Source of the DNA: Sphingomonas canadensis
GTDB lineage: Bacteria; Pseudomonadota; Alphaproteobacteria; Sphingomonadales; Sphingomonadaceae
DNA length: 64,000 bases
Reading direction: 5' to 3'
NCBI RefSeq assembly: GCF_026013525.1
Contig: NZ_JAPDRA010000003.1
Span: forward strand, 186,001-250,000
Position numbers and translations under genes: made by a program. Below the pieces are notes generated by a model, which was not told the DNA's origin, made no database searches, and was given only the letters and a program-made list of their open reading frames with translations. Below, in pieces: positions 1 to 64,000 of the stretch (its first letter is position 1; every line of letters begins with the position of its first letter).

Positions 1-18
1 GGGAGAAGGAACGAGACG

Positions 19-1377
19 ATGCGCTACCTTCCCCTGACCAGTGACGATCGCACGGCGATGCTCGCCGCCATCGGCGCGGGATCGATCGACGATCTGTTCG
101 CCGACGTGCCCGAGGCCGCCCGGCTTTCCGGCCCGATCCCCGGTCTGCCGCTCCACGCCAGCGAGATGGCGGTCGAGCGCCACATGGCCGCGCTCGCCCG
201 GCAGAACATGGCGGCCGGCGACGGCCCGTTCTTCCTCGGCTGCGGGGCATACCGCCACCATGTCCCCGCCAGCGTCGATCATCTGATCCAGCGCGGCGAG
301 TTCCTGACCGCCTACACGCCCTATCAGCCGGAGATCGCGCAGGGCACGCTGCAGATGATGTTCGAGTTCCAGTCGCAGGTCGCGCGCCTGCTGGGCTGCG
401 ACGTGGCGAACGCATCGATGTATGACGGCTCCACCGCCTGCTGGGAGGCGATCGCGATGGCGCGGCGCGTCACGCGGCGGGGCAAGGCGATCCTCTCCTC
501 CGGCCTCCACCCGCACTATGTGTCGGTCGCGAAGACGATGGCCCGGTTCACCGGCGACGTGCTGGAGACCGCCGCGCCCGCGCTCGGCCCCGATCCGGAT
601 TTCGCCGCGCTGCTCGACGCGATCGACGACGACACCTCCTGCGTGGTCGTCCAATATCCCGACATCCTCGGCCGCGTCGGCGATCTCTCGGAGCTGGCGG
701 CGGCGGCGCATGCGAAGAAGGCGCTGCTCGTCGCGGTGGTGACCGAGCCGGTGGCGCTGGGGCTGCTCAAGGCGCCGGGCGAGATGGGCGCGGACATCGT
801 GGTGGGCGAGGGCCAGTCGCTCGGCGTCGGCCTCCAGTTCGGCGGCCCCTATGCCGGGCTGTTCGCCTGTTCGGAAAAGCTGGTGCGCCAGATGCCCGGC
901 CGGTTGTGCGGCGAGACGGTGGACGCGGAGGGGCGGCGCGGCTTTGTACTGACGCTTTCCACCCGCGAACAGCATATCCGGCGCGAGAAGGCGACGAGCA
1001 ACATCTGCACCAGCTCGGTGCTGTGTGCGCTCGCCATGTCGATCCACATGACGCTGCTGGGCGAGAAGGGGCTGCGCGATCTGGCCGCGATCAACCACGC
1101 CGCGGCGGTGGACGCGGCCGCGCGGCTGGCCAAGGTCCCCGGAATCGAGCTGGTTACGGACCGGTTCTTCAACGAATTCACGATCCGGCTGCCGCAGGAG
1201 GCCCGCCCCGTGGTGCGTGCGCTGGCGGGCCGCGGGATATTGGCGGGCGTGTCGCTCGGCCGCCTCTATCCGGACGAACCGGGCCTGGCGAACGGACTGG
1301 TCGTCGCGGTTACGGAGACCACGCCGGCCGCGGATGTCGATGCGCTCGCGGAAGCGCTGCAGGAGGTGCTGGCATGA
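19..1377 (+). CDS. gcvPA: Glycine dehydrogenase (decarboxylating) subunit 1
   Basis: N-terminal half of the P-protein of the cytoplasmic glycine cleavage system. It decarboxylates glycine and passes the aminomethyl group to lipoylated GcvH. The 452-residue product has the usual length for the split, two-gene form and matches it throughout (start MRYLPLT, internal GGPYAGLFA near residue 276, [17 protein letters not shown] near 321). The PLP-binding lysine is in the partner subunit. A purine-rich GGAGAAGGA lies just before the ATG at 19. gcvT and gcvH probably lie upstream, outside the window. The gene ends in EVLA followed by TGA, and the last 15 bases recur just before gcvPB. Confidence 0.95.
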
Positions 1378-1386
1378 TCCCGCACT

Positions 1387-1471
1387 CCGTTCGCCCTGAG
1401 CTTGTCGAGGGGCATGGCCGCGCGCGCGGTGAGATCCGGAAACCGCCCTTCGACAGGCTCAGGGCGAACGG
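1387..1471. repeat. Palindromic sphingomonad repeat pair between gcvPA and gcvPB
   Basis: Two 27-bp arms, 1387-1413 (begins CCGTTCGCCCTGAG) and 1445-1471 (its near-perfect reverse complement), flank a 31-bp centre. The same arms recur at 40598-40683. This is the REP-like family common in sphingomonad intergenic DNA. The bases around it, GAGGTGCTGGCATGA, occur at both 1363-1377 and 1485-1499, so the 122-bp segment 1378-1499 looks like an insertion with a 15-bp duplication. Confidence 0.88.
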
Positions 1472-1495
1472 CGACGTTGAAAACGAGGTGCTGGC

Positions 1496-3067
1496 ATGAC
1501 GATCAATCAGAGCGGCTGGCGCCCGGCGCGTCCCCTGGAAGGCGATGCGGAGCCCGCCACCTTCACCGGCAATCGCGCGCTGATGCTTGAGGAGCCGCTG
1601 ATCTTCGAGATCGGTTCGGGCGCCACGACGGGCGTGGATTTCGACGCGCCCGCGCTTCCGGCCGGGGGGCTGGGCGGCCTGCTGCGCACCGCCCCGATCG
1701 GCCTGCCCGGCCTGTCCGAGCCGGAGACGGTGCGCCACTACACCCGGCTCAGCCGCCAGAATTATGCGATCGACCTGGGCCTGTTCCCGCTCGGCTCCTG
1801 CACGATGAAGCACAACCCGCGGCTCAACGAGCGCGTGGCGCGCATGCCGGGCTTCGCGGACCTCCACCCGCTCACCCCCGTCGATGCCTGCCAGGGCGCG
1901 CTGGCGGTGATCGATCAGCTTGCGCACTGGCTGGTGACGCTCACCGGCATGCACAGCGTGGCGATGAGCCCCAAGGCGGGCGCCCATGGTGAGCTCTGCG
2001 GCATCCTGGCGATCCGCGCGGCGCTGGATGCGCGGGGCGAGGGCGCGCGCAAGACGATCCTGGTTCCCGAAAGCGCGCACGGCACCAATCCCGCCACCGC
2101 CGCCTTCGCGGGCTATGCGGTGGAGGATATCCCCGCCACGCCCGACGGCCGCGTGGATACCGCCGCGCTGATCGCCCGGCTGGGGCCGGACGTGGCGGCG
2201 GTGATGATCACCAATCCCAACACCTGCGGCCTGTTCGAGCGCGACATGAAGACGATCTCGGACGCGGTGCATGCCGCGGGCGCCTTCGTCTATTGCGACG
2301 GGGCGAATTTCAACGCGATCGTCGGCCGGGTGCGCCCGGGCGATCTCGGCGTCGATGCGATGCATATCAACCTGCACAAGACCTTCTCGACGCCCCACGG
2401 CGGCGGCGGCCCGGGCTCCGGCCCGGTGGTGTTCAGCGCGGCGCTGTCGCCCTATGCCCCGCTGCCCTTTGTCGAGAAGACCGCGGACGGCTTCCGCCTG
2501 GTGGAGGAGGAGACCGCGGGCGAGCATCATGCGGGCAGCTTCGGCCGCATGACCGCCTTCCACGGCCAGATGGGCATGTTCACCCGCGCGCTGACCTATA
2601 TCCTCAGCCACGGCGCCGATGGCCTGCGCCAGGTGGCGGAGGATGCGGTGCTCAACGCCAACTATGTGCTGCGCAGCCTTCAGGACGTGCTCGACGCGCC
2701 CTTCGCCGCGGCAGGCCCGTGCATGCATGAGGCGATCTTCTCCGACGCCGGGCTGGCCGAGGGCGTCAGCACGATCGACGTCGCCAAGGCGCTGATCGAC
2801 GAGGGCTTCCACCCGATGACGATGTATTTCCCGCTCGTCGTCCACGGCGCGATGCTGATCGAGCCGACCGAGACCGAGAGCAAGGCGGGGCTGGATCAGT
2901 TCATCGGCGCGCTGCGTTCGGTGGCGGAGCGCGCCAAGGCGGGCGACCCCGGCCTGAAGACCGCGCCCCACCACGCCCCGCGCCGCCGCCTGGACGAGAC
3001 GCTGGCCGCGCGCAGGCCGGTGCTGGTGTGGAAGGAACCCGTGGCGGCGGCGGCGGCGGCCGAATAG
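1496..3067 (+). CDS. gcvPB: Glycine dehydrogenase (decarboxylating) subunit 2
   Basis: C-terminal, PLP-carrying half of the glycine cleavage P-protein (523 aa), partner of gcvPA. The PLP lysine is K295 in the motif INLHKTFSTPHGGGGPG, which is followed by the family's glycine-rich loop. LGLFPLGSCTMKHNPR near residue 95 is also typical. The C-terminal tail is alanine-rich. The ATG at 1496 is preceded by GAGG within a copied piece of the gcvPA 3' end. The two genes are separated by 118 bp of repeat DNA, where many relatives have them touching. They are presumably still co-transcribed. Confidence 0.95.
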   Translation: MTINQSGWRPARPLEGDAEPATFTGNRALMLEEPLIFEIGSGATTGVDFDAPALPAGGLGGLLRTAPIGLPGLSEPETVRHYTRLSRQNYAIDLGLFPLGSCTMKHNPRLNERVARMPGFADLHPLTPVDACQGALAVIDQLAHWLVTLTGMHSVAMSPKAGAHGELCGILAIRAALDARGEGARKTILVPESAHGTNPATAAFAGYAVEDIPATPDGRVDTAALIARLGPDVAAVMITNPNTCGLFERDMKTISDAVHAAGAFVYCDGANFNAIVGRVRPGDLGVDAMHINLHKTFSTPHGGGGPGSGPVVFSAALSPYAPLPFVEKTADGFRLVEEETAGEHHAGSFGRMTAFHGQMGMFTRALTYILSHGADGLRQVAEDAVLNANYVLRSLQDVLDAPFAAAGPCMHEAIFSDAGLAEGVSTIDVAKALIDEGFHPMTMYFPLVVHGAMLIEPTETESKAGLDQFIGALRSVAERAKAGDPGLKTAPHHAPRRRLDETLAARRPVLVWKEPVAAAAAAE

Positions 3068-3084
3068 CGCCGCCGCCCGCCGCG

Positions 3085-3426
3085 TCAGTCGGGGCGGTGC
3101 GGCCAGTCTCCGCTGTAGACGATGCACGCCTTCAGCTTCGGCCCGTTCGGCGTCGTCACCAGCGCTGGCGACTGGCGCAGATCGGGCAGGGCGAAGGTCA
3201 TCTTGCTCATCTCGCCGCCATAGGTGTTGCCGATCAGCGCGAAGAGCGCCTGATATTGCTGGATCGGCAGGATCCGGCCGTCCGCCTCGAACGTTCCTTC
3301 GGGGCAATAGTTGGTCGCGAGATAGCGGATCTCGCTGATATAGGGGTCCGCGCTCGCGATTGCGGGCGCGGAACAGCCTATGGCAACTGCCGCCGCGGCG
3401 GCGATCTTGAGCTTGCGGTTGATCAT
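3085..3426 (-). CDS. Exported phage tail-collar domain protein
   Basis: 113-residue protein with a signal peptide (MINRKLK, hydrophobic alanine-rich core, ending near AIASA) and a tail-collar domain. The segments YISEIRYLATNYCPEGTF, LPIQQYQALFALIGNTYGG and TFALPDLR match the core of microcystin-dependent (MdpB-like) collar proteins. The reading frame is open far upstream, but the start at 3426 is chosen because GGGAGGGGAAG lies directly before it and the signal peptide begins there. Its 3' end converges on gcvPB, 17 bp away. The role of such exported collar proteins is unknown. The upstream in-frame sequence is a broken kptA, not part of this gene. Confidence 0.75.
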   Translation of the reverse strand: MINRKLKIAAAAAVAIGCSAPAIASADPYISEIRYLATNYCPEGTFEADGRILPIQQYQALFALIGNTYGGEMSKMTFALPDLRQSPALVTTPNGPKLKACIVYSGDWPHRPD

Positions 3427-3504
3427 CTTCCCCTCCCTTCGATTCAGGAGGGAAACGATTCCGCCCGGCGCCGGCGAAAAGCAAGGCCGCCGCTTGGGGA
3501 TATG

Positions 3505-3780
3505 GGGCGGCTCGGCCGCGGGCCAATCAAGGTCCACCGCCACCGAATGCCCCTGCCGCGCGCGGATACTGGTGCAGTCCGGCGACAGCTCGAAGCGCTG
3601 CTTGTCGCTCTGCGCCACCGTGTCCAGCACGTCGCCCGCGTCCTCCGCCAGCCCGCGTGCCTTCAGCGCCGCCAGCACCGCGTCGAACGGCGCCCATCCG
3701 GCGGCGTCCAGCACGATCCCGCCTGCCGCCGGATCGTGCCGCAGCCACAGCGACATCGCCTTGGACCGCCGGACGCTCAT
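3505..3780 (-). pseudogene. Truncated RNA 2'-phosphotransferase (KptA/Tpt1) remnant
   Basis: The first about 92 residues match the N-terminal domain of the KptA/Tpt1 family, the NAD-dependent tRNA 2'-phosphotransferase: SKAMSLWLRHDPAA, AGWAPFDAVLAALKARG, then SDKQRFELSP, IRARQGHSVAVDL and EPP. Intact homologues continue with a LYHGT-type motif and a second NAD-binding domain, about 180 aa in all. Here homology stops right after EPP and the frame runs without a stop into the neighbouring tail-collar gene. It starts 4 bp after the methyltransferase stop, so it once formed an operon with it. It is probably a non-functional 5' fragment. Confidence 0.72.
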
Positions 3781-3784
3781 CCGG

Positions 3785-4258
3785 TCAGAACCAGCGCCGC
3801 ACGCTGGCCTTGTACGCGCGATAGGCGTCGCCGAACTTGGCCTCCATATAGCCCTCCTCGCGCGCGATCACCTCGCGCTCGACCGCCAGCACCAGCGGGA
3901 CGAGCAGCAGCGCCACCGTCAGGCTGTCGAGGATCAGCGCGATGCCGAGGTAGGCCGCGGCCATGCCCAGGTACATCGGGTTGCGGGTCCAGCGGTACAC
4001 GCCGTCGGTGATCAGCGCGCTGCTGGTCTTCCACGGTTCCAGCCGGGTGCCCGCGCGGCGGAACAGCCCGGCCGCGCTCAGCAGCACCGCCGCGCCGCCC
4101 ACCAGCAGCACCCATCCCGCCGAATGCTCCAGATAATTGCCGAACGGCAGCCCCCAGCGGCCGATCAGGGCATCGAGCAGCATCCCGGCGCCCAGCGCGC
4201 CCAGGAACATCAGCGGCGGCGGAAAGCGCACCCCGGCGCTGTCCTTGTCGATCTGCAT
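3785..4258 (-). CDS. Methyltransferase family integral membrane protein (ICMT/PEMT-like)
   Basis: 157-residue membrane protein with about four hydrophobic segments. Its C-terminal half has the isoprenylcysteine carboxyl methyltransferase / phospholipid methyltransferase signature: GVYRWTRNPMYLG, then a membrane span, EREVIAREEGYMEAKFGDAYRAYK and a terminal RRWF. Members methylate lipids or membrane-bound substrates with SAM; the substrate here is unknown. The start at 4258 follows GGAGGGAGAG. It is transcribed away from the DUF938 gene at 4350. Confidence 0.86.
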   Translation of the reverse strand: MQIDKDSAGVRFPPPLMFLGALGAGMLLDALIGRWGLPFGNYLEHSAGWVLLVGGAAVLLSAAGLFRRAGTRLEPWKTSSALITDGVYRWTRNPMYLGMAAAYLGIALILDSLTVALLLVPLVLAVEREVIAREEGYMEAKFGDAYRAYKASVRRWF

Positions 4259-4349
4259 GCGAACTCTCCCTCCGCGCACAGATGGCGCGGCGCGGCGCGG
4301 CCCGCAACCTCCCGCTTGCGTTCGCGCGGGGCCGGGTGAAGATGCGCGG

Positions 4350-4943
4350 ATGGATGCCCGCCGCCACGCCCCCGCCACCGCCCGCAACCGCGAACCGATC
4401 GCCGGCGTGCTGGCGCAGGCGCTGCCCCCATCGGGGCTGGTGCTGGAGATCGCGAGCGGCACGGGCGAGCATTGCGCCTTCTTCGCCGGACGCTTCCCCG
4501 CGCTCACCTGGCAGCCGAGCGATCCGGGCGCGGAGGATCGCGCGTCGATCGCGGACTGGTGCGCGGGGCTGCCCAACGTGCTCGCCCCGCTCGCGCTCGA
4601 CGCCTCCGCCGCGCACTGGCCGGCGGCGCGGGCGGACGCGATCCTGTGCATCAACATGGTCCACATCAGCCCGTGGAGCGCCACGCTGGGGCTGATGGCG
4701 GGGGCGGGGCGGCTGCTGGCGCCGGGGGCGCCGCTGATCCTCTATGGCCCCTATCGCCGCGAAGGCGTGCCCACCGCGCCTTCCAACGAAGAGTTCGAGC
4801 TGTGGCTGAAGGAGCGCAGCCCGGAATATGGCCTGCGCCATGTGGAGGCGGTGAGCGCCGAGGCGGCGGCGCAGGGGCTGGCGCTCGACCGGCTGGTGGA
4901 GATGCCGGCGAACAACCTCATGCTGGTCTATCGCCGGAACTGA
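4350..4943 (+). CDS. DUF938 family SAM-dependent methyltransferase
   Basis: 197-residue soluble protein of the DUF938 family, a class I methyltransferase fold. SAM-binding motif I reads VLEIASGTGEHCAFFA near residues 28-43, followed by WQPSDP, and then the family-specific INMVHISPWSATLGLM and LYGPYRREG. The end NNLMLVYRR is also typical. Substrate unknown. The start at 4350 (MDARRHAPATARN) matches the conserved N-terminus. Its last 26 bp overlap the convergent DMT transporter gene. Confidence 0.9.
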   Translation: MDARRHAPATARNREPIAGVLAQALPPSGLVLEIASGTGEHCAFFAGRFPALTWQPSDPGAEDRASIADWCAGLPNVLAPLALDASAAHWPAARADAILCINMVHISPWSATLGLMAGAGRLLAPGAPLILYGPYRREGVPTAPSNEEFELWLKERSPEYGLRHVEAVSAEAAAQGLALDRLVEMPANNLMLVYRRN

Positions 4944-5817
4944 TCTCGCGCCCTTTGACCCGCTCGCGCCACAGGATCACCAGCCCGGCCGCCACGATCA
5001 GCGGCGCGCCCAGCCAGGTCGTCGGCGTGGGCAGCGCCGCGAACAGGATCCAGCCGTAGAGCGTGGCCCAGATCAGCCCGGAATAGTCCATCGGCACCAC
5101 CGCGCTGACCGGCGCCAGCCGCAGCGCCCCGGTTAGCGCCACCTGGCCCGCGCCGCCCGCCACACCGATCCCGATCAGCAGCAGCCACACCATCGGATCA
5201 TGCGCCTGCGCCTTCATCAGATAGAGCGGCGTCAGCGCGCCCACCGAAAATAGCGAGAACCAGAACACGGTGGTCCCGGCGCTCTCGGTCTTGCCCAACT
5301 GGCGCAGCAGGATCGATACGAGCGCGATCCCGAACGCGCCGATCAGCCCCACCATGGTCCCTGCGATCGGGAAATGGCCGCCGCTTGGTTGCGCCACCGC
5401 CACCACGCCGATCAGCCCCGCCGTTACCGCCGCCCAGCGATAGCGGCCGACATGCTCGTGCAGCACCAGCGCGCCCAGCACGGTGGCGAAGATCGGCACG
5501 GTGAACTGCAGCGTCGTCGCCTCCGCCAGCGGGAGCAGCAGCACGGCGCCGAAATTGGCGAACAGCCCGATCAGCCCCGCCAGCGTGCGCCAGGCATGCG
5601 CGCCCAGCCGCGCGGTGCGCACGCCCCCGATCCCGTCCGGCCCGATCCCCAGCCACGCCAGCGCAACCGGGATCGACAGCAACTGGCGAAAGAACAGGAT
5701 CTCGAACAGATGGGCGCCCATCGCGTCCACGAGCTTCGTCATCGCCATCATGGTCGAAAGACAGAAGACCGCGAACAGGCGCAGGCCCAGCCCGGGAAGG
5801 ATGCGGTCGGATGCCAC
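4918..5817 (-). CDS. DMT family (EamA) transporter
   Basis: 299-residue inner-membrane protein with ten predicted hydrophobic helices in two EamA repeats, the RhaT/YdcZ-type drug/metabolite transporter architecture. Visible features include MMAMTKLVDAMGAHLFEILFFRQL at the N-terminus, LPLAEATTLQFTVPIFATVLGAL in the first repeat and PVSAVVPMDYSGLIWATLYGW in the second, the paired family motifs. It probably exports a small metabolite, and the substrate cannot be read from sequence. A separate minus-strand gene lies 44 bp upstream. Confidence 0.9.
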   Translation of the reverse strand: MASDRILPGLGLRLFAVFCLSTMMAMTKLVDAMGAHLFEILFFRQLLSIPVALAWLGIGPDGIGGVRTARLGAHAWRTLAGLIGLFANFGAVLLLPLAEATTLQFTVPIFATVLGALVLHEHVGRYRWAAVTAGLIGVVAVAQPSGGHFPIAGTMVGLIGAFGIALVSILLRQLGKTESAGTTVFWFSLFSVGALTPLYLMKAQAHDPMVWLLLIGIGVAGGAGQVALTGALRLAPVSAVVPMDYSGLIWATLYGWILFAALPTPTTWLGAPLIVAAGLVILWRERVKGREISSGDRPA

Positions 5818-5861
5818 GCCCCGCCGCTATGGCATGGCGGACGGCGGGGCAAGATCGCAGG

Positions 5862-6653
5862 TCAGCTCGCTTGTGCGAGCAGCGCCGCGTGTACGCTGTC
5901 GGCGCGCGCTTCCGGCAGTCCATGGACCGCGCGGATGAAGGCCAGGCTGGCGGCGCATCGGTCCTGACCCGACGCCAGCGCCGAGCTGCCGTTCCGCAGA
6001 AAGGCGTCGACGGTGGCGGTGTTCATGCCCTGCACGATCATCGCCGATCGAATCGTGCGCAAGTCCGTAGGGGGGATCATCGACGGCTGCCGGTTCGCGG
6101 GATGGTCGCGTCCGGCGGCAGCGGCTTCTAGCCGGGCGATCCGGTGGTCGATGAACAGTTCTTCCGGAACGGCCGTGGGCGCTGTCGAACGTACGGATCC
6201 CTTCGCTGCGAACGTCGCGCACAGCTCCGGATCGCTTGTCCGCATCGCCTCGAACAGCTTGATCTCGGCCTCCCTATATGCCGCGAGCTGGGCGTGGGGT
6301 GCCTGGACGATGTAGCGATCCTGCCGGCGGCTCGCGTCGATCAGATAGCTCAGGATCAGCTCATCCATCTGCGCCGGGGTGGGGCGGTTGCGCGCCTGCT
6401 CGGCCACCATCCGCTTCAGCCCTTCGAATTCCTCGGGATGGGTGCGCTTGAGCGTTCCGAACAGCCGTACCTGGCTTCCGCTGCCGGACAGCAGCAGCTT
6501 CTCGACGGCCTCGGGCGAGCTCAGATCGCTCGCCGTGACCTGCCGGTCCCGGGTCGAGGGGCGCGGCACGCAGAAGGCGAGCAACCCCAGCGCGACCACC
6601 ACCGGTATCCACAGCGGCCGCTTGTAGCCATCGTCCCGGTCCAGATATCCCAT
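5862..6653 (-). CDS. Hypothetical membrane-anchored protein
   Basis: 263-residue protein I do not recognise. An N-terminal transmembrane segment (about residues 10-28, LWIPVVVALGLLAFCVP) follows the basic MGYLDRDDGYKR, so most of the chain is probably periplasmic. The rest is alpha-helical and charged with few cysteines, and it ends in an alanine-rich tail. The start at 6653 is preferred over upstream in-frame starts because GAGGGGGATG precedes it and the anchor begins there. It is divergent from proS with a 118-bp gap. Confidence 0.7.
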   Translation of the reverse strand: MGYLDRDDGYKRPLWIPVVVALGLLAFCVPRPSTRDRQVTASDLSSPEAVEKLLLSGSGSQVRLFGTLKRTHPEEFEGLKRMVAEQARNRPTPAQMDELILSYLIDASRRQDRYIVQAPHAQLAAYREAEIKLFEAMRTSDPELCATFAAKGSVRSTAPTAVPEELFIDHRIARLEAAAAGRDHPANRQPSMIPPTDLRTIRSAMIVQGMNTATVDAFLRNGSSALASGQDRCAASLAFIRAVHGLPEARADSVHAALLAQAS

Positions 6654-6771
6654 CGCTGCATCCCCCTCGGCCCGCGGTGAACAGACCATCCGGCGGTGGC
6701 CCTTGGCAACCCACCCCCCAAACGGCAGCTCCCCCTTGCCCCGGGCGCGCATTGCGGTATCGGCTCGGGGC

Positions 6772-8304
6772 ATGATCAAGCACGCTCTGTCCGTCACGCG
6801 CGAGGCGAACTTCGCGGAATGGTATCAACAGGTCATCGCGGAAGCGGACATGGCCGAGGAATCGGGCGTGCGCGGCTGCATGGTGATCCGGCCGTGGGGA
6901 TACGGCATCTGGGAACGCATCCAGCGCCTGCTCGATAACGCCATCAAGGCGACGGGGCACGAGAACTGCTATTTCCCGCTGTTTATCCCGCTCTCCTATT
7001 TCGAGAAGGAGGCCGAGCATGTCGACGGCTTCGCCAAGGAGATGGCGGTCGTCACGCACCATCGGCTGATCCAGAAGGACGGGCGGCTGGTTCCCGATCC
7101 GGAGGCGAAGCTGGAGGAGCCGCTGGTCGTGCGCCCCACCTCCGAAACGGTGATCGGCGCGGCGTTCAGCCGCTGGGTGCAGAGCTGGCGCGATCTGCCG
7201 GTGCTGGTCAACCAATGGGCGAACGTGGTGCGCTGGGAGATGCGCACGCGCATGTTCCTGCGCACCGCCGAATTCCTGTGGCAGGAAGGGCATACCGCGC
7301 ACGCCAGCGAGCAGGAGGCGCGCGAAGAGACGCTGAAGATGCTGGAGGTCTATCGCGCCTTCGCCGAGGATTGCCTGGCGATGCCCGTGGTCGCGGGCGA
7401 GAAGCCGGAGAACGAGCGTTTCCCCGGCGCCGTCGCCACCTATTCGATCGAGGCGATGATGCAGGACGGCAAGGCGCTCCAAGCGGGCACCAGCCACTTC
7501 CTCGGCACCACCTTCTCCAGCGCGCAGAACATCCGCTTCCAGAACAGCGAGGGCCAGTTGGAGCTGGCGCAGACGACGAGCTGGGGCGTCTCCACGCGCA
7601 TGATCGGCGGGCTGATCATGGTCCATGGCGACGACGACGGCCTGCGCGTGCCGCCGGTCGTGGCGCCGTGGCAGATCGTGATCGTGCCGATGCTGCGCGA
7701 CGCGCCGGAGGATGAGGCGGTGCTGGAATATTGCCGCGCGCTGCGCGCTGAACTGGCGGGGCATTTCCAGTTCGGCGAGCCGCTGCGCGTGCTGCTGGAC
7801 GCCAAGGCGGCGAAGGCCGCGGTCAAGCGCTGGGGCTGGGTGAAGAAGGGCGCGCCGATCATCCTGGAGGTCGGCGGCCGCGACGTGGCGGGCGGCAACG
7901 TATCGGTGATCCAGCGCCACCAGCTCTATCGCGAGGACGGCAAGCTCAACGCGCAGGTGATGGCGCGGGGCGATTTCGTGCTGGAGGCGGGCGTGATGCT
8001 GGAAAGCATCCAGCAGTCGCTGTTCCTCGACGCGAGCGACCGGATGCAGACCAGCATCCGCCGCGACGTGACCGACTTCGCCGGGCTGGTCGAGGCGTTC
8101 GACGAGGGCGGCAAATATCCCGGCTGGGTCGAGGTGAGCTGGGCCAGGCCCTCGGGCGCGGAGCTGGACGCGGTAGTCGAGCGGCTGAAGGCGCTCAAGC
8201 TCACCTTCCGCAACGTGCCCAACGGCGCCGGCGCGCCGGAGGGGGAGTGCATCTTCACCGGCAAGCCCGCGGTGGAACGCATCCTGGTGGCACGCGCCTA
8301 TTGA
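6772..8304 (+). CDS. proS: Proline--tRNA ligase (short, archaeal/eukaryotic-type)
   Basis: Class II aminoacyl-tRNA synthetase that charges tRNA-Pro in the cytoplasm (510 aa). The N-terminus MIKHALSVTREANFAEWY and motifs GCMVIRPWGYGIWERIQ, LVVRPTSETVIG, RWEMRTRMFLRTAEFLWQEGHTAH and TTSWGVSTRMIGG identify the ProS type 3 group, which lacks the bacterial editing insertion between motifs 2 and 3. It keeps the C-terminal zinc-like domain and ends in a conserved tyrosine (VARAY). Sphingomonads commonly carry this form. The start at 6772 is chosen by the conserved MIKHAL; the upstream in-frame ATG adds non-conserved residues. Confidence 0.95.
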   Translation: MIKHALSVTREANFAEWYQQVIAEADMAEESGVRGCMVIRPWGYGIWERIQRLLDNAIKATGHENCYFPLFIPLSYFEKEAEHVDGFAKEMAVVTHHRLIQKDGRLVPDPEAKLEEPLVVRPTSETVIGAAFSRWVQSWRDLPVLVNQWANVVRWEMRTRMFLRTAEFLWQEGHTAHASEQEAREETLKMLEVYRAFAEDCLAMPVVAGEKPENERFPGAVATYSIEAMMQDGKALQAGTSHFLGTTFSSAQNIRFQNSEGQLELAQTTSWGVSTRMIGGLIMVHGDDDGLRVPPVVAPWQIVIVPMLRDAPEDEAVLEYCRALRAELAGHFQFGEPLRVLLDAKAAKAAVKRWGWVKKGAPIILEVGGRDVAGGNVSVIQRHQLYREDGKLNAQVMARGDFVLEAGVMLESIQQSLFLDASDRMQTSIRRDVTDFAGLVEAFDEGGKYPGWVEVSWARPSGAELDAVVERLKALKLTFRNVPNGAGAPEGECIFTGKPAVERILVARAY

Positions 8305-8462
8305 GGCGTCCCGATCCTCCCCCGCCAGGGGGAGGGAGGGGGCACGCCCGCCCGCTGCGGAAACCGCCCCGCCCGCTGCCGGGGGAGGGCGACCGGCGCT
8401 GGCGCATTTGCTCCCGCCCGATCGCGCTGCAAGGATAGGCCCGCGCCAAGGAACGACAGACG

Positions 8463-9080
8463 ATGCCCGAAACCTCGCCCCTCAGCATGTTGTTCGCGAC
8501 CCAGCTCTACCAGCGGCCGCTGGGCGATGCCGCGCTGATCGCGGACCTGGAGGCTTCGTGCCTGCAACTCGCGCAGGATGACGCGGCCGGGCGCCGCTGG
8601 TGCCGCGCGCACGATTATCGCGGCTACACCAGCTATGCCTCGCTCGACGATCTGCCCATCCGCGATCCGGCCTTCGCCGATCTCAAGCGGCTGCTCGATC
8701 GCCATGTCGCGCGCTTTGCGGAGGCGTGCGCCTTCGATCTCGGCGGACGCAGGCTCCGGCTCGACAGCCTGTGGGTCAATGTGCTCGACGGCAGGGGCGG
8801 GCACGGCGGGCATATCCATCCGCACAGCGTCGTCTCCGGCACTGTCTATGTCGCGCTGCCGCCGGGATCGCGCGGGCTGAAGCTGGAAGACCCGCGCCTC
8901 GCGCTGATGATGGCCGCCCCGCCACGGCGCGAGGACGCGCCGGAGCATCTCCAGACCTTCATCGATGTCCAGCCGGAACCGGGCACGGTGCTGCTGTGGG
9001 AGAGCTGGCTCAGGCATGAGGTGCCGCCCGGCAGCGGCACGGGCAAGCGGATCAGCGTCAGCTTCAACTATCGCTGGTGA
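8463..9080 (+). CDS. 2OG-Fe(II) oxygenase superfamily protein (TIGR02466 type)
   Basis: 205-residue protein resembling the TIGR02466 family of putative 2-oxoglutarate/Fe(II) oxygenases. Likely metal ligands are in HIHPHS (H117/H119/H121 region) and in WLRHEVPPGSG (H185), with the 2OG-binding arginine in GKRISVSFNY near residue 195. TSYASLDDLP near the N-terminus is family-typical. The substrate is unknown; members are often near phage or tRNA genes. An AAGGAACGACAG purine stretch precedes the ATG. A palindromic repeat begins 10 bp after the stop. The 158 bp upstream is GC-rich repeat-like DNA with CTCCCCC/GGGGGAG inverted motifs. Confidence 0.84.
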   Translation: MPETSPLSMLFATQLYQRPLGDAALIADLEASCLQLAQDDAAGRRWCRAHDYRGYTSYASLDDLPIRDPAFADLKRLLDRHVARFAEACAFDLGGRRLRLDSLWVNVLDGRGGHGGHIHPHSVVSGTVYVALPPGSRGLKLEDPRLALMMAAPPRREDAPEHLQTFIDVQPEPGTVLLWESWLRHEVPPGSGTGKRISVSFNYRW

Positions 9081-9089
9081 GAGCGGCCG

Positions 9090-9218
9090 TAGCGTCTGTC
9101 CGCCTTTGGCGGAATCGGCACCAGCCCGCTCCCCCACCCGGCCACCCAACGCCAGTCTATCCCATGGGTGGCCGGGTGGGGGAGCGGGCTGGTGCCGCCT
9201 GAACAGGACAGACTCTAG
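9090..9218. repeat. Long palindromic repeat with TAG...CTA ends, copy 1
   Basis: Perfect 32-bp inverted arms at 9117-9148 and 9165-9196 (outer bases GGCACCAGCCCGC) around a 16-bp loop. The outer ends are TAGCGTCTGTCC at 9090 and its near-complement GGACAGACTCTA ending at 9217. Related copies lie at 46676-46788 and 53293-53367, and a half copy at 38393. It sits between convergent genes, so it may terminate transcription from both sides. The IS element is inserted exactly at its right end. Confidence 0.82.
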
Positions 9219-9667
9219 GCAGCGTGGACAAATTTGAGCCAGTATATGGTGGTGGCGATATGGACCATGCCAAGGAAACTGTTCGCCAGTTGGTCGTAGC
9301 GGGTGGCGATGGCACGGTTGATCTTCAGGTGCCCGAACATGCGCTCGATGCGGTTCCGCTGCTTGTAGAGCCCCCGGTCATGCTCGATCTTTACACGGCG
9401 GTTTGATCGACCGGGGATGACAGCCTCGATCTTCCGGTTGGCAAGGTCTGCGCGGATCGCGTCGGCGTCGTAGCCTTTGTCGGCAAGCAACGCGACAGGT
9501 GCGCGCTCGGGCAGATCGATCAGCTGCTCATAGGCCTTGCAGTCCGCCGCCTCACCAACTGTCAGGTGGAAGGCAAGCGGTCGTCCGAGGGCATCAGCCA
9601 GGCAGTGAAGCTTACTGGTGAACCCGCCCCGCGAGCGGCCAAGAGCGCGTCGATGAGTCCCCCTTTT
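9215..9667 (-). CDS. IS5-family transposase, downstream part (OrfB)
   Basis: Continuation of the transposase after the slippage run: RRALGRSRGGFTSKLHCLAD, the second catalytic aspartate in LLADKGYDADAIR, and the glutamate in RNRIERMFGHLKINRAIATR. It ends WLKFVHAA. Expressed as an OrfA-OrfB fusion it would be a complete DDE transposase. Its TAG stop at 9217-9215 is not inside the element: it is supplied by the CTAG target sequence at the left junction. No independent start with a good ribosome-binding site is evident. Confidence 0.82.
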   Translation of the reverse strand, partial: KRGTHRRALGRSRGGFTSKLHCLADALGRPLAFHLTVGEAADCKAYEQLIDLPERAPVALLADKGYDADAIRADLANRKIEAVIPGRSNRRVKIEHDRGLYKQRNRIERMFGHLKINRAIATRYDQLANSFLGMVHIATTIYWLKFVHAA

Positions 9668-10026
9668 CCGCCCGCTGCCGAGACGTGGGCGCGGACTGTG
9701 GTGCTGTCGATGCTGTAGTGGCCGCTGTCTGCCATGACCTCGGCAAGCGTCACGGCGACGGTCTCCCAGACTCCGGCTTCGCTCCACCGCCGGAACCTCC
9801 GATAGATCGTGTTCCAACTGCCGTATTTGGGCGGCACATCGCGCCATGGAGCGCCACAGCGAAGCCGCCACAATATGCCGTTGATGATCGAGCGGTTCTG
9901 CCCCGGGCGTCGGCCTCGACCACGGTTTTCAGGTTCAATCGGCAGCAAGTCCTTCAGAACGCGCCATTCCGCTTCGGTGAGATCGCCCCGGCTCAAGCCT
10001 GCCTCCAAAAAGCAGCCTTGAATCAA
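9562..10026 (-). CDS. IS5-family transposase, upstream part (OrfA)
   Basis: 154-residue product beginning MIQGCFLEAGLSRGDLTEAEW. It contains the DUF4096-type N-terminal domain (WRLRCGAPWRDVPPKYGSW, then IYRRFRRWSEAG) and the first catalytic aspartate in HYSIDSTTVRAH. After AAGGKGG the useful reading continues in the -1 frame. The run GGAAAAGGGGG at 9669-9659 (minus strand) is where the ribosome is expected to slip, as in other two-ORF IS5 elements. The residues after that point in this frame are not transposase-like. Confidence 0.85.
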   Translation of the reverse strand: MIQGCFLEAGLSRGDLTEAEWRVLKDLLPIEPENRGRGRRPGQNRSIINGILWRLRCGAPWRDVPPKYGSWNTIYRRFRRWSEAGVWETVAVTLAEVMADSGHYSIDSTTVRAHVSAAGGKGGLIDALLAARGAGSPVSFTAWLMPSDDRLPST

Positions 10027-10081
10027 TCAACAGCGCTCGCGTCAATTGCGTCCTCGTCGAATAGGCGGCAAAACATGATCC

Positions 10082-10336
10082 ATGGCAAAGCCAATACCCA
10101 CGAGATTTAGCGTCCTTGCCGAAAATGAGGCTGCTGCCATCGCGTACCTCGAAGCACGCGGCTATTCTCCAATGGCCATCGAAAAGGATGATGGTGGGTT
10201 GAGCGTATTGATCTTCAGGCCGCTTCCTGACGATCAGATGTTTGGACTGATCCAAGCCTTGCCGGCGCATCTGAGCGCCAAGATCGGCATCGTTATGGGC
10301 AACCAGCCGCCGTTCGCATCAAAGCTCGATCACTGA
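10082..10336 (+). CDS. Small passenger ORF inside the IS element
   Basis: 84-residue ORF (starts MAKPIPTRFSVLAENEAAAI) on the strand opposite the transposase. It begins 55 bp from the OrfA start and stops at 10336, exactly where the right inverted repeat begins. The composition is protein-like (compact, with LEARGYSPMAIEKDDGG and FGLIQALPAHLSA), but I recognise no family. The ribosome-binding site is weak. It could be a true passenger gene or chance coding in the element's end. An overlapping minus-strand frame is less protein-like. Confidence 0.5.
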   Translation: MAKPIPTRFSVLAENEAAAIAYLEARGYSPMAIEKDDGGLSVLIFRPLPDDQMFGLIQALPAHLSAKIGIVMGNQPPFASKLDH

Positions 10337-10356
10337 CCTGAATTTGTCCACGCTGC

Positions 10357-11001
10357 CTAGCGCGCGGGCATCCGGCGGAAGGCGAGCGCGGTGACCAGCC
10401 CCAGCATCGCCCCGGCCGCGCAGCCGCCGGCAAGGCCGTTCAGCACCGCGCCCGCGATGCCGATGCCCAGGTCCACTCCCGCCGCCAGATAGATGAAGGG
10501 CAGCGCCACCGCCCATCCCAGCGCGTTGAACAGCACCCACCAGCCGCTGGCGCGCGCCGCGCCGCGCAGTGCGATCGCCTGGGCTCCGCCGAACAGCGCC
10601 CCCACCGCCAGGCCGAAGGCCGCGGCCATGACGGCGGTGGCCAGCGCGCCGGGATCGGGCGGCGGCGGCCCCGCCGGGACGCTCGAGGCGAGAACCGAGA
10701 AGGACGATCCGATCACCCATCCGGCCATCGCCACCGCGATCGTGGCGCCCGTCCAGCGCGCGGCCGAAAGGCGCGGGTAGAAGGCGCGCAGCGCATGCGC
10801 CTGCAACAGCCCCAGCACGGCGCCCTCGAACAGCCCCGACAGCCCCTTGGCGGCCAGCATCGCGGCCTTGGCGGCGGCGCTGACCGGATCGGGCTCGATC
10901 CGGTCCATCGTCACCCACCACAGCGCGGCGACGGCGATGCCGATCAGCTCGCCCGCGGCGCAGGCGATCACCCAGCGGCGAATCGGGTGGGCATGGGGCA
11001 T
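10357..11001 (-). CDS. Hypothetical multi-pass membrane protein
   Basis: 214-residue alanine/glycine-rich membrane protein with about five or six hydrophobic helices. An internal similarity is visible between the region around LSGLFEGAVLGLLQAHAL and the region around AVGALFGGAQAIALRG, suggesting a duplicated unit. No family with known function is recognised. It lies downstream of glpD in the same direction, 81 bp away. Its TAG stop coincides with the CTAG at the right junction of the IS element, so the insertion landed right at the stop codon and left the protein intact. Confidence 0.78.
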   Translation of the reverse strand: MPHAHPIRRWVIACAAGELIGIAVAALWWVTMDRIEPDPVSAAAKAAMLAAKGLSGLFEGAVLGLLQAHALRAFYPRLSAARWTGATIAVAMAGWVIGSSFSVLASSVPAGPPPPDPGALATAVMAAAFGLAVGALFGGAQAIALRGAARASGWWVLFNALGWAVALPFIYLAAGVDLGIGIAGAVLNGLAGGCAAGAMLGLVTALAFRRMPAR

Positions 11002-11082
11002 TGCGGGTGTCCTGTCGCCGCGACCGTCTCGGCCTTGCTGCCGCCGTCGCTATCGCCCGCCGCTTTGCGCGGCCATCGGGGC

Positions 11083-12534
11083 TTATCCGGATCGCGCAAG
11101 CGCCGCCGTCACCCGTTCGGCCATGCCCGGCACGCCGGCCAGTCCCAGCTTGCTGCGCCGCCACAGCACGTCCTCGGCCGTGCGCGCCCATTCGCGGTCG
11201 CGCATCCAGGCGATCTCGATCGCGGTAAGCCCCGCGCCGGCATCGCTTCCCATATCAACTTCGGCGTCGACATGTTCCAGCATGGTGCCGAGCATGGAGC
11301 CATATGCGCGCGCCATCCGCAGGCTCCGCGCCGCGCCCAGAAAGGGCCAGCGCGCGCGCACCTGCTCCAGATAGCGGTCGAATTCCGGGATAGCCCCGCC
11401 GGGGAACACGCGGCCCCGGCTGGTGGCGGAAACCTCGGTGCCCAGCAGCGGCGCGATCCGCGCCATCGCGTCCTCGGCCAGCGCCCGCGCGGTGGTGATC
11501 TTGCCCCCGAACACCGATAGCAGCGGCGGGCCTTCGCTATCTATTTCAAGCAGATAGTCGCGCGTCACCGACTGGGCGGCGCTGGTCCCGTCGTCATGCA
11601 GCGGGCGCACGCCGGACCAGCGCCACGCGATATCGGCGGGGGTCACCTGGTGCCGGAAATAGCGGTTCACCGCCTCGCACAGATAGGTGGCCTCATCATC
11701 GGAGCATTGCGCATCCTCGGGCCGCTCGACGGGCACGTCGGTCGTCCCCACCTCGGTATGGTCGCCATAGGGGATGGCGAAGACGATCCGCCGGTCGGGC
11801 TGCTGCAGGATATAGGCCTGATCCCCCTCGAACAGCCGCGGCACCACGATATGGCTGCCCTTCACCAGCCGCACCGCCGATCGTGCGCCCGTCCCCAGCC
11901 GGCCGAACAGCGCCGCCACCCAGGGGCCGGCCGCGTTCACCACCATCCGCGCCTGCACGCTGCGCCCGTCCGACAGCTCCGCGTGCCACAGCCCGTCCGC
12001 GCGGCGGGCGGAGAGCAGCTCGGTGCGCGTCGCGATCTCCGCGCCGTGGAGCGCCGCGTCCTGCGCGTTGGCGATCGTCAGCCGCGAATCGTCCACCGCC
12101 GCGTCCCAATAGACGAAGCCGCCATGCGGATGGGCGAGGGAGGCGGTCAGCCCCGCATCGCCGCGCCCCAGCCCGCGCGAACGCGGCAGCGAGCTGCGCC
12201 CCGCGAGCAGATCGTAGAGCAGCAGGCCCGCGCGGACCATCCACCAGGGCCGCAGCGCATGGGCGTGCGGCAGCACGAAGCGCAGCGGATGGATCAGGTG
12301 CGGCGCCGCCGCCAGCAGCCGCTCGCGCTCGTGCAGCGCCTCGCGTACCAGCCGGAACTCATAGGTTTCCAGATAGCGCAGCCCGCCATGGATCAGCTTG
12401 GTCGACGCCGACGAGGTGTGCGCGGCAAGATCGTCCTTCTCGACCAGCAGCACGCTCAGGCCGTTCAGCGCCGCCTCGCGGGCGATGGCGCAGCCGTTGA
12501 TGCCGCCGCCGATGATCAGCAGGTCATGGGCCAT
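11083..12534 (-). CDS. glpD: Glycerol-3-phosphate dehydrogenase (aerobic, FAD-dependent)
   Basis: 483-residue membrane-associated flavoprotein that oxidises sn-glycerol 3-phosphate to dihydroxyacetone phosphate and passes electrons to quinone. The N-terminal FAD-binding motif is LLIIGGGINGCAIAREAA, followed by the family motifs SSASTKLIHGGLRYLE, FVYWDAAVDDSRLTIAN, VVNAAGPWV and the active-site region WRWSGVRPL. The C-terminal DAO_C domain ends with the pattern typical of GlpD. No glpF or glpK is adjacent in the window. Divergent from rnr with a 117-bp spacer. Confidence 0.93.
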   Translation of the reverse strand: MAHDLLIIGGGINGCAIAREAALNGLSVLLVEKDDLAAHTSSASTKLIHGGLRYLETYEFRLVREALHERERLLAAAPHLIHPLRFVLPHAHALRPWWMVRAGLLLYDLLAGRSSLPRSRGLGRGDAGLTASLAHPHGGFVYWDAAVDDSRLTIANAQDAALHGAEIATRTELLSARRADGLWHAELSDGRSVQARMVVNAAGPWVAALFGRLGTGARSAVRLVKGSHIVVPRLFEGDQAYILQQPDRRIVFAIPYGDHTEVGTTDVPVERPEDAQCSDDEATYLCEAVNRYFRHQVTPADIAWRWSGVRPLHDDGTSAAQSVTRDYLLEIDSEGPPLLSVFGGKITTARALAEDAMARIAPLLGTEVSATSRGRVFPGGAIPEFDRYLEQVRARWPFLGAARSLRMARAYGSMLGTMLEHVDAEVDMGSDAGAGLTAIEIAWMRDREWARTAEDVLWRRSKLGLAGVPGMAERVTAALARSG

Positions 12535-12651
12535 GTCCCGGCAATAGCGGGCGCGCGGCCCCGGAGGCTAGGGGCGTGCCGCCCTTTCGATTGATCGCAT
12601 TCGAACTTGTCCGGTTGGTATCGCCGCGCCGCGCGCCTATATCGGGGGTCA

Positions 12652-15024
12652 ATGAAAAGACAGAACAAGCAAGTTGGGCTGCCCACGCGGCAGCAGATCA
12701 TCGATTTCATCACCAATTCCGATACGCCGGCCGGCAAGCGCGAGATCGCGCGCGCCTTCGGGCTCCACGGCCAGGACAAGATCGCGCTCAAGGCGCTGCT
12801 CAAGGACATGGCGGACGAGGGGCTGATCGACAGCGCACCCGGCCGGGCATTCCACAAGATGGGCGGGCTGCCCCGTGTCACCGTGCTGCGCATCACCGAT
12901 GTGGACGACGGCGGCAACGTCTGGGCCCAGCCGGAACGCTGGGAGGCCGAAGGCGTGCCCGAGCCGCGGCTGAGGGTGCGCGAGCGCGGCAAGCGTTCGG
13001 AGCTGGCGCCCGGCGACCGCATCCTGGCGCGCACCGAAGAGGCCGGCAACGGCTGGATCGCGCACCCGATGAAGAAGCTGCAGCGCGGCGAGGCGCTGAT
13101 GCTGGGCGTGCTGCACGAGGAGGGCGGCAAGCTCTGGCTCCAGGGCGTCGAGAAGAAGGAGCGCCGCGACTTCCCGGTCTCCGACGCGGGCGGCGCGCAG
13201 CCGGGCGATCTGGTGCTCGCAGAAAAGGCCGGCCGCCCGCCGCGGATCACCGCGCGCGTAACCCAGCGGCTGGGCGACCCGTTCGAGCCGCGCAGCTTCT
13301 CGCTGATCGCGATCCACAAGCACGGCATCCCCAGCGTCTTCGGCGAGGAAGTGTTCGAGGAAGCGGTACGGGTGGCGAAGCTCCCGATCATTCCCCCCCG
13401 AGCTCCGCTCGGGGAAGGGGACCGCGACGCGAAGCGGCGTGGTGGAGGGGCGCCGTCGAAGACGGCGGCTGACGCCGCCGCCCCTCCACCGCCTTCGGCG
13501 GTCCCCCTCCCCGAGCAAGCCCGGGCAGGATTTAGGGAGGACCTCCGCCACCTGCCCATCGTCGCGATCGACCCGGCAGATGCGCGCGACCATGACGACG
13601 CCGTCTGGGCCGCGCCGGACGACGATCCCGGGAACCCCGGCGGCTGGAAGGCGATCGTGGCGATCGCCGACGTCAGCTTCTACGTCCGCACCGGATCGGC
13701 GCTGGACCGTGAGGCGCGGCGGCGCGGCAACTCGGTCTATTTCCCCGATCGCGTCGTGCCCATGCTGCCCGAGCTGCTGTCGGCCGACGTCTGCTCGCTG
13801 AAGGCGGGGGAGGATCGCGCCGCGCTGGTGTGCCACCTCCAGGTGTCGAAGGACGGCGCGCTGAAGGCGTGGCGCTTCACCCGCGCGGTGATCCGCGTGG
13901 CGGCGAACCTGGCCTATGAGGATGCGCAGGCGACGTTCGACGCGGGCGAGGGCGCGATGATCGACGCGCTCAGGCCGCTGTGGGGCTGCTGGGCCGCGCT
14001 CGACAAGGCGCGGCGCAAGCGCGATCCGCTGGACCTCGACCTGCCGGAGCGCCGCGTGGTGCTGGACGAGAAGGGACGGATCATGTCGGTCGCCCCGCGC
14101 GAGCGGCTCGACGCGCACCGGCTGATCGAGGAATATATGGTCACCGCCAACGTCGCCGCGGCCAAGGCGCTGGAGGCGAAGAAGGCGCCGGTGATGTACC
14201 GCATCCACGAGCCGCCCGCGCGTGAGAAGCTGGTGGCGCTCAAGGACTATCTGGCCACCTTCGGCGTCGAGTTCGCGCTGGGGCAGGTGATCCGCCCGGC
14301 CACCTTCAACCGCGTGCTGGAGCGTGTCGGCGATGCCGATTTCCGTCCCCAGGCGATGGAGCAGGTGCTGCGCACCCAGACCCAGGCCTATTACGGGCCG
14401 CAGAACGCCGGCCACTTCGGCCTGGCGCTGGGCAGCTACGCCCATTTCACCTCCCCGATCCGCCGCTATTCCGATCTGGTCGTCCACCGTTCGCTGGTGG
14501 AGGCGTACCGGCTCGGCCCCGGCGGGCTGACGGCCGACGAGGCCACCACCATGGAGCGTATCGGCGAGAGCATCAGCCAGCTCGAACGCCGTGCGATGGA
14601 GGCGGAGCGCGAGACGATCGACCGCTATGTCGCCGCCTATCTGGCCGAGCATGTCGGGCAGGTGATGGATGCGCGGATCACCGGGGTGCAGAGCTTCGGC
14701 TTCTTCGCCACGGTGGAGGGCGTGGGCGGCGACGGACTGGTCCCCGCGCGCGATCTGGGCACCGAATATTTCCGCTACGACGAGGCCGGCCAGCGGCTGG
14801 TGGGCGACGATAGCGGCGAGGAATATGCGCTGGGCCAGCGGCTCCGGCTCCGGCTGGCCGAGGCCAATCCAGTGTCCGGCGCGCTGCGCTTCGAACTGCC
14901 CGAAGGGAGCTTCGGCGGCGCGGGAGGCGGGCGCGGGCCGGGGCGGGGCAAGGGCGGCCCCAAGCGCGTGCTGAAGCGGCGCGGACGGCCCCCCGGCATC
15001 CGGCATCAGGGCAAGCGGCGCTAG
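12652..15024 (+). CDS. rnr: Ribonuclease R
   Basis: 790-residue 3'-5' exoribonuclease. It has an N-terminal helix-turn-helix/cold-shock region, the catalytic RNB domain with DARDHDDAVWA near residue 310 and DVCSLKAGEDRAALVCHL, AHFTSPIRRYSDLVVHR, and a C-terminal S1 domain from about residue 668, then a basic tail (GKGGPKRVLKRRG). The start at 12652 (MKRQNKQVGLPTRQQIIDFI) fits the conserved N-terminus; an upstream in-frame ATG has no support. Residues about 247-294 (PPRAPLGEGD to PLPEQARAG) are foreign to the family and are encoded by a palindromic repeat inserted in frame, between the cold-shock and RNB domains. Confidence 0.95.
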   Translation: MKRQNKQVGLPTRQQIIDFITNSDTPAGKREIARAFGLHGQDKIALKALLKDMADEGLIDSAPGRAFHKMGGLPRVTVLRITDVDDGGNVWAQPERWEAEGVPEPRLRVRERGKRSELAPGDRILARTEEAGNGWIAHPMKKLQRGEALMLGVLHEEGGKLWLQGVEKKERRDFPVSDAGGAQPGDLVLAEKAGRPPRITARVTQRLGDPFEPRSFSLIAIHKHGIPSVFGEEVFEEAVRVAKLPIIPPRAPLGEGDRDAKRRGGGAPSKTAADAAAPPPPSAVPLPEQARAGFREDLRHLPIVAIDPADARDHDDAVWAAPDDDPGNPGGWKAIVAIADVSFYVRTGSALDREARRRGNSVYFPDRVVPMLPELLSADVCSLKAGEDRAALVCHLQVSKDGALKAWRFTRAVIRVAANLAYEDAQATFDAGEGAMIDALRPLWGCWAALDKARRKRDPLDLDLPERRVVLDEKGRIMSVAPRERLDAHRLIEEYMVTANVAAAKALEAKKAPVMYRIHEPPAREKLVALKDYLATFGVEFALGQVIRPATFNRVLERVGDADFRPQAMEQVLRTQTQAYYGPQNAGHFGLALGSYAHFTSPIRRYSDLVVHRSLVEAYRLGPGGLTADEATTMERIGESISQLERRAMEAERETIDRYVAAYLAEHVGQVMDARITGVQSFGFFATVEGVGGDGLVPARDLGTEYFRYDEAGQRLVGDDSGEEYALGQRLRLRLAEANPVSGALRFELPEGSFGGAGGGRGPGRGKGGPKRVLKRRGRPPGIRHQGKRR
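13392..13531. repeat. Palindromic element inserted in frame within rnr
   Basis: About 140 bp containing two nested inverted arms. CCCCCGAGCTCCGCTCGGGG (13395-13414) opens the left side. GTGGTGGAGGGGCG (13439-13452) pairs imperfectly with CGCCCCTCCACCGCC, and the right side closes with TCCCCCTCCCCGAGCAAGCC. Motifs of this kind (CCCCTCCCCGAGC) occur in intergenic sphingomonad DNA. Here the unit adds about 48 residues rich in P, A, R and G without breaking the frame, comparable in concept to palindromic elements found inside Rickettsia genes. Confidence 0.7.
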
Positions 15025-15131
15025 CCTTACCGGCGCGCGGCGGGACGATGCGTGCGGTCGGGCCGCGCAAGAACGGTTGACGCTGCGGCCCGCACCCTTA
15101 GTCTCACCCGCGAACCAGTCTGGGAGCCACC

Positions 15132-15494
15132 ATGTTCAAGTATCTCATCCCCGCCGTCGCGCTCGTCTTCGCCACGCCCGCTGCCGCGCAGAGCGACGGT
15201 GTCGCCGAACTCGTCGCCACGGTTGCCGAGGGCATGCAGTCGATGGTCGGCTCCGAGTTCGAGGGCGGCCTGACCATCACCCAGATCGGCGCCGAGGGCG
15301 AGATTCTGGTGATCGGCGTCGGCGGCCCCAGCGGCTGGCGTGCCGGGCTCGACGCCGATGACGTGTCGGACGCGCTGCTGAGCGGATTCTGCAAGGAGGG
15401 CGCGGATTTCTTCACCAGCGGCGCCAAGCTGCGCGTCGAATCGGAGGATGACGGCCGCACGCTGGTGGGGCCGGTGGTCACCGCCTGCCCCTGA
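15132..15494 (+). CDS. Hypothetical exported protein
   Basis: 120-residue protein with a clear signal peptide (MFKYLIPAVALVFATPAAAQ, cleavage after AAAQ or before it) and a small mature domain with one internal cysteine and another near the C-terminus (TACP). These two could form a disulfide. No known family is recognised. It lies 107 bp after rnr and its 3' end faces the convergent dehydrogenase gene 8 bp away. Confidence 0.75.
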   Translation: MFKYLIPAVALVFATPAAAQSDGVAELVATVAEGMQSMVGSEFEGGLTITQIGAEGEILVIGVGGPSGWRAGLDADDVSDALLSGFCKEGADFFTSGAKLRVESEDDGRTLVGPVVTACP

Positions 15495-15502
15495 CGCGGC
15501 GG

Positions 15503-16675
15503 TCAATCCGTCGCGAAGCTGATCCCCGCATTGGCCTCCAGCCGCTTCACCAGCGGCGCGGCCATGATCGCGCCCGGCGTCCAGATGCCGCCGGGCGCGT
15601 CCGGCACGTCCCGGATCAGGCATAGCGCGGCCTCGGCGATCATCTTGCTCGTCGAGCCATAGCCGGGATCGCGATCGCCCTTCACCGTGGCGGTCACCCG
15701 CTCGCCGCCCGGCATCTCCGCGACGAACAGCAGCTCGTAGAAGCCGGTGTCGCGCTCTTCCTTGCTCGGCCCCTCGCCGGGCTTGGGGCCGCCGTCGCCG
15801 GCGCCGATCGCGGGCATCTTGGCGATCGCCTCCGCCGCCGCCTTGCCCAGATCGCCCAGGCCGGGGGCGATCATCATCTCGTCATATTGGAAGTCGTCGC
15901 CATAGGGGCGGCCGGACAGCGCGTTGGTCCGGTGGACGTTCTTGGTATTGATCACCGCCATCACGAAAGGCGCGACCCAGGCGCCCACGGCTGCGTCGTA
16001 ATGCGGGATGGCGCCGTTGGGCTGGTCCGGCCCGCGGAAGCCGCCCGCCAGCGCGAACGGATCGAGCAGCGCCTTAAGCACCGATGGATCGCGCGCCGCG
16101 GCGGCCATGCTGGCCTTGGCGCTGGCGGCGGTGCCGCCGGAGAAAGTGCCCTTCATCGCCTTCACCCGGCCCTTCACGCGCGGGGCCGGGCGCCCGAACC
16201 GGGTGATCGCGGCCTGCTGCGCCGTCCATACCCCAAGATCGAAGGGGATCGAATCGAAGCCGCAGGAAAAGACGATGCGCGCGCCGCTGGCCTTGGCCGC
16301 CGCCTCATGCTTGGCGATCATCTGCGCCATCCATGCGGGCTCGCCGCATAGATCGGCATAGGCGGTGCCCGTCGCGATACAGGCCTCCAGCAACGGCTCG
16401 CCGTAAAGCTGGTAGGGGCCGACGGTGGTGATCACCACGCTGGCGCGCGCGGTCATCGCCTCCAGGCTGGCGGGATCGTCGGCGTTGGCGGTGATCAGCG
16501 GGGTGTCCGCGGGCGCGCCGATCGCGTCGCGCACCTCCTGCAGCTTGGTCAGCGAACGCCCGCCCATCGCCCAGCGCACGTCCTTGCCATAGCGTTCGGC
16601 GAGATATTCGGCGACCAGCCGGCCGGTGAACCCGGTGGCGCCATAGACGATGATGTCGAACTCGCGCGATGCCAT
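15503..16675 (-). CDS. Saccharopine dehydrogenase-like NAD(P)-binding protein (trans-acting enoyl reductase type)
   Basis: 390-residue protein with an N-terminal Rossmann motif (DIIVYGATGFTGRLVAEYL) and the pattern of the saccharopine dehydrogenase-like / trans-acting enoyl reductase family: GRSLTKLQEV, VVITTVGPYQLYGEPLLEAC, YADLCGEPAWM, FSCGFDSIPFDLG and KGTFSGGTAAS. Family members reduce fatty-acyl or polyketide-related substrates, and the substrate here is unknown. A GGAGAGGGAAGC purine stretch precedes the ATG at 16675. Confidence 0.88.
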   Translation of the reverse strand: MASREFDIIVYGATGFTGRLVAEYLAERYGKDVRWAMGGRSLTKLQEVRDAIGAPADTPLITANADDPASLEAMTARASVVITTVGPYQLYGEPLLEACIATGTAYADLCGEPAWMAQMIAKHEAAAKASGARIVFSCGFDSIPFDLGVWTAQQAAITRFGRPAPRVKGRVKAMKGTFSGGTAASAKASMAAAARDPSVLKALLDPFALAGGFRGPDQPNGAIPHYDAAVGAWVAPFVMAVINTKNVHRTNALSGRPYGDDFQYDEMMIAPGLGDLGKAAAEAIAKMPAIGAGDGGPKPGEGPSKEERDTGFYELLFVAEMPGGERVTATVKGDRDPGYGSTSKMIAEAALCLIRDVPDAPGGIWTPGAIMAAPLVKRLEANAGISFATD

Positions 16676-17002
16676 CCGCTTCCCTCTCCATTTCGATCCG
16701 GCGGTCCCGGAAGTTTATCATGATGCGCCGGCCGCATGGCCTGTGCCCGCAGCATACTCCATATTCCAAAGCCAAGCCGCTGGCCAACAGCAAAGCGGGT
16801 GGCGCGCCACGCTACCCGATATTCGAACCGGCAGAACACGCGCCGCCGCCCGGCCGCGACCGGGCAAGGCGATCCCGCATGGGACACGCCTTCGCGTAGC
16901 GGAGTGATGGAGTAGCCGGAGCGTCGCGGAAGCATTGCCGCCTGCAATGACTATTGGCGATGGCGGCACCGGTGCCTAGTCTGCCCGGAAAGGAGATGGT
17001 GA
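16676..17002. other. Intergenic region, no gene seen
   Basis: 327 bp between divergent genes. I see no tRNA fold, no long inverted repeat and no convincing small gene. The sequence just before the Mrr gene holds its ribosome-binding site AGGAG at 16991. An ATG at 16996 opens only a four-codon frame and may be chance. Confidence 0.5.
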
Positions 17003-17905
17003 TTGGCTAATATCTCGCGCCGCCGGACCGGTGAGTTCTTGCGCAGGCTCTTTGAAATACTGCTCGCCGAGCCTGAGGGAGTCGGTGCCGCCGCGGCGTT
17101 GGAAGCCGTCCGCGCGTCGATGTCCCTGACCAAGTTCGAGTCCGATCATTATCCATCCGGCGGCCAGCGTTTCGAGAAGATCCTTCGCTTCGCCACCATC
17201 GATTGCGTCAAGGCGGGCTGGCTGCACAAGAACAAGGGCATCTGGACCGTCACCGAGGCGGGGCGTCAGGCCTATTTGAAATACGCGGATCCGGAGGCCT
17301 TCTACAAGGAAGCCTGCCGCCTATACGGCGAGTGGAAGGCGCAGCGGGACGCGACTTCGGTTCAGCCTGGAGAAGCCGCCGAACCAGAGGCGATCGACGA
17401 GGCGGCCGAGAAGCTGAGCGTGACCGTCGAAGCCGCGATCGACCATGCATGGACCGAGATTTCGGCCTATCTCCATTCCACCGATCCGTTCGAGTTTCAG
17501 GAGATGGTCGCCGGGCTGCTGCGCGCGATGGGCTATCATGTCGCCTGGGTCTCTCCGCCGGGGAAGGACAATGGCGTCGACGTCATCGCGTTCACCGATC
17601 CGCTCGGCGCCACTGGGCCGCGGATCAAGGCGCAGGTGAAGCGCTGGCAGAGCAAGATCGACAGCGACGGGCTGAAATCCTTCCTCGCCACGCTGTCGAC
17701 GGGCGATGTCGGCATCTATGTCTGTCTAGCGGGTTTCACCAAGGACGCGCAGGATTATGCGCGCAATCAGGAGACCCGGCGGGTCACCCTGATCGACGCG
17801 CGGCGCTTCTTCGACATGTGGGTCGAACATTATCCGCGCCTTGGCGACGAGGCGCAGCGGCAACTGCCCCTCGTGCCGGTCTATTTCCTCGCGCCGCCCG
17901 ACTGA
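17003..17905 (+). CDS. Mrr-type restriction endonuclease
   Basis: 300-residue protein with an N-terminal winged-helix Mrr_N-like domain (residues about 1-100, FESDHYPSGGQRFEKILRFA) and a C-terminal Mrr_cat nuclease domain. Catalytic residues fit the QxK variant of the PD-(D/E)xK fold: E in FQEMVAGLLRAMGY, D193 in NGVDVIAF, and Q211-V-K213 in IKAQVKRW. E. coli Mrr cleaves methylated DNA, and this protein probably restricts modified foreign DNA. The TTG start is selected because AGGAG lies 7 bp upstream and no in-frame ATG is nearby. No methyltransferase partner is adjacent, as expected for a type IV enzyme. Confidence 0.86.
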   Translation: MANISRRRTGEFLRRLFEILLAEPEGVGAAAALEAVRASMSLTKFESDHYPSGGQRFEKILRFATIDCVKAGWLHKNKGIWTVTEAGRQAYLKYADPEAFYKEACRLYGEWKAQRDATSVQPGEAAEPEAIDEAAEKLSVTVEAAIDHAWTEISAYLHSTDPFEFQEMVAGLLRAMGYHVAWVSPPGKDNGVDVIAFTDPLGATGPRIKAQVKRWQSKIDSDGLKSFLATLSTGDVGIYVCLAGFTKDAQDYARNQETRRVTLIDARRFFDMWVEHYPRLGDEAQRQLPLVPVYFLAPPD

Positions 17906-17929
17906 GCCTGCGCGCAGGGCCGCCGGGAA

Positions 17930-19729
<1,800 letters not shown>

Positions 19730-19906
19730 TTCGCACGCGGCCTAGCGCGAATGCGGGTCCGGGGGAAAGGCTGTTTCCGCGGTTGCGCAAATGGGACGGT
19801 GCCGGAGCATACCCGGAATTCGACGGACGTTGCACCGCACCATGACCACGCTATAACCGCGCGGGCCGCCGCCGTTTGCTATGGTGACGGACGGGGGACG
19901 CGAGTG

Positions 19907-21136
19907 ATGCTTTATAACGCTTACGAGATTCAGCGCTCCTGGCTTGCCGGCGCCAGCGCCGTGGCCAATTTCAGCGCGGGGCTGCTCAACAACCCGTCCA
20001 ATCCCTTCGCCTATTTCGGCGGCGGTCCGGTGCTCGCCTCCGCGCTGGAGGTCTTCGCCCACGCTTCGGCCCCGCGCGGCAAGCCCGCCTTCGGGCTCGA
20101 TCGCACCACCGTCGGCGGCACCGAGGTCGCGGTGCATGAGGAGGTGGTGCTGCGCAAGCCGTTCGGCCAGCTCAAGCGCTTCGTGCGCGAGGGCGTGGAG
20201 GGCGGTCCGAAGCTGCTGATCGTCGCCCCGATGTCCGGCCATTTTGCCACGCTGCTGCGCGGCACGGTGGAACGGATGCTGCCGGTGGCGGACGTCTATA
20301 TCACCGATTGGCGCGACGCGAAGCTGGTGCCGCTGGCCGACGGGCGTTTCGATCTGGACGACTATATCGACTATGTCGTCGAATATCTGACGCATATCGG
20401 CGGCGGCAGCGAACGGCCGCACATGCTGGCGGTGTGCCAGCCCTCGGTGCCCTGCTATGCCGCGGCTGCGCTGATGAGCGCGGACGGCCACCCGTGCCGC
20501 CCGCGCACGCTGACCATGATGGGCGGCCCGATCGACACGCGCGAGGCGCCCACCGCGGTCAACACGCTGGCGACGGAGCGGCCGCGCGCCTGGTTCGAGC
20601 AGAATGTGATCGCCACCGTGCCGGTCACCTATGGCGGGGCGGGGCGGAAGGTCTATCCGGGCTTCCTGCAGCTCGCCGGGTTCATGACGATGAACCTGGG
20701 CAACCACATGATCAGCCATTGGGAGATGTTCAAGCATCTGGTGGTCGGCGACGACGACAGCGCCGAGGCGACCATGGCCTTCTACGACGAATATCGCGCG
20801 GTGTGCGACATGACCGCCGAATTCTATCTCCAGACGATCGAGACCGTGTTCCAGAAGCACGCGCTGCCGCAGGGCGAGATGGCGCACCGCGGCCGCCCGG
20901 TCGATCCCGCGACGATCACCGATGTCGCACTGCTGGCGATCGAGGGCGAGCGCGACGACATCTCCGGCATCGGCCAGACGCGCGCGGCGCTGGAAATCGC
21001 CACGGCGCTGCCCGCCGGGCTGAAGCATTACCACCTCGCGCCCGAGGTGGGGCATTACGGCATCTTCAACGGATCCAAGTGGCGCAACCGCATCGCCCCG
21101 GTGGTCGAGCGCTGGATGGCCGAACACTCCGGCTGA
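19907..21136 (+). CDS. phaZ: Intracellular polyhydroxyalkanoate depolymerase
   Basis: 409-residue cytoplasmic depolymerase that breaks down stored poly(3-hydroxybutyrate). It matches the PhaZ/PHB_depo_C family: MLYNAYEIQRSWLAGASA at the start, LIVAPMSGHFATLLRGTVE, VYITDWRDAKLVP, and the nucleophile region HMLAVCQPSVPCYAAAALM. The catalytic residue is a cysteine (C177), as in the Ralstonia PhaZ1 group. The histidine is in APEVGHYGIFNGSKWR. The ATG at 19907 directly follows a GTG that could also start translation. Divergent from the ABC exporter; works upstream of the thiolase/CoA-transferase steps encoded elsewhere in the window. Confidence 0.92.
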   Translation: MLYNAYEIQRSWLAGASAVANFSAGLLNNPSNPFAYFGGGPVLASALEVFAHASAPRGKPAFGLDRTTVGGTEVAVHEEVVLRKPFGQLKRFVREGVEGGPKLLIVAPMSGHFATLLRGTVERMLPVADVYITDWRDAKLVPLADGRFDLDDYIDYVVEYLTHIGGGSERPHMLAVCQPSVPCYAAAALMSADGHPCRPRTLTMMGGPIDTREAPTAVNTLATERPRAWFEQNVIATVPVTYGGAGRKVYPGFLQLAGFMTMNLGNHMISHWEMFKHLVVGDDDSAEATMAFYDEYRAVCDMTAEFYLQTIETVFQKHALPQGEMAHRGRPVDPATITDVALLAIEGERDDISGIGQTRAALEIATALPAGLKHYHLAPEVGHYGIFNGSKWRNRIAPVVERWMAEHSG

Positions 21137-21172
21137 AGGCCGGTTGAGGCCGGCCGAGGTCCGGGCGCGCGA

Positions 21173-21541
21173 TCAGTCGAAGTGGAAGGTGGCGGCGCTC
21201 CACGCCAGCCAGGCAAGCGCCAGCCATAGCGCGACGACGATCGCGATGCCCCAGCGCGACACCGGCCGCTCCGCTGCGGCCTCGGCCGCCGCGCGGTGCT
21301 CGGCCAGCACCTCGGCCGGAACCAGCCTTTCGAACAGCCATGCGCCCGCCGGGATCAGCAGCGCATCGTCCACCAGCCCGAGCACCGGGATGAAATCCGG
21401 GATCAGGTCGATCGGCGAAAGCGCATAGGCCGCCACCAGCAGCCCGATAAGCTTGGCGAGCAGCGGCGTGCGCGGATCGCGCGCGGCTAGCCACACGGCA
21501 TGCGCCTCGACGCGGATACGATGGCCTAAGGTCGGTCCCAT
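21173..21541 (-). CDS. YkvA family (DUF1232) membrane protein
   Basis: 122-residue protein with the DUF1232 signature LIGLLVAAYALSPIDLIPDFIPVLGLVDDALL at residues about 30-60 and a C-terminal transmembrane helix (WGIAIVVALWLALAWLAWS). The molecular function of the family is unknown. The start at 21541 (MGPTLGHRIRVEA) is preferred over an upstream frame of low-complexity residues. It converges on phaZ and lies 49 bp downstream of glk on the same strand, so the two may be co-transcribed. Confidence 0.85.
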   Translation of the reverse strand: MGPTLGHRIRVEAHAVWLAARDPRTPLLAKLIGLLVAAYALSPIDLIPDFIPVLGLVDDALLIPAGAWLFERLVPAEVLAEHRAAAEAAAERPVSRWGIAIVVALWLALAWLAWSAATFHFD

Positions 21542-21590
21542 GGCACGGCTATGGACGGGCAGGGCGGGGTGGCGCAAGCGGCGTGGCGGT

Positions 21591-22538
21591 TCATCCGTCC
21601 AGCGCGGCGGCGGCACCGATCAGCTCCAGGTCGTTGCGGTTGACCAGCGCCACCGGGACGACGCCTAGCTGGCGGCGGAACGCGGCCTTAGCCTCCATCC
21701 GGCGGCGGAAGCCGGCGTCGGCGAGCTGGGGCTGGAGCGCGCGCGCGATCGCGCCGGTCAGGAACACGCCGTCCCACGCGCCGAACGCCATCGCCACGTC
21801 GCCCGCGAACGAGCCGAGGTGCTCCACCCACATCCGCACCACGCGCGTCGCCAGCGGATCGCGGCCCATCGCGCGCGTCACATCCTCCGGCCGGGCGAGC
21901 CGCTGGCCGCCGCTCAGCGCTTCATAGGCGGTGAGCAGGCCCGGCGCGCTCAGCAGCGTCTCGGCATCGACCTGCTGGCCGCGGGCGATGCAGAATTCGG
22001 CGAACTTCTGCTCGTCCACCGTCTGCGCGGCGAAGCTCATGTGCCCGGCCTCGCTCTGCACGGGGACCAGCTTGCCGCCCGCGCTGATCAGCGCGGCCAC
22101 GCCCAGCCCGGTGCCCACGCCGATCACCAGGTAATTGCCGCCGGCCTCCACCGCGCGCGGCGCGGGGCCGTGGAGCGGGGTGAAGGCGCTGGCGGGGACG
22201 CGGGTGAGCGCCAGCGCGTTGGCGGCGCATTCGTTCAGCGCGCGCGGCCGCTCGCGCAGCACCGCCTCCACGCCGGAGAGCGAGATGTACCAGCGGCTGC
22301 CGGTCAGGTTGATCAGGTCGCCATGCACCGCGCCCGCCACCGCCAGCACCGCGGGCAGCCGGGCGTCGTGCAACCCGGCGTGCGCCAGATAGGCGACCAG
22401 CGCGCTGGTGAAGGTCGGGTGATCGGCGGTCAGATATTTGCGGACCTCGCGCGGCATCGGGCCGCCATCGCCGCCCACCAGCCCGAACCGGACCGACAGC
22501 CGGCCGATATCCGCAACGAGCGCGAGCGCCCCGGGCAT
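21591..22538 (-). CDS. glk: Glucokinase
   Basis: 315-residue ATP-dependent hexokinase of the bacterial Glk family, making glucose 6-phosphate in the cytoplasm. Features are ALVADIGRLSVRFGLV (phosphate-1 motif) at the N-terminus, VLAVAGAVHGDLINLTGSRW, the catalytic-region NECAANALAL, GVGTGLGVAAL (phosphate-2), and SEAGHMSF, which is typical of proteobacterial glucokinase. The FLTGAIARAL segment near the C-terminus also fits. The usual catalytic D is not obvious in NECAAN (N-E in place of N-D), which is common in this subgroup. A candidate operator lies about 50 bp upstream. Confidence 0.9.
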   Translation of the reverse strand: MPGALALVADIGRLSVRFGLVGGDGGPMPREVRKYLTADHPTFTSALVAYLAHAGLHDARLPAVLAVAGAVHGDLINLTGSRWYISLSGVEAVLRERPRALNECAANALALTRVPASAFTPLHGPAPRAVEAGGNYLVIGVGTGLGVAALISAGGKLVPVQSEAGHMSFAAQTVDEQKFAEFCIARGQQVDAETLLSAPGLLTAYEALSGGQRLARPEDVTRAMGRDPLATRVVRMWVEHLGSFAGDVAMAFGAWDGVFLTGAIARALQPQLADAGFRRRMEAKAAFRRQLGVVPVALVNRNDLELIGAAAALDG

Positions 22539-22585
22539 CGCCGTTCCCCTCTCCCCATCGTCCCCATTCTGCGGGGATCGAATTA

Positions 22586-22599
22586 TGGTAACGCTACCA
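22586..22599. promoter_or_regulatory. Candidate LacI-type operator upstream of glk
   Basis: TGGTAACGCTACCA, an inverted repeat TGGTA-N4-TACCA, lies 48 bp before the glk start. Motifs of the form TGGTAGCGCTACCA are known targets of LacI-family sugar regulators in proteobacteria. No regulator gene is adjacent, so the controlling protein is a guess. Confidence 0.5.
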
Positions 22600-23049
22600 A
22601 TGTCGCGGGAAATGGCAATGGCGTTGTCGGGCAGGCACGGGAGGCGGCTGAACGGAGCTTCCATCGGCGGGCATTGTCGCGCCGCGCGGTTAGCGCCACA
22701 TGAGACGGCGCACCGGTAGAATCGCGGATGCCGCCGGTGTGGCGGGAGCATCGCGTCTCAGATCCGGGGCGCGTTCCTCGGCGGATTGAACGCAGTCTGC
22801 TGTGGAGGCCGGGCGGCGGTGCCCGGGTGGCGGCGTTGGCCCGCCTCGATTTGAATCAAGCGAAGGCCCGGACGGCGCGGAGAAGGACTTGCCGCGATAG
22901 CGGCCCTCCATGTCCAGCGCCGCCGCAGGCGGGCCGTCGCTTGGGTGCCTTCGGCGCAAGCAAGCGAAGCATCTCCACGCCTCCGCACCTTCGCGTGAAC
23001 CATAAACCAAGCCGGCGCGGCCCAGCCCGTTCGGCCGGTCATTGCCGGA
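22600..23049. other. Intergenic region upstream of glk, no gene seen
   Basis: 450 bp without a convincing gene. It is GC-rich with low-complexity open frames on both strands that resemble no protein. I see no tRNA and no long palindrome. Confidence 0.4.
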
Positions 23050-23068
23050 GCGTGCCTGTGCGGCACGC
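23050..23068 (-). terminator. Hairpin downstream of the thiolase gene
   Basis: GCGTGCC/GGCACGC forms a perfect 7-bp stem with a 5-nt loop, ending 14 bp after the thiolase stop. No run of T follows on either strand, so it is at best a weak or Rho-assisted terminator. Confidence 0.35.
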
Positions 23069-23082
23069 CCCGGTCAGGCGCC

Positions 23083-24261
<1,179 letters not shown>

Positions 24262-24398
24262 GCTGTTTCTTCCTTTCTCTATGGCCCCTCCGCCGCGGCG
24301 CGAGGGGGGTGGGATGGGGCATGTCCGAAAGCGATGTCGTTCCGGAGACATGCCGCACCCCCGGGCCGCGCTCCCCAGGGAGAACGGCCCCGTTCGGG

Positions 24399-24869
24399 TC
24401 ACACGTAGGTCAATCTAATCCATTCGGCGATCAGGGCGGGGCGTTCCTGCCCCTCGATCTCAAGCGTGAATTCGGTGGCCTGCTCCCATACGCCGGGCTT
24501 GCGCTCGACGAACTTGAGCAGCTTGAAACGGCCGCGCACGCGGCTGCCCGATCGCACCGGGGTCATGAAACGGACTTTGTTGCCGCCGTAGTTCACGTCC
24601 ATCTTCGCGCCCGCGATGGGGGGTGTGGGCGTCTGCGCCGCGAGCATCGGCATCAGCGAAAGCGAGAGGAAGCCGTGGGCGATCGTGCCGCCGAACGGCG
24701 TCGCTTTCGCGCGTTCGGGATCGGTGTGGATCCATTGATGATCGCCGGTCGCGTCGGCGAACTTGTCGATCATCGCCTGGGTCACCTCAACCCAGTCCGA
24801 AACGGACTCGCTGCCCACCTGGGCGGCACGCTGTTCGGGGCTTACCGGCTCGAAGGCTATGGTATCCAA
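24399..24869 (-). CDS. MaoC family (R)-specific enoyl-CoA hydratase-like protein
   Basis: 156-residue hot-dog fold protein. The hydratase motif is [16 protein letters not shown], with the catalytic D and H, followed by [19 protein letters not shown], which is diagnostic of MaoC/NodN-like hydratases. It probably hydrates enoyl-CoA to (R)-3-hydroxyacyl-CoA, linking beta-oxidation with PHA. A TTG start at 24869 is chosen since GGGAGG lies 8 bp before it; an in-frame ATG at 24911 lacks a ribosome-binding site. Probably in one unit with the downstream thiolase. Confidence 0.87.
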
Positions 24870-24969
24870 AGAGACTATCCTCCCACCGGCTTTCGTATCA
24901 TAGCGCGGCATCCCATCTAGTGAGCGACGCGGGTCTCCCGCAAGCCCTTGGCTGACCGGATATTTGAAA

Positions 24970-27936
24970 ATGACGAATGACGTTACGTCGTCCCCACGGT
25001 TTTCCATGGTTGCGCTGCACCGCGCGAGCGAACCCGAAGTTCTAAAGCCGCTTCTGGAGCGCGCGCGGCTGACGCCCGATTCGCGGCGCCGGGTGATGGG
25101 CCATGCGCTGGCGCTGCTCGCCGATCTGCGCGCCGCGCAGAACCGCGGCTGGGTAAACCAGTTCCTCCAGGAATACCGGCTGAACTCGTCGGAGGGCGTG
25201 GCGCTGCTGAGCCTGGCCGAGGCGTTCCTGCGCGTGCCGGACCCGGAAACCGCGGACCTGCTGATCGCCGACAAGCTGGGCGACGCGGACTGGCGCGCGC
25301 ATGCCGGGCGTTCGCATTCGGTGCTGGTCAATTCGGCCACCTGGGGGCTGATGCTGGGCCGCGCGGTGGTGGGCGAGCAGGGCGGCGTGCTGCGCCGGCT
25401 GATCCAGCGCGCGGGCGAGCCCTTCGTCCGCCAGGCGGTGGGCGCGGCGATGCGGCTGATGGGCGAGGTGTTCGTGATGGGCCGCACCATCGGCGAGGCG
25501 ATGGACCGCATGGCCAGGCCCGAGCACCAGGGCTTCACCGCCAGCTTCGACATGCTGGGCGAGGCGGCGCGCACGCGCGAGGACGCCGAACGCTATTTCG
25601 AATCCTATCGCAACGCGATCCGCGCGGTGGGCGCCGATGCGGCGGCGGGCCATTCGGTGTCGGTGAAGCTCTCCGCGCTCCACCCGCGCTACGAGGTCGC
25701 GCAATATGACCGCTGCGTGCCCGAGCTGACCGCGATGCTGGCCGATCTGGCCGCCGATGCGGCGGCGCTGGGCATCCCGCTCACCGTCGATGCGGAGGAG
25801 AGCGAGCGGCTGGAGATGAGCCTGGACATCATCGGCGACGTCGCCGCGCGTCCGGGGCTGAAAGGCTGGGACGGCTTCGGCATGGCGGTGCAGGCCTATG
25901 GCAAGCGCGCCCGTGCGGTGATCGGCTGGGCGGACGCGCTCGGGCGGCCGATGAACGTGCGGCTGGTGAAGGGCGCCTATTGGGACAGCGAGATCAAGCG
26001 CACCCAGGTGGAGGGGCTGGCCGATTACCCGCTGTTCACGCGCAAGGCGGCGACCGACGTGTCCTACCTCGCCTGCGCGCGCGACATGCTGCAGGCGAAG
26101 AACATCGTTCCCGCCTTCGCCAGCCACAATGCGCTGACGGTGGCGACGATCCTGGAATGGGCGGGCGAGACGCGCAACTTCGAGTTCCAGCGGCTGCACG
26201 GGATGGGCGAAGGGCTGTACGAACGGCTGGTGCGCGAGCAGGGCTATCGCTGCCGCGTCTATGCCCCGGTGGGCGGCCACCGCGACCTGCTCGCCTATCT
26301 GGTCCGGCGGCTGCTGGAGAACGGCGCCAACTCCAGCTTCGTCCACCAGCTCGCCGACGAGCATCTGAGCGAGGAGGAGCTGCTCGCCGATCCGGTGGAG
26401 AAGATCGCCGCGGTGGGCGGCACGCGCCACCCCAGCATCCCGCTGCCCGTCGATCTGTTCGGCGAATGGCGCAATTCGGGCGGGATCGATCTTTCGGTAC
26501 GCGAGGTGCTGGTACAGACCGCGCAGGGCATTGCCGCCGCCCCGGCGACGGCGGGCACGGACGCGGCGGACCCGGGCGCCGCCGAGGCGGTGGACCGCGC
26601 CGCCGCCGCCTTCCGCGACTGGGCCGATACCCCGATCGACGATCGCGCCGCGATCCTGGAGCGGCTGGCGGACCTGCTGGAGGAGAACCGGATCCCGCTG
26701 ATGGCGCTGGCGGTGAAGGAGGCGTTCAAGACCATCCCCGACGCGCTGGGCGAGGTGCGCGAGGCGGCGGATTTCTGCCGCTACTATGCCGCGCGCGCCC
26801 GCGCCGATCTGTGGCCGGTGGCGTTGCCGGGGCCTACCGGCGAGCGCAACGAGCTGCACATGGAGGGCCGCGGCGTCTGGGCCACGATCGCGCCGTGGAA
26901 CTTCCCGCTCGCGATCTTCCTGGGCCAGACCGCCGCCGCGCTGGTGGCGGGCAATGCAGTGGTCGCCAAGCCTGCGCCGCAGACGCCGGAGATCGCGCGC
27001 GCCGCGGTGGCGCTGGCGCACCGGGCGGGCGTGCCGCAGGACGCGCTGGTGCTGTGCCCCGGCGGGCCGGAGGCGGGCGCCGCGCTGGTCGCCGATCCGC
27101 GCGTGGCGGGGGTGGCCTTCACCGGATCGACCGCCACCGCGCGGCGGATCGCCCGCACGCTGCTGGAGGACGAGCGCCGCCCGCTGGTGCCGCTGATCGC
27201 CGAGACCGGGGGCATCAACGCGATGATCGTCGATTCGACCGCGCTGCCCGAACAGGTGGTGGCGGACGTGATCACCTCCGCCTTCCGCTCGGCGGGGCAG
27301 CGCTGCTCGGCGCTGCGCCTGCTGTTGCTGCAGGACGATATCGCCGAAGGCGTGATCGCGATGCTTAAGGGCGCGATGGACCTGCTGGTGCTGGGCGATC
27401 CCGGCGATCCGGCGACCGACATCGGCCCGGTGATCGATCGCGCCGCCTATGACCGGCTGATGGATTATCGCGCGGCGATGGAGCCGCAGTGGATCAAGTC
27501 GCTGCCCGCGCCCGCGGGCGGGCTGTTCGTGCCGCCCACGCTGATCCGCCTGGCGGATATGGACGCGCTGAACCAGGAATGGTTCGGCCCGATCCTGCAC
27601 GTCGCGACGTGGAAGGCGGGGACGCTGGGCGAGACGATCGCGCGGATGAACGCAAAGGGCTATGGCCTCACCATGGGGCTGCACAGCCGCATCGCGCGAT
27701 CGGGCGAACTGGCCGAGGCGCGGGCGCGCGTGGGCAACCTCTACATCAACCGCTCGATGATCGGCGCGGTGGTGGGCAGCCAGCCGTTCGGCGGCGAAGG
27801 CCATTCGGGCACCGGCCCCAAGGCGGGCGGGCCGCACTATCTCCAGCGCTTCTGCGCGGAACGGGCGGTTTCGGTGGACACCACCAGCGCGGGCGGCAAC
27901 GCCACGCTGCTGAGCCTTGACGAAGGCGGCATCTGA
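24970..27936 (+). CDS. putA: Bifunctional proline dehydrogenase / L-glutamate gamma-semialdehyde dehydrogenase
   Basis: 988-residue PutA that converts proline to glutamate in two steps with substrate channelling. An FAD-containing PRODH barrel occupies about residues 80-470 (GHSVSVKLSALHPRYE, VDAEESERLEMSLD, RLVKGAYWDSEIK). An aldehyde dehydrogenase domain spans about 500-960 (IAPWNFPLAIFLGQTAAAL, FTGSTATARRIARTL, E745 in AETGG, C779 in SAGQRCSAL). The chain is short and lacks the N-terminal ribbon-helix-helix DNA-binding domain of autoregulatory PutA, so it should be purely catalytic. A TTG two codons upstream (24964) is an alternative start. Divergent from the MaoC gene. Confidence 0.95.
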   Translation: MTNDVTSSPRFSMVALHRASEPEVLKPLLERARLTPDSRRRVMGHALALLADLRAAQNRGWVNQFLQEYRLNSSEGVALLSLAEAFLRVPDPETADLLIADKLGDADWRAHAGRSHSVLVNSATWGLMLGRAVVGEQGGVLRRLIQRAGEPFVRQAVGAAMRLMGEVFVMGRTIGEAMDRMARPEHQGFTASFDMLGEAARTREDAERYFESYRNAIRAVGADAAAGHSVSVKLSALHPRYEVAQYDRCVPELTAMLADLAADAAALGIPLTVDAEESERLEMSLDIIGDVAARPGLKGWDGFGMAVQAYGKRARAVIGWADALGRPMNVRLVKGAYWDSEIKRTQVEGLADYPLFTRKAATDVSYLACARDMLQAKNIVPAFASHNALTVATILEWAGETRNFEFQRLHGMGEGLYERLVREQGYRCRVYAPVGGHRDLLAYLVRRLLENGANSSFVHQLADEHLSEEELLADPVEKIAAVGGTRHPSIPLPVDLFGEWRNSGGIDLSVREVLVQTAQGIAAAPATAGTDAADPGAAEAVDRAAAAFRDWADTPIDDRAAILERLADLLEENRIPLMALAVKEAFKTIPDALGEVREAADFCRYYAARARADLWPVALPGPTGERNELHMEGRGVWATIAPWNFPLAIFLGQTAAALVAGNAVVAKPAPQTPEIARAAVALAHRAGVPQDALVLCPGGPEAGAALVADPRVAGVAFTGSTATARRIARTLLEDERRPLVPLIAETGGINAMIVDSTALPEQVVADVITSAFRSAGQRCSALRLLLLQDDIAEGVIAMLKGAMDLLVLGDPGDPATDIGPVIDRAAYDRLMDYRAAMEPQWIKSLPAPAGGLFVPPTLIRLADMDALNQEWFGPILHVATWKAGTLGETIARMNAKGYGLTMGLHSRIARSGELAEARARVGNLYINRSMIGAVVGSQPFGGEGHSGTGPKAGGPHYLQRFCAERAVSVDTTSAGGNATLLSLDEGGI

Positions 27937-27985
27937 GGCGCGAATCCCCCTTCGCGCGACTCGCCGCGCGAATCGGGGGGGCAGG

Positions 27986-29062
27986 ATGCGGGGATTGATC
28001 AGGGCGGGCGCCTGGCTCGCGGCAGTGGCGCTGGCGGCAACAATGGCGGCGGCCGCGGGAGCCAGGGAAGAGGGCGGGGCCGCTTCCATGCCCCTTCCCG
28101 CTCCGGTGCAGGCAACGGCCCCGGCGCCCGCGCCAAAGCCCGCAAAGTCCGGCATCACTGCGGAGCTGCGCGCGCTGCAGCAGAGCCTGCACCCGGTGAA
28201 CGGCGACGTCCGCATCGCGGAGGCAAAGGCGGTGCTGCACCTGGGCGACCGCTATCAGTTCTTTCCCGCGCTGGAGGCTCGGCGCGTGCTGACCGAGGCC
28301 TGGGGCAATCCGCCGGATTCGGTGGGCGATGTGCTGGGGCTGGTGATCGAGGCGGGGCAGACGATCCTGGACGCTCCCTGGGGCGCCGTGATCACCTATC
28401 GCAACGTAGGCCATGTCTCGGACGATGCCGCCCAGGCGGATTATGATCAGGTGCTCGCCGGCATGCGCAGCGGCGAGGAGGAGGACAATCGCGCGCGCAA
28501 GGCGGCGGGCTATCCGGCGATGCGGCTGGTCGGCTGGGCGCAGGCGCCGTCCTATGACAAGGCCGCGCATTCGCTGATCTGGGCGCTGGAATATGAGAAT
28601 GAGGGCTCGCCGGTCCATGGCCTGAACTATGACGTGCGCATGCTGGGCCGGGCCGGGGTGCTGAGCCTCAACATGGTCTCCGACATGCGCGCGCTGGCGC
28701 AGGTGCGCGCGGCGGCGCAGGAATTCGGCCGCACCGCCGCGTTCGATCCGGGTGCTGCTTATGCCGATTTCGACGCGGGCACCGATGCCGTGGCGGGCTA
28801 TGGCTTGGCCGGGCTGGTGGCCGGCGGGACGGCGGTGGCCGTGGCCAAGAAGGCGGGGCTGCTCGCGATCCTGTTCAAGTTCGGCAAGTTCATCCTGATC
28901 GGCCTGGTCGCCTTCGGCGCGGCGATATGGGGAGCGATCCGCAGCCTTTTCGGCCGCAAGGACGAGGAGGAAGAGGAATATTATGACGCGGGCGATGCGG
29001 CGCAGCAGCCGCCCCCGCCGCCTCCGCCGGCCGGGGATGGCGAGGGCGGGAACCCGGCATAG
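27986..29062 (+). CDS. DUF2167 family membrane protein
   Basis: 358-residue protein with a signal peptide (MRGLIRAGAWLAAVALAATMAAAAGA), a DUF2167 periplasmic domain (GDVRIAEAKAVLHLGDRYQFF, WGAVITYRNVGHVSDDDA-like region, RLVGWAQAPSYD, HSLIWALEY, LNYDVRMLGRAGVLSLN), and C-terminal transmembrane helices near residues 275-330. An acidic EEEEEYYD stretch and a proline run follow. The family occurs widely in proteobacteria and its function is unknown. The start at 27986 follows a GGGGGGGCAGG run, 49 bp after putA, so it may be co-transcribed with putA. Confidence 0.87.
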   Translation: MRGLIRAGAWLAAVALAATMAAAAGAREEGGAASMPLPAPVQATAPAPAPKPAKSGITAELRALQQSLHPVNGDVRIAEAKAVLHLGDRYQFFPALEARRVLTEAWGNPPDSVGDVLGLVIEAGQTILDAPWGAVITYRNVGHVSDDAAQADYDQVLAGMRSGEEEDNRARKAAGYPAMRLVGWAQAPSYDKAAHSLIWALEYENEGSPVHGLNYDVRMLGRAGVLSLNMVSDMRALAQVRAAAQEFGRTAAFDPGAAYADFDAGTDAVAGYGLAGLVAGGTAVAVAKKAGLLAILFKFGKFILIGLVAFGAAIWGAIRSLFGRKDEEEEEYYDAGDAAQQPPPPPPPAGDGEGGNPA

Positions 29063-29087
29063 GCGCGCGCGGGGTGGCGCGGCCGGC

Positions 29088-29696
29088 TCAGTCCGGGGCT
29101 GGTCCGCCGCCCGCGTCCAGGTCCTTCGCCAGCGCCGCGATCGCCCAGCCGCAGGCGGCGGCGATCCCTGCGCCGTCCAGCCCCCATTGATCGCGCATCT
29201 CGCGCCAGGCGAAGCCCGAGTTGAGGAGCTGGATCGCCGCCACCGCCTGGGTCCGCGCGGGTTCGGGCAGGTGGGCGACATGCGGGGCCAGCGCCTCGCG
29301 ATAGGCGGCGGTGCGCTGGTCCGTCACCGCGTTGCGCATGGCGCGGCCCTGTGCGCTTGCCATCGCCACCGTCATCGCCGGGGCGTTGGCATCGAACCAT
29401 TCGAACAGCTCGCGCTGGCGCTCCAGCATCTGCTCCAGGCTCTGCGGCATCTTCTGCCCCGGCGGACCGGGGCTGAGCCGCGCCCACAGCGCGCGCAGCA
29501 GCGCCTCGCGATCGGGGAAGTAGCGATAGACCGTGCGCCGCGAGACGCCTGCGCGTGCCGCGACGCCGTCATGGTTCAGCGGCTCGCCGTCCGCCATCAG
29601 CGCGAGCAGCGCATCCTCGATCCGGTGGCGGGTGTGCGGGTTTTCCGGCCGTTCGGGCCGCGCGGGATCGGAGAGGATGAACTTGCGGCCTGTCAT
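29088..29696 (-). CDS. TetR family transcriptional regulator
   Basis: 202-residue repressor with an N-terminal helix-turn-helix (residues about 20-65, LNHDGVAARAGVSRRTVYRYFPDREALL) and a helical C-terminal ligand/dimer domain. It is transcribed divergently from the gene at 29839. Two TGRCAC-N5-GTGYCA palindromes in the intergenic space overlap both likely -35 boxes, so it probably represses itself and its neighbour. The start at 29696 (MTGRKFILSD) is downstream of both operators; an upstream in-frame ATG would place the operators inside the gene and is rejected. Confidence 0.9.
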   Translation of the reverse strand: MTGRKFILSDPARPERPENPHTRHRIEDALLALMADGEPLNHDGVAARAGVSRRTVYRYFPDREALLRALWARLSPGPPGQKMPQSLEQMLERQRELFEWFDANAPAMTVAMASAQGRAMRNAVTDQRTAAYREALAPHVAHLPEPARTQAVAAIQLLNSGFAWREMRDQWGLDGAGIAAACGWAIAALAKDLDAGGGPAPD

Positions 29697-29754
29697 GTCC
29701 TGTCCGCTGCGGGAGGGTGTGGGCCGGAAGCGGCCCGGACGCGACCCTAGGGAA

Positions 29755-29797
29755 TGGCACAAAAAGTGTCAAATCCCTATTGACACAAATTGTGCCA
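29755..29797. promoter_or_regulatory. Paired TetR operators and divergent promoters
   Basis: Operator 1 at 29755-29771 is TGGCAC-AAAAA-GTGTCA and operator 2 at 29781-29797 is TGACAC-AAATT-GTGCCA. Both are the same 17-bp palindrome with centres 26 bp apart. TTGACA at 29780-29785 with TATTGA 16 bp later can drive the plus-strand gene. TTGACA on the minus strand (29772-29767) with TAGGGT 17 bp later can drive the TetR gene. Each operator overlaps a -35 box. Confidence 0.78.
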
Positions 29798-29838
29798 TGC
29801 GTATTGAGCGGGCAATACACATCATGGAGTCGAGAAAG

Positions 29839-30315
29839 ATGATCTTCCACCTGTCGATCGACGCGGACGATCCGCGCCACGTGGCCGAGGTGATCGCCGA
29901 GCTGTGGGGCGGCATCGCCACGCCTTTTCCACCGGTTACGGAAGGAAGCTGGATGGCGATGGCAGGAGACGAGCGGAACACCACGCTGGAGGTGTATCCG
30001 CGCGGCACCGTGCTGGTGGAGGGCGAGGGCGACACCGACGCCTATGGCGTGCCCGGCGGCACGGGCGCACGTTCCGCGACCCATTTCGCCATGGGCACCG
30101 CGCTGGGCGTGGAGCAGGTGATCGCGATCGCCCGGCGCGAGGGCTGGCCGGTGAAATACCGCAAGCGCGGCGACATCTTCGGCGTGCTGGAGATCTGGGT
30201 CGAGGGCACCCGCATGATCGAGGTGCTGACGCCCGAGATGCAGGCCGAATATCGCGAGACGATGACGGTCGCGGGCTGGAACCGGCTGATGCAGGCGATG
30301 GGCGCCGGGGCCTGA
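29839..30315 (+). CDS. Conserved hypothetical protein, target of the TetR regulator
   Basis: 158-residue soluble protein starting MIFHLSIDADDPRHVAEVIAEL. The opening beta-strand, DDP and helix, together with VEGTRMIEVLTPEM, resemble a vicinal-oxygen-chelate/glyoxalase-like layout, but I cannot assign a family. It contains DAYGVPGGTGARSATHFAMG in the middle. The start at 29839 has GGAG 9 bp upstream; an in-frame ATG at 29824 is an alternative. It sits directly behind the paired TetR operators and is likely the main regulated gene. Convergent with the MscS gene, 4 bp apart. Confidence 0.75.
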   Translation: MIFHLSIDADDPRHVAEVIAELWGGIATPFPPVTEGSWMAMAGDERNTTLEVYPRGTVLVEGEGDTDAYGVPGGTGARSATHFAMGTALGVEQVIAIARREGWPVKYRKRGDIFGVLEIWVEGTRMIEVLTPEMQAEYRETMTVAGWNRLMQAMGAGA

Positions 30316-30319
30316 ACCC

Positions 30320-31426
30320 TCAGGCTTTTGGCGGAAGCTCGGGGCGGACGGGCGAGAAGAACGCAATGTCCTCCGCGGCGAAGCGCTCGACCATCGCCAG
30401 CCCGATCCGGTGGCGCGCGGCGTCCGCGGTGGCGAAATCGGCGCTCTCCAGCTCGAACTCGAATTCGAAGTCGAGCGCGTTCGCGCCGAAACCGGTGAAG
30501 GCCGCCCGGCGGAACACCGCGCCGTTCGCCTCCGCCAGCGCGCGCAGGATATCCGGCACGCGCGCCAGCTTGTCCGCCGGAGTCTGGTAGATCAGGCCGA
30601 AGACCAGCTTCAGGCGGCGGACATCGCGGCGGCTGTTGTTGAGGATCTCGAAATCCAGCAGCTTGCGGTTGGCGATGATCCGCTGCTCGCCGCCCACGCC
30701 GCGGACGCGCGTGGACTTCAGGCCGATCGCCTCAACCGTGCCCGATCCCTTGTCATAGGCGATGACGTCGCCGACGCGGAACGGCTTGTCGAAGATGATC
30801 GCCAGCGCGGCGAACAGATCGCCGAAGATGCCCTGCGCGGCCAGGCCGATGGCGATGCCGCCCACGCCCAGGCCCGCGACCAGCCCGGTAACGTTCACGC
30901 CCAGGTTGCTGAGCACCACCACCGTGGCGATCGAGAACAGCACGATCGACACGATCAGCCGGATGATCCCCAGCGCGCTGGCCAGGCCGGCGCTGGGATA
31001 ATCCTCGTCGCGGGTGCGGTGCTCGACCGCGCCGAACACGATCTCGCGCACCCATAGCGCCGCCTGGAACGCCGCTGCTACGGTGAACAGGAACGCGACG
31101 GTGCGGAATATCGCCCAGGGCGCGTTGGCATAGCCGATCACCAGCCGCGCGGCCGTCATCACGATGAAGAAATGCCCGGTCTTGCCGATCGCGCGGCCCA
31201 GGATCGAATACCAGTTGGCCACGCCCTCGCCGCGCCGGCACAGCCGCAGGCCCCAGCCGCGCACCACGTGCAGCGCCAGCACGATCGCCACGCCGATCGC
31301 GAAGGACACGCCGATCGCGAGCCAGTGCGCCTGGATCCAGTCGGTCGCCTCGGAAAAGACGCCAGCCACCTGCGTGCGCAGTTCGGCGGGGATCGGGCTG
31401 GGAACGGGGGCGGTCTTGTCGGTCAT
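30320..31426 (-). CDS. MscS family mechanosensitive ion channel
   Basis: 368-residue inner-membrane channel that opens under membrane tension to release osmolytes. About four to five transmembrane helices come first. The pore helix TM3 region reads VNVTGLVAGLGVGGIAIGLAAQGIFGDLFAALAIIFDKPFRVGD, the MscS hallmark, and is followed by the beta domain (GTVEAIGLKSTRVRG) and a C-terminal alpha-beta domain ending near residue 360. The tandem ATG at 31429/31426 follows GAGG, and the second ATG has the better spacing. Confidence 0.9.
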   Translation of the reverse strand: MTDKTAPVPSPIPAELRTQVAGVFSEATDWIQAHWLAIGVSFAIGVAIVLALHVVRGWGLRLCRRGEGVANWYSILGRAIGKTGHFFIVMTAARLVIGYANAPWAIFRTVAFLFTVAAAFQAALWVREIVFGAVEHRTRDEDYPSAGLASALGIIRLIVSIVLFSIATVVVLSNLGVNVTGLVAGLGVGGIAIGLAAQGIFGDLFAALAIIFDKPFRVGDVIAYDKGSGTVEAIGLKSTRVRGVGGEQRIIANRKLLDFEILNNSRRDVRRLKLVFGLIYQTPADKLARVPDILRALAEANGAVFRRAAFTGFGANALDFEFEFELESADFATADAARHRIGLAMVERFAAEDIAFFSPVRPELPPKA

Positions 31427-31567
31427 CATTTCCTCAGGCTGCCCCGGGGTAGCGGCAGGCGTGCGGCGGGCGCAAGGGCGCGGGCCGCGCATGGGTTCGA
31501 TGCGGCGGGAAAGGGCACGGGTACCGCGATCAATGCCCGGCCGTCCGCTTCGTTCCGGCGGAAGGCC

Positions 31568-32677
31568 TCAGCCCCGCGGCGATCCGGGCGGCGCCGCCCG
31601 CAGCGCCAGGCCCGGCCAGGGCAGCCGCAGCGCATTGATCCAGCGCTGGGCGGGCCGCTCGACCCAGTGATAGAGCATCGCCGAACTGGCCAGCACCATC
31701 AGCAGATAGAGCCCGATCAGCGGCCATGGCACCGCGCGCGGATCGCTGACGAAGGCCAGCTTGAACGCGATCCACAGCAGGTAATGGCCCAGATAGGTGG
31801 CGTAGCTGATCTCGCCCAGCCAGTGGAGCGGGGCCGCGTCCAGCGGGTTGCCGCGCCGCCCGGCGGTGAGCGCCAGCGCCACCAGCAGCGCGGCGAAGGC
31901 ACCGGGCACCGCCAGCGTCTCCGCCATCCGGCCGGCCCCCCATGCGGCGAACAGCGCGGCGGCGATCAGCGCGCAGAGCAGCGCGGGCATCCGCCACCGT
32001 TCGCGCCAGCGCAGCCACAGCGCACACAGCGCGGTGCCCGCCGCGAACTCGATCGCGCAGCGGATCAGGCCCAGCCGGGCGATATCCTGGCCCAGCGCGG
32101 TCGCGCCGTCCGCCGCGAACACTGCATGGAGCAGCACCAGCAGCGCCGCCACCGCCGCCACGATCGCGGCCGATGGCACGCGCCGCCAGTCGATCGCCGC
32201 CGCCAGCAGCGGGAACAGCAGATACGCCCCCAGCTCGCACGAGATCGACCAGGCCGGCACGTTCCACGTCAGCGCGTTGGTGAACCCCCAGTTCTGGATC
32301 AGCAGGATGTGCAGCGGCAGCTCGGCGAAGGGAAAGTGCCCCGCCTCGCGCCCCGTTGCGGCGAACAGCAGCGCCAGCGCCGCCGCGCCCGCCAGCACGA
32401 ACAGGTGCAGCGGCCAGATCCGCGCGATCCGGCGCTTCAGGAAATCGCCCGCCGCCGCCCATCCGCCGCCGCGCAGCCGGTCCGCATAGCTCAGCCAGAT
32501 CACGAAGCCCGAAAGCAGGAAGAAGAAATCGACCGCCAGATAGCCCTTGGCCAGTACCGCCAGTACTTCGGGCGGCACGCCGGGCATGGCCAGGCGGATG
32601 TGGAACAGCACCACCATCCACGCCGCCAGCCCGCGCACCGCGGTCAGCGCGCGCAGTTCGTCCGCGCCCTGCTTCAT
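31568..32677 (-). CDS. Acyltransferase family 3 membrane protein
   Basis: 369-residue integral membrane O-acyltransferase with about ten helices. The signatures are ELRALTAVRGLAAWMVVLFH (catalytic arginine/histidine region), AVDFFFLLSGFVI near residue 50 and an SISCELGAYLLFP block. It probably acetylates an exopolysaccharide or glycan. Its ATG overlaps the stop of the upstream O-glycosylation ligase gene by four bases (ATGA), so the two are translationally coupled and probably act on the same polymer. Confidence 0.9.
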   Translation of the reverse strand: MKQGADELRALTAVRGLAAWMVVLFHIRLAMPGVPPEVLAVLAKGYLAVDFFFLLSGFVIWLSYADRLRGGGWAAAGDFLKRRIARIWPLHLFVLAGAAALALLFAATGREAGHFPFAELPLHILLIQNWGFTNALTWNVPAWSISCELGAYLLFPLLAAAIDWRRVPSAAIVAAVAALLVLLHAVFAADGATALGQDIARLGLIRCAIEFAAGTALCALWLRWRERWRMPALLCALIAAALFAAWGAGRMAETLAVPGAFAALLVALALTAGRRGNPLDAAPLHWLGEISYATYLGHYLLWIAFKLAFVSDPRAVPWPLIGLYLLMVLASSAMLYHWVERPAQRWINALRLPWPGLALRAAPPGSPRG

Positions 32678-34044
32678 TGCGCCGCCACTGGCACGGGCGC
32701 GGCGCGCGCGCGCGGCTTGCGGATCGGCCGCCAGTTCTTGTGCGCGTGATGCCGCGCGCAATAGGTGTCGAGCCCGATCTGCGCGCCGATCAGCATGAAC
32801 ACGAAGGGCTGGAAGGCGATCGCGACGAAGGTGGCGCCGAACAGATAGATGATGTGCGCGATCTGCAGCGAGCTGGCCAGCGGGGCGATCCATTCCTCGC
32901 CCGCCTCGGGCTTGCGGTATCGCTGGCGCAGCACCTCCATGCGGAACAGCCCGCCCAGCCCGATCGCCAGCCACAGGAACAGCCCCGGCCAGCCCTGTTC
33001 GCCCAGCATCTCGAAATAGGCGCTGTGATAGGCGCGCGCCTGATCCAGCTCCAGCTCGCGCTTGACCGTGGAGACGTTGCCGCTGGTTTCGACCGAGACC
33101 TTGTCATAGCGGATGCGGTTCTGGCGATAAGCCTCGAAGCCGCCGCCCATCGGGTGATCCTGCACGTAATCGAAGGTCCATTGCCACACCGCCAGCCGCG
33201 TGGAGGCCGATGCGTCCGCCTGATAGGTCTTGATCGTCCCCATCCGCGCGGTGAACTCCGCGGGCAGGAAGGGGATGGCGAGCAGCCCCAGCATCCCCGC
33301 CGCGCCCAGATAGACCAGCTTGCGCTTCACATCGCGCAGCATCAGCGCCGCGAGCAGACCGATGCACAGCAATCCGGTGCGCGTGGACGTGCCCACCGGG
33401 ATCAGCAGGCAGGCGAAGATCAGGCAATAGCAGAAGAGCTGCACCAGCCGGTTGGGCTTGTAGATCGTCCCGAAGCGCGAGAACCACAGGATCAGCGGGA
33501 TGATCGCGATCGCCACGGTGGAGATGGTGGAGCCTTCGTACAGGCCCGAATTATTGTTCACCATCAGGTTCAGCTCGCCATAGCCGCCGCCCGAAAGCAG
33601 TGTCTTCAGCCCGCCGGTGATGATCAGCGTCGCCGCGGAAAGCACCATGAACAGCAGCAGCGCCTCGATCCTGAGCTTGGTGCGCAGCGTCAGCGGCAGG
33701 AAGATCGCGAAGGCCAGCGCCTTCCACACCCATTCCCATTTGTACTGCGCATCGACCGGGAAATCGGCGTAGACGGTGGTGTAATAGCAATAGCCAAGCA
33801 GCATCAGCAGCAGGAGCTGGCGGGGCGCCAGCCGCACGTCGCGCTTGTCGTCCACCGCGATCCAGGAAAGCACCGCCAGCGCCACCGTGATCAGCGAGAT
33901 CGGCAGCGAGTTGAGCAGCAGATAGGTCAGCCGCTGGGGCGAAACGATGTCGATATAGGCATAGGCCAGCACGAACAGGAACGGCCGGCGGAATCCCATC
34001 GCCAGCAACCCGGCGAGGAACAGGATGAACGGGATGTCACGCAC
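32674..34044 (-). CDS. O-glycosylation ligase, exosortase A system-associated (Wzy/WaaL-like)
   Basis: 456-residue polytopic membrane protein. The start MRDIPFILFLAGLLAMGFRR and then FVLAYAYIDIVSPQRLTYLLLN match the exosortase A-associated O-glycosylation ligase family. The O-antigen ligase-like segment has the periplasmic HPMGGGFEAYRQNR and AYHSAYFEMLGEQGWPGLFLW. It likely joins or polymerises glycan repeat units for the exopolysaccharide tied to PEP-CTERM sorting. A GTG start at 34044 is chosen by the conserved MRDIPF; it overlaps the small gene upstream by 8 bp. The exosortase itself is not in the window. Confidence 0.88.
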   Translation of the reverse strand: MRDIPFILFLAGLLAMGFRRPFLFVLAYAYIDIVSPQRLTYLLLNSLPISLITVALAVLSWIAVDDKRDVRLAPRQLLLLMLLGYCYYTTVYADFPVDAQYKWEWVWKALAFAIFLPLTLRTKLRIEALLLFMVLSAATLIITGGLKTLLSGGGYGELNLMVNNNSGLYEGSTISTVAIAIIPLILWFSRFGTIYKPNRLVQLFCYCLIFACLLIPVGTSTRTGLLCIGLLAALMLRDVKRKLVYLGAAGMLGLLAIPFLPAEFTARMGTIKTYQADASASTRLAVWQWTFDYVQDHPMGGGFEAYRQNRIRYDKVSVETSGNVSTVKRELELDQARAYHSAYFEMLGEQGWPGLFLWLAIGLGGLFRMEVLRQRYRKPEAGEEWIAPLASSLQIAHIIYLFGATFVAIAFQPFVFMLIGAQIGLDTYCARHHAHKNWRPIRKPRARAAPVPVAAQ

Positions 34045-34189
34045 CGTCGCGGCCCCATCGGTTGCGGCGGGGCTTCTTCGGCGGATCGCCGGGCGAATCC
34101 TCATGGTCCAGGTCCGGCCGGCGGAGCAGCAGGACGGCCGCCACGAACATCAGCCCGTGCGTGATCGCCAGCGAGATATTGTCGATCAT
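34037..34189 (-). CDS. Small membrane protein ahead of the O-glycosylation ligase
   Basis: 50-residue ORF, MIDNISLAITHGLMFVAAVL followed by LLRRPDLDHEDSP and a basic tail (KKPRRNRWGRDGA). It has one transmembrane helix at residues about 8-24 and a cytoplasmic charged end. The stop overlaps the GTG start of the ligase gene by 8 bp, which suggests coupling. No family recognised and the ribosome-binding site is poor, so coding status is not certain. Confidence 0.55.
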   Translation of the reverse strand: MIDNISLAITHGLMFVAAVLLLRRPDLDHEDSPGDPPKKPRRNRWGRDGA

Positions 34190-34336
34190 CGGGGGTCCCA
34201 GCGCTCCTGCTTCGTGCGGAAGCCTTAACCCGCCCGCGTTGACGCGCCGTAAACGATGATCCACGCGGAGCAGGGGACAGGGTGCGGGGCCGCACGGGAA
34301 CGCGGCGTTAACGCAGCCTGTGGCAGTCAGGCCGGG

Positions 34337-35572
34337 ATGCGTGTCCTCCATATCCTCGACCACAGCCTGCCGCTGCACAGCGGCTACACCTTCCGCACCC
34401 GCGCGATCCTGAAATCCCAGGCGGCGCGCGGGTGGGAGGTCGCCTCCGTCACCGGCCCGCGCCAGCAATCAGGCGTGGTGATCGAGGAGACGATCGACGG
34501 GCTGCGCTTCTTCCGTACCGCCCCGGTGAAGCCGTCGCTGCCCGTGCTGGGCGAACTGCGCGAGATCGCCGCCTTTTCCCGCCGGATCGTGGAGGCGGCG
34601 CGCGAGTTCCGCCCCGATGTGCTCCACGCCCATTCGCCCGTGCTGGACGCGATGGCGGCGCAGCGCGCGGCCCGCCGGCTGGGGCTGCCGCTGGTCTATG
34701 AGATCCGTGCCTTCTGGGAGGATGCGGCGGTGGGCAACGGCACCGGCACCGAGGGTTCGTGGCGTTACCGGCTGACCCGCGCGCTGGAAACGCGCGCGGT
34801 GCGCCGCGCCGACGCGGTGGCGGTGATCTGTGAAGGGTTGCGCGGCGATCTGGTGGCGCGCGGCATCGATCCGGCCAAGATCTTCGTCTCGCCCAACGGC
34901 GTGGACATGGCGATGTTCGGCGCGCCGCCCCCGCGCGACGAGGCGCTGGCCGCCGCGCACGGCCTGAACGATGCCGAGACGATCGGCTTCATCGGCAGCT
35001 TCTACGATTACGAAGGGCTCGACGTGCTGATCGCGGCGATGCCCCGGCTGGTGGCGGAACGGCCGCGGATGCAGCTCCTGCTGGTCGGCGGCGGCCCGAT
35101 GGAGGCGGCGCTGCGCGCGCAGGCGGCGGCATCGCCCGTCGCCGGGCATATCCGCTTCGTGGGGCGCGTGCCGCATGACGAGGTGGAGCGCTGGTACGGG
35201 CTGGTCGACGTTCTCGTATATCCCCGGAAGCGCATGCGCCTCACCGATCTGGTAACCCCGCTCAAGCCGCTGGAAGCCATGGCCCAGCGGCGGCTGGTGG
35301 CGGCGTCCGACGTGGGCGGCCACCGCGAGTTGATCCGCGACGGAGACACCGGTACCTTGTTCGCTCCCGACGATCCCGCCGAACTCGCCCGGTCCGTCGC
35401 CGGCCTGTTTGCCGAGCGTGACCTGTGGGAGGCGCGGCGCGAGCGTGCCCGCGCCTTCGTCGAGGCGGAGCGGAATTGGGCGGTTAATGTCGCGCGTTAC
35501 GAATCTGTTTACCAAAGACTCGCCAATATCGCGCCCGTGAAGGACTCGTGGCCACAGGTGGCGAAGGCATGA
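34337..35572 (+). CDS. Glycosyltransferase, exosortase A system-associated (GT4)
   Basis: 411-residue cytoplasmic glycosyltransferase. The N-terminal MRVLHILDHSLPLHSGYTFRTRAIL is diagnostic of the exosortase A-associated glycosyltransferase family (TIGR04063-like). The GT-B C-terminal domain has IGFIGSFYDYEGLDVLIAAM, LLLVGGGPME and the nucleotide-sugar motif in RLTDLVTPLKPLEAMAQRRLVAASDVGGHREL, with E in PLEAMA. It probably adds a sugar in the exopolysaccharide pathway that also uses the divergent ligase gene. The next gene starts within its stop codon (ATGA). Confidence 0.9.
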   Translation: MRVLHILDHSLPLHSGYTFRTRAILKSQAARGWEVASVTGPRQQSGVVIEETIDGLRFFRTAPVKPSLPVLGELREIAAFSRRIVEAAREFRPDVLHAHSPVLDAMAAQRAARRLGLPLVYEIRAFWEDAAVGNGTGTEGSWRYRLTRALETRAVRRADAVAVICEGLRGDLVARGIDPAKIFVSPNGVDMAMFGAPPPRDEALAAAHGLNDAETIGFIGSFYDYEGLDVLIAAMPRLVAERPRMQLLLVGGGPMEAALRAQAAASPVAGHIRFVGRVPHDEVERWYGLVDVLVYPRKRMRLTDLVTPLKPLEAMAQRRLVAASDVGGHRELIRDGDTGTLFAPDDPAELARSVAGLFAERDLWEARRERARAFVEAERNWAVNVARYESVYQRLANIAPVKDSWPQVAKA

Positions 35573-36552
35573 ACCTGCCGTTGGCGCCCATCGCAGCAGC
35601 TCTGCTCGGCGCCGGTGCCGCGGCGGCGGTCGTCCTGACGCCTGCGCCGCTGCTCGAAACGGCGGTGATGGAAAGCGGCCTGCCGGCGGTGATCGCCGCG
35701 GCCGCTCCCCCGCTGGGCATGACCGCGCGGTTGGCGCTGGCCGCCGGGGCGGGCGCCGTCACCGCGATCTTCGCCTGGCTTGCGCTGTTCGTGCTGTTCG
35801 GCACGCGCGGGCTGACGATCGGCCGCGCCGCCCCCGCCGCACAGACGGCCGAGGAATTTCCCGCCCCCGTGATCCGCCGCGCCGATGCGCACCCCGATGC
35901 GCCGCCGCGCGCGCCGCTGCTCGCCACGCGCGACCTGGGGACGCCGTTCCTGGAGGTGATCACGCGCAGCAAGCCCGCGCCGGCCCCCGCCGCGCCGCTT
36001 GCGCCGGATCCCGAGCCCGTGGCCGCCGAACCGGTGCAGCCCGTTGCGCCCGAACCCGCGCCCCCGGCGCAGGTGCAGGTTCCGTCCGACGCACTCGAAC
36101 TGCCGCCGCGCCGCGCCGCCGTGCCCGAGCGCCAGCGCATCGTGCTGCCCGACGAACGCCCGCTGCCCGAGGATCTGGATCAGCCGCTGTCGGCCTTCGA
36201 TCCTTCCGCGATCCCGCCCGCGCCCGCACCGCTGCCCGAGGCGGTGGCCCCGCTCGCGCGTCCGCCGCGCCCGGCGGTGTTCGATTCGAGCGAGCGTTTC
36301 GAGACCTTCGAACTGACCCCGGTCCGCCGCGATCCGCCGCGCCCGCGTCCGGTTCCCGAGCCCCGCGTCCATGCCGCCGCCAAGGCGGAGACCGAGGCGA
36401 CGATCCACGCGCTGCTCGAGCGGCTGGAACAGGGTGTCGTCCGCAAGGGCATGGCCGAGGGCATGGAGAAAGAGCCGCCCCGCCGCCGCGATTCCGAACG
36501 CGGGCTCGAAGACGCGCTGGTCACGCTGCGCAACCTCGCCCGCCGCGCCTGA
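35569..36552 (+). CDS. Hypothetical membrane protein with proline/alanine-rich domain
   Basis: 327-residue protein not assigned to a family. It has two N-terminal hydrophobic segments (residues about 5-24 and 58-82), a long low-complexity region rich in P, A and E (residues about 100-250) and a C-terminal charged helix (IHALLERLEQGVVRKGMAEGM and LEDALVTLRNLARRA). This layout suggests a membrane-anchored scaffold or envelope protein. Translation overlaps the glycosyltransferase stop by ATGA, so it probably belongs to the same unit. A GTG seven codons upstream is an alternative start. Confidence 0.75.
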   Translation: MNLPLAPIAAALLGAGAAAAVVLTPAPLLETAVMESGLPAVIAAAAPPLGMTARLALAAGAGAVTAIFAWLALFVLFGTRGLTIGRAAPAAQTAEEFPAPVIRRADAHPDAPPRAPLLATRDLGTPFLEVITRSKPAPAPAAPLAPDPEPVAAEPVQPVAPEPAPPAQVQVPSDALELPPRRAAVPERQRIVLPDERPLPEDLDQPLSAFDPSAIPPAPAPLPEAVAPLARPPRPAVFDSSERFETFELTPVRRDPPRPRPVPEPRVHAAAKAETEATIHALLERLEQGVVRKGMAEGMEKEPPRRRDSERGLEDALVTLRNLARRA

Positions 36553-36561
36553 GCGCCCGAT

Positions 36562-36876
36562 TCAGCGCTCCTCGATGGTCAGCGCCTCCACTTCGGCGCT
36601 GACCCCCCCATCCGCGCGGCGCACCGCCTCCACCGACAGGTCGGCGACCAGATGGCCCGCCAGCGCGAACTCGGCTTCGGGCAGGCCGGTCAGCCATTCC
36701 TCGATCGCCGTTCCCGCTGCGCCCTCCAGCACGAACTGATGCCGCGCGCCCGCGAAGGTGGCGCTCGCCCAGCGTGTGACCACCCAGCGGAGGATGGATA
36801 TGGGGCATCCGGCGCGCTCCGCTGAGGCGATCAGCGCGCGTTCCAGCCGCGTCGCGGCATCCGGCCCGCGGCTCAC
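36562..36876 (-). CDS. Hypothetical protein downstream of small HTH-like gene
   Basis: 104-residue acidic protein (MSRGPDAATRLERALIASAE at the start, AGTAIEEWLTGLPEAEFALAG in the middle). No family recognised. The GTG start at 36876 overlaps the TGA of the preceding gene (GTGA) and is preceded by GGGAG, so it is translated together with it. Composition and length are consistent with a real protein. The pair is divergent from the S24 repressor gene and presumably under its control. Confidence 0.68.
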   Translation of the reverse strand: MSRGPDAATRLERALIASAERAGCPISILRWVVTRWASATFAGARHQFVLEGAAGTAIEEWLTGLPEAEFALAGHLVADLSVEAVRRADGGVSAEVEALTIEER

Positions 36877-37067
36877 CGCGGCTGCTCCCGCGCGGCTTCC
36901 TGCGCGTCCAGGAACGCACGGATGCGCGCCACCATCGCGGCACGCGGCTCGCGCCCGTTGCGCAAGTCGCCCACCAGACGCGGATCGCGCACCGCCAGCC
37001 GGCCGAACTTGGTCGGCGGCATCTGCGTGCGTTTCAGGAACTTCTCGACTTCGCGCAGCACCGCCAT
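36873..37067 (-). CDS. Small DNA-binding-like protein
   Basis: 64-residue basic protein, MAVLREVEKFLKRTQMPPTK then FGRLAVRDPRLVGDLRNGRE. The pattern MPPTKFGRLAVRDPRLVGDLR fits a helix-turn-helix of the phage-repressor/antitoxin type, and the end FLDAQEAAREQPR is helical. A strong ribosome-binding site, GGAAAGGGAGCGG, precedes the ATG. It is the first gene of a two-gene unit and is divergent from the S24 gene; their shared spacer carries four operator half-sites. Confidence 0.76.
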   Translation of the reverse strand: MAVLREVEKFLKRTQMPPTKFGRLAVRDPRLVGDLRNGREPRAAMVARIRAFLDAQEAAREQPR

Positions 37068-37119
37068 CCATCCGCTCCCTTTCCGAGTCGCTGAATATGT
37101 TCTTGATCTGTTCTTTGAA

Positions 37120-37155
37120 ATCCTACTTGTCTAGGATAAATCCTATGCATAGGAT
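37120..37155. promoter_or_regulatory. Four-half-site operator array between HTH gene and S24 repressor
   Basis: Half-sites ATCCTA/TAGGAT occur at 37120-37125, 37132-37137, 37140-37145 and 37150-37155, alternating in orientation. They form three overlapping palindromes: ATCCTA-N6-TAGGAT (37120-37137), TAGGAT-AA-ATCCTA (37132-37145) and the perfect ATCCTATGCATAGGAT (37140-37155). The last ends 6 bp before the S24 start codon. Spacing suggests cooperative binding of a dimeric regulator, most likely the S24 protein. Confidence 0.75.
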
Positions 37156-37161
37156 TCGGGC

Positions 37162-37785
37162 ATGGATGGAGACGAACAGCGCGCCGCGCTGCGGCTGTTG
37201 GTGCAGGAGAGCGGGGTCAGCCTGGCCGGGCTTTCCGCGCTGATCGGGCGCAACCCCGCCTATCTGCACCAGTACCTCACGCGCGGTTCGCCCCGGCTGC
37301 TGGCGGAGGCGGACCGTGGAGCGCTCGCACGCTTCTTCGGCGTGCCGGAGGCGCGGCTGGGCGGGCCGGAGCCTGCCGGGCTCGTGGCGGTGCCGCGGCT
37401 TGATGTCGGTGCCTCGGCCGGGCCGGGCGCGCTCGTGTCCGGCGAGGCGCGGCGGACGCCGGGCGCGATCGATCCGGGGCTGCTCCGCCAGCTCGGGGTG
37501 TCCGCGGACGCCGCGTCGCTGATCCGGGTCGCTGGCGATTCGATGCTGCCCACGCTGGCGGACGGCGACGAGATACTGGTGGATGGCGGCCGCCGCCGCG
37601 TCGATGCGCGCCCGGCGCTCTACGTGCTGCGGATCGACGGCGAGCTGATGGTCAAGCGGCTGCGCCTGCTGGGGCGCGAGATCGAGGTGGCGAGCGACAA
37701 TCCCGCATGGCCGGTGCGCGCCTGCGCGGCGGGCGCGGCCGAGGTGATCGGCCGCGTGGTATGGCTGGGCCGCGCGCTGGTGTGA
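37162..37785 (+). CDS. S24 family self-cleaving transcriptional repressor
   Basis: 207-residue LexA/CI-like regulator. The N-terminal helix-turn-helix (residues about 10-65, SGVSLAGLSALIGRNPAYLHQYL) is followed by a Peptidase_S24 domain. Visible active-site residues are S127 in AGDSMLPTL and K165 in LMVKRL, and the likely autocleavage site is A86-G87 in VGASAGPG. Such proteins cleave themselves when stimulated by RecA filaments or related signals, which releases repression. It starts next to the ATCCTA operator array and should control itself and the divergent small genes. It differs from canonical LexA in domain order details and lacks the LexA winged helix. Confidence 0.88.
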   Translation: MDGDEQRAALRLLVQESGVSLAGLSALIGRNPAYLHQYLTRGSPRLLAEADRGALARFFGVPEARLGGPEPAGLVAVPRLDVGASAGPGALVSGEARRTPGAIDPGLLRQLGVSADAASLIRVAGDSMLPTLADGDEILVDGGRRRVDARPALYVLRIDGELMVKRLRLLGREIEVASDNPAWPVRACAAGAAEVIGRVVWLGRALV

Positions 37786-37794
37786 GCGGCGGGC

Positions 37795-37974
37795 TCAGCC
37801 GCGCTTGCGGTCCTTGAGCCACAGCAGCGTGGCAACCGCGATGCCGCCGCCTGCGCCGCCCAGCAGTCCGATCGTCGGCTGGCCATAGATCATGCCCACG
37901 ATCGCGCCCGCGATCAGGAACAGCGCGAGCAGCGATCCGCCCGCGACCGGATTGGGAGTGTTCGACGAACTCAT
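37795..37974 (-). CDS. Small transmembrane protein
   Basis: 59-residue ORF, MSSSNTPNPVAGGSLLALFL then IAGAIVGMIYGQPTIGLLGG. It has two hydrophobic stretches (residues about 12-30 and 34-52) and a basic C-terminus (LKDRKRG), typical of a small inner-membrane protein. It is convergent with the S24 repressor (10 bp gap) and has only a weak ribosome-binding site (AGGG). No family with known function. Confidence 0.65.
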   Translation of the reverse strand: MSSSNTPNPVAGGSLLALFLIAGAIVGMIYGQPTIGLLGGAGGGIAVATLLWLKDRKRG

Positions 37975-38162
37975 GCCGTGCCCTGTGCCACGTCCCGGCG
38001 CGGGACGCCACTGTCCCCCGGCGGCACGCGCGATACGCTCCGGCGGCGGCCCGCGCCGGGCCGTTTACCTTCGCGCCCGGCGGTTTCGGAGGAGTCCTGC
38101 GCTTCCGGCACGGCGCGTGCGTATGCGCGCGGCGCGCACGCATGCGCGATCCGGGAGTGCCG

Positions 38163-38375
38163 ATGGAGCAGATGCCTTTCGTAACCGACCGTGAGCAGTT
38201 CGCCGCCGCCGCGCGCCTGATGCGCGATTATGGCGCGGAAGCCGGTCTTGAGGCCGCCGCCCGCGCCGATCACAGCCGCGATCAGGGCAACCACATCCAC
38301 TTCTGCCGCTGGCGCCAGATCGAACGGCTGATCGTGCTGCTGTCGATGCCCTGCGCGGTCGGCACGGTGCATTGA
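38163..38375 (+). CDS. Conserved small hypothetical protein
   Basis: 70-residue soluble ORF, MEQMPFVTDREQFAAAARLM with RDQGNHIHFCRWRQIERLIV. GGGAG lies 6 bp before the ATG at 38163, which selects this start over an upstream ATG. The HFCRWRQIER segment has a single cysteine and two basic clusters. Resembles short sphingomonad proteins of unknown function. Upstream is a GC-rich inverted repeat (GCGTGCGTATGCGC/GCGCACGCATGCGC near 38115-38148) that may fold over its leader. Confidence 0.65.
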   Translation: MEQMPFVTDREQFAAAARLMRDYGAEAGLEAAARADHSRDQGNHIHFCRWRQIERLIVLLSMPCAVGTVH

Positions 38376-38392
38376 GCCGGGGTCGACCGGGT

Positions 38393-38432
38393 TAGAGTCT
38401 GTCCGGTTCAGGCGGCATCGGCCCGCCGGGCC
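38393..38432. repeat. Half copy of the TAG-ended palindromic repeat
   Basis: TAGAGTCTGTCC at 38393 followed by GGTTCAGGCGGCATC matches the reverse complement of the right end of the repeat at 9090-9218 (TAGAGTCTGTCC TGTTCAGGCGGCACC) at all but a few positions. The long arms are absent apart from a short CGGCCCGCCGGGCC. It occupies the space between two convergent genes. Confidence 0.6.
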
Positions 38433-39029
38433 TTACCGCTCCTTGTGCGCCAGCCACACGGTGTGCCCGCCGCTCGCCGCGTCTTCCTGTGCAAAGGCGA
38501 TCACCGCCAGCCCCGCCTGGCGCAGCAGGTCGCGATAGGCCGCCGGGTCCAGGCTCGCGTGATACAGCGCGTCGCCGAACTGGCACCCGGCGCCCTCGCC
38601 ATGCGCCGGCCCGGTGGTGAACAGCAGCACGCCATGGGGCTCCAGCCATTCGCCGAACTTCGCGATCATCGCCGCCTGGTCGTCGGGCGGCAGGTGGAAC
38701 AGGCTGTCCCACGCCAGGATGCCGTGGAAGCGATGCCAGGGCACCACCGTGCGCATGTCCTCGTGCAGCCAGTCCTGGCGGGGAAAGCGCGTGCGGGCCA
38801 GCGCGATCATCCGCCCGGAAACGTCCACGCCGGTCAGCTTGCGCCCCGAATCGATCAGATAGCGCGACACCGGCTCTCCGCCGCCGCAGCCCAGATCCAG
38901 GATATGCCCGCCGCGCGGGACGGCGAGCAGGAAGCGATCGAGCCAGTTGCGTTCGGCAAAACCCGCCCTGCGCGCCTCGTCGAATGCGTGCGCGTGCCGG
39001 TCGTAATGTTCGGCAACCCTGTCGGGCAT
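38433..39029 (-). CDS. SAM-dependent class I methyltransferase
   Basis: 198-residue protein with motif I HILDLGCGGGEPVSRYLID (residues about 42-60), then VDVSGRMIALARTRFP, and FHGILAWDSLFHLPPDDQ in motif II-III. Small-molecule methyltransferase of the UbiE/Methyltransf_25 type with unknown substrate. GAAGGAGAG precedes the ATG at 39029. It shares an intergenic space with the half-copy repeat at its 3' end. Confidence 0.88.
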   Translation of the reverse strand: MPDRVAEHYDRHAHAFDEARRAGFAERNWLDRFLLAVPRGGHILDLGCGGGEPVSRYLIDSGRKLTGVDVSGRMIALARTRFPRQDWLHEDMRTVVPWHRFHGILAWDSLFHLPPDDQAAMIAKFGEWLEPHGVLLFTTGPAHGEGAGCQFGDALYHASLDPAAYRDLLRQAGLAVIAFAQEDAASGGHTVWLAHKER

Positions 39030-39144
39030 ACCTCTCCTTCGCGGCCCCGCGGGCGCCGGTTCTGCCCGGCCGGCCCGGGGCCGCTGCGATAGAGGATACG
39101 CCCCTGCGTGAAGCCTGTCACGCCCGGCCCGGGATCACCCCGGA

Positions 39145-39939
39145 TCAGGCCCGGTATCGCAGCGCCGGCTCGCGGCTGGACAGTCCCGGCGCCATCGCTG
39201 CACGCGCCGCGACCAGCGCCTCCCAGCCGGAGATATCGTGCAGCGGCGGGATGGTCACTGCTTCGCCCCGCTCCAGCCCCAGCAGCGCGGCGTCGACCAG
39301 ATCGCCCACCTCCATCACCATCTCCGGCGGGAACTGGTCGAAGCTGAGCGCGCTGCCTTCCAGGAATTCGGTGCGGGTAAGGCCGGGCAGCACCGCCTGC
39401 ACCTGCACGCCCGTACCCGCCAGATGCGCCGACAGCGATTCGCTCAGCGCCAGGACATGCGCCTTGGTGGCGCTGTAGAGCCCCTCGAACTGTGTCGGCG
39501 CCAGCGCCACGACCGAGGCGAGGTTGACGATCGTGCCGCGCCCGCGCGCGGTGAAGGCGCGGACGGCGGCGGCGGCGAGCTGGGTCGGCGCGGTCACGTT
39601 GAGCGCGATCAGCCCGGCGATCTCCGCATCGCTGGCCGCCGCCAGCCCCTGCATCAGCCCCGCGCCGGCATTGTTGACCAGCAGCGTGACGGCGGCATCG
39701 CCCTCGATCCGCGCGGCCACCCGCGCCACCGCGGCGGGATCGGTCAGGTCGGCGGGCAGCGTCTCCACTGTGCGGCCGGTCTCGGCGCGGATATTGTCCG
39801 CCAGCACGTCCAGCCGGGCCGCGTTGCGCGCGACCAATACCAGATCGTGCCCGCGCCGCGCGAGCCGCCCGGCATAGGCCGCGCCGATGCCGGAGGATGC
39901 GCCGGTAACGATGGCGGTGCCGTTGAACTTATGCGTCAT
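39145..39939 (-). CDS. SDR family NAD(P)-dependent oxidoreductase
   Basis: 264-residue classical short-chain dehydrogenase. The cofactor motif is TGASSGIGAAYAGRL (residues about 12-26), followed by NNAGAGLM, and the catalytic serine and tyrosine are in NLASVVALAPTQFEGLYSATKAHVLAL (YSATK). Substrate unknown. It is divergent from the HxlR regulator at 40015, a common arrangement in which the regulator controls the oxidoreductase. Confidence 0.92.
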   Translation of the reverse strand: MTHKFNGTAIVTGASSGIGAAYAGRLARRGHDLVLVARNAARLDVLADNIRAETGRTVETLPADLTDPAAVARVAARIEGDAAVTLLVNNAGAGLMQGLAAASDAEIAGLIALNVTAPTQLAAAAVRAFTARGRGTIVNLASVVALAPTQFEGLYSATKAHVLALSESLSAHLAGTGVQVQAVLPGLTRTEFLEGSALSFDQFPPEMVMEVGDLVDAALLGLERGEAVTIPPLHDISGWEALVAARAAMAPGLSSREPALRYRA

Positions 39940-39975
39940 GGTCGGGAAATCCTTGTCCTGGGGGATGGCGAAGAG

Positions 39976-40003
39976 GTAACTTGCATTTCGCTATCTAGTA
40001 ACT
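39976..40003. promoter_or_regulatory. Possible HxlR binding region
   Basis: Two GTAACT direct repeats (39976-39981 and 39998-40003) sit 22 bp apart, about two helical turns, in the 75-bp spacer between the SDR gene and the HxlR gene. Their position next to both starts suggests regulator binding. HxlR sites described elsewhere are often inverted repeats, so this is tentative. Confidence 0.4.
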
Positions 40004-40014
40004 ATCAATCCGAT

Positions 40015-40488
40015 ATGGACTCAGAAAAACTATGCGCCGGCCAATGTCCGGTAGCGCGCGCGCTGGCCCGGGCGGGGGATACGTGGAGCATGCTGATCCT
40101 GCGCGACGCCGGGCGGGGGCTGACGCGCTACGATCAATTCCGTGCGAATCTGGGCATCGCGCCCAACATCCTCGCAAGCCGTCTCAAGTCGCTCACCGCC
40201 GCCGGGCTGCTGGAGAAGCGCCGGTATAGCGATCGCCCGGTGCGGCACGAATATGTGCTTTCGGATAGTGGACGCGATTTCCTGCCGGTGCTGCTCGCGC
40301 TCGGCGCCTGGGGCGCGCGGCATTTCGGCGAGGGTGGGGTGGCGCACCATGTCGATGCCGCCACGGGCGCGCGCGTCCGCCCGGTGGTGGTCGATGCGGG
40401 GACGGGCGCGCCGATCGGCAGCCGCCCGCTGCGGCTCGTGCCTCCCGGAGAGGAGGGCGGCGCGCGCCGGGGCTGGCTGCTCGATTGA
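40015..40488 (+). CDS. HxlR family winged-helix transcriptional regulator
   Basis: 157-residue regulator with the HxlR signature: CPVARALARAGDTWSMLILRDA, then RYDQFRANLGIAPNILASRLKSL and GLLEKRRYSDRPVRHEYVLSD. It contains two N-terminal cysteines (C7, C11) that could sense redox or electrophiles, as in other HxlR members such as YodB. An extra C-terminal segment of about 40 residues follows the core. Probably regulates the divergent SDR gene. The ATG at 40015 opens the conserved N-terminus MDSEKLCAGQCPVARAL. Confidence 0.9.
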   Translation: MDSEKLCAGQCPVARALARAGDTWSMLILRDAGRGLTRYDQFRANLGIAPNILASRLKSLTAAGLLEKRRYSDRPVRHEYVLSDSGRDFLPVLLALGAWGARHFGEGGVAHHVDAATGARVRPVVVDAGTGAPIGSRPLRLVPPGEEGGARRGWLLD

Positions 40489-40597
40489 ACGTTCCGGCCC
40501 CGCGGAGATGCGGCTGAGGCAGGGGCATTATACGCCTCTCTCCCGGCGCTCGCCGGGCAAGGGATTCGAGACCTGAGCAAGGCGCGCTTCATTTGAT

Positions 40598-40683
40598 CCG
40601 TTCGCCCTGAGTTTGTCGAAGGGCCCTCGCCGTCGGCGATACGCTCGTGGATGGATGCCCTTCGACGGGCTCAGGGCGAACGG
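40598..40683. repeat. Palindromic sphingomonad repeat pair, copy 2
   Basis: Arms 40598-40624 (CCGTTCGCCCTGAG...) and 40657-40683 (reverse complement) are 27 bp each with a 32-bp centre, matching the pair at 1387-1471. It lies between the convergent HxlR and TPP-enzyme genes and may act as a bidirectional hairpin. No flanking duplication is evident here, unlike copy 1. Confidence 0.87.
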
Positions 40684-40716
40684 CTGAGGAGAATGACCCA
40701 GGCGTGAGGCGCCGCC

Positions 40717-42375
40717 CTAACGCGCCCGGATCGCGCTGATCGTCGTCAGCGGGTTGATCACCTCGACATCGGTTTTCAGGTGCAGCAGCCGCAGCCCGCT
40801 CCGCTCCAGCGCGCGGCCCAGCGCGGGGGCGAATTCCGCGGTCGTCTCCACCGTCTCGGCCCAGCCGCCATAGGCGCGCGCCAGCGCCGCGAAGTCGGGG
40901 TTGCTGAGCCGCGTGCCCGAAAGCCGCGCGGGATATTCGCGTTCCTGATGCATGCGGATTGTGCCGAAGGCGGAATTGTCGACCAGGATCACGATCAGGC
41001 TCGCGCCGTGCTGCACCGCCGTCGCCAGTTCCTGCCCGTTCATCAGGAAATCGCCGTCGCCGGCCACCGCCACCACGCTGCGCCCCGGCGCGCGGATCGC
41101 CGCCGCCACCGCCGCGGGCACGCCATAGCCCATCGCGCCGCAGGTCGGGGCAAGCTGGGTGGGCTGCGGCCCATAGCGCCAGTAGCGGTGCCACCAGGCG
41201 GAGAAATTGCCCGCGCCGTTGCAGATGATCGTATCCGCCGGCATCGCCTCGCGCATCGCCAGCACGCACTGGCCCAGGTCCAGCGTCACGCCCTCGCGCG
41301 GCTTGGGCGTGGACCATTCGAGCCACTCGGCATGAGCCTCCGCGCCGCCCGGGAAGGGCGTGTCGAGAGGGCGCATGCTCGACAGCATGTCGGCGAACAC
41401 GTTCACTTCGCAGCACACCGGCAGGTCGGCGTGATAGACCCTGTTGAGCTCGTCGGCGTCGGGATGGACGTGGATCAGCGTCTGGCCCGGATGATCCGGC
41501 GTTACGAGCGCGTAGCCGTCGGTGGTCGCCTCGCCGAGCCGCGCGCCGACCACCAGCAACAGATCGGCATCCTTGATCCGCTGGACGAGCTTGGGGTTGG
41601 GGCCGTAGCCGAGGTTGCCCGCCCACACCGGCGAACTGTTGACGATGGCGTCCTGGCGGCGGAATGCCCCGGCGACCGGGATGCCCCAGCGCTCGGCGAA
41701 GGTGGCGAAATGGAGGCCCGCCGAACGGTCCCAACCCGCGCCGCCGACGATCGCGACCGGGCGCTTCGCGGCACGGATACGCTCGACGATCTGGCGCGCG
41801 GGCTCCTCCGTCGAATCCGGCATCAACGGTTGAGGCAGGCTCACCGGACGATCGATGGCCTCCACCACGTCGCACAACATGTCCTCGGGCAGCGCGATCA
41901 CCACCGGGCCGGGGCGGCCCGAGGTCGCCGTCCAGAAGGCCCGCGCGACATATTCGGGGATGCGTGCCGCATCCTCGATCCGCGTCGCCCATTTGGCCAG
42001 CGGGCCGAACATCGCGGGGAAATCCACCTCCTGGAATCCCTCGCGGTCGCGCATGCCGCGGTCCACGTCGCCGATGAACAGGATCATCGGGATCGAATCC
42101 TGCATCGCCACATGCACGCCGATGCTGGCGTTGGTCGCGCCCGGCCCGCGCGTGACGAAGCACACGCCGGGCCTGCCGGTCATCGACGCATCGGCGCAGG
42201 CCATGAACGCCGCCCCGCCTTCCTGGCGGCAGGTGACCATGTCGATCGCGGGCACGTCGTGCAGCGCGTCGAGCACCGCGAGGAAGCTTTCGCCCGGCAC
42301 CTGGAATATCCGGTCGCATCCCTGCGCCACCAGATTGTCGACGAGGATGCGGCCGCCGGTTCGTTTCGAAGTCAC
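40717..42375 (-). CDS. Thiamine pyrophosphate-dependent enzyme (acetolactate synthase-like)
   Basis: 552-residue ThDP enzyme of the acetolactate synthase/benzoylformate decarboxylase superfamily. It has three domains: an N-terminal Pyr domain with the cofactor-activating E29 in FQVPGESFLAVL, a central Rossmann-like domain (VAIVGGAGWDRSAG) and a C-terminal PP domain with the ThDP motif GDGDFLMNGQELATA near residue 432. No regulatory subunit lies nearby, so it is probably not anabolic IlvB, and its substrate is unknown. A GTG start at 42375 is preferred because GGAGAGAGAAACC precedes it; an ATG at 42399 is an alternative. Divergent from the GST gene. Confidence 0.9.
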   Translation of the reverse strand: MTSKRTGGRILVDNLVAQGCDRIFQVPGESFLAVLDALHDVPAIDMVTCRQEGGAAFMACADASMTGRPGVCFVTRGPGATNASIGVHVAMQDSIPMILFIGDVDRGMRDREGFQEVDFPAMFGPLAKWATRIEDAARIPEYVARAFWTATSGRPGPVVIALPEDMLCDVVEAIDRPVSLPQPLMPDSTEEPARQIVERIRAAKRPVAIVGGAGWDRSAGLHFATFAERWGIPVAGAFRRQDAIVNSSPVWAGNLGYGPNPKLVQRIKDADLLLVVGARLGEATTDGYALVTPDHPGQTLIHVHPDADELNRVYHADLPVCCEVNVFADMLSSMRPLDTPFPGGAEAHAEWLEWSTPKPREGVTLDLGQCVLAMREAMPADTIICNGAGNFSAWWHRYWRYGPQPTQLAPTCGAMGYGVPAAVAAAIRAPGRSVVAVAGDGDFLMNGQELATAVQHGASLIVILVDNSAFGTIRMHQEREYPARLSGTRLSNPDFAALARAYGGWAETVETTAEFAPALGRALERSGLRLLHLKTDVEVINPLTTISAIRAR

Positions 42376-42498
42376 GGTTTCTCTCTCCAATTCCCCCATC
42401 GCTACAGCGCCGCGCGCCGCGAAGAAAGTGCCCGGGCGGGGCTTGCCCGCCTCGCCATGCGCGTAATAATGTTGCGCAACCCAGAACCGAGGTGCCCC

Positions 42499-43245
42499 AT
42501 GCTCGTCGTCGGCAGCTATGTATCGCCCTATGCGCGCAAGGTGGTGGTGGCGCTCACGCTGAAGGGCGTCGCGCATGAGGTGGATCCGATCACGCCCTTC
42601 TACGGCAGCGACGAATTCTCGCGGATCAGCCCGCTGCGGCGCATCCCGGTGCTGATCGACGGTGATCTGGTGCTCAACGATTCGACCGTGATCTGCGAAT
42701 ATATCGAGGAAACCTGGCCGGAACCGCCGCTGATGCCGCGCAGCCCCCGGGACCGCGCACGCGCGCGCTGGCTGGAGGAATATGCCGACAGCCGGCTGGG
42801 CGATCTGATCATCTGGCGCTTCTTCTTCGCGCTCTCGGTCGCGCCGCGCGTGTTCAAGCGCGACGCCGATCCCGCCGCCATCGCCCGGGTGCGCGACGTG
42901 GAGCTGCCGGAGGTGATGGACTGGATCGAGGCCCAGGCGCCCGCCGAGGGCTTCCTGTTCGGCCATATCTGCACCGCCGACATCACCTATGGCGCGTTCT
43001 TCCGCAACGCCGCGCTGGTGGGGTGGACGATCGATCCGGATCGCTGGCCGCGCGCCGCCGCCTGGATCGCGCGGGTGTGGGCGGTTCCGGCGTTCGCCAC
43101 CACCATCGCCTATGAACAGGCGATCGTGAGCACGCGCAACGACGAGCGCCGCGCCGCGCTGGAGGCCGCCGGCGCCCGGCTGTCGGAACACAGCTATGGC
43201 GAGCGCAGCCCGCGCGCCAGCATCATGCTCGAACAGGCGCGCTGA
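42499..43245 (+). CDS. Glutathione S-transferase family protein
   Basis: 248-residue cytosolic GST-like protein. The thioredoxin-fold N-terminal domain has the opening YVSPYARKVVVALTLKGV, RIPVLIDGDLVLNDSTVICEYIEE (GSH gamma-glutamyl contact, with the family's ES/DS motif as NDST), and an all-helical C-terminal domain. Substrate unknown; may detoxify or isomerise electrophiles. The ATG at 42499 follows CGAGG. Upstream (43246-43374, on its 3' side) is the leader of scoA. Confidence 0.9.
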   Translation: MLVVGSYVSPYARKVVVALTLKGVAHEVDPITPFYGSDEFSRISPLRRIPVLIDGDLVLNDSTVICEYIEETWPEPPLMPRSPRDRARARWLEEYADSRLGDLIIWRFFFALSVAPRVFKRDADPAAIARVRDVELPEVMDWIEAQAPAEGFLFGHICTADITYGAFFRNAALVGWTIDPDRWPRAAAWIARVWAVPAFATTIAYEQAIVSTRNDERRAALEAAGARLSEHSYGERSPRASIMLEQAR

Positions 43246-43374
43246 CCGCGGACTGCCCGTCCTGCCGGATGGGCGACCCAGGCGGCACTCAAAGTTGAAT
43301 AGCGATTCAGGTTTGCTTGACCGCTCCCGTTTCGGGCGATTATCGCGAAACCGGTCAGCAGGAGAGTCGCCCGC

Positions 43375-44094
43375 GTGAACAAGCTCTATCCCAATGCCGC
43401 CGCAGCGCTGGAAGGCCTGCTTTCCGATGGGATCACCATCTGCGCGGGCGGTTTCGGCCTGTGCGGCATCCCCGAGCGGCTGATCGACGCGATCCAGGCC
43501 TCGGGCGTCACCGGCCTCACCATCGCCAGCAACAACGCGGGCATCGACGGCGAGGGACTGGGCAAGCTGCTGCGCAGCCGCCAGGTCAAGAAGATGATCT
43601 CCTCCTATGTTGGCGAGAACAAGGAATTCGAGCGCCAGTATCTCGCCGGCGAGCTGGAGGTGGAGTTCTGTCCCCAGGGCACGCTGGCCGAGCGCTGCCG
43701 CGCGGGCGGGGCGGGCATCCCCGGCTTCTACACCAAGACGGGCGTGGGCACGCTGGTGGCCGAGGGCAAGGAGACCAAGGTCTTCGACGGCCAGGAATAT
43801 ATCCTGGAGCGCGGCATCCGTGCCGACCTGTCGATCATCAAGGGCTGGAAGGCGGACGAGGCCGGCAACCTGGTGTTCCGCAAGACCGCGCGCAACTTCA
43901 ACCAGCCGATGGCCAGCGCGGGCCGCGTGTGCATCGCGGAGGTGGAGGAGGTGGTGCCCGTCGGCAGCCTCGATCCCGATCAGATCCACCTGCCCGGCAT
44001 CTATGTGAACCGCATGATCGTGGGCGCCCCCTACGACAAGAAGATCGAGTTCCGCACCACCCGCCCCCGCGCCGAGAGCACGGAGGCCGCGTGA
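43375..44094 (+). CDS. scoA: 3-oxoacid CoA-transferase subunit A
   Basis: 239-residue alpha subunit of succinyl-CoA:3-ketoacid CoA transferase, which moves CoA from succinyl-CoA to acetoacetate. The glycine-rich GGFGLCGIPERLIDAI near residues 25-40 and SNNAGIDGEGLGKLL are typical, as are GAGIPGFYTKTGVGT and RMIVGAPYDKKIEF. The start is GTG (43375). The partner scoB follows, but a phosphatase gene is inserted between them. The stop overlaps the next start by one base. Confidence 0.94.
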   Translation: MNKLYPNAAAALEGLLSDGITICAGGFGLCGIPERLIDAIQASGVTGLTIASNNAGIDGEGLGKLLRSRQVKKMISSYVGENKEFERQYLAGELEVEFCPQGTLAERCRAGGAGIPGFYTKTGVGTLVAEGKETKVFDGQEYILERGIRADLSIIKGWKADEAGNLVFRKTARNFNQPMASAGRVCIAEVEEVVPVGSLDPDQIHLPGIYVNRMIVGAPYDKKIEFRTTRPRAESTEAA

Positions 44095-45272
44095 TGCGCC
44101 GCGCCGGAGCGCTGGCGCTGACCCTTGGGCTCGCCCCTGCGCTTTCGGGCTGTATCGCGGCTGCGGTCGCGGTGCCGCTGGCGGCGGCGGGGACGATCAC
44201 CAAGTCGCGGCTGGACGGCGCATCGGAACGCACCGCCGAACGTGGCGGTCAGACCGCGCCCGCTCCCGCGCCGGCCGCCTCCGATCCGCTCCCCTCGGCC
44301 GCGCCCGCGCCGCTGGGGCCGCCGGTCCAGGCGCCGGAGGGCGTGGTCGCGGGCGTGGTCAGCGGGCCGCTGCCCGCGCCGGGCGGCCCCGCGCCGCTGC
44401 TCGCCGGCCAGGCCGCTCCGCCTTCGGCACCGCCGCCGGGGATGCAGTATCTCTATGGCTCGGGCGAGGGCGCGGCGCTGTCGCTCCAGGCCTATCAGAT
44501 GCTGTGGAGCTATCTTTCGGCGCGTGCGAAGGATCGCAAGGCGGGGCTGGACATCCGCGGCGTGGTTCTCGCCCGCGACGGTTCGCTTGAGGTGCCCCGG
44601 TTCGTTCCCTGCGGCACCAAGCCGCTGGCCGCCGTGTTCGACATCGACGAAACGGTGCTGCTCAACCTGGGCTATGAAGCCGATGAGGCGCGGCGCGGCG
44701 CTGGGTATGACGACGATCGCTGGCGCCGCTGGGAAGCGACCGGCGCGCCGCAGGTGGCGGCCGTGCCCGGCGCGGCCGAGACGATCGACGCCGCGCGCCG
44801 CGCGGGAATCGTGATCGTCTTCAACTCCAACCGGTCTCAGGCGAACACCGCCGGCACGATCGCCGCGCTGCAGGCGGCGGGGCTGGGCAGCGCCGAGCCC
44901 GGCAAGACGCTGTGGCTGCGCGAGGACGGCTTCGGCAAGAGCGGCAAGGATTCGCGCCGCTGGGAGATCGCCGAGAAATATTGCGTGGTGGCGCTGGTCG
45001 GCGACCAGCTCGGCGATTTCAGCGACCTGTTCAACCCCGGCGGCGTGCCAGTGCCCGTCCGGCGCAACATGGCGAGCGAGACGATGGTCTCCGCAATGTG
45101 GGGATCGGGATGGTTCCTGCTGCCCAACCCCGTCTATGGCACCGGGCTGCACGGCAGCTTCGACGACGTGTTCCCGCGCGACAAGCGCTGGATCGACCCC
45201 GCCGACATCAAGGATCAGCCCGCGGCGCCCCCGGCGCCGGCCGCGGCCAGCAATGAGGAAGGATCGAACTGA
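44094..45272 (+). CDS. Lipoprotein acid phosphatase, class B/HAD type (e(P4)-like)
   Basis: 392-residue outer-membrane-type lipoprotein phosphatase. The lipobox LSGC (cysteine near residue 19) follows a hydrophobic leader. A long P/A-rich linker (residues about 50-115) precedes the HAD-type acid phosphatase domain with D183-I-D185-E-T in [22 protein letters not shown] and [15 protein letters not shown]. Members release phosphate from nucleotides or NMN in the periplasm. It is placed between the two subunits of the CoA transferase and shares overlapping start/stop codons with both, so it is part of the operon. That is functionally puzzling. Confidence 0.88.
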
Positions 45273-45937
45273 TGCCCCAGGACAGCAAGGGCTGGACCCG
45301 CGACCAGATGGCGGCCCGCGCCGCGCAGGAGCTTGAGGACGGCTTCTACGTCAACCTCGGCATCGGCATCCCCACGCTGGTGGCGAACCACATTCCGGAG
45401 GGCGTGGACGTGACGCTCCAGTCCGAGAACGGCATGCTCGGCATCGGGCCGTTCCCCTATGACGACGAAGTGGACCCGGACCTGATCAACGCCGGCAAGC
45501 AGACGATCAGCGAGCTGCCCCAGTCGGTCTATTTCGGTTCGGACCAGAGCTTCGCGATGATCCGCGGCGGCCATATCGACCTCACCGTGCTGGGCGCGAT
45601 GGAGGTTAGCGAGGGCGGCGACATCGCCAACTGGATGATCCCGGGCAAGATGATCAAGGGCATGGGCGGCGCGATGGACCTGGTCGCGGGCGTCAAGAAG
45701 ATCATCGTGGTGATGGAGCACAACTCCAAGAACGGCGATCCCAAGTTCGTGCCCGCCTGCGATCTGCCGCTCACCGGCAGGAATGTGGTGGACATGATCA
45801 TCACCGATCTGGCGGTGTTCGTGCGCCCCGATCACGACAGCGCGTTCCGCCTGATCGAGCTGGCGCCCGGCGTGACCGAGGAGGAAGTGGCGGCCAAGAC
45901 CACCGCGCGTTATGAGGTGGCGCTGGCCACGGCCTGA
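45272..45937 (+). CDS. scoB: 3-oxoacid CoA-transferase subunit B
   Basis: 221-residue beta subunit of the SCOT-type CoA transferase. The catalytic glutamate is E52 in [71 protein letters not shown] and [18 protein letters not shown] confirm the family. It forms the active enzyme with scoA, 1.2 kb upstream. The ATG overlaps the phosphatase stop by one base (TGATG). Links acetoacetate from PHB breakdown to acetoacetyl-CoA for the thiolase. Confidence 0.95.
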
Positions 45938-45994
45938 TCTCGCCCATCCGGGGCGGCGTTGACGCTGTGGCGGGCGAGGCGTAGCCTCCCCGCC

Positions 45995-46678
45995 ATGCGA
46001 GACTGGTTCCGCCGCCGCTACCTCGATCTGCTCGGTTCGATCTACATCTACAACGAGCATCGGGGCTATACGAGCATCGACCGGGTGCTCCAGGCCGTGC
46101 GCGCGCGCGATTCCGGAAATCATGCGCTGATCGCCGCGATCGAGAAGCACCGCGCCGACGAGCGCAAACATTACATGATGTTCAAGCGCTGGTTCGAGCT
46201 GCAGGGCCGCAAGCCGCTGTATGTCGATCGCACCTGCGGGCATATCGACCGTTTCGTCGAGATCATGTTCCGCCGCACCATCGACGATCTGGATACCCGC
46301 GCGGTGATCGCCGACGACGCGCTGTTCGAAAAGCTGTGCCGCGTCATCTCGCTCACCGAACAGCGCGGCTATCGCCAGGTGGAGATATTGCTGCGCCACC
46401 CCGCGGTGCGGACCGACAAGGCGCTGGTGCGCATCTTCGAGGTGATCGAGAAGGACGAGCCCAGCCACTGGGCGCCCTATGACGGCTGGCTGCGCGCCAA
46501 CGGCAGGCGCGAGCCCAAATGGTGGGAGCGCCGGATCGACGACTTCATCCATTCGGAACTGCTGTTCCTGAAGCTGCCGGCGTTGTTCCTCAACCCCTGG
46601 CTCCGCCGCCGCACCGATTGGGCGGACGAACATGACGCCGCCGCCCTTCCGGCCGAGGCGCTGCCCGCGGGGGCGTAG
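45995..46678 (+). CDS. Ferritin-like diiron domain protein
   Basis: 227-residue helical protein. Two matching units each contain a glutamate helix plus an ExxH helix: E in YIYNEHRGYTSID with ERKH in HRADERKHYMMF, and E in SLTEQRGYRQVE with EPSH in EKDEPSHWAPYD. This E...E-x-x-H twice pattern is the signature of a ferritin-like diiron four-helix bundle (oxidase, hydroxylase or rubrerythrin relatives). The substrate is unknown. The start at 45995 is chosen because the conserved MRDWFRRRYLDLLGSIYI begins there. Its TAG stop coincides with the first bases of the palindromic repeat that follows. Confidence 0.75.
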   Translation: MRDWFRRRYLDLLGSIYIYNEHRGYTSIDRVLQAVRARDSGNHALIAAIEKHRADERKHYMMFKRWFELQGRKPLYVDRTCGHIDRFVEIMFRRTIDDLDTRAVIADDALFEKLCRVISLTEQRGYRQVEILLRHPAVRTDKALVRIFEVIEKDEPSHWAPYDGWLRANGRREPKWWERRIDDFIHSELLFLKLPALFLNPWLRRRTDWADEHDAAALPAEALPAGA

Positions 46679-46788
46679 AGTCTGTCCGCCTTTGGCGGAA
46701 TCGGCACCGGCCCGTTCCCCCACCCGGCCGCCCATAGAATATACTGCCGTTGGGTGGCTTGGTGAGGGAGCGGGCCGGTGCTGACTCC
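46676..46788. repeat. TAG-ended palindromic repeat, copy 2
   Basis: Starts TAGAGTCTGTCC at 46676 (the TAG is also the stop codon of the ferritin-like gene) and continues GCCTTTGGCGGAATC as in copy 1. Arms: 46703-46734 (GGCACCGGCCCGTT...) and 46751-46782, imperfect. The loop contains ATACTGCCG, shared with the copy at 53293-53367. The right outer end (GACTCC) is degenerate compared with copy 1. Confidence 0.75.
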
Positions 46789-46870
46789 AAGGGTGTTCTC
46801 CCGTTTCGCCGACGTGGCGCGGGGAGACAGGGGAGGGCCGGGGGCTCGCGCCGCCCGGCCCTGGGCACCT

Positions 46871-46987
46871 CAGGAACCAAATCCTCCGTGCCGTGCGCCG
46901 CAGGAACCAAATCCTCGGTGCGCTGCCTCTTTCGCCCGAACCCGGTTTCGGGGCAATTGAGTCATTCTACGATGAGTCATTCTACGG
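46871..46987 (+). repeat. Two short tandem direct repeats ahead of the epimerase-like gene
   Basis: A 20-bp unit CAGGAACCAAATCCTCNGTG occurs at 46871-46890 and 46901-46920 (one mismatch, 30-bp period). A 15-bp unit TGAGTCATTCTACGA occurs at 46958-46972 and nearly again at 46973-46987. The second pair ends 8 bp before the start codon at 46995. They may be regulatory sites or traces of slippage. The rest of the 316-bp intergenic space holds only the repeat copy above. Confidence 0.6.
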
Positions 46988-46994
46988 AGTCCGC

Positions 46995-47984
46995 ATGCGT
47001 ATCCTTTTGACCGGTTCCTCGGGCTGGCTGGGCCGTTATCTGGCGCCGATGCTGCGTGCGGCGGGGCATGCGGTGACCGGGCTGGACGTGGCGCCGGGCG
47101 CCGGCACGCAGGTGATCGGATCGGTCGCCGATTGCGCGCTGGTGGACCGGGTCTTCGCCGAGCACGGGATCGAGGCGGTGATCCACGCCGGCGCGCTGCA
47201 CAAGCCCGATATCGTCCGCTATCCGGCGCAGACCTTCGTCGATGTCAACGTCAGCGGCACGCTCAACCTGCTCGAAGCCGCGGCGGCCGCGGGGCACGAC
47301 CGGTTCGTATTCACCTCCACCACCTCGCTGATGATCTCCGAGGCGATCCGTGAGGAGCGCGGCGACGCCGCGGTGTGGCTCGACGAGACCAGCGGGCCGC
47401 TGGCGCCACGCAACATCTATGGCGTCACCAAGCTCGCGGCCGAGAATCTCTGCCGCCTGGCGTGGCGCGAGCAGGGGCTGGCCTGCATGGTGCTGCGCAC
47501 GGGCCGCTTCTTCCCGGAGGACGACGACACCCATCGCGAGCTGACCGGCGACAATATGAAGGCCAACGAGTTCCTCAATCGCCGCCTGACGGTGGAGGAT
47601 GCGGCGCGGGCGCATATCGTGGCGCTGGAACGCGCGCCGGAACTGGGGTTCGGCGTCTTCGTGCTCTCGGCGCCCACGCCCTTCGTGCGGGAGGATTGCG
47701 CGGCGCTGAAGGCAGATGCGCCCGCGGTGATCGCACGATACTTCCCCGATGCGGCGGCGCTCTATGCCGCGCGGGGCTGGCAGCTTCCGGACTCGATCGG
47801 CCGGGTCTATGACGCGGGCCACGCCGAACGGGTGCTGGGCTTCCGCTGCGAGACGGGCTTTGCCGAGGTGCTGGCGGCGCTGCGCGGCGGCGGGCCGATG
47901 CCCTTCGCGCACGATCCGGCCTATGTCTCGCCCAAGGAAGCCGGCCCGGTGTCGGCACGGCTTACACCTGAGGCATGCGGTTAA
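46995..47984 (+). CDS. NAD(P)-dependent sugar epimerase/dehydratase-like protein
   Basis: 329-residue extended-SDR protein. The Rossmann motif is MRILLTGSSGWLGRYLAPML, followed by VIHAGALHKPDIVRYPAQTFVDVNVSGTLNLLEAAAAAG, a Ser/Thr-rich strand (FVFTSTTSLM) and the catalytic YGVTKLAAE (Y-x3-K). It belongs to the NAD-dependent epimerase/dehydratase family, with substrate not identifiable. Downstream is a 216-bp spacer before the next gene, within which I see no gene. Confidence 0.9.
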   Translation: MRILLTGSSGWLGRYLAPMLRAAGHAVTGLDVAPGAGTQVIGSVADCALVDRVFAEHGIEAVIHAGALHKPDIVRYPAQTFVDVNVSGTLNLLEAAAAAGHDRFVFTSTTSLMISEAIREERGDAAVWLDETSGPLAPRNIYGVTKLAAENLCRLAWREQGLACMVLRTGRFFPEDDDTHRELTGDNMKANEFLNRRLTVEDAARAHIVALERAPELGFGVFVLSAPTPFVREDCAALKADAPAVIARYFPDAAALYAARGWQLPDSIGRVYDAGHAERVLGFRCETGFAEVLAALRGGGPMPFAHDPAYVSPKEAGPVSARLTPEACG

Positions 47985-48200
47985 CGGCCGTACACCATCG
48001 CAAGCCGCGGGAAACCGCGATCCGGCACGGCTGGCACGCGGCCTGCATAGTTTCAGGCACCCCGAGCGTTGATTGCTTCATAGGGCGGGGCGCCGCTTCG
48101 TAACGGTCTCGCGGCGACCCGCCCACCCGGGGTTCCCCTTTCCGGCAACCACATCCCATGTTAGCCCTTCGCCTACGCATGGGCTGGCAGGGGGTGCCCG

Positions 48201-49385
48201 ATGGACAATGTTCCGGCGACGGTGACACAGGGCCAGGCGCCAGCACGGCGCGGCGGCGCGCTCGACAAGGTTAAACAGGGCACGCTGCGCGCGCTGGGCA
48301 AGGTCCGCAGCGAGGCGGGCGAGGCGATCGAGGCCGCGGGCGTATCGGTGGAGCGGCTGCACCGGCGGCTGATCCTGGTCGCGGCCGGCCTGTTGCTGAT
48401 GATCTTCCTGGGCGCGCTCGCACGGTCGCTGGGCGCGGCCTGGATCAACTATGTGCTGATCGCGCTGTTCGGGCTGGGGGCGCTCTATGCCTTCGTCCAG
48501 CCGTGGCATGTCGCGGGCATCCTGGCGCTGGGCGGCGGCGTGGCGCTGGCGCGCGACATGGGGACGGCGGGCGGCGCGCTGCTCGGCTATGCGAAGCTGC
48601 TGGGGCGCGTGTTCCTGGCGCTGCTGATCCCGCTGCTGCTGTTCGCGCTGGCGCCGGGGGATGCCTCGCTGGCCTCCTCGCTGCCGTTCGTGGTGCTGGC
48701 GCCGGTGGTGGTGCTGGCGATGTGGCTGTTCGGCCGGATCGCGCCGGGGGTGGAGAAGTTCCTGTTCGTGGCGCTGCCGATGGCGGCGCTGCTGATATCG
48801 GTGGTCAACATGCTGATCCCGGAGCGGATGCTGGCCGCGCTGGGCGTGCCCGCCTGGCTGCGCACCGCGCGGCCGCAGGACGACGAACTGGCGCGGCTGG
48901 AAAGCGCCATCGAGCGCCGCAAGAACGAGCAGCGCGCCGCCCAGCTCCGCGAGATCCGCCGCAAGATCGAGACGGGCGAGGCGCTGAGCGCCGCCGACGA
49001 AGCCGTGGTCGCCGCCGCCAAGCAGGATCGCGTGACGCTGACCGGCTGGATCGACGGCCAGCTAAAGGCGCTGAGCGACAAGCTGGGCAGCAGCGGCCAG
49101 GCCGCCGCCGCGCCAAAGGCGCCGCCGCTGCCGCCGCCCGGCACGGTGGCGATCCCCGACCGGGGCTGGTCGACGGGCGTGGCGGTGCCCGCCGGATTCC
49201 GCCTGTGCCAGTCCAGCAACGCGCGGGTGCAATGCCATGCCAGCGGCGCCGCGCCGGGCGTGTGGCGCGATGCGGCGCAGTGCGGCACGGTGCCGGTGGA
49301 CGCGATGCGCTTCCGCAGCAAGGCGCGCGGCTTCGCGCTGTCCTACAGCTTCGTGGCGGCGGGAAGCGCGTGCCCGTCCCGATAG
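48201..49385 (+). CDS. Hypothetical multi-pass membrane protein
   Basis: 394-residue protein with seven or so hydrophobic helices between residues about 55 and 215, then a cytoplasmic or periplasmic helical region (ELARLESAIERRKNEQRAAQ and QLREIRRKIETGEAL) and a C-terminal domain of about 90 residues with several cysteines (FRLCQSSNARVQCHASG, AAQCGTV, GSACPSR) that may form disulfides. No family recognised. A possible role in the envelope is only inferred. It is preceded by CAGGGGGTG near 48195. The 3' side faces the convergent grxD. Confidence 0.78.
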   Translation: MDNVPATVTQGQAPARRGGALDKVKQGTLRALGKVRSEAGEAIEAAGVSVERLHRRLILVAAGLLLMIFLGALARSLGAAWINYVLIALFGLGALYAFVQPWHVAGILALGGGVALARDMGTAGGALLGYAKLLGRVFLALLIPLLLFALAPGDASLASSLPFVVLAPVVVLAMWLFGRIAPGVEKFLFVALPMAALLISVVNMLIPERMLAALGVPAWLRTARPQDDELARLESAIERRKNEQRAAQLREIRRKIETGEALSAADEAVVAAAKQDRVTLTGWIDGQLKALSDKLGSSGQAAAAPKAPPLPPPGTVAIPDRGWSTGVAVPAGFRLCQSSNARVQCHASGAAPGVWRDAAQCGTVPVDAMRFRSKARGFALSYSFVAAGSACPSR

Positions 49386-49437
49386 GGCAAGGGGGCAGGC
49401 TAAAGGCGAACGGAGGAGGGGACGGCGCCCCGCCCAG

Positions 49438-49767
49438 TCAGGAGGCGGCGAGGCCCTTTTCGACGAACAGATCGGCCAATTCGCCGCTCTCGTACATCTC
49501 CATCATGATGTCCGATCCGCCGACGAACTCGCCCTTCACATAGAGCTGGGGAATCGTCGGCCAGTCCGAAAAGGCCTTGATGCCCTGGCGGACGCCCTGA
49601 TCCTGGAGCACGTCGACGCTCTCGAAATCCACGCCCATGTGGTTGAGGATCGCCACGGCACGGCTGGAAAAGCCGCATTGCGGGAACAGCGGGCTGCCCT
49701 TCATGAACAGCAGCACATCGTTGCCGTCCACCAGCGCCTGGATACGGCTCTGAACCTCGTCGCTCAC
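49438..49767 (-). CDS. grxD: Monothiol glutaredoxin, Grx4 family
   Basis: 109-residue CGFS-type glutaredoxin (C31 in [14 protein letters not shown]) that transfers or stores [2Fe-2S] clusters. [20 protein letters not shown] is the conserved glutathione-binding segment. It is followed downstream by nothing on this strand and is 4 bp from the BolA gene upstream. BolA and Grx4 form a known iron-sulfur sensing complex, and their adjacency here is consistent with that. Confidence 0.95.
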
Positions 49768-49771
49768 GGCT

Positions 49772-50011
49772 TCACTCCTCGACTGGCGCTTCGGTGGTCA
49801 GTTGCAGCGCGTGGAGCACGCCGCCCATCCGGCCGCCCAGCGCGGCATAGACCGCCTGGTGCTGGCGCACGCGCGGCATGCCTTTGAACATCGGCGCCAC
49901 CACGCGGGCGGCATAATGATCGCCATCGCCTGCCAGATCGGTGATCTCGACCTGGGCGCCGGGGATGCCCGCGCGGATCAGCGCCTCGATCTCCTCGGCC
50001 GGCATCGGCAT
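49772..50011 (-). CDS. bolA: BolA family protein
   Basis: 79-residue BolA homologue, starting [20 protein letters not shown]. The conserved fold is seen in [40 protein letters not shown], with the cluster-binding histidine in [11 protein letters not shown] and a further one near VLHALQL. It binds the CGFS glutaredoxin encoded 4 bp downstream and influences iron homeostasis and cell shape. One base separates its start from the DUF1476 gene's stop, so the three genes form an operon. Confidence 0.93.
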
Positions 50012-50012
50012 G

Positions 50013-50336
50013 TTATTTGGATTCCATCATCTGGCGGCGGGCCTCGACCATCTGGGTCTCCAGCGCGCGGCGCACTTCCGCCTCGTCGGTCTCCACGCCG
50101 GCTGCGAGCAGGTCGCCCAGCAGCTTGCGGACCACGTCCTCGTCGCCGGCCTCTTCGAAATCGGCCTGGACCACCGCCTTGGCATAGGCGTCGGTCTCTT
50201 CCGGGGTCAGGCCCATCTTTTCCGCCGCCCACTGGCCCACCAGCCGGTTGCGCCGCGCGGTGACGCGGAAGGCCATTTCCTCGTCGCGGGCGTATTTGGC
50301 TTCAAATGCGCGTTCGCGATCGTCGAAAGTGGTCAT
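50013..50336 (-). CDS. DUF1476 family protein (ATPase inhibitor zeta-like)
   Basis: 107-residue helical protein starting MTTFDDRERAFEAKYARDEE, the diagnostic opening of DUF1476, the alphaproteobacterial F1-ATPase inhibitor (zeta subunit) described in Paracoccus. VTARRNRLVGQWAAEKMGLTPEETDAYAKAVVQADFEE is also conserved. The N-terminal helix is thought to block rotation of F1 and prevent ATP hydrolysis. First gene of the operon with bolA and grxD. Confidence 0.92.
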   Translation of the reverse strand: MTTFDDRERAFEAKYARDEEMAFRVTARRNRLVGQWAAEKMGLTPEETDAYAKAVVQADFEEAGDEDVVRKLLGDLLAAGVETDEAEVRRALETQMVEARRQMMESK

Positions 50337-50516
50337 GTTCGGTTCCCTGTCTGGCGTTCGCGCCCGAGATAGGGGGGCGGCCCGGGCAAGGCAAGCGCGG
50401 GCGCTGCCCGTCCGTGCGATTGACGCAGCCGGTGGCGGGGGCGATAGCTGCGTGCGCTCGATCTGCCGCCGGCCCGCGCGGCGGGCGCTGCCCTCCTTTC
50501 AATCCCAGGAGAACCG

Positions 50517-51443
50517 ATGCCGCCGCAGGAAACGCCACCGCCAGCCTTCGCGCCAGCGCCCGCCAGCGATCCCTCGCCGCTGTGGCGCACGCTGTATCCC
50601 GGCTTTCGCAACGAGCGGATCGCCACCAGCGGCGCGGAGATCAACTTGGTCGCGGGTGGCTCCGGCCCGCCGTTGCTGATGCTGCACGGGGCGCCGGATT
50701 CGCTGATCACCTGGCACCGGATCGCCAACGATCTGGCCCGCGATCACACGGTCGTGCTGGCCGATCTGCGCGGCTATGGCGATTCCAGCAAGCCGGACGG
50801 CGGCCCCGATCATTCGGCCTATTCCAAACGGCCGATGGCGTTGGACGGTGTGGAGGTGATGGCGGCGCTTGGCTTCGATCGCTTCGCGGTGGTCGGCCAT
50901 GATCGCGGCGCGCGCGTGGCGCGGCGGATGGCGCTCGACCATCCGGAGAAGGTGGCGAAGCTGGCCGTGCTGGACATCGTGCCCGAACATTATCTGTACA
51001 GCCACGTCACGCTGGGCTTCGTGCGCGGATATTGGCACTGGTTCAGCTTCTTGAGGGCCGCGCCCGTCCCGGAGGAGGAGGTGCTGGCGCGCTACACCGC
51101 CGCCGCGGCGAAGGCGGAGGGCGAAATCGCGCGGGAGGCCTACCGCCACCGCGTCAACCCGGCGATGATCCATGCGATGTGCGAGGATTATCGCGCCTCC
51201 GCCTCAGTGGATCTGGTGCTGGATCATCAGGATATCGCGGCGGGGCGGAAGATCGGCTGTCCCTTGCTCGCGCTGTGGGCGGCCAAGGGGCTCTATCCGC
51301 GGCTGTTCGACGATGTGCTGGGCATCTGGCGGGACGAAGGCACCGATGTGCGCGGCCGCGCGCTGCCCGATGCCTCTCACAACCTGCAGGAAAGCGATCC
51401 GGAGGGTACGCTGCGCGAGCTGCGGGCGTTCCTGGCGGAATAA
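50517..51443 (+). CDS. Alpha/beta hydrolase, haloacetate dehalogenase-like
   Basis: 308-residue alpha/beta hydrolase. The nucleophile elbow GHDRGARVARRMALDHP has an aspartate (D129), as in haloalkanoate and epoxide hydrolases. The oxyanion HGAPDSLITWHRI, DLRGYGDSSKP and YWHWFSFL fit the fluoro/haloacetate dehalogenase group, and H288 in DASHNLQ is the likely catalytic base. Hydrolysis of a halogenated acid or related ester is inferred; the substrate is unknown. The start MPPQETPPPAFAPA is proline-rich and may be a little long; AGGAGAACC precedes 50517. Confidence 0.88.
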   Translation: MPPQETPPPAFAPAPASDPSPLWRTLYPGFRNERIATSGAEINLVAGGSGPPLLMLHGAPDSLITWHRIANDLARDHTVVLADLRGYGDSSKPDGGPDHSAYSKRPMALDGVEVMAALGFDRFAVVGHDRGARVARRMALDHPEKVAKLAVLDIVPEHYLYSHVTLGFVRGYWHWFSFLRAAPVPEEEVLARYTAAAAKAEGEIAREAYRHRVNPAMIHAMCEDYRASASVDLVLDHQDIAAGRKIGCPLLALWAAKGLYPRLFDDVLGIWRDEGTDVRGRALPDASHNLQESDPEGTLRELRAFLAE

Positions 51444-51486
51444 TGTGGCTGGCCGGCCCGGCGCGTGCCGAGCCGGCATTCGGCCG

Positions 51487-52488
51487 TCAGTTCGCCACCT
51501 GCACCACCAGCTTGCCGATCGCCTGGCGCGCGGCCATCTTCGCGATGGCCTGGCCGCCATCGGCGAAGGGGAAGACCTGGGTCACCTTGGGCGCGATGCG
51601 GCCTTCCTCCCACAGGCGGAAGAGATGCTCGACATGCGCCTGGTTCGCTGCCGGATCGCGCGCGGCGAAGGCGCCCCAGAACACGCCGCACACGTCGCAG
51701 CTCTTGAGCAGCGTCAGGTTGAGCGGCAGCCGGGGGATGCCCGCCGGGAAGCCGACGACCAGATAGCGGCCCTCCCAGGCGATGGCGCGCAGCGCAGGCT
51801 CGGCATAGTCGCCGCCGACCGGATCGTAGATCACGTCCGCGCCCGCGGGGCCTACGGCGGCCTTGAAGGCGTCCGCCAGCGCCTTCGATTGATCCTTGTC
51901 GAACGGCGCGCGGGGATAGACGATCGTTTCGTCCGCGCCCGCCGCCCGCGCCGCCGCGGCCTTTTCCTCCGAGGAGACGGCGGCGACCACGCGCGCGCCG
52001 AACGCCTTGCCAAGCTCGATCGCCGCCAGCCCCACGCCGCCCGCCGCGCCCAGCACCAGCAGCGTCTGCCCGGCCTGCAAATGCCCGCGATCGAGCAATG
52101 CGTGGATGGTGGTGGCATAGGTGAGGAGCAGCGCCGAGCCCTCCGCGAAGCTGCGTCCTTCGGGCAGGCGATATGCGCGCGCGGCGTCCACCGCCACCTT
52201 CTCGCATAGTCCGCCGTTGCCGATCACCGCGATGATCCGGTCGCCCGGCGCCCAGCCGGTGACGCCTTCGCCCACCGCCTCGACCACGCCCGCGATCTCG
52301 CCTCCGGGTGCGAAGGGGCGGGGCGGCTTGAACTGATATTTGTCCTCGATGATCAGGACATCGGGATAGTTGATCGCGCAGGCCTTCACCGCGACGAGGA
52401 GCTGGCCTCGGCCCGCCGCGGGCTCGGTGATGTCCTGAAGGCTTAGAGTTTCAGGTCCGCCCGGATCCTGCGACAGCAAAGCCTTCAT
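51487..52488 (-). CDS. NADPH:quinone oxidoreductase family protein (zinc-independent MDR)
   Basis: 333-residue medium-chain reductase. It has the catalytic/cofactor domains with [31 protein letters not shown]-like ([12 protein letters not shown]), and the NADPH motif [26 protein letters not shown]. It lacks the zinc-binding cysteines. Probably reduces quinones or enones. Its first 38 bp overlap the end of leuD, so it is transcribed with leuD. Confidence 0.92.
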
Positions 52489-53080
52489 TCCCGCCTCCCT
52501 CCATGACGAACGGCCGCGATTGCGTGGCGGCCGTTTCGAATTTCGAAATCGCGGTATCTCTTGCCAGCGTCAGGCCGATCTCGTCCAGCCCCTGCATCAG
52601 GCAATCCCTGCGGAAGGGGTCAAGCGCGAAGGGGAAACGGTCCTGGAACGGCGTGGTTACGGTCATGGTCTCCAGATCGACGGTGATCTCGTCGGTCTTC
52701 GCCACTTCCACCAGCCGGTCGATCGCCTCCTGGGGCAGGACGACCGTGACGATGCCGTTCTTGAAGGCGTTGCCGGAGAAGATGTCGGAAAAGCTGGGCG
52801 CGATCACCGCCTTGATGCCCAGGTCCGCCAGCGCCCAGGCGGCATGCTCGCGGCTGGAGCCGCATCCGAAATTCTCGCCCGCGACCAGCACCGGGGCGCC
52901 GGCATAGCGCGGATCGTCGAACAGGTTGCCCGGTTCCGCGCGCACGCTTTCGAATGCGCCCTTGCCCAGCCCTTCGCGGCTGATGGTCTTCAGCCAATGG
53001 GCGGGGATGATGACGTCGGTGTCGATGTTCTTGGCGCCCCAGGGATAGGCGCGGCCTTCGACCTTGCGGACGGGTTCCAT
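52451..53080 (-). CDS. leuD: 3-isopropylmalate dehydratase small subunit
   Basis: 209-residue small subunit of isopropylmalate isomerase (leucine biosynthesis), partner of leu[32 protein letters not shown] and [22 protein letters not shown] are diagnostic. Its tail overlaps the following quinone reductase gene. leuC lies 472 bp upstream, with a repeat and a tiny gene between them. Confidence 0.96.
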
Positions 53081-53292
53081 CGGCGGACAGGCTCCGAAAA
53101 GGCGCGGTGCCGGGCGGTTGTGCCCGGCCCTTGCGGGATCAGTTCAGCGGCCGCTTCCTGGCTGCGCCGCATCGTGCGGGGTCGGCGTGGCGCGTGCGGC
53201 GGAAGCGGCGCGCGTCCCCCTTAATCGCGCGGGCGGCGGATGCAAACGGGTTGCTGCGTCCGCGATCGCTTGGGCAAGGCAGATAGCGGTTT

Positions 53293-53367
53293 GGTGCCGG
53301 CCCGCTCCCCCACCGGGCCACCCACAGGATACTGCCGCTGGTAGGCCGGGTGGGGGAACGCCGGTGC
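53293..53367. repeat. Palindromic repeat, degenerate copy 3
   Basis: Left arm 53293-53324 begins GGTGCCGGCCCGCTCCCCC and right arm 53339-53367 begins TGGTAGGCCGGGTGGGGG, related to the arms at 9117-9196 and 46703-46782. ATACTGCCG lies in the loop as in copy 2. The TAG-type ends are not preserved. It lies in the leuC-leuD spacer. Confidence 0.65.
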
Positions 53368-53387
53368 GGAACCGGCAAGAAATGCGT

Positions 53388-53513
53388 TCAGTTCGCCGTG
53401 TTGCGCTGGGCGGGACGCTCGCTGGCGGCCATCGGAATCGAACTGGCATAGGCCGCGGCAAGGCCGCTGAGCACCGTGCCGACAATCAACGCAACCAACG
53501 CCTGCCGCATCAT
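53388..53513 (-). CDS. Small secreted or membrane peptide between leuC and leuD
   Basis: 41-residue ORF, MMRQALVALIVGTVLSGLAA followed by AYASSIPMAASERPAQRNTAN. It looks like a signal peptide or membrane anchor (hydrophobic residues 5-22, ASS cleavage-like) plus a short polar tail. AAGGGGGTC directly precedes the double ATG, an unusually strong ribosome-binding site for a frame this short. The stop is 20 bp from the repeat at 53367. Function unknown; could be a small protein of the leu operon or a chance ORF. Confidence 0.55.
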   Translation of the reverse strand: MMRQALVALIVGTVLSGLAAAYASSIPMAASERPAQRNTAN

Positions 53514-53552
53514 GACCCCCTTGGCTGCCGCCCGCCCGGTGGCGCGTCCCTG

Positions 53553-54986
53553 TTACGCCATCAGGTCCCGAACGTCGGTCAGCCTGCCCGTGACCGCCGC
53601 CGCGGCCGCCATTGCCGGCGACAACAGGTGCGTGCGTGCCCCAGGCCCCTGTCTTCCTACAAAATTCCGGTTGGAAGTAGAAGCACAACGTTCGCCCGCC
53701 GGCACCTTGTCCGGGTTCATCGCGAGACACATCGAGCAGCCGGGCTCGCGCCATTCGAATCCGGCTTCCAGGAAGATGCGGTCCAGCCCCTCGGCCTCGG
53801 CCTGGCGCTTCACCAGGCCGGAACCGGGGACGATCAGCGCCTGGCGGATGCGATCGGCGACATGGCGGCCCTTCACCACCGCGGCGGCGGCGCGCAGATC
53901 CTCGATCCGGCTGTTGGTGCAGGATCCGATGAAGACATGCTCTACCGGGATGTCCTGCATCGCCGTGCCGGGGGTGAGGCCCATATAGTCGAGCGACTTG
54001 CGCGCGGCGGCGCGCTTGGCGGGATCGGCGAAGCTCTCCGGATCGGGCACGGCGCCGGTGATCGCCACCACATCCTCCGGGCTGGTGCCCCAGGTGAGCG
54101 AAGGGGCGATATCGGTGGCGTCCAGCGTCACCACCGCGTCGTATCGCGCGCCGGCATCGCTCGGCAGCGAGCGCCAATAGGCGACGGCGCGGTCCCACGC
54201 CTCGCCCGCGGGCGCCATCGGGCGGCCCTTCAGATAGGCGAAGGTCGTCTCGTCCGGCGCGATCAGCCCGGCACGGGCGCCGCCCTCAATCGACATGTTC
54301 GATACGGTCAGCCGCCCCTCGACCGACATCTCGCGGATCACCGATCCGGTATATTCGATCACATGGCCGGTGCCGCCCGCCGCGCCGATCCGGCCGATGA
54401 TCGCCAGGATCACGTCCTTGGGGCCAACGCCATGGCCCAGCGTGCCGTCGACGCGGACCTCCATCGTCTTCGACTGGCGCAGCAGCAGCGTCTGGGTGGC
54501 CAGCACATGCTCCACCTCGCTGGTGCCGATGCCGAAGGCCAGCGCCCCCAGCGCGCCATGCGCGGAGGTGTGGCTGTCGCCGCACACCAGCGTGGTGCCC
54601 GGCAGCGTGAAGCCCTGTTCCGGGCCGATCACATGGACGATGCCCTGCCGCGCGTCGGTCGCCTCGATATAGCGGACGCCGAACTCGGCGGTGTTGCGGC
54701 GGAGCGCGGCGAGCTGGTTCGCGCTCTCCGGATCGGCGATCGGCAGCAGATTGCCCGCCGCATCGGTGCGCGCGGTGGTGGGAAGGTTATGGTCCGGCAC
54801 CGCGAGCGTCAGCTCCGGGCGGCGCACCGGGCGGCCCGCGGCGCGAAGCCCCTCGAACGCCTGGGGGCTGGTCACCTCATGGACGAGGTGGCGGTCGATA
54901 TAGATCAGGCACGTGCCGTCGTCGCGGCGCTCGACGACATGATCGTCCCAGATCTTCTGATAGAGGGTGCGGGGTCCGTTCGCCAT
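53553..54986 (-). CDS. leuC: 3-isopropylmalate dehydratase large subunit
   Basis: 477-residue aconitase-family subunit with a [4Fe-4S] cluster. It converts 2- to 3-isopropylmalate in leucine biosynthesis. The start [54 protein letters not shown] and cluster cysteines in IGSCTNSR (near residue 353) and [12 protein letters not shown] (near 416 and 419) are typical. The ATG at 54986 lacks an obvious Shine-Dalgarno. Upstream is the BlaI/M56 operon in the opposite direction. Confidence 0.96.
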
Positions 54987-55114
54987 GAGGGGCGATCTAG
55001 TCGAATCGTGCGCCGGGGCAAGCGGGCAGGCAAGATTTGTGCGGGCCGGCCCCGTGCGGCGCCTTGAGGGGCCGCAACCGCACCCGTCCCTTCGTTCATC
55101 CTCCATTCACCCGC

Positions 55115-55153
55115 TTGACTACAAGCGTAATCGTAACGATTACAGGTGTAGTC
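55115..55153. promoter_or_regulatory. BlaI operator and promoter
   Basis: A 37-bp imperfect palindrome at 55117-55153: outer GACTACA...TGTAGTC (perfect), inner GTAATCG...CGATTAC (perfect), around a central A, 15 of 18 arm positions matching. ACTACA/TGTAGT is the BlaI/MecI core. TTGACT at 55115 with GATTAC 17 bp later can be the promoter, so repressor binding would block it. The site lies 14 bp upstream of the BlaI start codon. Confidence 0.8.
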
Positions 55154-55166
55154 GAAGGGGATTCGG

Positions 55167-55535
55167 ATGAGCGAGAGAATCAGCGACGCAGAGCATGCCG
55201 TGATGGAGGTGCTGTGGGAGCGATCGCCGCTTACCGCGCAGGAGGTGGTCGAGCGCGTACCCGCCGAGCGCGGGTGGAGCGCCAATACGGTCAAGACCCT
55301 GCTCGGCCGGCTACTGGCCAAGAACATCATCGCGCATGAGGAGGAGGGGCGGCGCTATCGCTATCGCCCGCTGGTGGCCCGTGCGGACTATGTCGTCGGC
55401 GAATCGCGGCGTCTGATGGAGCGGCTGTTCGGCGGCCGGCTGACCCCGCTGGTGGCGCACCTGGCCGAGCGTGACGCGATCACCGATCAGGACATCGCCG
55501 AGATCGAGGCGCTGCTGAAGGAGCTCAAGCAATGA
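55167..55535 (+). CDS. BlaI/MecI/CopY family transcriptional repressor
   Basis: 122-residue winged-helix repressor, start MSERISDAEHAVMEVLWERSP. The DNA-binding domain contains LTAQEVVERVPAERGWSANTVKTLLGRLLAKN and the C-terminal helical dimer domain follows. Autoregulation through the adjacent palindrome is expected. Its last bases overlap the M56 protease gene (ATGA), the usual blaI-blaR arrangement, although no beta-lactamase gene is adjacent. Confidence 0.93.
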   Translation: MSERISDAEHAVMEVLWERSPLTAQEVVERVPAERGWSANTVKTLLGRLLAKNIIAHEEEGRRYRYRPLVARADYVVGESRRLMERLFGGRLTPLVAHLAERDAITDQDIAEIEALLKELKQ

Positions 55536-57109
55536 CCGGCTGGGCGGTGGAAACCTTCGTCGCGACCACGGCGCTGATGCTGCTGGTCCTCGCGATCCGT
55601 GCGCCCGTGCGCAAGGCGTTCGGGCCGCAGATGGCCTATGCGCTGTGGCTGCTGCCGGTGGCCCGGCTGCTGCTGCCGCCGCTTCCCGAAAGCTGGAGCG
55701 AGCAGGCGGCGGCGCCCGTGGCATCGGTGCGCGAGGCGTTCGCCTATTATGTGATCGACGGCGGCGTGGAGGCGCCCGCGGCGGCGTCCGGGGCGGCGGC
55801 GAGCGCGGTCGACTGGCTGCCGGTGCTGGCCGCGCTATGGGCTGCGGGCGCGCTGGGCTTCCTGGTCTATCATCTGGTGGCGCACAGCCGCTTCTGCACC
55901 CGGCTGCTGCGCCGCGCGCGGATCGATCATACCGTGGCCGCGGGGCGGGTGCGCGTGATCGAGACCGACGCGGCACATGGCCCGCTCGCCTTCGGGATCT
56001 GGCGCAAATATGTCGCCTTCCCGAGCGACTTTTCGGAGCGTTACGACGAGGTCGAGCGCGATCTGGCGCTGGCGCATGAGCTTGGTCACCATGTCCGCGG
56101 CGATCTGATCGCCAATTGGGTGGCGCTGTTCGTGCTCGCGCTCCACTGGTTCAACCCGGTCGCCTGGAGGGCCTTCCGTGCCTTCCGCGCCGATCAGGAA
56201 ATGGCCTGCGACGCCCTGGTGCTCGCCGGCCGCGCCCAGGCACTGCGCCATGCCTATGGCCGTGCGATCGTCAAGTCCGCGCATGGGGGTGCGGTCTCGG
56301 CGGCATGTCATCTTCACACCATCAATGAGATCAAAGGGAGGCTACGCATGCTCTCGAAGACCCGTGAAATTTCCCGTGCCCGCATCCTTGCCGGGGCCGC
56401 AGGCATCGGCGCGCTGTCGCTCGCCGCGCTGGGGCTGACCGCTTCCGGCACCCAGGCCGCCGCGCGGATCAAGGACAAGGTGGAGACCACGATCGGCGTA
56501 TCGCTGTCGATCGCCCAAGACGCCCAGGAAGTCCCCGCCGCGCCCGATGCCCCGGCCGCGCCCCCGGCTCCGGCTGCGCCACCCGCTCCGGACGCCGCCA
56601 AGGGCGAGCGCAAGGTCCATGTCGTGATCAAGGACAGCAAGACCGGCACGGTGACGCTGGACGGCGCCGAGGCCGAGGCGGCGATCGCCCGCGGCTTCGT
56701 GGAAGTCGGCGAGGGCGGCGACAAGCGCAAGATCGTGCTGGTCCAGGCCCCGCGCGCGCCGGGCGCCCCGGTCCCGCCGGTGGTGCCCGAGGTGCGCGAC
56801 GCGAAGTGCGGCGGCGGCAAGAAGGACGGCGCCGCGATGGTGGAGAACCGCGTCGAAACCGGCAAGCATGGCCAGAAGCACGTCATCGTGATCTGCACCG
56901 ACCGCATCGAGATGGTTGCCGCCGACGCCGGCAAGATGGGCGAGAAGTACAAGAAGATGGGCCTGACGTCCGCCCTGATGGGCCTGCGCATGGCGCGCAC
57001 CCAGATCGAGAGCCAGGACGTGCTGAGCGCCGAGAGCAAGGCCGAGGCGCTGAAGGGCATCGACGAGGCGATCAAGGAGATCGAGCAGGAGGCGAAGGAC
57101 TCCAAGTAA
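55532..57109 (+). CDS. M56 family metallopeptidase, BlaR1-like without a penicillin-sensor domain
   Basis: 525-residue membrane protein. Several N-terminal helices precede the zinc protease motif H182-E-L-G-H186 in LALAHELGHHVRGDL, with a downstream glutamate in ADQEMACDALVLAG. A further helix follows near residue 285. The C-terminal 220 residues are a P/A-rich linker and a charged, helix-prone domain (HVIVICTDRIEMVAADAGKM and EALKGIDEAIKEIEQEAKDS), not a penicillin-binding sensor. It presumably cleaves the BlaI-like repressor upon an unknown signal. Classic BlaR1 has a periplasmic sensor at this position. Confidence 0.9.
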   Translation: MTGWAVETFVATTALMLLVLAIRAPVRKAFGPQMAYALWLLPVARLLLPPLPESWSEQAAAPVASVREAFAYYVIDGGVEAPAAASGAAASAVDWLPVLAALWAAGALGFLVYHLVAHSRFCTRLLRRARIDHTVAAGRVRVIETDAAHGPLAFGIWRKYVAFPSDFSERYDEVERDLALAHELGHHVRGDLIANWVALFVLALHWFNPVAWRAFRAFRADQEMACDALVLAGRAQALRHAYGRAIVKSAHGGAVSAACHLHTINEIKGRLRMLSKTREISRARILAGAAGIGALSLAALGLTASGTQAAARIKDKVETTIGVSLSIAQDAQEVPAAPDAPAAPPAPAAPPAPDAAKGERKVHVVIKDSKTGTVTLDGAEAEAAIARGFVEVGEGGDKRKIVLVQAPRAPGAPVPPVVPEVRDAKCGGGKKDGAAMVENRVETGKHGQKHVIVICTDRIEMVAADAGKMGEKYKKMGLTSALMGLRMARTQIESQDVLSAESKAEALKGIDEAIKEIEQEAKDSK

Positions 57110-57122
57110 CGAGAGGGGAGGG

Positions 57123-57160
57123 ACGCTCGCCGATTTGCCCCTTCTGGCGAGCGTTCCTTT
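57123..57160 (+). terminator. Intrinsic terminator after the M56 gene
   Basis: ACGCTCGCC (57123-57131) pairs with GGCGAGCGT (57146-57154), followed by TCCTTT. It lies 14 bp after the stop of the M56 gene. The T-run is short, but the stem of 9 GC-rich pairs fits a Rho-independent terminator. Confidence 0.65.
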
Positions 57161-57230
57161 GCGCGGGGCCGGCCGGTTCTCCTTCGTTCGGCCGGCCCCG
57201 TTGCAAAACCCGCCGGGACCCGTTCCCGGC

Positions 57231-57285
57231 GGGAACAGGGATCCAGGGCTGCCACCGCGTCCGGTGGCCCTGGGTCCCTGTTCCC
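57231..57285. repeat. GGGAACAGGGATCC-type palindrome
   Basis: Left arm 57231-57257 (GGGAACAGGGATCCAGGGC...) and right arm 57262-57285 (…GGGTCCCTGTTCCC) are inverted copies with few mismatches. A second, smaller inversion (CCCGCCGGGA / TCCCGGCGGG, 57209-57233) sits just before it. It looks like a dispersed REP-like element in the spacer between the M56 operon and the MBL gene. Confidence 0.65.
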
Positions 57286-57334
57286 GTCCGGGGATACCGG
57301 CCCGGCGCCTGCTCCCGCCCTTGCGCCCGGGCGC

Positions 57335-58216
57335 ATGACGGGCCACATCCGATCCATGAACGCGCTTCCGACCGGCATCGCCGAGGCGATCGACCCGCTG
57401 GTCGCTCGCGTGCTGGCGCCCAATCCCTCGCCCTATACCTACAGCGGCACCCAGACCTATCTGGTCGGCACCCGCGAACTGGCGGTGATCGATCCGGGGC
57501 CGGACGATCCCGCGCACCTCGACGCGCTGATCGCAGCGATCGCCGGGCGTCCGGTGAAGGCGATCCTTTGTACCCATACGCACCGCGACCACAGCCCGGC
57601 CGCCGCGCCGCTGGCGGTGGCGACGGGAGCGCCGGTGATCGGCTGCGCGCCGCTGGTGCTGCAGGATGCCGGCCCGCGCGCCGATGCGTCGTTCGACACC
57701 GGCTATGCCCCCGATCGCGTGCTGGCGGACGGGGAGCGGATCGCGGGCGAGGGCTGGACGATCGAGGCGGTGGCCACGCCCGGCCACACCTCCAACCACC
57801 TCTGCTATGCGCTGATCGAGGCGCAGGCGCTGTTTTCGGGCGATCATGTGATGGGCTGGTCCACCACGGTGGTAGCCCCCCCGGACGGCGACATGACCGC
57901 CTATATGGCCAGCCTGGAGAAGCTGATGGCGCGTGAGGAGCGCGTCTATCACCCCGCCCACGGCCCCGCGATCGAGAAGCCGCAGCGCTTCGTGCGCGGG
58001 CTGATCGGCCATCGCAAGCAGCGCGAGGGCCAGATCCTGCGCCTGCTGGACGAGGCGGTGGGCGAAATTCCGGCGATGGTCGAGCGCATGTATTCGGGCA
58101 TCGATCCGCGGCTGAAGGGCGCGGCGGGGCGTTCGGTGCTGGCGCATCTGATCGATCTCAGGACGCGCGGGCTGGTGACGGAGAAGGAGGACGGCGCATG
58201 GAAGAAGGCGGCGTGA
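57335..58216 (+). CDS. MBL fold metallo-hydrolase (LACTB2-like)
   Basis: 293-residue metallo-beta-lactamase fold protein. Zinc ligands are in CTHTHRDHSPAAA (residues about 78-90), TPGHTSNHLCY and FSGDHVMGW, with the C-terminal HPAHGP giving a further histidine. The C-terminal winged-helix-like domain (LIGHRKQREGQILRLL) fits the LACTB2/RNase-like beta-lactamase-like protein 2 group. Hydrolyses an unknown substrate. ATGs at 57335 and 57356 are both possible. Its end overlaps the DUF4230 gene by 19 bp, so they are co-translated. Confidence 0.9.
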   Translation: MTGHIRSMNALPTGIAEAIDPLVARVLAPNPSPYTYSGTQTYLVGTRELAVIDPGPDDPAHLDALIAAIAGRPVKAILCTHTHRDHSPAAAPLAVATGAPVIGCAPLVLQDAGPRADASFDTGYAPDRVLADGERIAGEGWTIEAVATPGHTSNHLCYALIEAQALFSGDHVMGWSTTVVAPPDGDMTAYMASLEKLMAREERVYHPAHGPAIEKPQRFVRGLIGHRKQREGQILRLLDEAVGEIPAMVERMYSGIDPRLKGAAGRSVLAHLIDLRTRGLVTEKEDGAWKKAA

Positions 58217-58926
58217 CCGAAGAACGCGGCGGCGGCTTTGCCGGCGGCTGCGCGAAGTTCCTGATCCTCGCGGTGCTGGTGGTGGCCGCGATCCTGGGCG
58301 GATTCTGGCTGCTGGGCGATACGCTGTCCAAACGCTTCTTCGGCCCCACCGCCGAAACCGTGGCGCAATCGAGCCTTCAGGGGCTGCGCGAGCAGAACCG
58401 GCTGGTCACCTTCTCCGCGCGCTATGTCGCCGTGGTCACGTCGAAGCAGACGCGGCTGGGGCTGACGGCGCAGAAGACGATGATCATGCCCGGCAACGTC
58501 CGCTACGAGGTGGACCTGGGCAAGCTGGACCAGCGCGCGGTGGAATGGAACCCGGCCACCCGCAAGCTGACGGTGATCCTGCCGCCCGTGGAGGCGATGC
58601 CGCCCGAGGTGGATATCAACAACATCCGCCAATATGGCGAGGGCGGCATCCTGATGGCGCTGACCGACGCCGAGGCCAAGCTGGACGAGGCCAACCGCAA
58701 GGCCGCGCAGGACGAGCTGGTGCGCCAGGCGCGCGAACCCGTGCCGATGCGCATGGCCAAGGACGCCGCCCGCCGCGCGGTGGAGCGCAGCTTCGCGATG
58801 CCGCTGCGCGCCGCGGGGATCGACGCAACGGTGGAGGTGCTGTTCCCCGACGAGCGCAGCGGCAAGTCCACCGAGCAGTGGGATATGTCGCGCAACGTGC
58901 AGGACGTGCTCGCCAACCGGTGGTAG
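58198..58926 (+). CDS. DUF4230 domain-containing membrane-anchored protein
   Basis: 242-residue protein with one N-terminal transmembrane helix (residues about 20-42, FLILAVLVVAAILGGFWLL) and a periplasmic DUF4230 domain: LVTFSARYVAVVTSKQTRLG, GNVRYEVDLGKLDQRAVEWNPATRKLTVILPPVE and a helical C-terminus with AGIDATVEVLFP. Function unknown. It starts inside the MBL gene (19-bp overlap), which suggests coupled translation. Confidence 0.87.
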   Translation: MEEGGVTEERGGGFAGGCAKFLILAVLVVAAILGGFWLLGDTLSKRFFGPTAETVAQSSLQGLREQNRLVTFSARYVAVVTSKQTRLGLTAQKTMIMPGNVRYEVDLGKLDQRAVEWNPATRKLTVILPPVEAMPPEVDINNIRQYGEGGILMALTDAEAKLDEANRKAAQDELVRQAREPVPMRMAKDAARRAVERSFAMPLRAAGIDATVEVLFPDERSGKSTEQWDMSRNVQDVLANRW

Positions 58927-59044
58927 GATAGCCCCGCGGATTCGCCCGGACCGCAGCCGGCCGCCCGGCATGTCCGGGGCATCTTTTGTGCGTAACCTGT
59001 TCGATTGCCTGCGATCTTTTTCGTTCCGGTCGCGGTGTGACTAG

Positions 59045-59064
59045 TGTATTAGCGTAATAATACA
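59045..59064. promoter_or_regulatory. Inverted repeat upstream of the membrane protein gene
   Basis: TGTATTA-GCGTAA-TAATACA, a perfect 7-bp inverted repeat with 6-bp spacer, lies 25 bp before the start codon at 59089, in an AT-rich stretch. It resembles a TetR/MarR-type operator. No regulator gene is next to it. Confidence 0.45.
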
Positions 59065-59088
59065 GCTACACCGGTACAGGATATTCCA

Positions 59089-59862
59089 ATGGCAACGATT
59101 GCGGGGCCGCATCGCGATGCGGCGTCCGGCGAGGAGCGTTTTTTCAGGACCATGGCGTTCGTCATGGCCGCGGTGCTCGTCGCCGGTTTCGGTTTCAACG
59201 CGGCGATGGGCCGGTCCAGCTTCACGGCATCGCCGCTGCTGCTGCACGTCCACGCCTTCGTCTTCTTCGGCTGGGTGACGCTTTACGTGACCCAGAACCT
59301 GCTGGTGGCGGGCGGCAATGTCGCGCTGCACCGGCGGCTGGGCTGGCTGGCCACGTTCTGGGTGCCGGCCATGGTGGCGATGGGCATGTGGATCACCGTC
59401 TGGTCGCTCCAGGCGCATGGCGGCCCGCCCTTCTTCGATCAGAACGAGTTCCTGGTCAGCAATCCGATGGGCCTGCTTTATTTCGCCGGCATGGCGGCGG
59501 CGGCGATCCGGCTGCGGCGGCGCACCGACTGGCACCGGCGGCTGATGTTCAGCGGCATGGCGGTGCTCACCGGCCCGGGATTCGGCCGGCTGCTGCCGAT
59601 GCCGTTCCTGATCCCCTGGGCCTGGTGGATCTCCGCGGTCGGCGCGGGGCTGCTGTTCATCGGCATCGGCATGATCGCGGACAAGCGCCGCGACGGCGGG
59701 GTGCATCCGGCCTGGTGGGTTGCGGCCGGCGTTCTGGTCGCGGTCCAGCTCGTCGCGGACCTGATCGCCTACAGCCCGGTCGGCGTCGAGCTGACCCGCT
59801 GGCTGCTGGAAGGCACGCCGGGCGCCGCGCGGAGCATGGAGGCCTTCTTCCCGCCGATGTGA
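59089..59862 (+). CDS. Hypothetical multi-pass membrane protein
   Basis: 257-residue protein with about seven transmembrane helices. Conserved-looking histidines sit in helix or loop positions (HVHAFVFFGW, VALHRRLGW, DWHRRLMFSG), and the helix pair recalls heme-binding or DUF2306-like membrane proteins, but I do not assign a family. The ATG at 59089 follows a short gap of AT-rich promoter DNA. nadA lies 71 bp downstream and may be read through. Confidence 0.75.
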   Translation: MATIAGPHRDAASGEERFFRTMAFVMAAVLVAGFGFNAAMGRSSFTASPLLLHVHAFVFFGWVTLYVTQNLLVAGGNVALHRRLGWLATFWVPAMVAMGMWITVWSLQAHGGPPFFDQNEFLVSNPMGLLYFAGMAAAAIRLRRRTDWHRRLMFSGMAVLTGPGFGRLLPMPFLIPWAWWISAVGAGLLFIGIGMIADKRRDGGVHPAWWVAAGVLVAVQLVADLIAYSPVGVELTRWLLEGTPGAARSMEAFFPPM

Positions 59863-59933
59863 GCGCCCATCGCCCTTGATCCCGGCGGCGCGGGCGTCCA
59901 TGTCCGCGCCGCAGGGATGATGGGAACACGCTG

Positions 59934-60962
59934 ATGGACGCGCGCAAGGGAATGGGCGGAAGCCTGGCAGGCCTCGACCTGAGGGCCGAGATCGAACGGC
60001 TGCGCAAGGAGCGCAACGCCGTTATCCTGGCGCATTATTACCAGAAGCCCGAGCTGCAGGATCTGGCCGACTTCGTCGGCGACAGCCTGGACCTGAGCCG
60101 CAAGGCGGCCAGCACCGATGCCGAGGTGATCGCATTCTGCGGCGTGCGCTTCATGGCCGAGGTGGCCAAGATCCTCTCGCCGGAAAAGATCGTGGTGCTG
60201 CCCGACATGAACGCCGGGTGCAGCCTGGAGGATTCCTGCCCGCCGGAGCAGTTCGCCGCGTTCCGCGCGCAGCATCCGGACCATATCGCCATCACCTACA
60301 TCAACAGCTCGATCGAGGTGAAGGCGCTCAGCGACATCATCGTCACGAGCTCGTCCGCCGAGAAGATCCTGGCTCAACTGCCCAGGGATCAGAAGATCAT
60401 CTTCGGCCCCGACAAGCATCTCGGCGGCTATATGAACCGCCGCACGGGCCGCGATATGCTGTTGTGGCCGGGCGTGTGCATCGTCCATGAGGCGTTCAGC
60501 GAGACCGAACTGCTGAAGCTCAAGGCGCTGCATCCCGCCGCGCCGGTGGCCGCGCACCCCGAATGCCCGCCGCACGTGCTGGACCATGCCGACTATGTCG
60601 GATCGACCAGCGGCATCCTGGAATTCGCCAAGACCTTCCCCGGCGACACGCTGATCGTCGCCACCGAACCGCACATCATCCACCAGATGGAGAAGGCGGT
60701 GCCCGGCAAGACCTTCATCGGCGCGCCGGGCGCGGACGGCAACTGCAACTGCAACGTCTGCCCCTATATGGCGCTCAACACGATGGAGAAGCTCTACGTC
60801 GCGCTGCGTGACCTGGAGCCGCGGATCGAGGTGGAGGAAAGCCTGCGCCTCAAGTCCAAGAAGAGCCTGGACCGCATGCTGGAGATGGCCAGCGCCACGG
60901 TGGGCCAGGGCGACGTGGGGCCGATCGGCGGCAGCATGGGGCCGGTGACCAAGGGGGATTGA
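59934..60962 (+). CDS. nadA: Quinolinate synthase
   Basis: 342-residue [4Fe-4S] enzyme that condenses iminoaspartate with dihydroxyacetone phosphate in NAD biosynthesis. RNAVILAHYYQKPELQDLADFVGDSLDLSRKAA, MNAGCSLEDSC, WPGVCIVHEAF and PGADGNCNCNVCPYMALNTMEKLY contain the cluster cysteines and family motifs. No nadB or nadC is adjacent. The frame ends at 60962, where the base composition drops sharply. Confidence 0.96.
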   Translation: MDARKGMGGSLAGLDLRAEIERLRKERNAVILAHYYQKPELQDLADFVGDSLDLSRKAASTDAEVIAFCGVRFMAEVAKILSPEKIVVLPDMNAGCSLEDSCPPEQFAAFRAQHPDHIAITYINSSIEVKALSDIIVTSSSAEKILAQLPRDQKIIFGPDKHLGGYMNRRTGRDMLLWPGVCIVHEAFSETELLKLKALHPAAPVAAHPECPPHVLDHADYVGSTSGILEFAKTFPGDTLIVATEPHIIHQMEKAVPGKTFIGAPGADGNCNCNVCPYMALNTMEKLYVALRDLEPRIEVEESLRLKSKKSLDRMLEMASATVGQGDVGPIGGSMGPVTKGD

Positions 60963-61043
60963 ATCTGAATATCTAAAAATATCTATTGACCAGAGGGTGG
61001 CATTGGCTCACGATGTAGTGGCAACATCGCTGGAGTCGCTGAT

Positions 61044-61391
61044 ATGCGCGTAATTCGGCGCGGAGCGCGCGCCGATCACGGCACTAGAAAAATAGAGATT
61101 TCTAGATTTAGAGTTGAATGGTGCGAATCTACGCACACTTTTAATCTTAAATCTATAGATCCGGTGCGTGATTTCGCTACCGACGCGAGGCACAACTATA
61201 TTTTTGAATTTAAGATTGAAGATTTGGTTCGAATTTTGAGAGGCATGGCGTCGGAACTTGAAAGTGTTGATCTGAATATATTTGTTAGAGACTTTGAGGC
61301 CGCTGTGCCGGCAATGATACGCCTCACAAATGCTGCTTCTGGCTCTTGGTATCCGCGTCCCGCACCATCGGATTCAGACGAGGACCTTTAG
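61044..61391 (+). CDS. AT-rich ORF of unknown function, probably foreign
   Basis: 115-residue product (MRVIRRGARADHGTRKIEIS at the start; FEFKIEDLVRILRGMASELE in the middle). The AT-rich coding and the TTT/AAA/ATA-ending codons differ strongly from every neighbour. GGAG lies 8 bp before the ATG, which supports expression. No family is recognised. The 5' side has a direct repeat AATATCTA (60968-60975 and 60978-60985). It looks like a horizontally acquired gene, possibly a remnant of a mobile element, ending just before an RNA-like segment. Confidence 0.62.
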   Translation: MRVIRRGARADHGTRKIEISRFRVEWCESTHTFNLKSIDPVRDFATDARHNYIFEFKIEDLVRILRGMASELESVDLNIFVRDFEAAVPAMIRLTNAASGSWYPRPAPSDSDEDL

Positions 61392-61415
61392 GACGCGCAG
61401 CTCCCGGATGGAGCA

Positions 61416-61497
61416 CCCTTGGTTACGAATGTAAGTTCGCGTGTTGCAACCTGAGCTTACGCCAAGGGCGGCGCTGGTTCAACTCCAGCCGCGTTCA
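61416..61497 (+). ncRNA. Structured RNA candidate with a T-arm (possible tmRNA/tRNA fragment)
   Basis: CCCTTGG (61416-61422) pairs with CCAAGGG (61462-61468). Inside it, GTAAGTTCG (61431-61439) pairs with TGAGCTTAC (61452-61460) over 9 bp with two wobbles. A canonical T-arm follows: GCTGG (61473-61477), loop TTCAACT, CCAGC (61485-61489), then CGCGTTCA. No D-arm, anticodon arm or complementary acceptor strand is found close upstream, so it is not an intact tRNA. It may be the acceptor-side fragment of a two-piece tmRNA, or an att remnant in such a gene. No clear tag reading frame is visible. Confidence 0.4.
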
Positions 61498-61504
61498 CCC
61501 ACGC

Positions 61505-61609
61505 CACCGATAGCCCGACCGCCAGAGCGTCCACGTACTTCGCGGGATGGAAGCAATCCCTTACGGCCTCGCCGTTGTGGTCCATCCGGTCGAACGCCGT
61601 GCCCTGCTT
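61505..61609 (-). pseudogene. C-terminal remnant of a DUF885-like peptidase gene
   Basis: The minus-strand frame reads KQGTAFDRMDHN...HPAKYV..AL..GLSV. About 17 of 35 residues are identical to the C-terminus of the DUF885 gene that ends at 62766 (KQGAAFDLMAYN...PPARYV..AL..GLPV). The DNA at 61588-61611 matches 62855-62878 at 23 of 24 bases. Upstream and downstream of this stretch the frame is unlike DUF885. Presumably the leftover of a duplication. Confidence 0.5.
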
Positions 61610-61769
61610 CGTCTCTGATTCGACAGGTGATGCGAGCGTCTGCTCGAATTGATCTCCCTTCGTGTATTCCCGCGAGCCGCCCGCAGCGCGTGCCAAAGGA
61701 CGATTTGCCGAGAGTGCTGTCCCTTTCGCTGTGCAGCTTGCCCGAAGGCCTCCATCTAGCCCTCCCCTC
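61610..61769. other. Spacer between the remnant and the dioxygenase gene
   Basis: 160 bp with no gene supported. GATTCGACAGG at 61617-61627 resembles the start motif of tmRNA but no matching acceptor stem or tag frame follows. Composition is intermediate between the AT-rich gene and the GC-rich flanks. Confidence 0.4.
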
Positions 61770-62759
61770 TCACCGCCACTCGCTGCGCTCCTCCATCGCG
61801 GCGGAGAACATGTTGACATATTGCGCCAGCCGCGGCGCGCGGCCGTGGTTGGGGCTGGCGCCATGGGGCAGGTCCTGCCGCCACAGGATCAGGTCGCCGG
61901 CCTGCGCGGGGACGGTTACCGCCTGCGCGCTCAGATCCTCCTCGCGCGGGTCGCGGCCGCCCAGGCCGTCGAGCCATTGCGCGATGCCATGGTGGAACCC
62001 CGGCACCACGCGCAGCGCGCCCTGATCGGCCGCGGTGTCGCTCAGATAGAGGATGCCCTGCGTCGCGAAGGGGATCGGCGTGGCCAGGCTCACGTCCCAG
62101 TGGAGCTTGTAGCCCTCGAACGGAAAGCCGGGCCGTTCGGGCGGGTTGAAGCTGGTGCGATCGGTGATCATCCACAGATCGGCCGTGCCCCAGAGCTGGG
62201 CGAAGGCTTTGCGCACGCGGAGCGACCGGCGCGCGACCGCCAGCTCCGGCGCATGGTATAGCGGCACCCACAGGCCGCGCGCGGCGGGGTTGTACCAGCT
62301 ATCCGGATCGTCCGGCCGCGCGTCGACGCGGTGCCACAGCAGCGCCGCCGCCGCCTCCGCCGCGGCGCGCGGGATCGCCTCGCGGACGATCACATAGCCA
62401 TGCTCCTGCCAATGGGCGAGGCCCGCGGCGTCGATCGCGTCCGGCGCGTCCTCCACCTTCTTCAGCGCGGCGCGGACGGACTTGGGCTCCGGCTGTTCGA
62501 ACAGCCAGGCATGGTAGCGCCGCACTGCCAGCGGATCGGGCGGCCCCGCCTCGTCCAGCACCCAGGCGGTGAAGGCGTCCCAATCGGGCCGGTTGCGGTT
62601 GAGGTGCATCAGCCCCTGCTCGATGCCGAGGCCGAGCACGCACAGCAGCACGCGATCGGCCATCGACATCGGCGCGGGCCGCGCCCGCCCGGTGTTGCGT
62701 GCCCAGAAATCCTCCAGGCCATAGATGTCGGGCAGGCCGCGCCGGGCCGTCGCGTGCAT
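61770..62759 (-). CDS. Phytanoyl-CoA dioxygenase family protein
   Basis: 329-residue Fe(II)/2-oxoglutarate oxygenase-like protein. The iron facial triad fits H-x-D in LHWDVSLATPIPFATQGILYLSD near residue 218 and a distal histidine in DLPHGASPNHGRAPRLAQYVN, with an arginine (RAPR) for the co-substrate. The segment VVPGFHHGIAQWLDGL is family-typical. Substrate unknown; may hydroxylate a lipid or small molecule. It sits 6 bp downstream of the DUF885 gene on the same strand and is probably co-transcribed. Confidence 0.9.
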   Translation of the reverse strand: MHATARRGLPDIYGLEDFWARNTGRARPAPMSMADRVLLCVLGLGIEQGLMHLNRNRPDWDAFTAWVLDEAGPPDPLAVRRYHAWLFEQPEPKSVRAALKKVEDAPDAIDAAGLAHWQEHGYVIVREAIPRAAAEAAAALLWHRVDARPDDPDSWYNPAARGLWVPLYHAPELAVARRSLRVRKAFAQLWGTADLWMITDRTSFNPPERPGFPFEGYKLHWDVSLATPIPFATQGILYLSDTAADQGALRVVPGFHHGIAQWLDGLGGRDPREEDLSAQAVTVPAQAGDLILWRQDLPHGASPNHGRAPRLAQYVNMFSAAMEERSEWR

Positions 62760-62765
62760 CGGCGC

Positions 62766-64000
62766 TTAGTCCACCGGCAGGCCCAGCATCAGCGCGCGGA
62801 CATAGCGCGCGGGCGGGGAGCCGTGGCTGAGCACCGCGTCGTTATAGGCCATCAGGTCGAACGCCGCGCCCTGCTTCGCCTTCATCTCGGCACGCAGCGC
62901 CATATGCTCCTCATAGCCGACGAAATAGCTGAGGAGCTGGGTGGAGCTGAGGTTGGCGCGCACCCATTTGCCCGCGGCCTCGCGCTCCTGCTGGAAGGCG
63001 CCCCTGGTCATCAGCTCCATCGCTTGCTCGCGCGTCATCCCCTCGGTCTGGATGCCGATATCGAGCAGCGAGTTGGTGACCGACCGCAGCCGCATCTTCA
63101 GCACGGTGAGCTTGAACAGCGGATCGCCGTCCAGATAGTCCGCGTCGGACATCAGCCCTTCCGAATAGACCGCCCAGCCCTCCACGAACGAACCCGACGC
63201 CAGTACCGCGCGCAGCACCGACTGGTTCGTGTTGGAATGCGCGATCTGCAGATAATGGCCCGGCATCGCCTCGTGGATGCTCAGTTCGTGGATCATATAG
63301 TCGTTATATTCGCGCAGGAACGACGTGGCCTGCTCGTCGCTCCAGTCCTCGGGGATCGGCGAGATGGCGTAGAAGGTGTCCAGGTTGCGCTCCAGCGCGC
63401 CGGGGCTGTCGCAATAGGCGACGGCGAAGCCCTGCTGGAACTTGGGCATGGTGATGATCTTCACCGGCGTTTCGGGCACGGTGACCAGCCGGGCCTTGCG
63501 CGCAAAATCGGTGGCCTGGGCCAGCGTCGCCTTGGCCTTGTCCATCAGCTCGCCGCGTGCGGGGCGCTTGGCGTAGCTCAGCTCCAGCGCGGCCTCCACC
63601 GCGGCCTGGAGCTGATCGGCGCTGGGGTTATCCGGCGTGGCCGGGGCGCCTTCGCGGCCGGCCAGCACCTGGCGGGCGAGCGCGTACATCTCGGCGCGGA
63701 TGTCCTTCGCCGCCTGCTCGGCCTTGGCCTTGATCTGCGGGCGGGTGAGATCGGACTGGAGCGTGAAGCGCAGCTTTTCGTCATACAGCTTCGTGCCCAG
63801 GCGGAAATCGCCCTTGGCCTGGGGGACCAGAACGGTGTCGATCCAGGCCTGCTGCTCGGCGACTGCGGCTTCCAGCCCCTTCAGCGCCTTGTCGAACCGC
63901 GCCTGATCGGCGGGGGACAGCGCGTCCTTGTGGGGCGCCAGCATGTCGCGGGCGATGTCCAGGATGCCGGCGTTCTGGCGCTGCACCGTGGTGGCGAACA
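62766..64000 (-). CDS. DUF885 family peptidase-like protein (partial)
   Basis: C-terminal 411 or so residues of a DUF885 protein; the frame stays open at the window end, so the N-terminus is missing. The zinc-type motif HEAMPGHYLQIAHSN is visible, with EGWAVYSEGLM giving a downstream glutamate. FYAISPIPEDWSDEQATSFLREYNDYMIHELSIHEAMPG is the conserved core. Members are probable carboxypeptidase-like metallohydrolases, often with signal peptides in full length. It is upstream of the dioxygenase gene and 6 bp from it. Confidence 0.92.
   Translation of the reverse strand, partial: FATTVQRQNAGILDIARDMLAPHKDALSPADQARFDKALKGLEAAVAEQQAWIDTVLVPQAKGDFRLGTKLYDEKLRFTLQSDLTRPQIKAKAEQAAKDIRAEMYALARQVLAGREGAPATPDNPSADQLQAAVEAALELSYAKRPARGELMDKAKATLAQATDFARKARLVTVPETPVKIITMPKFQQGFAVAYCDSPGALERNLDTFYAISPIPEDWSDEQATSFLREYNDYMIHELSIHEAMPGHYLQIAHSNTNQSVLRAVLASGSFVEGWAVYSEGLMSDADYLDGDPLFKLTVLKMRLRSVTNSLLDIGIQTEGMTREQAMELMTRGAFQQEREAAGKWVRANLSSTQLLSYFVGYEEHMALRAEMKAKQGAAFDLMAYNDAVLSHGSPPARYVRALMLGLPVD

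Follow-up and report, generated by a model that had tools for sequence, protein, structure and literature searches.

A conserved S24 repressor locus of Sphingomonas with a candidate LexA box and a miniaturised homologue of phage tail terminators

The systems closest to the locus described here are the immunity regions of temperate phages, in which a CI or c repressor gene faces a divergent Cro gene, the UmuDAb-DdrR system of Acinetobacter, the LexA-controlled higBA operon of Caulobacter, the tail terminators of phages and gene transfer agents (GTAs), and the tail-directed defence proteins Tab and Tai. The following background is taken from the available excerpts of the papers cited. The LexA box of Alphaproteobacteria has the form GTTC-N7-GTTC (PMC3091678), and the Caulobacter LexA consensus is given as (T/A)TGTTC(N6)TGTTC (PMC13384398). 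S24 regulators need not depend on RecA, as reported for IrvR of Streptococcus mutans (PMC7101444). The tail terminator Rcc01690 is the g8 product of RcGTA (PMC7296036), and Tab (PMC10884400) and Tai (PMC11364771) establish the blocking of tail assembly as a real defence strategy. No description of a cassette like the present one was found among the matches listed for open-licence PubMed Central, a collection outside which most subscription papers lie.

Layout, conservation and context of the cassette

The window, a 64-kb stretch of Sphingomonas canadensis DNA (contig NZ_JAPDRA010000003.1, positions 186,001 to 250,000, forward strand), was analysed, and all coordinates below refer to it. The S24 regulator (37162-37785, forward strand; 207 aa), which combines an N-terminal HTH with a LexA/CI-type self-cleavage domain (A86-G87, S127, K165), is encoded divergently from a two-gene operon on the reverse strand, with TCCTA/TAGGA half-sites in between. 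Gene 1 of this operon, HTH64 (36873-37067), encodes a 64-aa protein with a predicted lambda-repressor-like helix-turn-helix. Gene 2, P104 (36562-36876), starts with a GTG at 36876 and encodes a 104-aa miniaturised tail-terminator homologue. The HTH64 stop and the P104 start overlap as GTGA, and a 4-nt overlap is found at this junction in 62 of 80 loci. An earlier note on this DNA had described two small genes opposite an S24 gene, alternating ATCCTA/TAGGAT half-sites between them, and surroundings without phage genes. Both small frames are present and all four half-sites are exact. The surroundings indeed hold no recognisable prophage; one of the two small genes, the 104-aa one, is a diverged tail terminator of phage origin, and to that extent the description has to be amended.

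Of 61 genomes searched, 57 gave an S24 match, among them all 36 congeners. At the S24 loci of the genus (n = 30, own genome included), HTH64 was present in 29 and P104 in 28, the exceptions being one locus that ends with the contig (L024) and one without a P104 match (L018). A P104 profile run against the named genomes yielded 176 confirmed relatives, of which the best 80 were kept. The three-gene block singled out by the earlier note is conserved throughout these best 80 of 176: HTH64 and a divergent S24 gene accompany P104 in every one, with S24 nearby in 79 and some 2 kb off in the remaining one (L066). Across the order, P104 matches were found in 119 of 196 genomes. Around the matches from the same family, all three genes were present at 26 of 28 loci, with HTH64 or a proper S24 gene missing at L161 and L184. 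In other families, S24 lies divergently beside a P104 homologue at all 12 loci, without HTH64. At one locus from another family (L171) the neighbours are presumably ribosomal proteins, resembling L13 and S9.

P104, HTH64 and S24 are under purifying selection. Median dN/dS was 0.33 for P104 (307 pairs), 0.30 for HTH64 (665 pairs) and 0.32 for S24 (457 pairs), and no pair reached 1; the pairs, which are non-independent, had 60-97% protein identity and dS of 0.1-1.2.

The seven neighbouring ORFs (32674-39939) encode an O-antigen ligase, a glycosyltransferase, a methyltransferase, a short-chain dehydrogenase and three proteins without a Pfam family. No phage structural, lysis or integration family was detected among these seven, and their PHROG matches were of metabolic, methyltransferase or unknown types only. 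Three flanking genes are conserved in 62-69 of the 80 loci. Because the neighbours lack phage families and the flanks are conserved, the locus was not assigned to a prophage. The GTA gene DUF2460 was used as a marker for GTAs. It was found in 14 of 19 genus genomes, and ten of these 14 also have, on the DUF2460 contig and some 4 kb away from that gene, a separate PF11367 gene. DUF2460 was not found in the own genome (G000) or in G004, G011, G015 (83% complete) and G016, all five of which carry P104. With this marker lacking in the own genome and phage structural families lacking among the seven neighbours, the cassette is not part of a GTA head-tail cluster. Searching the three cassette proteins with PADLOC gave no defence-system model at E 1.

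Operator, promoter and candidate LexA box

The half-sites, none assigned to a strand, are ATCCTA at 37120-37125, TAGGAT at 37132-37137, ATCCTA at 37140-37145 and TAGGAT at 37150-37155. Allowing one mismatch, ATCCTA-N4-TAGGAT occurs once in the window, compared with 0.01 expected from shuffles, and the 16-mer ATCCTATGCATAGGAT has a single occurrence in the whole 4.2-Mb genome at up to two mismatches. For comparison with relatives, 79 of the 80 intergenic regions were aligned; L066, with its 2-kb region, was left out and looked at separately. In these 79 regions the conserved element is TCC.ACTTGTCTAGGA followed by 4 nt and TCCTA, corresponding to about three half-sites, with a strong core TCC.ACTTGTCTAGGAaAa.TCCTa (capitals mark at least 90% of rows); conservation of the TTGTC and ATGTCTAGG columns is partly built in, as one or other of these strings served to align each row. 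Of half-site 1, TCC.A is kept in relatives; TAGGA of half-site 2 and TCCT of half-site 3 reach at least 97% and at least 96% per column, respectively, over 79 loci; half-site 4 is not generally conserved. GTCTAGG is present in 79/79 regions and TTGTC in 74/79, and a stricter pattern covering the whole core matches 70 of the 80 loci. The four-half-site operator proposed earlier is thus not general in its complete form, and about three half-sites are conserved.

A putative S24 promoter (37127-37155, forward strand) consists of a -35 element TTGTCT at 37127-37132, a 17-nt spacer and a -10 element TAGGAT, the latter identical with half-site 4. Following TTGTCT, 17 nt was the best of the 16-18 nt spacers in 69 of 79 regions. 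The putative -10 is weak, mostly with three or four of six matches to TATAAT in the 79 regions, and lies 6 or 7 nt from the S24 start codon in 63 of them (6 nt in the window). Judging from this spacing and start distance, part of the operator would lie within the promoter spacer, and the S24 mRNA is probably leaderless. A generic sigma-70 scan called no promoter, the putative S24 promoter included, so the assignment rests on conservation. No HTH64 promoter was identified, and no RNA family reached its gathering score between 34000 and 40000.

HTH64 is missing from the 12 loci of other families; in the 180-bp stretches preceding S24 there, 26 TCCTA/TAGGA half-sites were counted, compared with 2.4 expected. 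This links the half-sites to S24 rather than to HTH64. The core TCCNACTTGTCTAGGA, searched at zero mismatches in 23 genus genomes (own included), occurs once in 18, twice in none and is absent from five, and sites with one or two mismatches are not commoner in these genomes than those of a reversed control pattern. The wider regulon that the earlier note hoped to define from further copies of the operator is consequently not indicated: an exact core is met at most once per genome, at the S24 locus, and S24 looks like a local repressor.

Beside the operator lies a candidate LexA (SOS) box, GTTCTTGATCTGTTC (37099-37113, no strand assigned), a perfect GTTC-N7-GTTC that together with the preceding AT fits (T/A)TGTTC(N6)TGTTC. 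The damage-triggered, immunity-region-like switch suggested earlier is supported as likely and was incompletely described, this box having gone unnoticed. Of 29 intergenic regions from the genus (own counted once, L024 left out), 26 contain an exact forward box. Of the 80 named loci, 68 contain it, compared with 3 of 3820 control windows of equal length taken from these loci and 13 of 4000 shuffled sequences. Eleven of the 12 loci without an exact box read GATC-N7-GTTC. Measured in 67 rows, the box lies 46-48 nt upstream of the S24 start in 58 and 24-41 nt upstream of the HTH64 start in 63. In L066, where HTH64 and S24 are about 2 kb apart, the LexA box has stayed with HTH64 and the TCCTA core with S24. 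This split fits a box serving HTH64 and a core serving S24; with the core about 2 kb from HTH64, it also weakens the case for control of HTH64 by S24 in that species.

In the own genome, GTTC-N7-GTTC occurs 72 times, compared with 23 times for the reversed pattern. Fifteen of the 72 sites, the lexA site among them, were selected visually because their spacers resemble that of the window box, and the first ~160 residues of ten adjoining genes were scanned. The motif precedes lexA, uvrA, a uvrD/pcrA helicase gene, imuA, a DNA-polymerase-IV-type gene and topA. Radical SAM and egtB/senA-like genes, which are not classical SOS genes, were also among the ten, and the other scanned genes comprised two without a family and one with a hypothetical-protein match. 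A GTTC-N7-GTTC box close upstream thus places the cassette with the alphaproteobacterial SOS regulon as a candidate member.

Beyond the genus the box is rarer. Among 26 loci mainly from other genera, it is exact and forward in five and reversed in one more, with GTCTAGG present in 24, and no LexA box was found upstream of S24 at the 12 loci of other families. The string GAACATTTCATGAAC, seen in many other genera, was considered as a reverse LexA box and discarded, as it sits within the HTH64 coding frame. This distribution suggests that control by S24 came first and that LexA was added later, mainly in Sphingomonas.

The three encoded proteins

The S24 regulator matched Peptidase_S24 (PF00717) above cut-off (2.1e-16) and HTH_31 below it (22.2 bits; cut-off 27 bits). 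In PHROG, residues 12-204 matched the transcriptional repressor family phrog_4 (5.5e-31), and 34% identity over 92% of the length was found with c repressors of Mu-like Pseudomonas phages. The residues that the earlier note had pointed to are near-invariant among 119 aligned homologues: S127 in 119, K165 in 118, and A86 and G87 of the scissile pair in 116 each. With its domain, Ser/Lys dyad and Ala-Gly bond, the protein groups with the S24/LexA-CI self-cleaving repressors, and self-cleavage at A86-G87 is plausible because these four residues are conserved. An identity with LexA itself was rejected, TIGR00498 scoring 23.1 bits against a cut-off of 110.95 and a separate lexA gene lying elsewhere in the genome (C2:66959).

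HTH64 had no Pfam, NCBIfam or PHROG match. Its AF2 model contains four helices (pLDDT 89.9), and the fold matches are mostly lambda-repressor-like (HipB, HigA, P22 c2, SinR); they are weak, with Z at most 7.0, which is within the common range. Foldseek returned nothing at E 0.001, with HipB and HigA rows at E about 1. A paralogy of HTH64 with the HTH of S24 was unsupported by sequence. Since hhalign gave this relation a probability of 0.2%, 'Cro-like' is used for HTH64 in a positional sense only. The HTH64 alignment comprised 56 of 81 rows. Of the genomes searched in other orders, 21 have HTH64-like domains. Eight of these show, next to the domain and divergent from it, an S24 homologue over most of its length, ten if partial matches are counted, and the HTH copies are sometimes in tandem; no tail-terminator match was found within the ~3 kb considered at each of these loci. 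The divergent HTH/S24 pair may be a general module and the terminator its sphingomonad cargo.

For P104, the AlphaFold (AF2) model has the order alpha-beta-beta-alpha-beta-beta (mean pLDDT 93.1). The window protein matched no Pfam family, PF11367 being absent among the matches of the 73 members scanned, and no phage record by tblastn. In PDB, the best Foldseek match had E 3.2e-3, short of the 0.001 limit, and the best BFVD row was a 'tail completion protein' (E 2.5e-5). With VIA-align, 6tba_4A, by its structure name the tail terminator Rcc01690, was matched at Z 10.4 (rmsd 2.8, 99 aligned, 19% identity); other top rows were Listeria antigen B (Z 10.4), a monocin cap (10.2) and phage neck proteins, and the T5 and lambda terminators reached Z 7.6-8.9. 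Non-terminator rows included PilO (9.3) and collagenases (up to 8.4), so the fold alone is insufficient to identify P104.

The identity is settled by sequence intermediates. Four S24-adjacent homologues from other families were scanned and match PF11367 (Tail_completion_gp17; 3.8e-18 to 4.5e-25) as well as phrog_176 'tail terminator', and the P104 alignment matches that of ten S24-adjacent homologues (hhalign probability 97.2%, E 4.5e-11). Because the S24-adjacent homologues match both PF11367 and the P104 alignment, and given the predicted fold, P104 is identified as a miniaturised phage tail terminator; the window protein itself falls outside PF11367/phrog_176 and is joined to them through its orthologues and fold. 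According to the alignment, P104 lacks ~20 residues between helix 1 and strand 1, together with parts of two loops. P104 and the S24-adjacent terminators share W.SATF.G..H and mostly a C-terminal LTV or LTI. The P104 alignment comprised 73 of 81 rows, leaving out L076 (internal stop), L091, L101, L110 and L111 (start ambiguity) and, by choice, L048, L057 and L059. An apparent HTH64-P104 fusion at L091, L101, L110 and L111 was dismissed; in L091 and L110, the two that were translated, P104 simply runs further upstream in a different frame.

A tree of 44 rows places P104 with the S24-adjacent terminators in one group (98/91) that contains no GTA or phage row. Its neighbour is a long-branched Rhizobium phage row with weak support, the bootstrap being not fully settled. 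Included were ten of 81 P104 rows, ten of 12 S24-adjacent terminators (L174 and L182 left out), 14 'GTA' rows, 12 with DUF2460 about 4 kb off on the same contig and two without (L219, L222), and three PF11367 rows of unknown context labelled 'other'; L196 (same gene as L174), L199 and L200 were unused.

Proposed mechanism and comparison with described systems

Taken together, we consider it reasonably probable that the locus is a domesticated, phage-derived, CI-like cassette that is opened by DNA damage, is apparently inherited vertically and makes one orphan tail-terminator protein. In short, S24 dimers would bind the TCCTA/TAGGA sites within their own likely promoter and upstream of HTH64, limiting S24 synthesis and helping to hold down the HTH64-P104 operon. 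In Sphingomonas, LexA would act as an added lock through GTTC-N7-GTTC on the HTH64 side. Upon DNA damage, RecA on single-stranded DNA would stimulate LexA to cut itself and, by homology, S24 likewise, the latter at A86-G87 by means of S127/K165; with both cut, the operon would open. HTH64, as Cro-like partner, could reset or reinforce the switch. P104 is the likely effector, and its target, as a best guess, is tail assembly, whether in an induced prophage, in an infecting phage or in a GTA; action on tails is favoured because the terminator core is conserved. Carried further, P104 could be a host-owned, damage-gated anti-virion gene of Sphingomonadales, a tail terminator that has shed segments outside its core. 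It would be produced upon prophage induction or when DNA is damaged by a phage, and would block tails as they grow, by capping or poisoning them, so that particles without tails result; for now this proposal is doubtful. If true, it would make P104 a chromosomal, inducible counterpart of Tab and Tai, derived from a stolen phage part.

Compatible with the same cassette and different as to target is the re-use of P104 away from virions, as a damage checkpoint, a repair factor or a DdrR-like corepressor. That P104 stands alone, has lost segments, is host-fixed and is SOS-linked speaks for such a role, as does a divergent small-gene layout like that of UmuDAb/DdrR in the available part of PMC7273328; the modelled retention of the whole terminator core fold, at high confidence, speaks against it, and we regard it as unlikely on balance yet as a serious competitor of action on tails.

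An SOS-controlled toxin-antitoxin-like pair, with HTH64 as DNA-binding antitoxin and P104 as growth-inhibiting toxin, would explain two small overlapping genes with the HTH first. HipB and HigA among the best Foldseek rows of HTH64 (E about 1) and a perfect LexA site at Caulobacter higBA, described in the accessible text of PMC13384398, point the same way. However, P104 is a tail-terminator homologue, and its orthologue stands beside S24 without HTH64 in other families, which makes a pair of this kind improbable.

Ranked next, and improbable as well, is the idea that S24 is maintained because it confers immunity against temperate phages that share its operator, with HTH64 and P104 as leftovers. 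The likeness of S24 to c repressors of Mu-like phages and a layout like that of a phage immunity region agree with this explanation, but purifying selection on P104 and HTH64 is about as strong as on S24, and the two genes stay in one operon across the genus. That P104 is an accessory GTA part, an alternative terminator coupling GTA assembly to DNA damage, is very unlikely in spite of its fold match to the RcGTA terminator and a marker count of 14/19 that includes the own genome among the 19, because P104 persists in the own genome and four congeners without a DUF2460 match and groups outside the GTA terminators in the tree, and GTAs have their own separate PF11367 gene in 10/14 GTA-bearing genus genomes.

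Under the favoured reading of a domesticated cassette, the retention of a lone phage structural gene throughout much of an order, governed by a phage-type repressor and, in one genus, also by LexA, is an unusual domestication. Should P104 act on tails, the cassette would represent a vertically inherited, SOS-inducible defence against virion assembly and a test case for the re-use of phage parts by hosts; should it act elsewhere, a tail-ring fold would have been turned to cell biology. Either way, an unannotated candidate member joins the alphaproteobacterial SOS regulon.

Compared with the immunity regions of temperate phages, including those of Mu-like Pseudomonas phages, the cassette shares an S24 HTH repressor of the self-cleaving type, a divergent small HTH gene and a palindromic operator; unlike them, it has no recognised integrase or lysis genes, a conserved chromosomal context, one structural cargo gene and a LexA box. 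With UmuDAb-DdrR of Acinetobacter it has in common an S24 repressor divergent from a small gene and, as proposed here, control by DNA damage; Acinetobacter is reported to have no LexA and its system to run error-prone polymerases, whereas the present host has LexA and the cassette carries a tail-terminator homologue as cargo. The LexA-controlled higBA of Caulobacter, in its partly available description, is likewise a small two-gene HTH operon under an alphaproteobacterial LexA box, but gene 2 of the cassette is a tail-terminator homologue and an S24 repressor is added. RcGTA g8 (Rcc01690) and the PF11367/phrog_176 terminators such as SPP1 gp17 have a homologous fold, and the S24-adjacent orthologues score well above cut-off; P104 is ~30 aa shorter, and no other head or tail gene was recognised alongside it. 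The likeness to Tab and Tai lies in the proposed action only, interference with tail assembly: Tab is reported to be carried by prophages (PMC10884400) and Tai to be widespread on PICIs, prophages and satellites (PMC11364771), whereas P104 is host-fixed and SOS-linked.

Control region and LexA-type boxes

In Sphingomonas sp. 28-63-12 (L066), approximately 2 kb separates the LexA box from the operator core of the S24 repressor, the box remaining with the gene for the small predicted HTH protein (HTH64) and the core with S24. This arrangement is a natural split of the cassette control region. Additional LexA-type boxes were located in the S. canadensis genome at C1:1001614, C27:56424 and C25:52999 (contig:position); within this set, one lies upstream of a topA gene and others near an egtB/senA-like gene and a PA0069-type radical SAM gene.

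Flanking genes and atypical copies

Three genes without a Pfam family flank the cassette in the window, at 35548-36552 (+), 37795-37974 (-) and 38142-38375 (+), and were present in 69, 66 and 62, respectively, of the 80 named loci (the best 80 of 176 relatives found with the profile of P104, the shortened tail-terminator homologue). The entire Sphingomonas-type block was also found on contig RPSH01000002.1 (L119), titled Bacillus sp. 2B10, an assembly that is probably mislabelled or contaminated. A single internal stop codon interrupts the P104 frame of Sphingomonas hylomeconis (L076, 3001-3309), where the gene may have been lost. Genome G222 carries a normal block (L185) as well as a P104 homologue on C3 (L184) lacking S24 and HTH64 in the 5 kb fetched around it.

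Related arrangements elsewhere

At some loci of other families, a protein of 107-178 aa is encoded between S24 and the terminator (L171, 2767-3303; L177, 1450-1890; L178, 1906-2229); those of L171 and L177, the two scanned, gave no Pfam or PHROG matches. Away from the cassette, a second HTH64-like domain is encoded in the S. canadensis genome (G000:C7:28292-28456, L146); the 3.2 kb retrieved for this locus contained nothing matching S24. In other orders of the class (L141, L143, L144 and L147), tandem HTH64-like domains adjoin a divergent S24 gene.
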